DNA of 35,549 nt from Planctomycetota bacterium. Lineage in GTDB: Bacteria; Planctomycetota; Planctomycetia; Pirellulales; Pirellulaceae. This document shows positions 1 to 35,549 of the stretch, piece after piece. The notes under the pieces are model-generated. The model did no database searches. It was not told where the DNA came from and worked only from the letters and a program-made list of their open reading frames with translations. Both the position numbers and the translations under genes were made by a program. Location of the stretch: positions 1 to 35,549 of the forward strand of contig JAPOIJ010000034.1 of the NCBI GenBank assembly GCA_029979005.1. Direction: 5' to 3'. Each line of letters opens with the position of its first letter. Positions within the stretch are counted from its first letter, which is position 1.

Positions 1-129
1 ATCATTGATTTTCAATTTCTGGCGGATGAGGGAGTAATCGAAGACAGTCATTTAGACCTTTTTCAGTACACCAACAGCCCGCAGGAAACATGGGATGTGA
101 TCAAAGATTTCCATGGATTTGAGGCATAA
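1..129 (+). CDS. C-terminal fragment, probable LOG-family (TIGR00730) protein
   Basis: The frame is open from the left edge to a TAA at 127-129 and encodes 42 residues. The pattern GVIEDSHLDLFQYTNSPQETW resembles the end of Rossmann-fold LOG-family proteins (cytokinin-riboside 5'-monophosphate phosphoribohydrolase, formerly 'lysine decarboxylase-like'). Those proteins usually close with a stretch like 'EGxISPEDLDLFxxTDDPEEAW'. The catalytic PGGxGTxxE motif would lie left of the window and is not seen. The family call rests on the tail only. The next gene starts about 150 bp later on the same strand. Confidence 0.5.
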   Translation: MIDFQFLADEGVIEDSHLDLFQYTNSPQETWDVIKDFHGFEA

Positions 130-278
130 TGTTCCGTTTTGCTATATGATCGCTACGAGGCATGGTGGTTTGAATGGTTGGAAATACATCCGTCTGTTCT
201 ACGAAATTAACTGCAACAGAAAACGTAACCTAGACTTCAGAATTTGTGAGGCTGTTTTCTCTGTGCCTTGAGGTCGTA

Positions 279-779
279 ATGAATTGTGTATCGTGCGGCG
301 GTGTTTTGGAAAAGGTTTATGGGCAATCGCATCATTGGTGTCGCGGTTGTAATCTGTTTGAATTTCCCACGGCGTTAGATGAAGGACTGATTCCGATTAC
401 TTCCGGTGGTGAGAGTACTAGTTTCCGATGCCCTAAGTGTGAAGTTGCCTTGGAAGTTGGCTCTATTACCGAGTCGGTTCAGGTCTGTTTTTGCAATAAC
501 TGCCGAGGGTTTGTGACATCGTCGCAATCTCTCGGGCAGGTGATCACGCAAATGCGATCCGAGTACCAAGGTTTAGACGACCAACCGCATCCACTGGATT
601 CTCAAGAGTTGGAAATCTACGACGCTTGCCCTGCCTGTCGGGTGGTAAAGGATTCACACCCCTACTACGGCCCCGGCAACCTCGTCTTGAACACTTGTAA
701 TCCGTGTCAACTGGCATGGCTTGAACATGGTGAACTGGCGAAGATTATTCGAGCTCCCGGACCGAGGGGAGAACTTTGA
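279..779 (+). CDS. Small protein with three zinc-ribbon-like modules
   Basis: The 166-residue protein carries three pairs of CxxC knuckles: C3/C6 with C21/C24, C51/C54 with C72/C75, and C117/C120 with C140/C143. Each pair can form one zinc ribbon of the TFIIB type (zf-TFIIB class). There is no signal peptide or membrane segment, so it is probably cytoplasmic. I chose the ATG at 279 because GAGG lies 5 bases upstream and the first CxxC follows at once. A GTG at 246 would add 11 hydrophobic residues without an obvious ribosome site. The specific role (nucleic-acid or protein binding) is not known. It converges on the next gene with a 24-bp gap. Confidence 0.75.
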   Translation: MNCVSCGGVLEKVYGQSHHWCRGCNLFEFPTALDEGLIPITSGGESTSFRCPKCEVALEVGSITESVQVCFCNNCRGFVTSSQSLGQVITQMRSEYQGLDDQPHPLDSQELEIYDACPACRVVKDSHPYYGPGNLVLNTCNPCQLAWLEHGELAKIIRAPGPRGEL

Positions 780-803
780 TTTTCGCATGGCTTTGATCTC
801 CGC

Positions 804-1862
804 TCATTCCGCTTGAGCGGTTGGAGCTTTGGTAAATAATCGCAGCATTGTGAAAGCGAAAATTGTGAATGGAAATGCTGCTCCAATAAGCATCCCATTG
901 GTAAAAGAATCACTGCGTTTGCCTTCAGCAGCTTGCAATTGAATGACATTGGCAAGTTTTTCTTCTTCCGTCCCGAAGGGAAGATTGTAACTTTCGAGAC
1001 GTTGGTACTCGCCATTTGAAAACGTAATCTGGGTGAAAATGAGAGTTACCATCAGTAATAAGATCGTGATCGCGCAGATTCCAGCCAGTCCGTCGATTCT
1101 TTTTAATAACGGCGCTTTAACAAGGAGTTGAATGAATGTATTAAGAAATTGACCGATCCCCAGAATGATTAAAGCTAATGCCAGCAACCAGAGCGTCCAA
1201 CCGAGAAATAGGAATACAGCATTAAACGTTGTACTCACTTCCGCTTCTCCAAAGCTAACGTGAAATACGTTCTGAAGTGAATTCGATAGGCTGCGAATGA
1301 AGGGCCAGTCGATGAGTGCAAATTTAGACGTTGCGATCAATGTTCCGAACCAGATAGCCAGCGTGGCAGAAATAAGGCCCGCAATCACTCCGATAGGAGA
1401 TGATGTTTCCGATGTGGATTTCAAAGCCGTAGATTCTGTTTTGTCCGTAACCGATGTTTCCTGCGGTCGAGGTATTCTCAACGGAGTGGAGTCACCGGCG
1501 CCGGCTAGAATATCATCTAAGTCACCATAGGTATCTTGGAAAAGCGGTTTTTCTGTTCCGGGAGAAGATACTGAAACTGTAATGGGAATTTCAATTGCCC
1601 GGGCGCGTCGTTTCTTCCTTCTTTTTTGTTTTTTTCCCACCGAGAGAGAGCGTTCTGGCGAGACGGTAGGTAAGCTCTGATCGGTCGATTGGGAAGTATC
1701 TTGAGATTCGTTTGATGCTTCTGCGGATTCCGAAGCTGAGGATTTTTTTGCACCCAGTCGAACTAATTTGCCGCAACTGCAACGCGCCTTTTTACCCGCT
1801 AATTCGGGTTTTAGGTTGCGAAATACTTTACCGCATTCAGGACAGGATACAGTGAGCTTCAA
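804..1862 (-). CDS. Zinc-ribbon membrane protein of unknown function
   Basis: The 352-residue protein has three parts. Residues 1-35 form a zinc-ribbon-like head with C7/C10 and C28/C30. Residues about 36-150 are polar, Ser/Glu/Lys-rich and probably disordered, with a basic KKQKRRKKRR patch. The C-terminal half has about four hydrophobic membrane segments (roughly 157-180, 213-240, 258-280 and 322-345). Translation starts at TTG (complement of 1860-1862) behind a clear GGAG. Similar ribbon-plus-membrane architectures are common in planctomycetes, but I know of no assigned function. It lies 88 bp downstream of the nucleotidyltransferase gene on the same strand, so co-transcription is possible. 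Confidence 0.7.
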   Translation of the reverse strand: MKLTVSCPECGKVFRNLKPELAGKKARCSCGKLVRLGAKKSSASESAEASNESQDTSQSTDQSLPTVSPERSLSVGKKQKRRKKRRARAIEIPITVSVSSPGTEKPLFQDTYGDLDDILAGAGDSTPLRIPRPQETSVTDKTESTALKSTSETSSPIGVIAGLISATLAIWFGTLIATSKFALIDWPFIRSLSNSLQNVFHVSFGEAEVSTTFNAVFLFLGWTLWLLALALIILGIGQFLNTFIQLLVKAPLLKRIDGLAGICAITILLLMVTLIFTQITFSNGEYQRLESYNLPFGTEEEKLANVIQLQAAEGKRSDSFTNGMLIGAAFPFTIFAFTMLRLFTKAPTAQAE

Positions 1863-1950
1863 ACGTAACTCCGATTAATGAATGGCAAAACTCTGTCGCT
1901 CGGCAAATATTATACGCCCGATTATCTTGAAGGCCATTGCTGGAAATCAA

Positions 1951-3165
1951 TTAGCCAACCATTTGTCGTGCCCTTTCCACCGCCTGTTCCGTCGTTGAAA
2001 TCTCGCCGTCGAGCTGAGCAGTGCGTACATCTGAGAGGATTAGGCTAAACTTGGGGCTTGGCGTAATCCCTAATTTGATTAATGCACCTCCATCGAGCAG
2101 TGGTGGTGGATCAAGCTTATCGGGTTCCCAGGCAAGCCGATCACGACAAAAATCAACCCCGCTAGGTGGAGTTTCAGTTTGGCAGGCGGCCATCGCCAGC
2201 CCCGATGGAGCTTGCTTCTGGATTAAAAGCGGTTGGATGACAGACCAGGGTTGCTGTTCTGCATCAACTAGTGTTTTCCAGTTTTGATGGATCCAACGAA
2301 CGGTTTTGATTTCATAGTTAGAAAGTTTCCAGCCGTCGGATACTGAATCAAAAGCTGAATCAGTAAAAATTGGTTCCATCAAAATAGCAAGCGCCGATTC
2401 AAATCCACCCTCGAGTCGCCGCAATTGAGAAAGTAGTGTATCCCAGTTTTCTTTGTTCGAAAAAAGCGTGTCAGCATTGGGAATAACTTTTTCCAACAAT
2501 TTAGTTTCACGCAACAATGAAACCGCGGTTGCTCGATTCGGGTGGGTTAGCATTCTGCGCATTTCCGTACCGATTCGTTCTCCGCTAACGACAGTGAGCT
2601 CCGTTGCTGCATCTTGAATCGCACGCATCGTTTCCGGTTCAATTGCAAATTCAAAGGTTGCTGCAAATCGAACCGCCCGCAGCATCCGCAACTTATCTTC
2701 TTGAATGCGATCTTCAGGGACCCCAATCGCCCGAATTAACCGCTTGCCGAGGTCCTCTTGGCCATTAACGTAATCGATGAGTTTGCCCGTAGTGGGATCA
2801 AGAAACATCCCATTGATTGTGAAGTCGCGGCGCAACGCATCTTCTTTGGCATCTGTGAATTCAATGTTGTCGGGGCGTCGACCATCCGAGTAGCCACCAT
2901 CTTTTCTGAAAGTTGCCACCTCGACCTGCCCTGCGGGCTTGGGGCCGAGCACCGTAATTACTCCGAAGGCTGCCCCGATGGCCAGCGTTTTATTTTTTCC
3001 AAACGTCTCTCGAATTTGGTACGGGGTAGCATCGGTCGCAACGTCATAATCTTGTGGCTCAATCCCGAGGATTTGATCGCGTACACATCCCCCCGCCCAG
3101 AACGCATCGAACCCGGCGTTTTGAAGTTTTTCAACGACTTCAACTGAAAATGAGCGTGGTGTCAT
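1951..3165 (-). CDS. cca: CCA-adding enzyme / poly(A) polymerase-like tRNA nucleotidyltransferase
   Basis: The 404-residue class II nucleotidyltransferase probably adds or repairs the 3' CCA of tRNAs, or adds A tails. The Gly-rich motif GGCVRD is at 25-30 and the metal-binding D39-Y40-D41 follows at once. The RRDFTINGM motif is at 112-120 and the nucleotide-reading helix with EDKLRMLRAVRF at 156-167. The C-terminal half is the helical tRNA-binding part, and I see no HD phosphohydrolase motif. Length fits the bacterial CCA/PcnB family. Sequence alone does not separate CCA-adding, A-adding or poly(A) activity, so the symbol is provisional. No strong Shine-Dalgarno site precedes the ATG. Confidence 0.9.
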   Translation of the reverse strand: MTPRSFSVEVVEKLQNAGFDAFWAGGCVRDQILGIEPQDYDVATDATPYQIRETFGKNKTLAIGAAFGVITVLGPKPAGQVEVATFRKDGGYSDGRRPDNIEFTDAKEDALRRDFTINGMFLDPTTGKLIDYVNGQEDLGKRLIRAIGVPEDRIQEDKLRMLRAVRFAATFEFAIEPETMRAIQDAATELTVVSGERIGTEMRRMLTHPNRATAVSLLRETKLLEKVIPNADTLFSNKENWDTLLSQLRRLEGGFESALAILMEPIFTDSAFDSVSDGWKLSNYEIKTVRWIHQNWKTLVDAEQQPWSVIQPLLIQKQAPSGLAMAACQTETPPSGVDFCRDRLAWEPDKLDPPPLLDGGALIKLGITPSPKFSLILSDVRTAQLDGEISTTEQAVERARQMVG

Positions 3166-3284
3166 TGGTAAGTCAGCGACAAAGAGAGTAGTTGTATTGC
3201 ATTAAAGGACCGGCTGGCAGTGGGTAACCAGATTCTTCAATATATCGTTTTTGCCATGAATGTTCATCAGACCCAAACGATTGA

Positions 3285-4706
3285 TCAGGCAAATAGATCT
3301 TGAACCGGTTGACCTTTGCCGTCTTCTGTAACGTAAAACGGACGCTGCTCGACGTCGAGAGCCGTGTCCGGGGCAATTCCCATGGCTCGAAAAATCGTTG
3401 CGTGTAGATCGCTAATGCTGACGGGATTTTCGATGGCTAAACAAGGCCGTTGGTCGGCAGTTTTTCCGTAGAGTTTTCCTTTTCCAATTCCACCGCCGAA
3501 CATTAAGACGCTGCTCCCACCGGTAAAGTGTCGGTGGAGCCCATATTGTTTCATTTCAGTCAGAATGTCTGCTTTGGCTCTTGATTGATCGCGGGCGGTA
3601 CTTCCAGGCACACCTTCGATCATCATGTCCCGGCTAAACTCGCTCGCGAGGACGACCAAGGTTCGATCGAGTAGTCCTCGTTCTTCAAGATCGAGAATTA
3701 ACTGAGCGACAGGTTGGTCGATATCTTTTTTCATTTTGGCGACTGTTGTATGTCCATTCTCATGAGTATCCCAAGATACAAAGGGTACGTACTCGGTTGT
3801 GACTTCGATAAATCTAGCACCAGCTTCTGTGAGTCGGCGAGCTAACAAACACCCTTGTCCGAATCGCGAAGTGTTGTAGATGTCGTAGGAATCTTTGGGC
3901 TCGAGTGTGAGGTCAAATGCGGTTCTTTCGGGTGAGCTTAATAGACGGTAGGCATTCTCCATTGACCTTACCATTGATTCTTTTTGATAATCAGAAACCA
4001 GATCTTTGTGTGTTTGATTGACCAGTTCCCGATATTTTTGATGTCGCTTTTTAAATCTTGTTGGCGTCATTCCTTTGGGGGGACGTACCGACTCGATCGC
4101 TTGATCAGGATACGGTAGGACAAACGGGCCGAATTCGGTTCCTAAAAATCCAGCCGTGTGAAATGCTTTCAATTCTTCCTTTTCACCCACCCCCTCGAGA
4201 CGTTGGCCGATATCAATAAAAGCGGGGATGGCAGGATTGCGAGGCCCGAGAAGTTTGGCCATCCATGCGCCAATGTGCGGAGCCGCTACAGTTTGAGGCG
4301 GGACGTATCCTGTGTGCCAATGATACTGGTGACGAGAATGTAGGATGTTACCAAGGTCGGCTTGGATGTGAGAGCGAATCAAGGTGCCACGATCAAGAAC
4401 CTGAGCGATGTTTTCTAATCCCTGAGTCAACTTGATTTCGTCAACAACCGTATCGATTGCTGGAAAGGTTGAGATAATATCTTTGGCGGCAAGGCCTTTT
4501 CTAAAGGGCTCATAATGTTTTGGGTCGAAAGTGTCAGGGGCTGCCATGCCGCCACCCATCCAAAGCAAAATGCATGTGTCTGCGGTTGCCGCAGGTGAAC
4601 TGACCGTTGCAGATGCCAGCCGCGGGGCGCCGCAGGCGAGGGCTGCCATCGTTGCGGCACTTGTTTTTTTGAGAAATTCTCTACGTGTTTCGTTTGAGCT
4701 GGACAT
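3285..4706 (-). CDS. DUF1501 family protein, Tat-exported
   Basis: The 473-residue protein starts with a twin-arginine signal (TRREFLKK at about 7-14, then an Ala-rich segment ending near ASA), so it is exported folded. The body has DUF1501 features related to the alkaline phosphatase/sulfatase fold: WMGGGMAAPDTFDPK near the start, WDTHENGH in the middle, LVVLASEFSRD and a late FGGGIGKGKLYG. Planctomycetes carry many DUF1501 genes beside DUF1549/DUF1553 cytochromes, as here. The biochemical role is unproven. I start at the ATG at 4706; a TTG two codons upstream is the only other option nearby. It lies 73 bp downstream of the cytochrome gene and is probably in the same operon. Confidence 0.88.
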   Translation of the reverse strand: MSSSNETRREFLKKTSAATMAALACGAPRLASATVSSPAATADTCILLWMGGGMAAPDTFDPKHYEPFRKGLAAKDIISTFPAIDTVVDEIKLTQGLENIAQVLDRGTLIRSHIQADLGNILHSRHQYHWHTGYVPPQTVAAPHIGAWMAKLLGPRNPAIPAFIDIGQRLEGVGEKEELKAFHTAGFLGTEFGPFVLPYPDQAIESVRPPKGMTPTRFKKRHQKYRELVNQTHKDLVSDYQKESMVRSMENAYRLLSSPERTAFDLTLEPKDSYDIYNTSRFGQGCLLARRLTEAGARFIEVTTEYVPFVSWDTHENGHTTVAKMKKDIDQPVAQLILDLEERGLLDRTLVVLASEFSRDMMIEGVPGSTARDQSRAKADILTEMKQYGLHRHFTGGSSVLMFGGGIGKGKLYGKTADQRPCLAIENPVSISDLHATIFRAMGIAPDTALDVEQRPFYVTEDGKGQPVQDLFA

Positions 4707-4746
4707 TTTCAATACTATTACGGTGTGAGTCGGAATGGCCTGGTTT

Positions 4747-4788
4747 GGTGTGTAGTTAATGGTGTTTAGTTGATGGTGTTTAGTTGAT
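4747..4788. repeat. Three 14-bp tandem repeats at an operon junction
   Basis: Two perfect copies of GGTGTTTAGTTGAT lie at 4761-4774 and 4775-4788. A third copy with two differences (GGTGTGTAGTTAAT) is at 4747-4760. The right-hand copy contains the TAA stop of the DUF1549/DUF1553 gene (complement of 4780-4782). The rest fills most of the gap to the DUF1501 gene. Because 14 is not a multiple of 3, copy-number change would alter the spacer without extending the upstream protein. Confidence 0.9.
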
Positions 4789-7251
4789 TAACTGAAATTC
4801 GGGTAGCATCACAATTAACCAGAGGATGTCCTCAATTGCTTCGATTTTATTCTCTTGGTTGGAGAAGTTTAGTAGTTCAAGTTCTTTCGTGTTGGGGAGT
4901 CGGGAAAGCGATTGGCGATAGATCGCATTAATTAATTGTTGATCTGACCAGGAATTCTTCTTTTGAAGTTCGATCCATTTCTTAGCGCCGATGTTTAGCC
5001 AATTTGCCAGAATGTTGCCATTGCTAAGGTCCAGTGCTTGCAGAGTTGAAAGTGAATCTGGGCGAGTTGTTACCACCTGCTCTCGATTAGGACGTCCTAA
5101 TGAACGCATTAGGAGATTCGAGACGACTAAAGATGCACGAACTGGAGGCGTTGGCTCCGGCGATTGTTCGAGACGACTTTTGGCGGATCCAATACTGGAA
5201 CGCACAGCAGCATAGGTCTTCCAGCCTTGAGGGACTACATGTGCGGCCGCCCAATTTACGGATTTCCCGGATTGATCAGAACCATTGGCTGTAATCGGCT
5301 CGCTGGTGAATTCCCAATCTGAGTTAGAACGAATGATTTGCCAGTTTTCTTTTGGGGCGCTTCGAAACAAGATCTCCGCGAGCAATCCAGCTGGGTTGGG
5401 AGCGCTACCCTGGTTAACCGCTTTTATGATAATTGTGTTTTGGCCAATTTTTAGGTGATCACGGAGATTAGACGTGACTGGTTGCGTCCAGTCTTTTCCG
5501 TCAGAAACACGTGTTCCATTTACCCAAAGCGTGAATTCGTTATCACATGTCGCGATACAATAAGCGTCTGAAGCTGGTGATTCGAGTGAGAAGCGTTTTC
5601 GAAAGTAGACCGTCTCTTTGGCTGGTGATGACAAGGCCGGGGTGTTGCTCCAAATCCATTTAGCAACAGTTTTTTTCCCAACGGCGGGTGTGATCTTTGC
5701 ATCGATCTTATCGGGAGCGGAATCAGATAACCTCCACACAGAGTCGACGAATTGTTCTGCCGTCATTCTCTTTGTGGAGACTCCATGAAATAAGTATCGA
5801 TTGGCGTCGGTCGATTTTGTTGATTTCGCCTGCGATCGGTAGATTTTGGAAGTCGCAATTAGCTGGAGTGTGTGCTTCAAGTTGTAGTCGTTTTCAACGA
5901 GGTTGGCTGCCAGAAAATCGAGTAGTGGCTCCGACCAGGATTCGTTGGCCATGACATCGACTGGATGGACTAGTCCCCGCCCCGTCATGCGGTGCCACAA
6001 GCGATTGACGATCGTTCTCGCAAAGCGCCCATTCTCACGCGTTGTCATTAAACGAGATAGCTGTTCGAGTCGTTGTTCACGTGGAAGCGAATGGTCGATG
6101 TTACCCAGTTCCGGAAAAACGAATTTACTTGTCGCGGTTTGCCCGATTGGAATATCGCATCGATGGATTTTGAGTGGTTGTTGAGCGGTGATGGCAGCCA
6201 GGCCATAGGCATCTTCAAGTCGCCAGTCATCGATGAAACTATCATGACATGATGCGCACTTCATATTGATGCCCAGAAAAACTTGCGAGATATTTTGAGA
6301 GAATTGCAGGGGTTCGATTTGACTTGCATTTACCCTGCCTCTCCATTTTATTCCTTTGATGAATCCAGCCGAATCCGCGGTAGGATTGATTAGTTCACGG
6401 ACAAATTGATCGTAGGGTTTGTTTTCGAGAAGTGATTGATGCAGCCACTGCGTAATTTGTTTTCTGCCTCCGTCGATGTATCCTGTGCCTACATAGTCAT
6501 TTCGAAGCAAGTCATTCCAGAACGACATCCAGTGGTCAGCGTAATCTCGATCTTTCGAAAGAAGTGATTCGATCAATCTTGTTTGTTTGTTTTCACTTTG
6601 GTCTTTTTGGTAAGAAGTGACTTCTACGGGAGTTGGGAGCAACCCCAGAAGGTCAAGTTTTGCTCGGCGAAGGAACGCTTGATCGGAAAGAAGTCCGGGT
6701 GGTTGGATGTCTTCGGTTTGAAAATATTGATCGATGAAATAGTCGATTGGGTTGTCGTTCGCGGCGATTTTGTTGGGGAGATCGGTCGGGCGGAGGGAGA
6801 GCGGTCTTTTGAACTGTTGTTTTTTTAGCGTGATCTCAGAAGGCCAAGATAGCCCGGCATTGATCCATGTTGCTACTTTTTTAATTTCTGAAGCGCTTAG
6901 CGGCGAACCCTCGGGAGGCATTAATTCTTCAGGATCCTCAGAAGTTATTCTCGAAAATACCTCGCTTTTCAGATGGTTCCCAAGCGAGATGTTCCCCGAG
7001 TCGATGAGTTGCTCTCGTGTTTCAATTGACAACCCTCCTTTGTAGACCCCGTTGGAATGGCATGCTGCACATTTTTTTTTCAGGATTGGGAAAATGTCAT
7101 GTGAGAAATCTATCTTCTCTTGGGAATTTGCGGGACGGCTAACAAAGAGCGTTAGACAAGATACAAGAGCAAACAGTGAGACCAACATTCGATTACGGTT
7201 AAACTCGTTTCGAGAATTCGGCAAGCAGTTGAATCGTTGTTTAGGAGTCAT
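4780..7251 (-). CDS. Planctomycete cytochrome c with DUF1549 and DUF1553 domains
   Basis: The 823-residue secreted protein has a hydrophobic signal (about 22-43, ending PANSQ) after a 20-residue polar lead; the ATG for residue 22 is an alternative start. A heme c site CAACH is at 61-65 with MPPEG near 111 as a possible distal ligand region (PSCyt1-like). DUF1549 follows, with a second CxxCH at 332-336 (KCASCHDSFIDDW). DUF1553 begins near 400 (RTIVNRLWHRMTGRGLVHPVDV). Between about 528 and 680 there is an inserted beta-rich module (ETVYFRKRF, FTLWVNGTRV) that looks like a galactose-binding/sugar-binding jelly roll. Together with the DUF1501 protein it forms a standard planctomycete two-gene unit. 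A role in periplasmic electron transfer linked to glycan breakdown is inferred. Confidence 0.9.
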   Translation of the reverse strand: MTPKQRFNCLPNSRNEFNRNRMLVSLFALVSCLTLFVSRPANSQEKIDFSHDIFPILKKKCAACHSNGVYKGGLSIETREQLIDSGNISLGNHLKSEVFSRITSEDPEELMPPEGSPLSASEIKKVATWINAGLSWPSEITLKKQQFKRPLSLRPTDLPNKIAANDNPIDYFIDQYFQTEDIQPPGLLSDQAFLRRAKLDLLGLLPTPVEVTSYQKDQSENKQTRLIESLLSKDRDYADHWMSFWNDLLRNDYVGTGYIDGGRKQITQWLHQSLLENKPYDQFVRELINPTADSAGFIKGIKWRGRVNASQIEPLQFSQNISQVFLGINMKCASCHDSFIDDWRLEDAYGLAAITAQQPLKIHRCDIPIGQTATSKFVFPELGNIDHSLPREQRLEQLSRLMTTRENGRFARTIVNRLWHRMTGRGLVHPVDVMANESWSEPLLDFLAANLVENDYNLKHTLQLIATSKIYRSQAKSTKSTDANRYLFHGVSTKRMTAEQFVDSVWRLSDSAPDKIDAKITPAVGKKTVAKWIWSNTPALSSPAKETVYFRKRFSLESPASDAYCIATCDNEFTLWVNGTRVSDGKDWTQPVTSNLRDHLKIGQNTIIIKAVNQGSAPNPAGLLAEILFRSAPKENWQIIRSNSDWEFTSEPITANGSDQSGKSVNWAAAHVVPQGWKTYAAVRSSIGSAKSRLEQSPEPTPPVRASLVVSNLLMRSLGRPNREQVVTTRPDSLSTLQALDLSNGNILANWLNIGAKKWIELQKKNSWSDQQLINAIYRQSLSRLPNTKELELLNFSNQENKIEAIEDILWLIVMLPEFQLIN

Positions 7252-7337
7252 TGCGTCTTGTCAGTAGCGATTGATTTAGAATAATAGAGGGCTCATGTTT
7301 TAAGTTATCATAATTTGTTTGAAATACATAAGGTTTA

Positions 7338-7691
7338 ATGGAATCCCCCACTGAACAAAACGACTTGCCGTTCGAAATTGACGTCCAAGGCGTTCACGAA
7401 TTATTGAATAGTAAGGCGGATTTTTTGCTGCTCGATTGCCGGGAACCGCAAGAGTTTGAACATTGTCGAATCGATGGATCGATGTTGATCCCAATGAATG
7501 AAACCCCCCAGCGTTTAGATGAGTTAGAGCCTTATCGCGACAAGCGAATTGTAGTGCATTGTCATCACGGTGGACGAAGTCACAACGTTGGACAATGGTT
7601 AATTGGTCAGGGGTTTCAACGAGTGCAAAACATGGCTGGGGGAATCGATGCCTGGAGTCTTGCGATCGATCCGGAAATTCCTCGTTACTAA
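7338..7691 (+). CDS. Single-domain rhodanese (sulfurtransferase)
   Basis: The 117-residue protein is one rhodanese domain. The CH2A-like LLLDCREPQEFEHCRIDGS is near 30-48, and the active-site loop CHHGGRS (75-81) carries the catalytic Cys75 that takes up sulfane sulfur as a persulfide. The C-terminal MAGGIDAWS (99-107) is also typical. There is no signal peptide, so it should act in the cytoplasm. The sulfur acceptor cannot be told from the sequence. AAGG precedes the ATG by 4 bases. It is divergent from the DUF1549 gene and 75 bp upstream of a hydrolase gene. Confidence 0.93.
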   Translation: MESPTEQNDLPFEIDVQGVHELLNSKADFLLLDCREPQEFEHCRIDGSMLIPMNETPQRLDELEPYRDKRIVVHCHHGGRSHNVGQWLIGQGFQRVQNMAGGIDAWSLAIDPEIPRY

Positions 7692-7766
7692 GAGATGCTG
7701 CCGCTAGAATGGGTTTTTCGCGGCCAGAAAAATATTGATCAAAGTCACCTTCCCATCGGATGAATC

Positions 7767-8522
7767 ATGAAATTAAGTAGACGTGTTAGTTTTACCGTAC
7801 TGATGACCTGTTTAATTGCGGGAAGCCCTGTTTTTGCCCAGAGTTCGGAAGATCAGCCCGGTCAGCAAGTAGAGGCTGTGTTTGAATCAAGCGATGGCGC
7901 TAAAGTTCCTTATTTAATCTACCTGCCTAAAAATTACGCGGCCGACAGTGATCAGGAGTTTGCCCTTCTTTATTTTTTACATGGTCGTGGCGAGAGTAAC
8001 GGCCCGCTGAGCTTAGTTGCCAAATGGGGGCCGCCCAAATTTGCGGCGCGCGGGGATGATTTGCCTTACGTTATCGTATCGCCGCAATGTCCGAGATCAG
8101 ACCGTTGGTCTTCCGGTACCCAGCAAAAGCGGTTGACTGAGTTGTTGGATTCCATTGTGAGTCGGTACCGAATCAAGGAGTCGAGTATCTTTTTGACAGG
8201 TTTGAGTATGGGTGGATATGGAACCTGGACTATGGCTACGAATTCGCCCGATCGATTTGCAGCGGTTGCTCCCATTTGTGGTGGCGGCGATCCAGCGAAG
8301 GCCGCTAATTTAGTAGACGTGCCGATTTGGGTTTTTCATGGAGATCAGGATAAACCTGTGCCATTTGAAAAATCTGTAAAGATGGTTGAAGCAATCAAAA
8401 AAGCCGGGGGCACCAAGATTCGATTTACCACGATGGAAAATGTTGGCCACAATTGTTGGTCTGCTGCCTATGCTACTCCGGAGCTTTATCAGTGGATGAA
8501 TGCTCAGGTAAAAGATAAATAA
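7767..8522 (+). CDS. Secreted alpha/beta hydrolase, phospholipase/carboxylesterase or PHB-depolymerase type
   Basis: The 251-residue protein has a Sec signal peptide (1-25, ending VFAQ). The alpha/beta-hydrolase core shows LLYFLHGRGE (oxyanion region, about 68-76), the nucleophile elbow GLSMGG with Ser147, HGDQDKPV with Asp195, and GHNCW with His228. This triad order matches the LpqC/prolyl-oligopeptidase-like esterases that planctomycetes use outside the cytoplasm. Likely substrates are acyl or feruloyl esters on polysaccharides, or short polyesters; the sequence does not decide. The stop is 16 bp from the convergent FGE-like gene. Confidence 0.85.
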   Translation: MKLSRRVSFTVLMTCLIAGSPVFAQSSEDQPGQQVEAVFESSDGAKVPYLIYLPKNYAADSDQEFALLYFLHGRGESNGPLSLVAKWGPPKFAARGDDLPYVIVSPQCPRSDRWSSGTQQKRLTELLDSIVSRYRIKESSIFLTGLSMGGYGTWTMATNSPDRFAAVAPICGGGDPAKAANLVDVPIWVFHGDQDKPVPFEKSVKMVEAIKKAGGTKIRFTTMENVGHNCWSAAYATPELYQWMNAQVKDK

Positions 8523-8538
8523 GGCAGGCGCCGTCGGT

Positions 8539-9711
8539 CTAGGGACGCTGTTTCGGGGGAATTAAGTTTTTTGCGGCGAACGGTAATTCGGGGTTCACGA
8601 GTCCTCGAGTTGCATAACCCGACTGCTGTTTGATCTTAAGAGCCTCAGTTATTTCTGGATGATCTGGCTCCCAATATCGGTTTGCCAAATCTCGTGGAAT
8701 GTTTTGATCTATCGGCCTTACGATTCGAAATCCGATGCCCTGCCCTGCTTTTGAAGTCGTCCAATGAGGGCTGTGGGGTAACATTGGCTCTTCTTCATAG
8801 AGGTTCGCTCCCGATATTTTTCGAGAAAGAATCTGGCAGTCTTTGGGCGAATCAAGGAAAGAGCCTCCAACGGCTACACGTTTTCTTTGTTCCGTTGGCC
8901 ACGCAATGGCCGTCAGTGATTCGAGTGCGTTTGCGTTGTTCAGAGGCAATGGGATGGAGGCTTGGCCGTCCAGCACCCATTCGGCGACGTTCCCCTGCAT
9001 GTCATAAATTCCCCACGGATTGGGAAGTTTTGTGGCTACTTTTTCACGCGTCTTCGAGTTTTGTCGAGTCCATGCAATTTTATTGAGTGTGTCATTCGAT
9101 GTCGCCGCGGCTTTTTGATTTGCTGTGGCAGCATACTGCCATTCAATTGCACTCGGCAGACGATAGGGAGTGGAAGTCAATTTGGTTAAGTACTTTGTAT
9201 AAGCTTTAGCTCCAAATTGGGACACCGTTCCGACGGGATGACTTGGTGTTCCACCGTAGTAATGCCTGCGGTAATTCTCATCGTAAATCAAACTCGGAGC
9301 GGTAATCGCGTCAATTTCATTGTCGGGATTGATTTGCCGAATTTTCAAATTGGCAAATTGGCGGAAGATGGAACCCAGATTCAAAAAGGGTTCGTATTGT
9401 TGCCAGGTGGTTTCGGTTTTGGCAATCCAAAATGGCGCGACATCTACCTCAACTGATTTTTTGTTTCCATTTTTTGTTGGAAGTAACAGATTGAATGTTC
9501 CAGCGGGCACCGGAACCATGTCAATGGAAGTCTCGGTACCTGGAATCAAGAAGGAGTAGGGAACTAAGTAAACGTCTCGGTAGGCAACATAGTTACCACT
9601 GGAGGGTTGCATTGTGGCGATCCCAAGTCGGTTGCTCTCTTGGGCGCGCGTTGCTACTGAGGCATTCGAAATGCAGACTAGAAGCAACAGGCTCAGCACA
9701 CTCTTGGACAT
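8539..9711 (-). CDS. Exported FGE-sulfatase (SUMF1) domain protein, probably not a true formylglycine-generating enzyme
   Basis: The 390-residue protein has a signal peptide (about 1-24) and an FGE-sulfatase domain: VPAGTF, FWIAKTETTWQQYEPF, HPVGTVSQFGAKAYTKYL, YRLPSAIEWQYAA, NPWGIYDMQGNVAEWV, VAVGGSFLDSPKDC and GIGFRIVRP. In true FGE the GGSW/F-L stretch is followed by a Cys, five residues before a second Cys. Here the first position is Asp and only the second Cys (in KDC) remains. The copper-binding Cys pair is therefore incomplete, so sulfatase activation is unlikely; a binding or structural role is more probable. It lies 26 bp downstream of the tricorn gene and is probably co-transcribed with it. 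Confidence 0.85.
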   Translation of the reverse strand: MSKSVLSLLLLVCISNASVATRAQESNRLGIATMQPSSGNYVAYRDVYLVPYSFLIPGTETSIDMVPVPAGTFNLLLPTKNGNKKSVEVDVAPFWIAKTETTWQQYEPFLNLGSIFRQFANLKIRQINPDNEIDAITAPSLIYDENYRRHYYGGTPSHPVGTVSQFGAKAYTKYLTKLTSTPYRLPSAIEWQYAATANQKAAATSNDTLNKIAWTRQNSKTREKVATKLPNPWGIYDMQGNVAEWVLDGQASIPLPLNNANALESLTAIAWPTEQRKRVAVGGSFLDSPKDCQILSRKISGANLYEEEPMLPHSPHWTTSKAGQGIGFRIVRPIDQNIPRDLANRYWEPDHPEITEALKIKQQSGYATRGLVNPELPFAAKNLIPPKQRP

Positions 9712-9737
9712 TAAGATGAATACTCAGTCACAGATAT

Positions 9738-12700
9738 TTATTGCCTAGGATTTTTCTTCGCCGAAGTCGGTTTCTTTTTTTGGCTGTCTAGCTGTTTGAG
9801 CATCACCTCAACCGCTCGCGCAATTTGTTTGTCTTCACCTTTTGATGCTGATTCAGGATCGTTCATGACCTTGTGATCGGGTTCCATCTGTTTGTTTTCA
9901 AGATATTCTCCCTGTTTGTTTTTCATTCCGACCTGAGGAACACCGACACGCATATCGCCTGACAAAGACGTTTCCCACCAGACGGCGGTCATCGTACCGG
10001 GGACGGGCATCCCGACAAGTTCACCGATCTTTAAAGCGCGGTAGGCAAATGGGAAACCGTTGGCATCGCTGTAGTTGCCCTCCCCCATGACCACGATCGA
10101 TGGTTTATTCCATTGGTCAAGAGAATCGCCTCGATATTCGCGACCGCGGACATGCATGGTGACGTATTCTTTACCACTGAGCAGTTTCGCTAGATCATTG
10201 TGAAGCCAGCCTCCACCGTTCCATCGAGTGTCAACAATGATCGCCTCTTTGTCGAAGTGTTGGCCAAGGATTTCAGAATAGGCGACGCGATAGCTTGCGT
10301 CGTTCATGCCGCGAATGTGAACATATCCCAAGCGACCGTTGGAGAGTTTGTCGACTAAATCACGTCGGTTTTTCACCCACCTTTCATAAAGCAATTGCCC
10401 TTCGGCTCCGGTCGAAATTGGTTTTGTGACTTCGTCAAATTTCGTACCGTCAGCACGCTGGATACTGAGTCGAACACGCTTCCCTGCCTTGTGATTCAAT
10501 AGCTGAGCCAGATTGGTTTTCCCATCGAGAGCAACGCCATCGACGGCGGTTAATTTCATCCCCGGCTTGATCGCGCTTTTTGCCTGCTTGAGAGGGCTTT
10601 TGTCAAGAATCTCGACAATTTCTAATGGCCCGTTCGTATCAGTGAGATCAAACAGCACGCCCAATGCCGCTGTACGGTCACCAGTTTTGGAGGGGGACGG
10701 CCGGTAAGTCACGCCAATGTGCGACGCGTTCAGCTCACCAGTCATTTCCGCCAAAAGATTGGCAAAATCCCGGTTGTTACTGATCGAGGGAAGTTTCGCT
10801 TGATAAGCCTGTTTCATTGCTTTCCAATCGATCCCGTGAAAAGTTGGATTGTAAAACTTATCATTGATTTGGCGCCATGAGTGCTCAAACATGTAATCTC
10901 TCTCGGCAGCCGGTTTAAGCTCCATAACAGCTTCGAGCGAAATAGGCTTGCTCTTTTCCGGGCTGCTAACGTCAGCGTAACTCAAACTGCTGCCGGACTT
11001 AAAAAAGAGTGTCTTTCCGTCCTTTGAAAGGATGAAGGACGCGCTTCCACCCCCCATTTTTTTCAGCAATTTTTCCTGACCTTCGCGCAGGTCACGCTCC
11101 CATAGCTCATTGCCTCCTGCGTGACGTAGCATGTAGTACAACTTGGTATTGTCTTCATTCAACACTGCGGAAGTGATATCCGCCGAGTTCCGTGTTAGCC
11201 GGACAGTACGGTCATCGAGGTCGTTCCAGTCAATTTCGATCTTTTTAACGGAGTCGGTTTTTTTCTCTTCAGAGCTACTTTCATTTTTTTCGTTTGCTTC
11301 GCGCAGTTCTTTTGCTAATTCGTACTCTTCTTTACTGAGTGTGAATTTGTCATAGGCGTCTTGCGTCAGAAACGTCGCCATGATGTCGAGTTCACGACCC
11401 CAGCTTCCGTGATCACGTTGTCCATAGCGACTACTTGCCCAGTAAACTACGTCCCCTGCCCGTCCCCAACCTGGTACGGTATCCAGATAGCCAGAATGGC
11501 TAATGTCGACCGGTGCCGCTGAGCCATCAGCGGGTACGATCCCAATATTTGTGATAAACAGACGGTCACGCGGGGCATAATCAGAAATCAACCACTTGCT
11601 ATCGGGCGACCAGGCAAAGGCAATGTCGCCGTCGGAATACGAATAATTGTGCTCACGCCCCAACGCGACATGGGTTGCACCGCTATCGCGATTCAGCACC
11701 TGAATTTCATCCCGCCCGGAGAGGTAGGCGATCTTTTTTCCGTCAGGAGAATAGGCTGGCTGAAAACTCTCGCGATCAGCCGAATGAATTTCTTTTTCTT
11801 CCACCTGAGTGGCAGCGAAGAAGTATTTTTCATTCTTGTCGGCAATCGTCGACTCATAAAGTTTCCATTTCCCCCCTCTTTCACCAGCATATAACAGTGT
11901 TCTTCCATCGGGGTGGAAGGAAACACTTCGTTCCTGTTCGGCAGTGTTGGTAATCCGTCGGGTGGTGGTGAAATCTCGACTGGTAACGAAGACTTCGCCG
12001 CGGGCAACGAAGGCAATTTCTTTGCCGTTTGGCGAAATGGCGAATCCGTTGATCGCGCTGCTCACGGGAGTTGTGATGTAGTCGTTGTCATGGGCGTCCG
12101 TTCGAAAACGAATCTTCAGTTCCTTTGGTGCTTGCCCTGGAACTTGGGTGTAGAGTTGGCCATGCTGTGTGTAGGCAAGCGTGTCATCTTTTGACATGGT
12201 GAGGTGGCGAACGGGGTGTGTTTCAAATTGTGAAATTTGCTGTTTCTTTTTACCGTTAGCGTCCATCTTCCATACATTGAAATTATTGTTGCCTTCTTCG
12301 GAGAGGTAATAAATATTTCCATCGCTGGCCCAGACGGGGTTGTGGTCGCCACCATCGAATTGGGTTAATTGTGAATGTTTCCCTGACTTAAGATCGTGTT
12401 TCCAGATGTCGCGAGCAAATGCGGAGATATCATGTTTTCGGAATGGTATCTCGTATGCTTTTTCATCGCGATAGAGAATTTGGTTTCCATCCTTGCTGTA
12501 TCGAGCCTCGGAACCGGCGATGGTTGAAACCATACTAGGCGTGCCGCCTTCGGTAGATATCTGATAGAGTTCCGCTAATCGACTGGTTGGGAACAGGCTT
12601 GCTTCGGCACTATCCGTTCGCCCGGATGAGAATAAAACGCCGTCGTTCGTTGGTGTGAAATCGGTAGGCACATCGTGAGCGCTGTGAAAAGTCAGACGGT

Positions 12701-13019
12701 TTGCTTTCCCTCCCTCAGCAGGCATCACAAAAATATCCAAGTTGCCATGGCGATCACTGGCAAACGCTATTTCCTTTCCATCATGAGACCAGACCGGATG
12801 CCCTTCCCAGGCATCGTGAATCGTTAGAGGCCTCGCATCTCCACCTTCGGCGGGAACAGAATAAATGTCGCCCTGATAGCTAAAGACGATCGTGGTTCCA
12901 TCGGGAGAAATTGCCGCGTGTCGAAACCAGTCGCTGTTCGCATGAGCGAACGAGGCAGAAAGTAAAAGCGCAGTTGAAATAAAGGCAATAAGCGGGCATC
13001 GATTCATCTGAGTGTTCAT
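9738..13019 (-). CDS. tri: Tricorn protease homologue (S41 serine peptidase with beta-propellers and PDZ)
   Basis: The 1093-residue exported protease carries a signal peptide in its first 27 residues (ATG at codon 1 or 5). Residues about 30-560 hold WD40/PD40-type propeller blades (repeated ISPDG, WSHDGKEIAF and WSPDSKW). A charged linker near 570-600 is followed by the C1 domain, a PDZ domain (about 790-870) and the S41 core. The catalytic set known for archaeal tricorn is visible: Ser766-His767 (ASHIG), Ser984-Asp985 (NYSDANGF) as nucleophile and oxyanion partner, and Glu1046 (MEPDH). It should degrade peptides in the periplasm. Family length is about 1050-1100, so it is complete. The symbol is by analogy with the bacterial homologues. 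Confidence 0.93.
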   Translation of the reverse strand: MNTQMNRCPLIAFISTALLLSASFAHANSDWFRHAAISPDGTTIVFSYQGDIYSVPAEGGDARPLTIHDAWEGHPVWSHDGKEIAFASDRHGNLDIFVMPAEGGKANRLTFHSAHDVPTDFTPTNDGVLFSSGRTDSAEASLFPTSRLAELYQISTEGGTPSMVSTIAGSEARYSKDGNQILYRDEKAYEIPFRKHDISAFARDIWKHDLKSGKHSQLTQFDGGDHNPVWASDGNIYYLSEEGNNNFNVWKMDANGKKKQQISQFETHPVRHLTMSKDDTLAYTQHGQLYTQVPGQAPKELKIRFRTDAHDNDYITTPVSSAINGFAISPNGKEIAFVARGEVFVTSRDFTTTRRITNTAEQERSVSFHPDGRTLLYAGERGGKWKLYESTIADKNEKYFFAATQVEEKEIHSADRESFQPAYSPDGKKIAYLSGRDEIQVLNRDSGATHVALGREHNYSYSDGDIAFAWSPDSKWLISDYAPRDRLFITNIGIVPADGSAAPVDISHSGYLDTVPGWGRAGDVVYWASSRYGQRDHGSWGRELDIMATFLTQDAYDKFTLSKEEYELAKELREANEKNESSSEEKKTDSVKKIEIDWNDLDDRTVRLTRNSADITSAVLNEDNTKLYYMLRHAGGNELWERDLREGQEKLLKKMGGGSASFILSKDGKTLFFKSGSSLSYADVSSPEKSKPISLEAVMELKPAAERDYMFEHSWRQINDKFYNPTFHGIDWKAMKQAYQAKLPSISNNRDFANLLAEMTGELNASHIGVTYRPSPSKTGDRTAALGVLFDLTDTNGPLEIVEILDKSPLKQAKSAIKPGMKLTAVDGVALDGKTNLAQLLNHKAGKRVRLSIQRADGTKFDEVTKPISTGAEGQLLYERWVKNRRDLVDKLSNGRLGYVHIRGMNDASYRVAYSEILGQHFDKEAIIVDTRWNGGGWLHNDLAKLLSGKEYVTMHVRGREYRGDSLDQWNKPSIVVMGEGNYSDANGFPFAYRALKIGELVGMPVPGTMTAVWWETSLSGDMRVGVPQVGMKNKQGEYLENKQMEPDHKVMNDPESASKGEDKQIARAVEVMLKQLDSQKKKPTSAKKNPRQ

Positions 13020-13396
13020 CCTGTGCGCGAGTTTAAGCTGTTTCTTAACTAGTATATGGATCGCAATGCGAGTTGGTTCGACCCAGAATGTTAATGCAGA
13101 CAGGATGATTTACTGGTTAAGCGATTTCAAGAGCCAGAGAACCAAACTTTTTCCAAATTCAATGACATTATCGTTTTGTGACAAATACGCGGATTAACAA
13201 TGATGCCTTTGATAAAAAAGGCGTGAACAAGCAAACGAATCTTACGAGCGAATTTCTGAATCAATTGGGGATTCTGTGAAATCAGCAAAGCGATCGCTCG
13301 AACTTTTGGAGAAGATTAACGCTACGTTGCAGCTGTTTCAGTTGGCATTTGTTAATATGATTTTTAGTCAAGGTACTCCTGATAGCCACCGATTTT
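13020..13396. other. Non-coding gap, tricorn start to PEP-CTERM gene stop
   Basis: No convincing gene is seen in these 377 bp. A perfect 6-bp hairpin (GCCTTT/AAAGGC, loop of 6) lies at 13205-13222 without a following T-run. The promoter of the tricorn/FGE-like unit should lie in the left part of this gap, but I cannot assign -35/-10 boxes. Confidence 0.5.
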
Positions 13397-14278
13397 TCAG
13401 GCACTCGTCGATCGCCTGCGGTAGCCAATACCCGTCAGTAGTCCGATGCCAAGTAGGATTGTGTGGCTGGGTTCAGGGATGGCAGCGATCCCCTCTATAA
13501 ACAGTCCAACATTTTTCGTTTGCCCAGCACTCATCGTGCCAATATCCCAACCAAATGCCGCGGTCATATCACCTGGTCCAAAGGTGGCGCCGCTGTTGGT
13601 TAGGTCTCCGTTGGCAAGTAATTTGGGTTCAATTGAATCGTACTCAGCTATCTCCCAGTTTTCGAAACTGTTCGTTCCATGAAAGACCGTTTCGTCGGAT
13701 GCCCCTTTTTGGATCATTCCTTGAAATTCAGAAGTATTCCAGCGACCACCAGTGTTGTTGGATGCCCCCCCCACGTCCCAGTCGTAATACTGAAACATTT
13801 CGACAGCAGTCAAATCCGTGCTGCCAACGTTTTCGAGTTCCATTGCGTAAGTTAAGGTGCCACCAAAATCATTCGTCCCAATTACCAACGCAATCGTTAA
13901 TTGTAAATCGTTTACTATCGGATTGTTCCCGTCTATAGTCCCGTAATCAATCGTAACTAAACCGACACTTCCAATGTTTTGAACGGAGTTTGATACGACG
14001 GCTCTTTGTGAACCAGAACCTTCGAAAGCGGCCGCGGTTCGTGTTTGCAATCCATCGGCCAGGTTTTGGTATCGAATCATTGGTACGAATGCGGTGGAGT
14101 AATTTCCATGCACCGACGAAATTGCACTTTCGCCCGTATCAGTGTTCCAAAGAAAGGTGCTTGTCCCATCGGTGATATTTACAATATCTGCCGGGCATTC
14201 GCCTTGTTGCCCATAAAAAGTCAGGACCGTGATTCCCAATGCGAACAGTATCTTCAGGTGATTCCGGTCGGCACTCAT
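13397..14278 (-). CDS. PEP-CTERM sorted exported protein
   Basis: The 293-residue protein has an N-terminal signal (LKILFALGITVLTFYG at about 8-23). It ends with a PEP-CTERM anchor: Pro-Glu-Pro at 268-270, a hydrophobic stretch (HTILLGIGLLTGIGY) and a terminal RRR cluster. Such tails are recognised by an exosortase and mark proteins for the cell envelope or an exopolysaccharide matrix. The body is Gly/Asn/Thr-rich and beta-like (YAMELENVG, YYDWDVGG, AFGWDIG), with no catalytic motif I recognise. No exosortase gene lies in this window. The ATG is preceded weakly by AGGA, 11 bases upstream. Confidence 0.88.
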   Translation of the reverse strand: MSADRNHLKILFALGITVLTFYGQQGECPADIVNITDGTSTFLWNTDTGESAISSVHGNYSTAFVPMIRYQNLADGLQTRTAAAFEGSGSQRAVVSNSVQNIGSVGLVTIDYGTIDGNNPIVNDLQLTIALVIGTNDFGGTLTYAMELENVGSTDLTAVEMFQYYDWDVGGASNNTGGRWNTSEFQGMIQKGASDETVFHGTNSFENWEIAEYDSIEPKLLANGDLTNSGATFGPGDMTAAFGWDIGTMSAGQTKNVGLFIEGIAAIPEPSHTILLGIGLLTGIGYRRRSTSA

Positions 14279-14801
14279 TTTGGGGGATTCCTATAATTAA
14301 CGAAAAATCAATTCGATATCTGATGAGTTTTAGGCTAATTAACGCGAGTAATTATTCAAGGGTTGGTGAGGAGAACTTAGTTCTTAAAGGTTGGATGTTT
14401 TTAGGAAAACTTCGTTTCTTGAGGCTCGCTGCGTGAAAAGTAACCTCGGGATGTGAAAGGCTGCCATCTCACATCGCTTTCTATTGTTGATTTTTTTCAA
14501 GCAAATTTGGCTTCTAACTTTCAATGATATGTTGTTTTTACCTTGCCTTACATTCATTCCAGCATCGAAATGATGTAACAATCATTAGTGATTCGAGGGA
14601 TTATTTGTTTTCGTCGAGTCCTTCCCAATGGCACGGGGCTTGCGGTTATTAAGACGCAATCGGGATTCCGGCGGCGCATTTTTTTCCTCGTTTGGTCGGA
14701 TCATACAATAAAAGACACCTACATAAGTGAGTGGTGACCGTGCGTTCCCTGAGTCCGAATGTAATTCTTGTAGGGTCGATCCAGTGAGATGTAAATGCGG
14801 T
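14279..14801. other. Non-coding gap, PEP-CTERM gene start to beta-helix gene stop
   Basis: These 523 bp hold AT-rich sequence near 14470-14560 and no gene that I can support. A minus-strand frame of 111 codons at 14585-14920 overlaps the end of the beta-helix gene and has no family features. The promoter of the PEP-CTERM gene is expected near 14279-14400. Confidence 0.5.
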
Positions 14802-16682
14802 CTAGTTGCGGCGTTGATATCCGACTGCAGGTTTGGGTTGATCAAAATCGTAAGCACCCATTGAGATTGGCCGGTTTGATGAATTGGCAGTGGGTTTATC
14901 TTGTCCTGCATCGGTTCCATTCATTCGTTTAGTGGGACGAAAGTCAAACGAACGAATATCACGAAGCTCGCTCAAAACAAGGGCGCGATTGTTTTCAGAT
15001 AAACCATACGGAGGCAGCTTGGGATTTTCCCAATACCAACTGCCACTGACGCCGGACAAGTTGTTGAAAACCCTCGTGTTAATGTTCTGTTTGACCAGCT
15101 CTTTCGTTTTCTGCGGCAGGCGATTTCGGGGAACCAGGATGTCGATTTTCGAGTTGTTAAAACAGGTGTTGTTATAGATATTGTGACCGTCCCCTTTGGT
15201 AACGATTCCCTTTTCCCGACAATTCCAAACAACATTGTGGTGGATTTGGAGCCGCCTCGCTCCATCATCTCCTCGGATTCCATTCCCTCCCCAGTGGAAA
15301 GCTTGGTGATCGTGGACCCAGTTGTAACGGATCTCTGTGCCGGCTGAACTTGCCCCAGACGTTTGGATGATGGCTCCATCACTTTGGCGCAAGCCGCAAT
15401 GGTGTAAATGACAGAACTCAACGAGGGAGGCCCCATGATTAGCCAGACGCAGACCTTCGGAACCGCCACTATGATCGAGTGTGACATAACGGACTGTTAC
15501 TGGAGCAGCGGCTAAAAGATCAATGCCGAATCCATAGTCTAATCCGTGCCAATCAATATCTTGAAACAAACAGTTCTCAATTAAATTTCGTTTACCACCC
15601 ACCGTCAAACCGGGGCCTTCGCTGTATTTGCAAACGACATTTCGAATCACATTGTCGTTGCCGAAGACTTCTGTCAAAACATCAACACTTGTCTCTCCAA
15701 ACCATTTTCGAGCATTAAAACTACTATTTAGTTCGTCTGAAAGCGGTGTGTTGGGTCCAAATGGGTTGGATATCGCTGATCCGAATTCAATGTGTATATT
15801 CTCTAATTGGCAGTGATTTACGTTTTTCATTCGGACCGTTGTCCCACGAAATTGAATTCCGGAAACCGTCAGATAGGCACAATCCTGACAGAGTATTCCC
15901 GTTGGATTGCCTTTGCTCTCAATCATCAATTGACGTGGGTTGCGTCCTTCGGGTGGGTAGAGTGTGAGTGCCTGCGACGCGTCATCGTAAAACCATTCTC
16001 CTGGTGCATCCAATGCCGCCTCACCATAGATGCAGTATCGATCAATCTCTGCGGGATGGCTTACTTTGACCAGTCTACTATTCGGATCGGTTTTATAGTT
16101 GAACCGATCTCTTCCCTTTTGGTGTTTGGTAATGACACGGCGAAACGTTTGCCACGAACCAATATTTAAAATTGCGACGCACCCCGTAAAGTCGAGATTC
16201 GAGGACGCTAGGTTGGAATCCACGAGGGTCCCATAGCTGGAATCCGCTTCGGCCTTGGGCCATTTGCTATTTTCCCAACGCTCGTTCCAACTCATGTTGG
16301 GCCAGCGAGCTGGTGTCATCATCACTTGATTCACAAAGAGTTGCCGCACCGGCTGGGTTACCTTTGTCTGGTAGACGCCTCGCCGGATTTCATTCCATTC
16401 CAATTTCAGTTCGTTTAAGCCACAAAACACCACACCCTTCCCGCCTAAAATTCGTATGGGTTTTTCGGGAGTCCCTTTTTTATGAATCACGATGGATTGA
16501 TAGTATCGGCCGGGTGCGAGTTGGATGGTTTGTCCGGGTTCAAGGTTGTCGACCGCCTGTTGAAGGTCATCCCCCGGCCCCAGCGAAATAATTCGGTCAT
16601 CAAAAGCGAAAGATGTTGAATGCGCACCAAATATAACCACAAGCAGTAGCAACGTGTTTTTTGAAAAACGGCAAATAAACAT
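14802..16682 (-). CDS. Secreted right-handed parallel beta-helix protein, pectate-lyase-like
   Basis: The 626-residue protein has a Sec signal (1-26, ending SFAF). Residues 33-75 (GDDLQQAVDNL, GQTIQLAPGRYYQSIVI, GTPEKPIRILG) are the typical start of DUF1565/'right-handed beta-helix' proteins. The middle (about 260-520) shows repeated coils rich in N, H, I and V: LENIHIEFG, VIRNVVCKYSEG, RNLIENCLFQDIDWHG, VEFCHLHHCG, TEIRYNWVHDH, RLQIHHNVVWNC and HNIYNNTCFNN. Such folds belong to polysaccharide lyases, epimerases and some glycoside hydrolases. No catalytic set could be assigned, so lyase activity is inferred only. Its setting among sulfatases and esterases supports a glycan substrate. Confidence 0.85.
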   Translation of the reverse strand: MFICRFSKNTLLLLVVIFGAHSTSFAFDDRIISLGPGDDLQQAVDNLEPGQTIQLAPGRYYQSIVIHKKGTPEKPIRILGGKGVVFCGLNELKLEWNEIRRGVYQTKVTQPVRQLFVNQVMMTPARWPNMSWNERWENSKWPKAEADSSYGTLVDSNLASSNLDFTGCVAILNIGSWQTFRRVITKHQKGRDRFNYKTDPNSRLVKVSHPAEIDRYCIYGEAALDAPGEWFYDDASQALTLYPPEGRNPRQLMIESKGNPTGILCQDCAYLTVSGIQFRGTTVRMKNVNHCQLENIHIEFGSAISNPFGPNTPLSDELNSSFNARKWFGETSVDVLTEVFGNDNVIRNVVCKYSEGPGLTVGGKRNLIENCLFQDIDWHGLDYGFGIDLLAAAPVTVRYVTLDHSGGSEGLRLANHGASLVEFCHLHHCGLRQSDGAIIQTSGASSAGTEIRYNWVHDHQAFHWGGNGIRGDDGARRLQIHHNVVWNCREKGIVTKGDGHNIYNNTCFNNSKIDILVPRNRLPQKTKELVKQNINTRVFNNLSGVSGSWYWENPKLPPYGLSENNRALVLSELRDIRSFDFRPTKRMNGTDAGQDKPTANSSNRPISMGAYDFDQPKPAVGYQRRN

Positions 16683-16892
16683 ATCGTTTTAGGAACCTTT
16701 TCATTGGAAGGATTTGCATGCAAGTGCAACGGTATTGTCGTGATTAGGAATTTGTCTAAAAACCATCTTGTTTCAAGTGGCTTCGAGTTGATTTAAGATA
16801 CTGTCTTCGCAAGAACCGCCCCGTCAATTTGCTCACAGATATAAGTAGATTGAATTGATTGAAAAACTTCACCCTCACCCTTTAGGATTGTG

Positions 16893-17086
16893 ATGGTGGA
16901 TGACCTAAAAATCCTTACGAGGACTCTAAGATAGAGTCAGAGTCGTCATCAGATCCGAAAGAAACTACGAAGGATCAGACATAGTCTCAGGTTGGTGTTC
17001 AAGTGCTGCTGCTCTTTGGAATAGCTCTGATTGTCTGATGGCTTGGCTTTTCTTCCTTGCTTGCTTATTTGTTCTAGCTGAACTAG
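16893..17086 (+). pseudogene. Decayed small membrane-protein gene of the planctomycete 'NPYE' N-terminus type
   Basis: An ATG at 16893 is preceded by AGGA with a 5-base spacing. It reads M-V-D-D, then needs one inserted base at about 16905 to continue as K-N-P-Y-E-D-S-K-I-E-S-E-S-S-S-D-P-K. That frame meets TAG at 16982 and TGA at 17036. Between and after these stops the same frame encodes hydrophobic runs (VQVLLLFGIALIV, WLGFSSLLAYLF), then TAG at 17075 and 17084. A short NPYE/NPYxSP head, a polar linker and membrane segments make a common layout of small planctomycete membrane proteins. One frameshift plus several in-frame stops argue for a pseudogene. The right end may be truncated by the neighbouring inverted repeat. 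Confidence 0.55.
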
Positions 17087-17122
17087 AGGGATCGTGGCTA
17101 CCCCATGGCTACGAAACCGTCA

Positions 17123-17200
17123 CGACTCACGCTGGCAAGCACCGCTATTTGTTGATTAACAAGTTATAACAACAAATAAAACAGCGAATCGCGTGAGTCG
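17123..17200. repeat. Imperfect 78-bp inverted repeat / hairpin element
   Basis: The outer arms CGACTCACGC (17123-17132) and GCGTGAGTCG (17191-17200) are perfect complements. Inner arms CGCT/AGCG (17143-17146 with 17183-17186) and ATTTGTTG/CAACAAAT (17147-17154 with 17170-17177) pair around a 15-base loop. The right arm carries a five-base bulge, AAAAC. No T-run follows, so it is not a classical terminator. It could be a small non-autonomous repeat or a structured RNA segment. Confidence 0.7.
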
Positions 17201-17212
17201 CTACTAGTTGAT

Positions 17213-17290
17213 GCGGCCTTATGTGCCGTTCACGGAGATTCAGGTTCTAGTACCCACAGGGACATGGAAGTTCAAATCCTCTCATCCGCT
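17213..17290 (+). pseudogene. Degenerate tRNA-Leu (anticodon CAG) with a well-preserved 3' half
   Basis: From 17237 the sequence follows a bacterial tRNA-Leu: the anticodon loop region GATTCAGGTTCTAG, a variable arm TACCCACAGGGACAT, the T loop TTCAAAT at 17271-17277 and an acceptor 3' strand CATCCGC at 17283-17289. The 5' half is damaged. The anticodon stem has two mismatches, the T stem has an A-C mismatch, the D arm is mostly missing and only GCGG (17213) hints at the acceptor start. No CCA follows and the discriminator would be T, not the usual A of tRNA-Leu. I read it as a pseudo-tRNA or the leftover 3' part from integration at a tRNA gene. Confidence 0.7.
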
Positions 17291-17313
17291 CACGCTCGCT
17301 CAGCGATCCTGCT

Positions 17314-17661
17314 TCATTGGATATGGTTCGCCACCCATGCGAAGTAGTCATTGTTCCCGTCGGAGATAGGCACGGAAATGATTTGCGGGAGATCGTAGTT
17401 GTGTATTGTTTTGATCAACTCAATTATTGCTGCAACCTTCGCTTGCGTTGTTTTAATTGACAAACGGAGTTCTTCAGATGAAGTCAGTTTATCTTCCCAG
17501 ACATAAACACTTTTAATTGGCCCATCGATCTGGACACAGGCAGCCAGCTTTGTTGAGACCAGTTCATTGGCAATTGCTTCAGCAACAGATTGAGAATCAG
17601 TGGTGGTTAATACCATGGCGATCTGATTCGGATTGGTTGGGCTCAGCTCTTGCTCTGACAC
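17314..17661 (-). CDS. cutA: CutA divalent-cation tolerance protein
   Basis: The 115-residue CutA1-family protein is normally a ferredoxin-like trimer linked to copper/divalent-cation tolerance; its exact role is debated in bacteria. Visible family features are VLTTTDSQSVAEAIANELVSTKLAACVQI (17-45), the YVWEDKL segment (53-59), the SIKTT strand (68-72) and HNYDLPQIISVPI (87-99). Length matches the family. The start is GTG (complement of 17659-17661). It lies about 50 bp downstream of the acetyltransferase gene on the same strand. Confidence 0.95.
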   Translation of the reverse strand: MSEQELSPTNPNQIAMVLTTTDSQSVAEAIANELVSTKLAACVQIDGPIKSVYVWEDKLTSSEELRLSIKTTQAKVAAIIELIKTIHNYDLPQIISVPISDGNNDYFAWVANHIQ

Positions 17662-17714
17662 GAATTGCCTACTTTCATTCCTTGAGTGTAAGTTACTGTC
17701 GTAATTTGGAGACG

Positions 17715-18689
17715 TTATCCAGTTTCTGGCATAAAGGTGGGCATGACCACGCCTTCAGGTGGCGCCTCATTCCCTCGGACTTGTGAAAAGTGAATTTCAC
17801 AGTTTCGAGCTCCCCATTTATACATTGTGTCGACCAGCTCGCGGCGCGTTACTGGTATTAGGAAAACGGGAGATCGGCCTCGATTGTGATTAAGTTCTTC
17901 ATGAATGAGCGCCGCCGCCTGTTGGTCTGTCCGAGCAATACCCGGACCGAGCATATTACTCGCCGCGTGCTGCACTGATACAAGAAATCCCTCCAATTCG
18001 CCCGATTCATTTTCATAAACGGAAACGTGCCAGATGCCCGACTTGTTTTCTATGAAATACCGGAAGTCTTTCTCCCGAGAAATATGATTGAGCTCTAGTT
18101 CCAAGGCGACCATCTTGGAGACATCAGCAAGAGTAGCTTTTCTGACTCTGTTTAAACCTGCCGGGGAATGATCAATTCCTGCTTCGGGAACGCTTAGGAT
18201 CATATCCTGAAAAGCAGTTTGTGGTGTGAAGCCAGCTCGGGTGTAAAGTGAAAATGAATCGAGATTAAGGGCACTCGAAACAAGGCGTACCGGTTTTTGT
18301 TCCTCATCTGCTAAGTTTGTGATGTGAGCAAGTAGGCGACTGGCAACTTTTTGCCCCATCGCATCGGGGTGGACATTCATAATTCCGAGTGAAATATGCG
18401 TTTCTCGAGGATGGAAAAAGCAGGAGCCGGCGATCCGCTGACTCGACTGATCAACTGCCAGAATACAGCACCCTGGATCGAGGTTTTCGTAGACCTCGCA
18501 AAAAAGTCCAGCGTCCTCGACCGCGCCGGTGAATATGGCATTCATGCCATGTGATTGGTACCAGTGGTTCGTGCCGTGATAGATCAAACTGGCCACTTCG
18601 GGCCAATCTTCTCGATCCATCGCTCGTAGAATGATATTGGAAGAATTCAATTTGTGGACTCGCAATCGTTGGCCAGTTGTCAGGTTCAA
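17715..18689 (-). CDS. GNAT-family N-acetyltransferase, probably with two GNAT-like halves
   Basis: The 324-residue protein has a recognisable N-terminal GNAT domain (about 18-168): the acetyl-CoA loop region VHPDAMGQKVASRLL at 106-120 and the motif-B segment SLYTRAGF at 147-154. A second, weaker GNAT-like half begins at RVRKATLADVSKMVALE (181-197) and runs to the end. Tandem GNATs are common, often with one degenerate half. Substrate is unknown. The start is a TTG (complement of 18687-18689) with no clear ribosome site; a later internal start is possible. It is divergent from the esterase gene at 18902. Confidence 0.82.
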   Translation of the reverse strand: MNLTTGQRLRVHKLNSSNIILRAMDREDWPEVASLIYHGTNHWYQSHGMNAIFTGAVEDAGLFCEVYENLDPGCCILAVDQSSQRIAGSCFFHPRETHISLGIMNVHPDAMGQKVASRLLAHITNLADEEQKPVRLVSSALNLDSFSLYTRAGFTPQTAFQDMILSVPEAGIDHSPAGLNRVRKATLADVSKMVALELELNHISREKDFRYFIENKSGIWHVSVYENESGELEGFLVSVQHAASNMLGPGIARTDQQAAALIHEELNHNRGRSPVFLIPVTRRELVDTMYKWGARNCEIHFSQVRGNEAPPEGVVMPTFMPETG

Positions 18690-18710
18690 TTGTTTGACTT
18701 TTTTGAAACG

Positions 18711-18733
18711 AGCTAAGTGAGGTCGTCTTAGCT
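18711..18733. repeat. 7-bp inverted repeat in a divergent promoter region
   Basis: AGCTAAG (18711-18717) and CTTAGCT (18727-18733) are perfect complements separated by nine bases. They lie 22 bp upstream of the acetyltransferase start and about 170 bp upstream of the esterase start. The position would fit an operator or a 5' leader hairpin. No regulator can be named. Confidence 0.4.
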
Positions 18734-18901
18734 TTGCCTTAGTTTATCTGATAATTCGAGGGCTGCAATTTTGAGAGTTATCGAACATATCTCGTTTTAA
18801 GAGCCGCAAAGTAGAATGGCAAATGCACAAAAAATAATTGTTCCGTGGTCGTTGAGGTGGTAGCTTGGGACCAATTGAGACTTAACAAAGGAATAGATGC
18901 G

Positions 18902-19795
18902 ATGCGATTTTGGATTCTAGGGTGTTTGTTTTTATTGTCTGGTTCATTGTGTGATCACTCCGTGAGTGCGGAACCCGAAGTGGTTGCGTTGTGGACGAGT
19001 AACGTCCCGGGTGCGTTGGGAAGCGAGCAGAAAGATACGCCTCGTTTAATTCTTTACCCCGCAAAGGAAAATCCGTCGGGAACGGCGGTTGTGGTTTGCC
19101 CCGGTGGAGGATATGGCGGTTTGGCGATGGGGCATGAAGGGCATCAGATTGCAGAGTGGCTAAATAAAAATGGAATATCAGCGTTTATTTGCGACTATCG
19201 CCATCGTGGAAAAGGTTATGGACACCCCTATCCTCTGATGGATGTACAACGGGCAATTCGGATGGTTCGAAAGAATGCCGCGGCTTGGCATATTAACCCA
19301 GATCAAGTGGGAGTGCTTGGGTTTTCGGCGGGAGGGCACCTTGCGTCATCGGTTTCGACTCATGAAAGTATTGGCGAATTAGTGGGCGATGATATTGACG
19401 AAATGCCATGTCGACCAAATTTTTCCGTTCTCTGTTATCCCGTGATTGGTTTTGGCAAGTCTTATACTCATCGTGGCTCTCAGCGAAATCTCATTGGCGA
19501 TAAGGCTGACAAGGAACTCGTCGAGTTCTATTCCAACGAAGAACAAGTAGATGCAAAAACACCTCCGACTTTTTTATGGCACACGACTCAGGACAAAGCC
19601 GTTCCGGTCGAAAACAGCATTGAGTATTACCTCGCTTGTAAGAAGCACAATGTTCCCGTTTCTTTGCATGTGTTTGAGCAGGGGCGGCACGGAATTGGAC
19701 TGGCGGTCGGTACCAAGGCTGCCTTCGCATGGCCCCAGTTGTGCATTGAATGGATGCAAGAGTTAGGATTTGCAAATGGAAACCCCGCCAACTAG
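18902..19795 (+). CDS. Secreted alpha/beta hydrolase of the BD-FAE/acetyl-xylan-esterase-like group
   Basis: The 297-residue protein starts at ATG 18902, with AAAGGA upstream and a signal peptide (1-23, ending VSAEPE). An in-frame GTG at 18845 would add 19 unlikely residues. The core shows VVVCPGGGYGGLA (oxyanion region, 64-75), GFSAGGH with nucleophile Ser142, Asp231 in TTQDKAVP and His263 in GRHGIG. This pattern is typical of secreted esterases that remove acetyl or feruloyl groups from xylan-like glycans. It converges with the sulfatase gene 13 bp away. A joint role in glycan breakdown is inferred from that context. Confidence 0.87.
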   Translation: MRFWILGCLFLLSGSLCDHSVSAEPEVVALWTSNVPGALGSEQKDTPRLILYPAKENPSGTAVVVCPGGGYGGLAMGHEGHQIAEWLNKNGISAFICDYRHRGKGYGHPYPLMDVQRAIRMVRKNAAAWHINPDQVGVLGFSAGGHLASSVSTHESIGELVGDDIDEMPCRPNFSVLCYPVIGFGKSYTHRGSQRNLIGDKADKELVEFYSNEEQVDAKTPPTFLWHTTQDKAVPVENSIEYYLACKKHNVPVSLHVFEQGRHGIGLAVGTKAAFAWPQLCIEWMQELGFANGNPAN

Positions 19796-19808
19796 AAAGC
19801 AGCTCGAA

Positions 19809-21392
19809 CTATTTTTTCCACGGGACATTCGTCCAGTGAACTGAGTTCTGGTCGTTGGCTTGAGGGATGCCGGGAGTGCTCCGTCCATTTTCAATAAAGC
19901 GTCTGAGAGTTTCGGTCATTTTCTCGACGATCTCTGGATGTTGGAGATGCAAGTTGACGGATTCTTTTGGGTCGTTTTTCATGTCGTAGAGCTGGATTGC
20001 GGGAAGGCCCTGTTTGTTGGCCACTGCTTCGCGCGGTGCGCTCCAGCCTCCGGAGCCGCGACAAAAAAGTGTTTTCCATTGACCATTCTCTCCACCTTGC
20101 CGGATGGCAAAGTGTCCGGAAATGGAGTGACATACGATGGCTTCGTGAAGTGGTTGCTCCAGTCGCTTGCCTTGTAAAAGTGGAAGAAGGCTCAGGCTGT
20201 CTTCGGCAGCCTCATCTGGCAAATCATAGTTAGTGATATCCGCCAGAGTTGCCATCAGGTCGACGAGTGATACGACTTCATTCGATCGGGAGCTGGGCTT
20301 GGTGACTCCCGGCCAGCGAACGATTAAGGGGACTCGGTGCCCACCTTCAAATGCGTCGGCTTTGTTCCCTCGAAAGTTTTCAGTAAGGTGAACCCCTTTT
20401 TTTGCGAGAGATTCAAAATTTGCAATCGGCGAAGTTCCATTGTCAGTCGTGAAAATGACAATTGTATTATTTGCCTGCTGTGTATCGTCGAGTGCTTTAA
20501 GCAATTGCCCAACGATGGCATCAGTTTCAATTAGGAAATCAGCGTACTCGCTAATGCCACTTGTCCCTTTCCATGGCTGGTCGGGTGCAATGGGGGAATG
20601 CGGTGACGGCATTGGAAAGTACAGGAAAAAAGGTCTCTCTGAATCTTTTTGAGCATGAATAAATTCCGCACAGCGTTTGCCGTATTCTGGTAAGACGGAT
20701 TCCAGTCTCCACCCCGCGACGGCCGGACCAGGATTGACGCCAGTGTATTTGGTTAGCCCAATGGCTTCGGCGGACGTCGCAATGGTACCCAGCAATTTGT
20801 CATTCTCACGCCATGCGTAGGGTGGCCAATTGGGGACATCATCTCCAAACCAATAATCAAATCCTTTTCCGTTGGGACCGTCTTGGATAGCTCCGCTGAA
20901 ATCAATTTCCGCCAGCTTTGATGTGTAAGTGGGAGGCTCGCTATTATTCTGGGTCTTGCTGGGCCAATTAAATCCAAGATGCCACTTGCCGATCATATGG
21001 GTGCGGTAGCCTTGACGGCGCAACATTTCCGGCATGGTCAGTCGATTGGGTTCAATCAGCGGGCGTTCCCATTGACCGACAATGCCTCGTTTGAGTCTTG
21101 ATCGCCAGTTGTATCGTCCGGTCAATAATCCATAGCGGGATGGAGAGCAAACCGCGGACGTAGAGTGAGCATCCATGAACGAAAGGCCTTCATTGGCTAG
21201 TCGGTCAATGTGTGGAGTTTTGAGACCGAGGCGGTCGTTAAACGCGCTGACACTGTCAATTCCCATGTCGTCCGCAAAGATCAAGATAATGTTGGGATGC
21301 GTTTCGCCAATGAGTTGATTACCTCTCTCGCAGCAGGAAAACCAAGCAAGAAGAATTAGTCCAATCAGTCTTATTGTATGTTGAGAGGTCAT
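19809..21392 (-). CDS. Secreted type I sulfatase (arylsulfatase family S1)
   Basis: The 527-residue sulfatase has a hydrophobic export signal (LIGLILLAWFSCC, about 9-21); the Cys-Cys there could allow lipidation. Metal ligands start at DD (41-42). The formylglycine motif is C82-S-P-S-R, followed by YGLLTGRY, and the second metal cluster is FTTDNGTSP. Cys82 should be oxidised by a formylglycine-generating enzyme encoded elsewhere. The sulfated-glycan substrate is unknown. It is last in the minus-strand series after the PVC-dehydrogenase/ThuA gene (119-bp gap). Its C-terminal block GSGGWSAPRE...KQGLPA is shared with the sulfatase at 30930. Confidence 0.93.
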   Translation of the reverse strand: MTSQHTIRLIGLILLAWFSCCERGNQLIGETHPNIILIFADDMGIDSVSAFNDRLGLKTPHIDRLANEGLSFMDAHSTSAVCSPSRYGLLTGRYNWRSRLKRGIVGQWERPLIEPNRLTMPEMLRRQGYRTHMIGKWHLGFNWPSKTQNNSEPPTYTSKLAEIDFSGAIQDGPNGKGFDYWFGDDVPNWPPYAWRENDKLLGTIATSAEAIGLTKYTGVNPGPAVAGWRLESVLPEYGKRCAEFIHAQKDSERPFFLYFPMPSPHSPIAPDQPWKGTSGISEYADFLIETDAIVGQLLKALDDTQQANNTIVIFTTDNGTSPIANFESLAKKGVHLTENFRGNKADAFEGGHRVPLIVRWPGVTKPSSRSNEVVSLVDLMATLADITNYDLPDEAAEDSLSLLPLLQGKRLEQPLHEAIVCHSISGHFAIRQGGENGQWKTLFCRGSGGWSAPREAVANKQGLPAIQLYDMKNDPKESVNLHLQHPEIVEKMTETLRRFIENGRSTPGIPQANDQNSVHWTNVPWKK

Positions 21393-21472
21393 TGACTTGG
21401 GCCTGTTTTTTGTAGCTGTTCGGGTAAACCAAGAGGAGCGACTGGGCGGTTAAAAGACCATCTTCGCGTCGC

Positions 21473-21485
21473 GAGCAGACTGCTC
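21473..21485. repeat. 13-bp odd palindrome between the PVC-dehydrogenase and sulfatase genes
   Basis: GAGCAG-A-CTGCTC is a perfect inverted repeat in the 119-bp gap before the sulfatase gene. It is the only notable item there. The length and position would fit a small operator or be chance. Confidence 0.35.
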
Positions 21486-21511
21486 AAACAAATCCGGCGT
21501 AGGCGATAATA

Positions 21512-24500
21512 CTAATCGATATTTTGTTGGATCCGGTTTTTATCAGGGGTCTGTGAAGGGCAGCCATCACTTGGCACCTTTAATTTTGCTGTCCAAAGAA
21601 TTGCATTGAGTACCACCTTTCTAAAATTGTCGTCTTGCCAGCTTTCATGATTGTGGGCTCCGGTAAATCCAAACCCCCTCCCACCATCGGGACGTTGATA
21701 GGCCCATGCAACGTGCTGCGATTCGCCGTTCGCAACTGCAGCACGAACCGTGGGATTTCCGCTGCGGTCACCATCTGGACGGCGCAGCGTTTCCGGTGGT
21801 GGAAGATCAGAAAGAATAGGAGTTACTCCCTCAAGATTGTCGCGGAAACGCATGTGGTAATACCATTCATCATCAACACTAAAGGGTTTAACGCCGTTGC
21901 TAATTGGGTGGTTGGGGAATTGGGTGAATTTTGGTTTCCAGTGGGGGTTAACCGACCAGTTGAGATCACAGAATCCCCCCATCCAATCCAGGAACTTCTC
22001 ACCAGCCTTTCCCTTTTCTGCTTCGGTCGCCCAGTGAATCATGACCACGCCGACCCCTTTTTTCATTAGTTCGTCAAATTCATCTAGATGAGACCTTAAT
22101 ACATGGCCACGGTGTCCAGTGCTGAAAATCACAATGGTTGCCGCATCGTTGAAAATGGAGGGGTCCTTGGGATACCCATAGTGCGGGACAAGTTGAGCGT
22201 CGACGTTCAGGCCAGAGTCATTTAGTGCTTCAGCCAGAATCATATTGCCAGCACGGTGCTCGTGCTTCATTTTTCCATGGCTCGGTTTGCCAGAAATAAA
22301 GATGATTTTAGTTTTTTCACTCTCTGTTGGGAGCGGTTGGCTTTTGATCTTAACTTCGTTCCAGTAGGCCCATTCATTATGCCAGTCGTTCGCTCTGTTT
22401 TCGATCGAAAGTTGAACCGTCTGTCCGGCGAACTCAGTGAGGTCGACGGAGACCTCAAGCCACTCATCGGTTCCGACAGATTTGCTGCTAACCATTCTTT
22501 TTTTGAGCAGTTTATCGTTAGCCAGAACGCGAAGTTGCCAATCGCCATGCGGGTGATGGCTGACTTGAAGGTCAAGCGATGTCGCTTGATTAACGGGTAC
22601 TTTAAATTCACGGTACAAGTCACAGGGGATTTTTTTGTCCAGCGGATGTGTCTGGATTGCAGTCCGGTTCCGGAAGATGTCGTGTCGAATTACTCCTCCC
22701 TCGCCAACGTTGCGAACCTTGAACCCCGGCGCGACGGACTGCAGCATTCGCTGCCATTCCGGTTTTGTTTTTGTAATCTTGGCTCGTTTTTTTCCAGCGG
22801 TTTTATTGTTCTGACTGACCAATCGTCTGGCAACAAACTCTTGTAGTGCAGGGATTTTCCCATCGGTAACTAACTCCAAAGCTGCTTTCGGGTTCCCGAC
22901 TACCATAGGCTCAATGCCGAACCAATACATTCTGGGTAGGTTATTATCAGCCACGTCTTCCGAATGGCTAACCAGGCCCCGGAGGATTGGCCAACGCTGG
23001 TCGAAGGGAAGTCTTTGTACTGCGGCAGAAAGATAAAGGCGGACGATGGGGGATAGATCGTTGTCGGCTAACGACGCTAAGCGGTCAATGATGGAGTTGC
23101 CAAGCTTGGGCGAATCCGAGGCAGTAGAGTTAGCAAAGGCATGGGTTGGGCTGTCGTCGCATAAAAATTGGATGGCCCAGCCGCGAACGTACTCATCCGG
23201 ATGATTTAGAAGTTGCAGTAGGTTCGATTCGGCTAATCCACCAGTGACGTGGAGCGCCCACAGCGAGCGGAGTCTTTGGGGGGAACTGTTGGCAGTTTCA
23301 AAGTTTTTCATCAACGCCGTATGGACAGCGTTTCGATCGAGATTCTCTGAGGCTGCGCGGTAATGCAGTAGCGTCCGTGCCTGACGAACAAACCAGTCGT
23401 TGGAATGATTCTGAAGATCCACCAATTCCAGATCAGACATCTCACCTAAATCCGGGCAGATAAATGGCTGGGAGTTCTTGGGCATGATTCTGTAGACGCG
23501 GCCGCTATTTGGAAAATTAACGGCATTGCCGCAAACATCCGTGTCGTGCCAGTCAAGAATATAGACTCCGCCTTCCGGGCCAATTTCAACACTAAATCCA
23601 ACCCATGCAAGGTCGTTGGTTGGCATGAAGTCATCGCCATGCTGTCCAATGAAACTGGAGCCGTTTGGTTTCATGACGTCCGTGAGTACCGCGTGTTCGT
23701 GAATATTGCACATGAAGAGTCGATTGCGATATTCTTTCGGAAAAGTGTCGGCGAGATAAAAACGCGCGCCGCCATGGGCTGATAGATGGGTATGGTCGCG
23801 AATAGTTTTTATGTCATCGTATACATGTGGATTTACATGAGGTTTGCTTTGTTTGTGATAGACACCTCCCTGAACAATGTGAAATAAATGAGGGATCACA
23901 CAGCAGGTCGCGAATCCTTGGCCATGCTGATTGAAGTCGAACCCCCAAGGGTTGGAGAGCCCTCTGGCGTAGACTTCAAATTTGTGTTTCACGGGGTGGT
24001 ATCTCCAGATACCTCCATCAATGAATTGCCGCTCGTCATCCGGGGCGTCGGGAAGTCCGACCTTCGATTCGGTGAATACGCCATGGCAACCATAAAGCCA
24101 TCCATCTGGCCCCCAAATAAAACTATTCAGTGTTTCATGGCGATCATTGATTCCCCAGCCGTCGAGTAATACTTCCGGTGGTCCATCGGGTTGGTCGTCG
24201 CCGTCAGCGTCGGGGATGAACGTCAAATTAGGTGGCGAGCCAACAAAGACTCCGCCGAAACCGCAGGCGATTCCCGACGTAAAAGTCAATTTGTCGGTGA
24301 ATGTTTTTTTCGTGTCGAATGTGCCGTCTCCATCCGAATCTTCAAGGATCTGAATACGGCTGACTTGTTCATCGGTATGCTTTCGACGGGTTTGGTAGTT
24401 GAAGTTTTCCGCGATCCATAACCTGCCCCGGTCGTCAAAACAAAATGCAATTGGTTCGGCAATGTCGGGCTCTGCCGCAAAAATGGATACATCAAAACCA

Positions 24501-24709
24501 TTCGGAATGGCCATTTGAGCAACGGCTTGCCTGGGGCTTAAGAATGGGGCGTCACTGGTTTTGTGTTGCTTTTGCGGAAGGCGGTTTTTGGAGTCTTCAG
24601 GAGAGTCTTGCGCGTACACGATGGCAGTTGCGAAACTAATACTGAGTAAGCAAAAGCAGAGCAAGCGCAAGAAATTGTATGTCATCCGATGAATGCGTTG
24701 AATGCTCAT
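21512..24709 (-). CDS. PVC-type membrane-bound dehydrogenase propeller with HEAT repeats and a C-terminal ThuA domain
   Basis: The 1065-residue protein has a signal peptide (about 1-34, ending VYAQ). Residues about 50-415 form a six-bladed propeller of the PVC-type dehydrogenase group (PNGFDVSIFAAEPDIAEPIAFCFDDRGRLWIAE; repeated DGDG). HEAT-like repeats span about 426-520. A beta-sandwich, sugar-binding-like region lies at about 673-793. A ThuA domain (about 797-1045; IIFISGKPSHG, FSTGHRGH, GVVMIHWATE) ends the chain. It has no CxxCH heme site, unlike many relatives. The neighbouring cytochrome gene, which overlaps it by ATGA, may supply that part. Sugar or alcohol oxidation outside the cytoplasm is inferred. 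Confidence 0.9.
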   Translation of the reverse strand: MSIQRIHRMTYNFLRLLCFCLLSISFATAIVYAQDSPEDSKNRLPQKQHKTSDAPFLSPRQAVAQMAIPNGFDVSIFAAEPDIAEPIAFCFDDRGRLWIAENFNYQTRRKHTDEQVSRIQILEDSDGDGTFDTKKTFTDKLTFTSGIACGFGGVFVGSPPNLTFIPDADGDDQPDGPPEVLLDGWGINDRHETLNSFIWGPDGWLYGCHGVFTESKVGLPDAPDDERQFIDGGIWRYHPVKHKFEVYARGLSNPWGFDFNQHGQGFATCCVIPHLFHIVQGGVYHKQSKPHVNPHVYDDIKTIRDHTHLSAHGGARFYLADTFPKEYRNRLFMCNIHEHAVLTDVMKPNGSSFIGQHGDDFMPTNDLAWVGFSVEIGPEGGVYILDWHDTDVCGNAVNFPNSGRVYRIMPKNSQPFICPDLGEMSDLELVDLQNHSNDWFVRQARTLLHYRAASENLDRNAVHTALMKNFETANSSPQRLRSLWALHVTGGLAESNLLQLLNHPDEYVRGWAIQFLCDDSPTHAFANSTASDSPKLGNSIIDRLASLADNDLSPIVRLYLSAAVQRLPFDQRWPILRGLVSHSEDVADNNLPRMYWFGIEPMVVGNPKAALELVTDGKIPALQEFVARRLVSQNNKTAGKKRAKITKTKPEWQRMLQSVAPGFKVRNVGEGGVIRHDIFRNRTAIQTHPLDKKIPCDLYREFKVPVNQATSLDLQVSHHPHGDWQLRVLANDKLLKKRMVSSKSVGTDEWLEVSVDLTEFAGQTVQLSIENRANDWHNEWAYWNEVKIKSQPLPTESEKTKIIFISGKPSHGKMKHEHRAGNMILAEALNDSGLNVDAQLVPHYGYPKDPSIFNDAATIVIFSTGHRGHVLRSHLDEFDELMKKGVGVVMIHWATEAEKGKAGEKFLDWMGGFCDLNWSVNPHWKPKFTQFPNHPISNGVKPFSVDDEWYYHMRFRDNLEGVTPILSDLPPPETLRRPDGDRSGNPTVRAAVANGESQHVAWAYQRPDGGRGFGFTGAHNHESWQDDNFRKVVLNAILWTAKLKVPSDGCPSQTPDKNRIQQNID

Positions 24710-25929
24710 TTGACCATCTCCACTTGTTCGGTCGTTTGTAAATATTTGATGAGGTCTCGGACTTCCTGAGGTTTCATTTGGTCTAATTGTCCTTCTGGCA
24801 TCATTGATTTTTCGGATGTTTTGCGAGTTTCTATGTCAGCTTTGGCAATAACCAATCTGGGTTGTTCGACCGTCTTAAGAACTACCCTCGTTCCGTCTTC
24901 TTCTGCAATTACGCCATTAACTAGGCGCCCGTCGATGGTTTGGATTAAAACCATTTGATAACTTTCTGGAACGTCATAACTTGGAGCGACACTGTTGAGC
25001 AAAATGTAGTCGAGGTTGGCACGATTAGATCCGGTTAGATCCGGGCCGATTTCTCCGCCGGCGCCATAAAGGACATGGCAGGAAGCACATGTTTTCTCAT
25101 ATACCACTCGGCCGCGCGAGGCATTTGCGGTCTCAAGCGCTGTTCCCGAAACCATGCGTTTGTATTTTGCAATGGTTTTAATTCTGTCGGTCGTGACCGG
25201 TTTGACCTCGCCGTAGTAGTCAATAAAAGCCCGGCCGAGGATTTTATTTAGTGATCTTGCGACGTGCACAGGGATGTCTGATCGCGGAATTCTGTCCGAT
25301 TTCAGGGCGGCAAGAAGCCGTTCAGCATAAAATTGACGACTCGCTAAAGTTTCAATGACGGCACGTTGTTGTTCTTCTGAGAATTTGCTGTAACGGTCCA
25401 GTAATATTGTTGGGCCAGCCGCATTTTCTACTGCGGCGAATCCTCGAATTGCATCGAGACAGAATTCCGGCTCCTCAATTAAGAATTCGAGCAGATCGGA
25501 TGCTTCCTCATTTTGCTGGTTCAGGAGAGACCACAAAGCCTGACGACGAGCTTTGGGTGCAGCATTTCTATCCCGGACTTTGTCGAGAGCGAGTTGTTTC
25601 GCATCCGCATCTCCAAAAAATTGTGACAGTTGAAGAGCGAGATTGCGTATCTCCAGATTCTTGTTTCCAGCGAGTTTTGTCTTAAAAACTGAAGTCCAGT
25701 TTTCTGGGGCATTAACTCCGCGTCTTCCTTCAAGTCCGGCGATCATGCCGCGCATTAACGATTCCTGTACCTTCGGATCGTCCGTCTGATTCAAAGTTTC
25801 AACCAGCAACTGGAGGACTTTGGTTTCATCATCGGCAAGGACTGGTGAGACCGAATCGAGAACGAAAAAGGGAATGATTGCGAGAAGGCAAGGCAGCCAA
25901 TGGACTGGCGTATTGGATGGCATTGTCAT
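24706..25929 (-). CDS. c-type cytochrome with HEAT-like helices (planctomycete heme-binding domain)
   Basis: The 407-residue exported protein has a signal peptide at 1-32 (ending VLADD). Residues about 35-260 are helical, HEAT-like repeats. The heme c domain follows: VVYEKTCASCHVLYGAGGEIGPDLTGSNR with C281/C284/H285, and SMMPEGQLDQM (375-385) offering the distal Met. This matches the planctomycete TIGR02603-type heme-binding domain. I start at ATG 25929; longer starts run back into the upstream gene and lose the signal peptide. The stop overlaps the next gene's ATG by four bases (24706-24709), so translation is probably coupled and an electron-transfer partnership is likely. Confidence 0.9.
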   Translation of the reverse strand: MTMPSNTPVHWLPCLLAIIPFFVLDSVSPVLADDETKVLQLLVETLNQTDDPKVQESLMRGMIAGLEGRRGVNAPENWTSVFKTKLAGNKNLEIRNLALQLSQFFGDADAKQLALDKVRDRNAAPKARRQALWSLLNQQNEEASDLLEFLIEEPEFCLDAIRGFAAVENAAGPTILLDRYSKFSEEQQRAVIETLASRQFYAERLLAALKSDRIPRSDIPVHVARSLNKILGRAFIDYYGEVKPVTTDRIKTIAKYKRMVSGTALETANASRGRVVYEKTCASCHVLYGAGGEIGPDLTGSNRANLDYILLNSVAPSYDVPESYQMVLIQTIDGRLVNGVIAEEDGTRVVLKTVEQPRLVIAKADIETRKTSEKSMMPEGQLDQMKPQEVRDLIKYLQTTEQVEMVK

Positions 25930-25978
25930 TTTATGATCACGGCGGAACAGGCATAGATACGGGAACGAAAAGCAAAGT

Positions 25979-27103
25979 TTAGGACGCCGAGAGCGTGAAT
26001 TCCGGGAGTTGCACAGGCGATCCGCCTTTGATGGCTGATTCATGAGCACACAGACCAACACAGGTCCAGTTTGCACTGGTGATCGCGTTCGGCCAGGGAT
26101 CTCGATTCTCGAGTAGTGCTGAAACCATTTCGTGAACCATGTGTGGGTGAGAGCCACCATGCCCGCCTCCCTGGACAAAAGAGAGATGGTCTGCGTCATG
26201 GATTTCTTGAGGAAGCGTATATTTTCGAATCGCCTCAGGAAGCAAGTGAGCAAAATCTGGAACTTCGATTTTTTCTGGAATTTCCGGTTCCGGCTTTTTG
26301 GCCGTATGGATTACGTGTGGTTCATTTTCAATTAAGGTCCATTCGAAACTTTTCTTGGTTCCGTAAACGTCGAAACTCTCTCGATATTGCCGCGCGACAT
26401 CGTAGAGGCATCGCCAAACATGGGCGGTGAGGTCACTGTCTTTGTATTTAATGTGGCAGGATTCGACAGCAAACCGGTTGCCTGACTTTTCAGCGATGTC
26501 TTCACGCACACTGCCTGAACCAAAGCAGCTTACATATTCAGCGACTCCATCCACTAAAGCGAGGCATGGACTGACAACGTGGGTTGCATAATGCATTGGA
26601 ATCATTCGCTGCCAATACTCTGGCCAACCATCCATATCCTGTGGATGAGATGCCGCAACGTGCTGAATTTCCCCAAGCTCACCTTTTTTATACATCTCTT
26701 TAATAAAGAGAAATTCACGGCTATACACGACAGTCTCGGCCATCATGTATTTCAAGCCAGTCTCGTTAACCTTTTCGACAATCTGTCGACACTCATCGAT
26801 AGTTGTCGCCATGGGCACGGTGCACATTACATGTTTGCCCGCATCCAGCGCTCGAAGCGACATCCACGCGTGGTCTTCGATTGGGCTGTTGATGTGAACA
26901 AAGTCGACGCTTGGGTCTGCCAGAACCTCATCGTAATCTGTGTATCGTTTTTCAATTCCAAATTGATCTGCCGCTTTGTTGAGAGCGACTTCATCACGAC
27001 GGCAAAGGGCAAGCACCGTAGTGTTCGGGTGACTCTGGTAGATTGGAATAAATTCAGCGCCGAACCCAAGGCCAATCATGGCAACATTTACATTCTGAGT
27101 CAT
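25979..27103 (-). CDS. Gfo/Idh/MocA-family oxidoreductase
   Basis: The 374-residue NAD(P)-dependent dehydrogenase-like protein has an N-terminal Rossmann motif, MIGLGFGAE at 9-17. No signal peptide is seen, so it is cytoplasmic. The usual EKP motif after GKHVxC is replaced by T95-V96-P97, so the normal catalytic/cofactor Lys is absent. The C-terminal beta-sheet domain includes HYATHVVSP, GGGHGGSHPHMVHE and ANWTCVGLCAHES. Substrate is likely a sugar derivative. It is first in the minus-strand series, 49 bp before the cytochrome gene, behind a weak GGA ribosome site. Confidence 0.9.
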   Translation of the reverse strand: MTQNVNVAMIGLGFGAEFIPIYQSHPNTTVLALCRRDEVALNKAADQFGIEKRYTDYDEVLADPSVDFVHINSPIEDHAWMSLRALDAGKHVMCTVPMATTIDECRQIVEKVNETGLKYMMAETVVYSREFLFIKEMYKKGELGEIQHVAASHPQDMDGWPEYWQRMIPMHYATHVVSPCLALVDGVAEYVSCFGSGSVREDIAEKSGNRFAVESCHIKYKDSDLTAHVWRCLYDVARQYRESFDVYGTKKSFEWTLIENEPHVIHTAKKPEPEIPEKIEVPDFAHLLPEAIRKYTLPQEIHDADHLSFVQGGGHGGSHPHMVHEMVSALLENRDPWPNAITSANWTCVGLCAHESAIKGGSPVQLPEFTLSAS

Positions 27104-27608
27104 TCAAATTTCCGTTTGTTAATGAAGGTTAGAAGTGGCTTTGTCATCATTGCTACGATGAATTGTCGGTTGCACAGCTCCAAGAGGTGCCGGACGATAT
27201 TCTATCCAATTTTCACCACGATAAAAGTTTGTTGAAACGACGAAACAAAAAAAGTGAGGCGGGATTGCTAAGTTGTATTCAACGATTTTGTATTCAACGA
27301 TTGCAAATATTTGATTGAAATATGCTCTGAGTTTAGATAAGAGCGATGCACAAATAGTCAGTGTCTACGTGATTTATGCGGTGGTCATACCCAATGGGAT
27401 TCCCGATACTCGGTGTCTTGCCCATAGGCAAAACGAGGGGCATGCCTTTAGGCTTCGATATTAAAGGCCCAGGTCTACGGGCATCTGAAATTACACCTAA
27501 CACGTTGCTCTTGATTGGGGGGTGGAGTGCTGCTAAAAGCCGAAACGAGGTTCATCTGCCGGACTCAGGATAGGGTTGGGGAAGCCGCGAATAGACTGGA
27601 GAGGGGTT
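27104..27608. other. 505-bp divergent regulatory gap
   Basis: This gap separates the oxidoreductase operon (minus) from a small membrane-anchored protein gene (plus). It holds a perfect 2 x 15-bp tandem repeat (27273-27302) and two related 11-bp motifs TGCC-N3-AGGC (27419-27429, 27443-27453). A plus-strand frame of 65 codons (27376-27573) has no ribosome site and no recognisable family; I do not call it as a gene. The promoter of the oxidoreductase operon should lie here. Confidence 0.55.
27273..27302. repeat. Perfect 2 x 15-bp tandem repeat upstream of the oxidoreductase operon
   Basis: TTGTATTCAACGATT occurs twice in a row (27273-27287 and 27288-27302). It sits about 170 bp upstream of the oxidoreductase start. 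Direct repeats here could be a binding site for a regulator of the glycan operon, or a simple replication-slippage duplication. Confidence 0.85.
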
Positions 27609-28139
27609 GTGGCGAAAAGTAAGAAAAAAAGAAAGCCGAAAACGGTCTCCCAAAAAGTGGTGAATATGGGAACCAGCGGAATGATGATGCCTAAGGCCGC
27701 GCGAGATTTTTTAGGGCATCGAATAATTGCAAGCGTAATTGTGCTTGCTGTGCCTATGCTTCTCTGTTCGGGAGTAATCTCAGTCGATTTCAGAAATGGG
27801 CGGCCTCATTTTAGCTTCAACAAGGACAAGGCTGCTCAAGTTGAGCAGCGAGCGAGGGCGCGATTAGAGGATTTTCGTGACGATCAGCGTCCCAGCCTGG
27901 CTGCGAATACAACGGGGGCGGTTAAATCATTTGTTGATCAGCAAAAATCAAACTTAGGTTTTCAAGATAGGGATTCTGGTGGTATCACGGAGGCTATCGG
28001 AGAACATATTAATTCAATCCGCCAGGCCGATGCGACCAATGCAATTCCGGCAATAGTGCCAGATCTCAATGCTTTAAAGCCGACTGAGCCTGCCAACCCA
28101 TTCGCAAAATTAAAAAAACGTTTTGACGGCTTCCGTTAG
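27609..28139 (+). CDS. Small membrane-anchored protein of unknown function
   Basis: The 176-residue protein begins at GTG 27609 behind GGAGAGGGG; a TTG at 27576 would add 11 residues without a better ribosome site. It has a very basic head (MAKSKKKRKPK), one membrane segment near 38-57 (IIASVIVLAVPMLLCSGVI), then a charged, partly helical tail rich in Q, R and D. The topology is probably N-in with an exported tail. No family is recognised. The next gene on the same strand follows after 203 bp. Confidence 0.7.
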   Translation: MAKSKKKRKPKTVSQKVVNMGTSGMMMPKAARDFLGHRIIASVIVLAVPMLLCSGVISVDFRNGRPHFSFNKDKAAQVEQRARARLEDFRDDQRPSLAANTTGAVKSFVDQQKSNLGFQDRDSGGITEAIGEHINSIRQADATNAIPAIVPDLNALKPTEPANPFAKLKKRFDGFR

Positions 28140-28342
28140 ATTCAAGCATTTGCGAAGCGTATTGATAGCGGTGCGATTATTAAGTTCCTACCAAGTTAAG
28201 ACTGTGAACGTCTGGTGCGCCGGACGTGGCGTAAGCTGATTGTTTGTGAATTTGACGATTCTAACTCGCTATTGCTTGCATTGGGCAATTTGGCTATGAA
28301 AACAGTTGGTATGGAAGCTGTTTTAATGAGATCTCGTCAGTC

Positions 28343-28822
28343 ATGGATGATCAACAGAAGTGGCGGTTGGAATTACAAAATTCCAATGTGGAAATACGCG
28401 CAACTGCGGCAGAGAATTTATGTCTTGCCGGTTCTGATTCAGTCGCGGCGGCGGTCGATCTCGTGGTGGCTTGTGGTGACGTTGAAGACGTTCAGAATTG
28501 GGCTGCGGCTGCGTTGGAAGACATAGGGGCTCCGCCCGTTGATTCGGTTGACGCTCTGGAGTCGCTGGTAAGCTCATCGGATCCATTGGTGAGTTACTGG
28601 GCAGTGACGCTGTTAGGTAGGCTTGGCGTGGACGCAAGTCGTTCCCAAGTTATTTTGGGAAAGGCCGTTTCTGATTCCCCCCATCCCTCGGTGCAAGAAC
28701 GTGCTGCGTGGGCTCTTGGAAAGATTGGTGCAACGGAAGCATCTGTTGTCGAGTCATTAAAAAAAGCAGCGGCTTCAGATTCTCCCCGTTTGGCGAATTT
28801 GGCATCGCGGGCGTTAGCGTGA
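28343..28822 (+). CDS. HEAT-repeat protein
   Basis: The 159-residue protein is built of HEAT/PBS-lyase-type helical repeats: NVEIRATAAENLCLAG, DVQNWAAAALEDIG, DPLVSYWAVTLLGRLG, HPSVQERAAWALGKIG and SPRLANLASRALA. There is no signal peptide. Such proteins usually act as protein-binding scaffolds; the partner is unknown. The ATG at 28343 begins just before the first repeat, without a strong Shine-Dalgarno site. Confidence 0.82.
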   Translation: MDDQQKWRLELQNSNVEIRATAAENLCLAGSDSVAAAVDLVVACGDVEDVQNWAAAALEDIGAPPVDSVDALESLVSSSDPLVSYWAVTLLGRLGVDASRSQVILGKAVSDSPHPSVQERAAWALGKIGATEASVVESLKKAAASDSPRLANLASRALA

Positions 28823-28984
28823 TTAATTTAGATGGGACTGTTATTCGCTTGGTTTGAAAAGAATTGATTGGGTTGGTTTCCGATGCGAATTAAGTTGAAA
28901 TCGGCGCCGGCGAATTGATGAGATGAAATGTGGTGAGCCAGGCAGGACGCTTGGCCAGTGTAGAGATAGGCAGGAGGCCACTCA

Positions 28985-30049
28985 GTGACAAATCGGAATT
29001 CCAAATACGGTCGAAAACGAGGATCGTTTAAGATGTTTTGGCTGATTGTAGCTTTGCTCACCGGTGGAGGTGTGAGTGGGCTACTGAATCCTGATTGGCC
29101 GATTGTTGGGCCGTTGGTGACGTCGGTAAAAACACAAGCGATTGAATACAAAAATCAAAATCCATTGGGCTTAGTCGGTGGAGACGCCGGTCATGAGAGC
29201 GCCAACACGGCGGGGGCTTATGCGGGGCCTCCAGTTCAGTCGGCTTCAGCATTGGGGCCTAATGATAAAATCCTAATGGCGACCTTTAACATTCAGGTCT
29301 TTGGTGAAAGTAAGCTTCGAAAACCAGAGGCAATGGCAGTTATCGTTGAAGTGATTCGAAAGTTTGATGTTATTGCGATTCAGGAAGTTCGGGCAAAGGC
29401 GGATGATATTTTGCCGAGGCTGATCGCTGAGCTGAACGCGGATGGTAGTCGTTATGACTTTATTATCGGCCCGCGACTCGGGCGTTCGGTAAGCAAAGAG
29501 CAGTATGCATTTGTATATGATACGAATCGGATTGAACTCGACTCTGCTTCGGTGGGCACAATTGGAGACCCTGCGGATCTTCTTCACCGGGCGCCTTTCA
29601 TTGCTCGCTTTCGACCGCGGACCACAGATCCCGACCGAGCATTCACATTTTGGTTAGTGAATACGCACACTGATCCTGATGATGTGCCTGAGGAAGTTAA
29701 TGCTTTGGCTCAGGTTTTTCAGGTGATGCAGACGGCACGGCCGGATGAGGACGATGTTATTTTACTAGGTGACTTAAATGCCAATGAGCAACAACTGGGC
29801 GACATTAGAAAGATTCCCGGTGTTCAGTGGGTTGTAGGCGGCGGAGTGATGACCAACACGCGGCAAAATAAAGCCTATGACAATATTATTTTCTGCGCAC
29901 CAGCCACACAGGAATTTACCGGCAAGTGGAATGTCTTGAATTTCGAACAGGAATTTAACCTGTCTCGAGAGGAGGCCCTCCGGGTTTCAGATCACTTTCC
30001 CGTGTGGGCAGAGTTCGACGTGTGGGAAAGTTCTGGCGCGGTTCACTAG
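28985..30049 (+). CDS. Endonuclease/exonuclease/phosphatase-family protein with an N-terminal membrane anchor
   Basis: The 354-residue protein starts at GTG 28985 behind a perfect AGGAGG at 28972-28977. A membrane segment or uncleaved signal lies at 17-34 after a basic head. The DNase I-like fold shows ATFNIQVF (Asn102), IQEVRA (Glu134), NTHTD (His228), LGDLNAN (Asp263, Asn265) and the terminal SDHFPVW (Asp336, His337). These are the metal and catalytic residues of the EEP superfamily. It could cleave nucleic acids or phosphoester lipids at the membrane or outside it. The sequence does not decide the substrate. Confidence 0.9.
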   Translation: MTNRNSKYGRKRGSFKMFWLIVALLTGGGVSGLLNPDWPIVGPLVTSVKTQAIEYKNQNPLGLVGGDAGHESANTAGAYAGPPVQSASALGPNDKILMATFNIQVFGESKLRKPEAMAVIVEVIRKFDVIAIQEVRAKADDILPRLIAELNADGSRYDFIIGPRLGRSVSKEQYAFVYDTNRIELDSASVGTIGDPADLLHRAPFIARFRPRTTDPDRAFTFWLVNTHTDPDDVPEEVNALAQVFQVMQTARPDEDDVILLGDLNANEQQLGDIRKIPGVQWVVGGGVMTNTRQNKAYDNIIFCAPATQEFTGKWNVLNFEQEFNLSREEALRVSDHFPVWAEFDVWESSGAVH

Positions 30050-30459
30050 GCGTGCTTTCGCGCCGTAGGTTCTATGGCGATCGGCTTGAGCGAGAATTCT
30101 CGGGGCCTTGGCAGCCGGCAAATTTTTGTCTTCGAGAGGCGGTTTGAAATCGTCCCTAATGAGCTTGTCGGTGATTGGTTTGAACACAGGGGAAAGCCGA
30201 ATTCAATGGAATCTGGCGGCGAATAACTTAGCCTCCTGAATGCCGAAACCTTAATTGGTTGCCAATTGGGGAAAAGAATCGTACATTGAATCCCCGTAGT
30301 CTCGCAATTGATTTGAAGGCGACTTGAAAAGCCAGTTGGCGTTGATGTTTTGTGAGTGAGCCAGTATTTGCGCAGGCATGAGGTCGGCGAACAATCCACT
30401 GCCGATAAAAGAGGCCGTATAAAGATATATTTCTTTCTTAAGACAACCGAAAGCAAACG
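30050..30459. other. 410-bp gap without a supported gene
   Basis: A minus-strand frame of 136 codons fills most of this gap (30046-30456) but has no ribosome site, domain or coding-like composition. I see no clear terminator for the endonuclease gene. The promoter for the SpoIIAA-like gene should lie near its right end. Confidence 0.5.
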
Positions 30460-30813
30460 ATGATCGAAGAACTGAACTCTGAAGTGGCCAATGTTTTGGC
30501 TTTTAAATTATCCGGCAAACTACATGACGAAGATTATAAAACTTTCGTCCCAAGAGTAGATGAAGCGATTGCTGAGCAGGGAAAAGTGAAAATGCTTGTG
30601 TGGTTTCACGATTTTCACGGTTGGGACATGCATGCTTTGTGGGACGACACAAAGTTTGCCACAACGCACTGCAGCAAAATCGAAAAAATTGCGATGGTTG
30701 GCGAAAGCAAGTGGGAGGAGTGGATGGCAAAAGTTTGTAAACCGTTCACGATGGCCAAGATTGAGTATTTTGACGTCAGCAAGATCGACGATGCCTGGAA
30801 ATCGCTCGATTAA
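30460..30813 (+). CDS. SpoIIAA-like (STAS-fold) protein
   Basis: The 117-residue protein matches the SpoIIAA-like family (formerly DUF3478): an N-terminal VLAFKLSGKLHDEDYKTFVPRVDEAI, the central KMLVWFHDFHGWDMHALWDDTKFATTHCSKIEKIAMVG and the end YFDVSKIDDAWKSLD. It is cytoplasmic, with no signal or membrane segment. The fold resembles anti-sigma antagonists and CRAL-TRIO-like lipid binders. A phosphorylatable Ser is not obvious, so a partner-switch role is not supported. A strong hairpin follows 15 bp after the stop. Confidence 0.9.
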   Translation: MIEELNSEVANVLAFKLSGKLHDEDYKTFVPRVDEAIAEQGKVKMLVWFHDFHGWDMHALWDDTKFATTHCSKIEKIAMVGESKWEEWMAKVCKPFTMAKIEYFDVSKIDDAWKSLD

Positions 30814-30827
30814 TTGAGTGATTCAAA

Positions 30828-30868
30828 TTCAGCGGTCGGTGCCGTGCTGACGGCACCGATAAACTGAA
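30828..30868. terminator. Strong hairpin between convergent genes
   Basis: A perfect 10-bp stem TCGGTGCCGT/ACGGCACCGA (30836-30845 with 30850-30859) closes on a GCTG loop. An outer TTCAG/CTGAA stem (30828-30832 with 30864-30868) extends it. It lies between the ends of the SpoIIAA-like gene and the convergent sulfatase gene. No T-run follows on either strand, so it is a Rho-independent-like hairpin without the tail, or an RNA 3'-end stabiliser for both transcripts. Confidence 0.6.
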
Positions 30869-30929
30869 GGCAACATCCGCCGGTTGGCTGTCGTGAAAGG
30901 TTGCAAAAGGACTTTTGTTTTTTGTTGTT

Positions 30930-32483
30930 TCAGCTTTTAGGCATGAAGACAACCTTGCGATCGTTGGGGATCTGTTTTCCAGGTGTGCATCTTCCAGCCG
31001 CAATTTCTTTCTCGAGAATTCCTAACAACTCCTGAACTTTGGCAGGATTTTTTTCGATGAGATTATTCGTCTCGGCTCGATCTTGATCCAAATTAAATAG
31101 CTGCATAGCGGGGAGCCCTTGTTTGCGAGCTTCAGGTTCCCGCGGTGCACTCCACCCACCGCTACCGTGGGAGATGCAGAGTTTCCACGCCCCTTTGCGA
31201 ATCGCGAATGAGCCACCGATCGAGTGACTAATTAGTGTTTCACGGCCTGATGATTTTTCTCCTTGGAAGACCGGGCTTAAATCAAATCCATCTTCGCCAC
31301 CGGTGTCCATTTTTGTCTGGCCGGTAATCGATTCGAGTGTTGGGAAAATGTCAGTAAGGCAGGCCATCGCCTGAGACGTTGTGCCTTCGGTCAGGTTACC
31401 CGGCCAACGAACGATCAGTGGAACCCGGTGACCACCTTCGTAAATGTCGGCTTTATGACCACGGAAACCTGCACTCGGATCATGACCATGTGTTTTGAGC
31501 ACTTTGAAATTCCCTTGCGGCGAGCATCCGTTGTCGCTAGTAAAAATCAAGAGCGTTTCATTTTCGACTCCGCATTGTTTCAGCGTTTCCATGAGTTCGC
31601 CCATGTGGAAATCGACTTGCATGACAAAATCTGCGTAGGGGTTCATCCCACTGGCGTCTTTAAATGGCGGAACCGGAACGATCGGCGTATGAGGTGCGGG
31701 AAGCGCAAGGTAAAGGAAAAATGGAGTTTTTGAATTTTCAGCATTAGATCGTTCTTTGATAAATTCCATGGATTGCTCAAATAAATGAGGCAAAACTTGG
31801 TCAATGTGAAAGTCAGATCCAATCGGGCCTTTCCGGTACCAGCCGTAAGGATCTTGTGCAGAAGTGACACCTTCCTCGCGATCGGGAACAGCAGTGACTT
31901 TTCCGGTGTCCACCCAAACATAGGGTGGCATGTCCAGTGAACCGCAATGCGCGTAGTATTGATCGAAGCCATTAATGTCGGGGCCATTTTTTACGGGTTT
32001 CGTGAAATCAATTTTTCCATTGACCTTGTGCCAATCCCAGCCAAGATGCCATTTGCCAATCATACCAGTGTGGTATCCAGCCGATTTCATGAGATGCCCG
32101 AGAGTACGTCTTTGGGCAGGGATTAAGTGCTCGCTCCTACCGCTGAGGACCCCCTTGGCCAGTCGCGATCGCCAGTTGTAACGCCCTGTTAGCAAGCCAT
32201 ACCGAGTGGGGGTGCATACGGAACTGGGCGTGTGTGCATCCAAAAACGTAAGACCAGTGTCTGCCATGGCTTGCAGATTGGGGGTTTTAATCTTGCAGTC
32301 GGCGTTGGTCGGGGACACATCTCCTAGTCCGAGGTCATCAGCCATTACGACAATGACGTTGGGATGCGTTGAATGAGATGGTTGGTTGCCATCGCCTTCA
32401 GCATATGAACTTCGAAGACTCAAAAAAGTAAGGAAGCAAACGGCCAAAAATGCGATTGAAATTCTGGATTTGGTTTTTTTCAT
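30930..32483 (-). CDS. Secreted type I sulfatase (second copy)
   Basis: The 517-residue sulfatase starts at ATG 32483 with a basic Sec signal peptide (1-28, ending SSYA); a TTG five codons upstream is less likely. DD at 49-50 begins the metal site. The formylglycine motif is C90-T-P-T-R followed by YGLLTGRYNWRSRL, and FTSDNGCSP is the second metal cluster. It is related to the sulfatase at 19809 over the whole length, including GSGGWSAPRE and KQGLPA near the C-terminus, so the two are probably paralogues of one S1 subfamily. It stands alone, convergent with the SpoIIAA-like gene. Confidence 0.93.
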   Translation of the reverse strand: MKKTKSRISIAFLAVCFLTFLSLRSSYAEGDGNQPSHSTHPNVIVVMADDLGLGDVSPTNADCKIKTPNLQAMADTGLTFLDAHTPSSVCTPTRYGLLTGRYNWRSRLAKGVLSGRSEHLIPAQRRTLGHLMKSAGYHTGMIGKWHLGWDWHKVNGKIDFTKPVKNGPDINGFDQYYAHCGSLDMPPYVWVDTGKVTAVPDREEGVTSAQDPYGWYRKGPIGSDFHIDQVLPHLFEQSMEFIKERSNAENSKTPFFLYLALPAPHTPIVPVPPFKDASGMNPYADFVMQVDFHMGELMETLKQCGVENETLLIFTSDNGCSPQGNFKVLKTHGHDPSAGFRGHKADIYEGGHRVPLIVRWPGNLTEGTTSQAMACLTDIFPTLESITGQTKMDTGGEDGFDLSPVFQGEKSSGRETLISHSIGGSFAIRKGAWKLCISHGSGGWSAPREPEARKQGLPAMQLFNLDQDRAETNNLIEKNPAKVQELLGILEKEIAAGRCTPGKQIPNDRKVVFMPKS

Positions 32484-32679
32484 TGATGGTCTTGGCAATT
32501 CAAAAAAAAGTTGATTAAACGTCGTTGCAGCTTACCAGTTTCTGATCGAGAAACAAATAAATTTGAACACGCCCCATTAACACTCTAAATAAAGTTGAGG
32601 CATTGATGGCAATCTGCGGTTTGATTGCTACGATGAGCGGCATCAAGTTTAATCAGACGACAGATAATTTGAGTAATCA

Positions 32680-33198
32680 ATGAAAACTGAGACAACGGCA
32701 GTAAGAAACCAGCGTTCCCCCAAAGTGCTTGTTGCTGGTTTGGTTGTATCGATCGTTGTTTGTTATGGGGTGGCGGCTATTGGAGGGATGGCGACTGCCG
32801 GAGCAGTTGACAGTTGGTATCGCGACGTTGTAAAGCCGGCTTGGAATCCACCCAACTGGGTTTTCGGTCCCGTGTGGAGTTTTCTTTATTTTACCATGGC
32901 AGTTTCTTCATGGCTGGTATGGAAGGCGGATCGAATTACCGCGACCCGCCCTGCCCTTGCCTGGTTTGGATTTCATCTCGTCCTGAATGCCGCGTGGTCG
33001 CTTTTGTTTTTTGGAATGAAGCGATTCGATCTCGCAATGATTGAAATTGTTTTGTTGTGGTTCTCAATCGCCATTTCAATAGGTTTGTATTATCGTTTTT
33101 CTAAATTGGCGGCCACGTTGCTGCTTCCCTATTGGCTGTGGGTCACCTTCGCGTCGTGCCTGAATTATGCGATCTGGTCACTCAATCGATCTGGCTAG
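32680..33198 (+). CDS. tspO: TspO/MBR family membrane protein
   Basis: The 172-residue protein has five membrane segments, the TspO fold. Hallmarks are WYRDVVKPAWNPPNWVFGPVWSFLY (47-70), LVLNAAWSLLFFGMKRFDLAMIEI (100-123) and LLPYWLWVTFASCLNYAIWSLN (148-169). TspO proteins bind porphyrins and affect tetrapyrrole and stress responses. The N-terminus carries about 15 extra residues before the first segment. Its convergent neighbour is heme A synthase (32-bp gap), which fits a tetrapyrrole theme, though no shared regulation is visible. Confidence 0.95.
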   Translation: MKTETTAVRNQRSPKVLVAGLVVSIVVCYGVAAIGGMATAGAVDSWYRDVVKPAWNPPNWVFGPVWSFLYFTMAVSSWLVWKADRITATRPALAWFGFHLVLNAAWSLLFFGMKRFDLAMIEIVLLWFSIAISIGLYYRFSKLAATLLLPYWLWVTFASCLNYAIWSLNRSG

Positions 33199-33230
33199 GC
33201 CCGTCGTCTGTTGGCATATTTTGACCAGTT

Positions 33231-34331
33231 TCAGCTATCTTTGCCGTCTATGTGCAGCGAGTACAGTCTCATGATCCAGTGCCATGTGACCGCTAGTAGA
33301 ACGGCCGTCATGCCAACGTGTAGAACCTGAATGACTTGATAGACAGAAATGTGTGCCAGGATAATTCCCATTAGCATCATGGCAACTACCATTGCCACAA
33401 TGAGTTTGGGTTCGCGAAGTTGGAGCGACGTTTTGTTTTTAACCCAATAAAAAATCAGGCCTGCCGTGATTAAGAGACTCCATGAAAAACTACGATGTAC
33501 TTTGTAAATCAGCGTTTCTCCCAGTTTGTCGGCCCACTGGTCACGGTCCAGTCCATCTGCAACTTTTGCAAATTCGTCGGTCTGTTCACGCAATTGACTG
33601 CCCATTAGGCCTTCACAAAACAGAAAGGCAAAAAAGATGAAAGAGAGAAACAGAAGCTGCTTCTTTAGTTTTGGAGCGACTTTGGGCCCGGTAGCAGAGT
33701 CGCCAATAGGGCGGGATAAAAAGACGACTGAGACCATCATGCAGATTAATAAAAATGCCAAACCCATGTGAAGTGTAATGATTCCCGGTTGCAATCCGCT
33801 CCTTACAACAAGGGCTCCCATGATTGCGTTCCCAATGACATCGATTAGCCCCAACCAACTGAGCAAAATGATCCAGCCCCGGTGGCGTTGAGCCGTGAAT
33901 GAGAACAACGCCAGTAAGAGCGACGAAATTCCTAAAGGCAGTGAAGTGAGTCGGTTGCCGAACTCGATCCACGTGTGCACGGGGTCGAAACTGTCGAGCA
34001 CAGTTTCGCGTGTGATCGTATCGGGGTCGATGCCCTTCTTGATGGCATGTCGTTTGAACTTTTCGAGGTCCAATTTGTCTACATCAATTTGATCCACACT
34101 CGTTGGAGGAATCAGGCACCCCCAGCACGTCGGCCAGTCTGGGCAACCCAAGCCAGAGCCTGTTACTCGAACGGTGGCACCAACGACAACCAGAATGATC
34201 AGACTGATAAGCGTGATCCAGGCAAGGCGGTTTACGAACATCGCGAAAGACCTTCCCCCTCGCATTGATTGCTGAATGTTGACATTGGTATCGCGGTGTA
34301 ATTGCGGTAGATGGTCATTGACGGTTGGCAA
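33231..34331 (-). CDS. ctaA: Heme A synthase (COX15/CtaA)
   Basis: The 366-residue protein has about eight membrane segments and makes heme A for cytochrome aa3-type oxidases by oxidising the C8 methyl of heme O. The four heme-ligand histidines are visible: H119 (HTWIEFGNR), H188 (LHMGLAF), H279 (VHRSFSW) and H338 (LHVGMTA). The extracellular Cys pair is C63/C69 (GCPDWPTC). A loop of about 40 polar residues follows this pair (about 75-112). The start is a TTG (34331); internal ATGs at residues 23 and 31 are possible because the first membrane segment starts near 33. No oxidase or heme O synthase gene is in the window. Confidence 0.93.
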   Translation of the reverse strand: MPTVNDHLPQLHRDTNVNIQQSMRGGRSFAMFVNRLAWITLISLIILVVVGATVRVTGSGLGCPDWPTCWGCLIPPTSVDQIDVDKLDLEKFKRHAIKKGIDPDTITRETVLDSFDPVHTWIEFGNRLTSLPLGISSLLLALFSFTAQRHRGWIILLSWLGLIDVIGNAIMGALVVRSGLQPGIITLHMGLAFLLICMMVSVVFLSRPIGDSATGPKVAPKLKKQLLFLSFIFFAFLFCEGLMGSQLREQTDEFAKVADGLDRDQWADKLGETLIYKVHRSFSWSLLITAGLIFYWVKNKTSLQLREPKLIVAMVVAMMLMGIILAHISVYQVIQVLHVGMTAVLLAVTWHWIMRLYSLHIDGKDS

Positions 34332-34350
34332 AAGGATCTAGAAAGTTTCG

Positions 34351-34395
34351 CAAACCAAATGCCCGCCATTAGGATAACCGGTTAAGCTTGGTTTG
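34351..34395. promoter_or_regulatory. Nested inverted repeats between ctaA and the photolyase gene
   Basis: CAAACCAA (34351-34358) and TTGGTTTG (34388-34395) are perfect complements. Between them lies a perfect 10-bp palindrome TAACCGGTTA (34375-34384). They sit in the 117-bp divergent gap, 20 bp from the heme A synthase start. This layout fits a regulator site controlling one or both genes. No boxes or regulator can be assigned. Confidence 0.5.
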
Positions 34396-34448
34396 GGTAA
34401 CGCGGTTCCACGGAACTGACTTCCCTGTTGTTATATTAGGCGAAAAAA

Positions 34449-35549
34449 TTGGATCTGCTCGTATTTCCGCATCAATTATTTGAGAATCACCCCGGGCTTA
34501 AGCGGAAGCCGTCGAGGATCGTATTAATTGAGGACAGCCTGTTTTTCGGTGACGCCGAGAATTTTGTCAATTTTCACAAGCAGAAACTTTGGTTGCACCG
34601 CGCGACGATGAAGCGTTATCAGTCCCGTCTTGAGGAACAGGGGTTCGAGACGGTCTACCTCGAGTATTGCCCTGATCCGAGAGCTCTTCAGGTTCAGCTT
34701 GGCAGCCTTCATCGGGGGAAAAAGAAATCTCAATATTCCATGGCGGTAGTGGAGCCTGACGATTACCTCCTCAACCGAAGACTTCAACGTTATGCAGACA
34801 ACTCAGGAGTTGAGTTGAATTTCCTTTCAAACCCCGGATTCCTAAACGGAGTTGCCGAGAATGCTGAGTATCGTGCCGGTAAGAAACGCTGGTTTATGGC
34901 TGATTTTTACAAGTGGCAACGTCGGCGATTGAATCTGCTGATGGAGAAAGATGAGCCGATTGGAGGGAAGTGGAGTTTCGACGAAGAGAATCGGAAGAAG
35001 GTTCCCAAGAAATTGTTGTCTGAAATCCCTCAACTCCTGGAACTGAAAAATGACGACATTGATGAAGAAGCAAGGGCCTACGTCGAAGATCGTTTTGCAG
35101 ATAACCTTGGTGAGATTGAGACGTTGTTTTATCCAACCTCACACAAAGATGCCAAGGCCTGGCTCAAGCATTTTCTAAAACATCGTTTCGAGAAATTCGG
35201 AACCTATGAAGACGCAATTGTCGAAGGCGAATCATGGCTGTGGCACAGCATGCTCACGCCGTCGCTTAACGTCGGACTGTTAACGCCTAAACAGGTTGTC
35301 AAGGCAGCGATTAGTCAGTTTGAGAATTACGAAATTCCGCTCAATTCGGTGGAAGGGTTTGTGCGTCAAATTATCGGTTGGCGAGAGTTTATGCGGGCGA
35401 CTTACCACGACCTCGGTGTGAAGATGAGGACGACTAACCATTGGGGGCATCATCGAAAGATCCCACTGTCCTTTTACGAGGGGACTACCGGAATCACACC
35501 TGTCGATGACACCATTAAGCGGGTGCTGAAAACGGGCTACTGCCATCAC
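34449..35549 (+). CDS. FeS-type cryptochrome/photolyase (deoxyribodipyrimidine photolyase-related), cut by the window edge
   Basis: The 367 codons seen are open to the right edge. The only in-frame start after an upstream TAG is TTG 34449 (AGG upstream at 34438-34440). An N-terminal antenna-binding domain (LLVFPHQLFENHP, IVLIEDSLFF) leads into the helical FAD domain: AGKKRWFMADFYKWQRRRLNLLM, GESWLWHSMLTPSLNVGLLTP and VEGFVRQIIGWREFMRATYH. The last residues are TGYCHH, where the family has the first of four 4Fe-4S cysteines; the other three should lie beyond the edge. This is the prokaryotic PhrB/CryB-like class, known for (6-4) photoproduct repair. Activity here is inferred. Confidence 0.93.
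   Translation, partial: MDLLVFPHQLFENHPGLKRKPSRIVLIEDSLFFGDAENFVNFHKQKLWLHRATMKRYQSRLEEQGFETVYLEYCPDPRALQVQLGSLHRGKKKSQYSMAVVEPDDYLLNRRLQRYADNSGVELNFLSNPGFLNGVAENAEYRAGKKRWFMADFYKWQRRRLNLLMEKDEPIGGKWSFDEENRKKVPKKLLSEIPQLLELKNDDIDEEARAYVEDRFADNLGEIETLFYPTSHKDAKAWLKHFLKHRFEKFGTYEDAIVEGESWLWHSMLTPSLNVGLLTPKQVVKAAISQFENYEIPLNSVEGFVRQIIGWREFMRATYHDLGVKMRTTNHWGHHRKIPLSFYEGTTGITPVDDTIKRVLKTGYCHH

Follow-up and report, generated by a model that had tools for sequence, protein, structure and literature searches.

Two coupled genes in the window, a stretch of 35,549 nucleotides (contig JAPOIJ010000034.1) from a planctomycete of the family Pirellulaceae, probably encode a sugar-oxidising enzyme made as two halves, one that handles the sugar (protein C) and one that carries electrons on a heme (protein E). 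The domains of the two proteins, their head-to-tail order in single-chain homologues, their linkage, their fusions and the replacement of heme by copper are read here from sequence. Relatives re-join, re-order and replace these parts, which suggests that the parts work as one exchangeable kit. We are moderately inclined to regard C and E as the halves of a single exported sugar (glycan) oxidase, with an exchangeable carrier half and with a ThuA domain that handles the product.

Protein C (1065 residues; positions 21512 to 24709, minus strand) begins with a signal sequence recognized by eye, followed by a sugar-dehydrogenase-type propeller at residues 71-412 (23474 to 24499, minus strand). The propeller was identified by fold and by the NCBIfam profile TIGR02604 (337.5 bits; cut-off 122.2); the Pfam family DUF7133 matches residues 58-395. 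Next comes HEATA, the front half of a HEAT solenoid (approximately residues 417-633; 22811 to 23461, minus strand), the end of which is the inferred cut point; in the structure model, the helices of this HEAT-like solenoid span residues 426-631. A CBM-like beta-sandwich follows at about residues 661-790 (22340 to 22729, minus strand). Chains of CBM35, CBM6 and CBM22 were among the Foldseek matches and were assigned to the sandwich by inference because the match tables carried no ranges. This sandwich between HEAT and ThuA had not been noticed in the initial annotation. The chain closes with a ThuA domain at residues 814-1040 (21590 to 22270, minus strand), assigned by Pfam (PF06283, 65.1 bits against a cut-off of 33.4) and by fold (4e5v, Z 18.8; 1t0b, Z 16.8; 4jqs is also a ThuA structure). 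The model of C alone (P0001) has a pTM of 0.62.

The PVC-type product name implies a CxxCH heme domain within the chain. C does not conform to it, as C contains no CxxCH, and the heme domain is in E (407 residues; 24706 to 25929, minus strand; signal sequence by eye), which consists of the back half of a HEAT solenoid (HEATC) and heme c. The TIGR02603 heme c domain covers E residues 268-399 (24733 to 25128, minus strand; NCBIfam, 115.2 bits against a cut-off of 68.15), with the heme-binding CASCH at residues 281-285 (25075-25089, minus strand). Met377 of E aligns with Met292 of Kustd1711, which we take to be the axial heme ligand, consistent with the M292C and M292H mutant entries, and CxxCH and SxMP are present in all 68 full heme-type E domains. 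The heme domain of a fused relative, L022, resembles Kustd1711 in fold (Z 14.6). The initial annotation had given E HEAT-like helices and heme c; the heme stands on its own score, whereas the HEAT region falls below the Pfam cut-off (22.4 against 27.7 bits) and its helical repeat was seen in the model of L022. The E stop overlaps the C start in an ATGA (24706 to 24709, minus strand), so that the earlier description of a C chain ending in ThuA without CxxCH, coupled to a second, heme-bearing gene, was borne out. The tight junction recurs: among the separate E genes examined from the best 80 of 225 relatives, the window's included, 41 of 73 end in ATGA and 11 of 73 in GTGA, the ATG or GTG being taken as a predicted C start from the sequence pattern.

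The pair looks like a single chain cut inside the HEAT solenoid, with its halves re-ordered. A paralogue in the window's own genome, L089, spans both proteins: its residues 25-701 align to C 26-664 (384 bits) and its residues 646-1034 to E 22-397 (183 bits). In a quick tree, made without bootstrap and with long-branch warnings, the split group has L089 as its sister lineage (support 98), among mostly one-chain forms. The related loci are the best 80 of 225 relatives; the tree has 78 rows, window included, and omits L056, L073 and L088 as partial. Across 60 family genomes (126 C rows, five of which match the CBM part only, and 112 E rows), 109 HEATA matches lie outside the 12 C orthologues, and in 83 of them HEATC stands directly behind HEATA in the same frame, at a median distance of 18 bases (range -138 to 114). 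The head-to-tail order is not universal, since for 23 of the 109 the threshold applied gave no HEATC row, and for three HEATC lies in another frame. The notion that a cytochrome was simply recruited beside a propeller was dropped in the light of the L089 alignment and the head-to-tail HEAT matches. Of the split electron path proposed in the initial annotation, the split holds, but it resembles a single-chain ancestor severed within its HEAT solenoid and not a propeller to which a cytochrome was added. The direction of change, from one chain to two genes, is our inference, and the locus has the appearance of a clear-cut gene fission within a repeat solenoid.

Split and re-joined forms also occur among relatives. 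Beyond the orthologues, E follows C in a different frame in G035:C6 and G019:C1, and in G052:C264 E precedes C, with two stop codons within the C match. Rhodopirellula baltica (L070), a culturable relative, also has E and C. Fourteen E rows stand without a C row in their vicinity, and some of these lie in frames of 425-510 residues (G003:C43, G022:C289, G032:C71). In L022, L024 and L071 a single chain runs HEATC-heme-propeller-HEATA-CBM, a circular permutation of the one-chain order; the model of the fused L022 chain has a pTM of 0.81.

These arrangements bear on whether E could be a soluble shuttle, taking electrons between C and other enzymes while forming no stable complex. A separate gene, a signal sequence of its own (by eye) and a carrier end that tolerates exchange would all suit such a role. 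We nevertheless consider it very unlikely: the inferred cut lies inside a repeat solenoid, so that both halves have a matching open end, and permuted C/E fusions exist. Moreover, the 12 of 60 family genomes that have a C orthologue are also the 12 that have an E orthologue, with E at the C locus each time (11 adjacent, one fused), a count whose score thresholds, like those of the other co-occurrence counts, were chosen after gaps in the scores had been seen. Assembly of C with E as parts of one enzyme remains the reading that we prefer.

The carrier end of E is not always a heme domain. In nine Verrucomicrobiota loci among the best 80 of 225 relatives, an azurin-like copper domain takes its place. 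PF00127 matches the copper-type E of L034, L040 and L081 with 35.8-37 bits (cut-off 21.2), and the other six match a profile built from L038. All nine sequences contain the HNLAI and CTYPGH...M motifs and hence the type 1 copper pattern of His plus Cys-x4-His-x3-Met, in which these residues are presumably the copper ligands, after azurin. C of L081 is 91-98% identical per window to C of the heme-using L078, while its E is recombinant; judged by these alignments, the swap from heme to copper in L081 is the work of recombination inside E. Recombination is assumed for L082 from its likeness to L081, with which it shares 90-99% identity in the C windows and 82-100% in the E windows beyond residue 80. 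The replacement also affects the expectation that propeller-ThuA chains have a cytochrome for a neighbour. No such chain without a carrier was found among the best 80 of 225 relatives, as E or a carrier end accompanies 19 of the 20 and the contig of the remaining one, L033, is too short; however, seven of the 19 carriers are copper domains and not cytochromes.

The best fold matches of the propeller are PQQ sugar dehydrogenases (3a9g: Z 22.4, 283 aligned residues, rmsd 3.4) and AA12 (Z 21.3). Neither P0001 (phmmer) nor the A1 profile, which with 740 positions cannot span the whole of C, found a sequence match in the PDB, but a more diverse propeller profile, built from the window's own genome and relatives, matched sGDH 1c9u at 1.1e-7. 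In that alignment the window's conserved His is one residue off the column of sGDH His144, which leaves the His register uncertain. In the window's genome TIGR02604 gives 22 match rows spread over 19 frames, some of them below the cut-off. PqqC had no match in 58 of the 60 family genomes, G000 included, and was found in two of the 60 and in one of the 47 best assembled; PqqE had no match over the cut-off in G000. Uptake of PQQ from outside is possible.

A different role for the propeller, cleaving glycosides or binding glycans, with the heme or copper domain serving for sensing or a separate redox step, appears quite unlikely to us. It is in keeping with the lack of detected PQQ genes in most relatives and with the lactonases and a sialidase that have the same fold. 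It also has an assay on its side: Lac161_ORF7 (TIGR02604-HEAT-TIGR02603), the sole relative for which we found an assay, freed glucose from lactose with a Km of 1.8 mM after purification from E. coli and is reported, in the available part of the source, as a lactose hydrolase and not as an oxidase (PMC5342196). As far as that part of the source goes, however, host LacZ or an oxidation route could still account for the glucose (PMC5342196). The fold ranking and the sGDH profile match also argue against a hydrolase, and a linked carrier half that is swapped for another electron carrier fits a redox enzyme. For the oxidase that we favour, a bolder version is offered only tentatively. The carrier half may be an exchangeable cartridge, its heme c or type 1 copper swapped by recombination inside E with the catalytic half nearly unchanged, perhaps under marine iron and copper supply; the propeller would then act without self-made PQQ and therefore with a scavenged or novel cofactor.

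ThuA is linked to keto-sugar metabolism, and the domain in C may act on 3-keto sugars. The position of ThuA varies over the 78 loci from the best 80 of 225 relatives: 20 have it on the C chain, seven have it on the E chain and 24 encode it in a gene of its own, and the other 27 show no such domain next to C. Of these 27, the contig ends less than 900 bases behind C in L042, L048 and L053, and a ThuA in front may be cut off in L044, L048, L065 and L068 because E runs to the contig start. The idea that loci with no adjacent ThuA lack ThuA was dropped, since some genomes encode the orthologue elsewhere. The initial annotation had proposed that one polypeptide couples oxidation with handling of the keto product; in that form this is not supported, a chain with ThuA on C (20 of 78 loci from the best 80 of 225 relatives) being one arrangement of several.

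We also weighed whether ThuA is an all-purpose sugar enzyme of the periplasm, fused or nearby by chance, with no channelling. In G036 some 360 kb separate ThuA from C/E, and G012, G026, G033 and G035 have it on a different contig; it is missing as an orthologue from three of the 12 C/E genomes, while G004 has ThuA and no C/E; and DUF6807 occupies the place that ThuA has in ThuA-E relatives in L078 and L081, as scanned, with L082 and L085 assigned by similarity. A loose tie is nonetheless on the unlikely side. Fusion of ThuA to C is seen in two distinct clades and fusion to E in others, and nine of the ten family genomes (of 60) with the orthologue carry C/E (Fisher p 1.4e-7, with genomes treated as independent and kinship ignored). 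The domain is strongly conserved, 70-80% identical between the window and nine homologues whether fused or not. The fusions and the co-occurrence uphold the earlier assignment of ThuA to the dehydrogenase.

A Gfo/Idh/MocA oxidoreductase (25979 to 27103, minus strand) lies 49 bases upstream of E and a sulfatase (19809 to 21392, minus strand) 119 bases downstream of C, both on the strand of C and E. Their Pfam-family clusters, each named from one scanned representative, are found in 26 and 40, respectively, of 77 related loci from the best 80 of 225 relatives.

We propose that the ancestor was a single-chain PVC-type dehydrogenase of the order propeller-HEATA-HEATC-heme. The chain would have been cut between the HEAT halves, HEATC-heme ending up as a gene upstream of the front half and coupled to it, and the freed C end would have been taken by the CBM-like module and, in the window's lineage, by ThuA. 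In the periplasm C and E most likely re-form the HEAT solenoid, which would hold the carrier at the propeller. The propeller would oxidise a sugar, and electrons would leave through the heme c of E, or through type 1 copper in some relatives, to the respiratory chain. ThuA and then the neighbouring Gfo/Idh/MocA enzyme may process the oxidised product, probably that of a sulfated glycan.

Parts of this scheme have precedents. Single-chain PVC-type CxxCH proteins such as Lac161_ORF7 have the same propeller, HEAT and heme domains, whereas the window's form has two genes parted in HEAT, re-ordered, and with the CBM-like module and ThuA on the C end. The propeller fold is common to sGDH, Asd and the fungal AA12 pyranose dehydrogenase (Z 18-22), and AA12 enzymes likewise bear a fused heme domain; the window differs from these in its HEAT solenoid, separate carrier chain and ThuA, and in that PqqC was not found in 58 of 60 relatives. 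The copper carrier plastocyanin substitutes for the heme carrier cytochrome c6 in photosynthesis, but here the exchange concerns a domain inside a single chain encoded at a dehydrogenase locus. LacABC glycoside 3-dehydrogenase with the DUF1080 3-keto hydrolase, likened by description, is similar in outline, although its families presumably differ from those in the window. There, according to the available part of the source, a sugar is oxidised in the periplasm and the keto product is then cleaved (PMC9007349). Trehalose-utilisation ThuA (PF06283; 1t0b, 4e5v, 4jqs) shares family and fold (Z 16.8-18.8), while the ThuA of the window is attached to a propeller that would pass on electrons and is, by eye, exported. 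Three of the nearest other ThuA domains (57-61%) all lie in ThuA-propeller frames, two of these with heme in frame. The literature searched, which mostly excluded subscription journals, held no description of a propeller-HEAT/ThuA/heme-or-copper module.

PVC-type propeller-heme proteins are abundant in planctomycete genomes, and one assayed member was found in that literature. The C/E family makes their function directly testable, as it offers natural variants in which the parts form one chain, two halves or a circular permutant, in which either half may bear ThuA, and in which the carrier is heme or copper. L078 and L081 combine a nearly identical catalytic half with two metals, so that small, matched sets of proteins can be used to compare how electrons move, which metal is used and what ThuA does.

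The propeller gene C (21512-24709, minus strand; 1065 aa) encodes a TIGR02604 propeller at residues 71-412 and a ThuA domain at residues 814-1040. Its partner E (24706-25929, minus strand; 407 aa) encodes a TIGR02603 heme domain with a CASCH motif, and the two genes meet in an ATGA junction. A scan of the C sequence found no CxxCH. The initial annotation was therefore right in describing a propeller-ThuA chain that lacks CxxCH, with its heme in an overlapping gene.

AlphaFold2 predicts for C (mean pLDDT 79.7, pTM 0.62) a propeller, then a HEAT-like solenoid with helices at 426-631, a beta-sandwich and finally ThuA. The propeller resembles the PQQ sugar dehydrogenase 3a9g (Z 22.4, 283 residues aligned, rmsd 3.4) and also AA12 (6h7t; Z 21.3), and the ThuA domain matches 4e5v (Z 18.8). 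Foldseek matches of C and of the related locus L022, weak for the latter (3e-3 or more), include CBM35, CBM6 and CBM22 chains, which we infer to fall on the beta-sandwich of C. The heme domain of E matches Kustd1711 (7zs0; 2.4e-11), with Met377 of E aligned to Met292. The register of the catalytic His in the propeller is unsure, the window His lying one residue off the column of sGDH His144. PqqC is scarce, with matches in just 2 of the 60 family genomes and none in the window genome, although the family is rich in PQQ-type propellers; nothing scored over the cut-off for PqqE in the window genome, which is 92.5% complete.

The solenoid is divided between the genes, its first half (HEATA) in C and its second half (HEATC) in E. 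In L089, a 1036-aa paralogue from the same genome, residues 25-701 align to C and 646-1034 to E. The examined stretches of this genome contain 13 frames in which a propeller match, weak in some, is accompanied by a heme match, a few propeller frames that end at contig ends or show no heme, and two split pairs, the window pair and L091. In the latter (L091:2861-8049, contig C156) a 1027-aa GDSL-propeller-HEAT frame is followed after ~20 bases by a 695-aa frame that encodes copper and heme domains. An evenly drawn sample of 60 family genomes gave 121 HEATA matches, 12 of them in C orthologues. Among the other 109, HEATC lies directly behind HEATA in the same frame in 83 (median gap 18 bases, range -138 to 114), behind it in another frame in 2 and in front in another frame in 1, and 23 have no HEATC match at the threshold used; the head-to-tail order thus holds in a clear majority. 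Outside C/E orthologues, the halves occupy separate neighboring frames at G035:C6, G019:C1 and G052:C264 (genome:contig), which are either further split pairs or disrupted genes; stop codons lie within the G052:C264 match. In the single chain L149 the order is propeller 379-749, HEATA 759-960, HEATC 960-1180 and heme 1184-1325. In a quickly built propeller tree, whose branches are long and whose root is unproved, L089 is sister to the split group (support 98) amid mostly single-chain forms, so fission is the simplest reading. By sequence, the C/E pair looks like a single chain cut apart.

Orthologues of the two halves pair strictly. Those of C score at least 401 bits (the next match 179) and those of E at least 146 bits (the next 114); both occur in the same 12 of 60 genomes, with E upstream of and adjacent to C in 11 and fused to it in G049; outside the orthologues, 14 E matches have no C match nearby, most of them in long frames. 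Of the 78 loci whose C core is complete (the window and relatives from the best 80 of 225), 76 show E; L035, with a copper-type E end, is one further locus, and the L033 contig is too short to show E. The 73 separate E genes end in ATGA in 41 cases and GTGA in 11. E is interrupted and spans two or three frames at L036:2726-3875 and L079:7892-9068, through either sequencing error or decay.

The ThuA domain varies in its placement. Of the same 78 loci, 20 encode it in one chain with C, 24 carry it as its own gene, 7 encode it in one chain with E, and 27 show none next to C; even when well-supported branches alone are counted, the tree requires two changes to explain C-ThuA and three to explain ThuA-E. 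The 20 C-ThuA chains have a heme E in 12 cases and a copper E in 7 (L035 included), and L033 cannot be told. The proposals of a split electron path and of one polypeptide coupling oxidation to keto-product handling are partly borne out: a carrier partner is visible at 19 of 20 such chains, but ThuA shares a chain with C in 20 of 78 loci. ThuA orthologues, scoring at least 453 bits against 370 for the next match, occur in 10 of the 60 genomes, 9 of which have C/E (Fisher p 1.4e-7, uncorrected for relatedness and with post hoc thresholds). ThuA is fused in the window genome, adjacent in G001 and G046, ~22 kb away on the same contig in G020, ~360 kb away in G036, and on another contig than C/E in G012, G026, G033 and G035; in the last two it is near a contig end, so linkage is possible there. 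No ThuA orthologue was found in the C/E genomes G045, G049 and G055, and G004 has one without C/E. Nine other loci, fused or not, carry ThuA domains 70-80% identical to that of the window, and the seven separate copies whose starts were inspected appear by eye to bear signal sequences. The next nearest ThuA domains (57-61%) were in ThuA-propeller frames in 3 of 3 examined.

Other parts are also rearranged. L022, L024 and L071 encode a single HEATC-heme-propeller-HEATA-CBM chain, a circularly permuted version of the order in L089, and the pTM of the L022 model (1157 aa; 0.81) suggests that E may sit in a fixed position on C. A DUF6807 domain forms the N-terminus of E in L078 and L081, and L149:325-4320 encodes one DUF6807-propeller-HEAT-heme chain; DUF6807 and ThuA therefore appear to be alternative accessory domains. 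A 1546-aa frame of the window genome (L093:11213-15850, contig C43) combines ThuA, GDSL lipase, propeller, HEAT, copper-bind and cytochrome c.

The carrier itself is exchanged. In nine loci, L034, L035, L036, L037, L038, L040 and L075 (Opitutia or Verrucomicrobia) together with L081 and L082, the last domain of E is not heme c; it carries HNLAI and CTYPGH...M instead and is assigned to Pfam Copper-bind in 3 of 3 scanned (L034, L040, L081). The E of L081 is 80-95% identical to the heme-type E of L078 up to about residue 400 (72% over the first 40 residues); beyond it, identity is 62-97% to three Opitutia-type copper E and 10-50% to L078. The corresponding C proteins are 91-98% identical in every window compared, so recombination inside E swapped the metal with the catalytic half little changed. 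Parsimony on the C tree, where L078, L081 and L082 form an unresolved trio, gives three changes of heme/copper state. Elsewhere, copper domain and propeller share more than a dozen frames, and copper and heme domains stand in series in two frames of the window genome (L091, L093).

A Gfo/Idh/MocA gene lies upstream and a sulfatase gene downstream of E/C on the same strand; clusters of the two families, each named from one scanned representative, are found again in 26 (Gfo/Idh/MocA) and 40 (sulfatase) of 77 related loci (from the best 80 of 225 relatives). The window, which contains two sulfatases in all, also has a sulfatase-modifying-factor-like gene (8539-9711), a DUF1501 gene adjoining a PSCyt1/DUF1549/DUF1553 gene (3285-7251), a pair common in planctomycetes, and TspO adjoining, on opposite strands, a COX15/CtaA gene of heme A synthesis (32680-34331). 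A regulator with PAS and AraC-type HTH domains is near the module in 8 loci, e.g. L031:182-985 (cluster c5; one scanned).

ThuA is linked to keto-sugar metabolism. Given this link and the sulfatase-rich context, the oxidized product may be processed by ThuA and the Gfo/Idh/MocA enzyme. Most likely, the exported halves would rebuild the HEAT solenoid, the propeller would oxidize a glycan-derived sugar and E would hand electrons onward; the interchange of heme and copper carriers in one place is the best evidence for electron transfer. The LacABC/DUF1080 route (PMC9007349) is a published parallel to the proposed oxidation and product processing. The one assayed relative found, Lac161_ORF7, is reported to have released glucose from lactose (PMC5342196), which agrees with a disaccharide substrate but argues against a simple dehydrogenase. 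The literature searched held no published description of a split, permutable C/E module. Judged from its genes, C/E is a putative PVC-type dehydrogenase, split and permutable, in which both the carrier half and the accessory domain can be exchanged.
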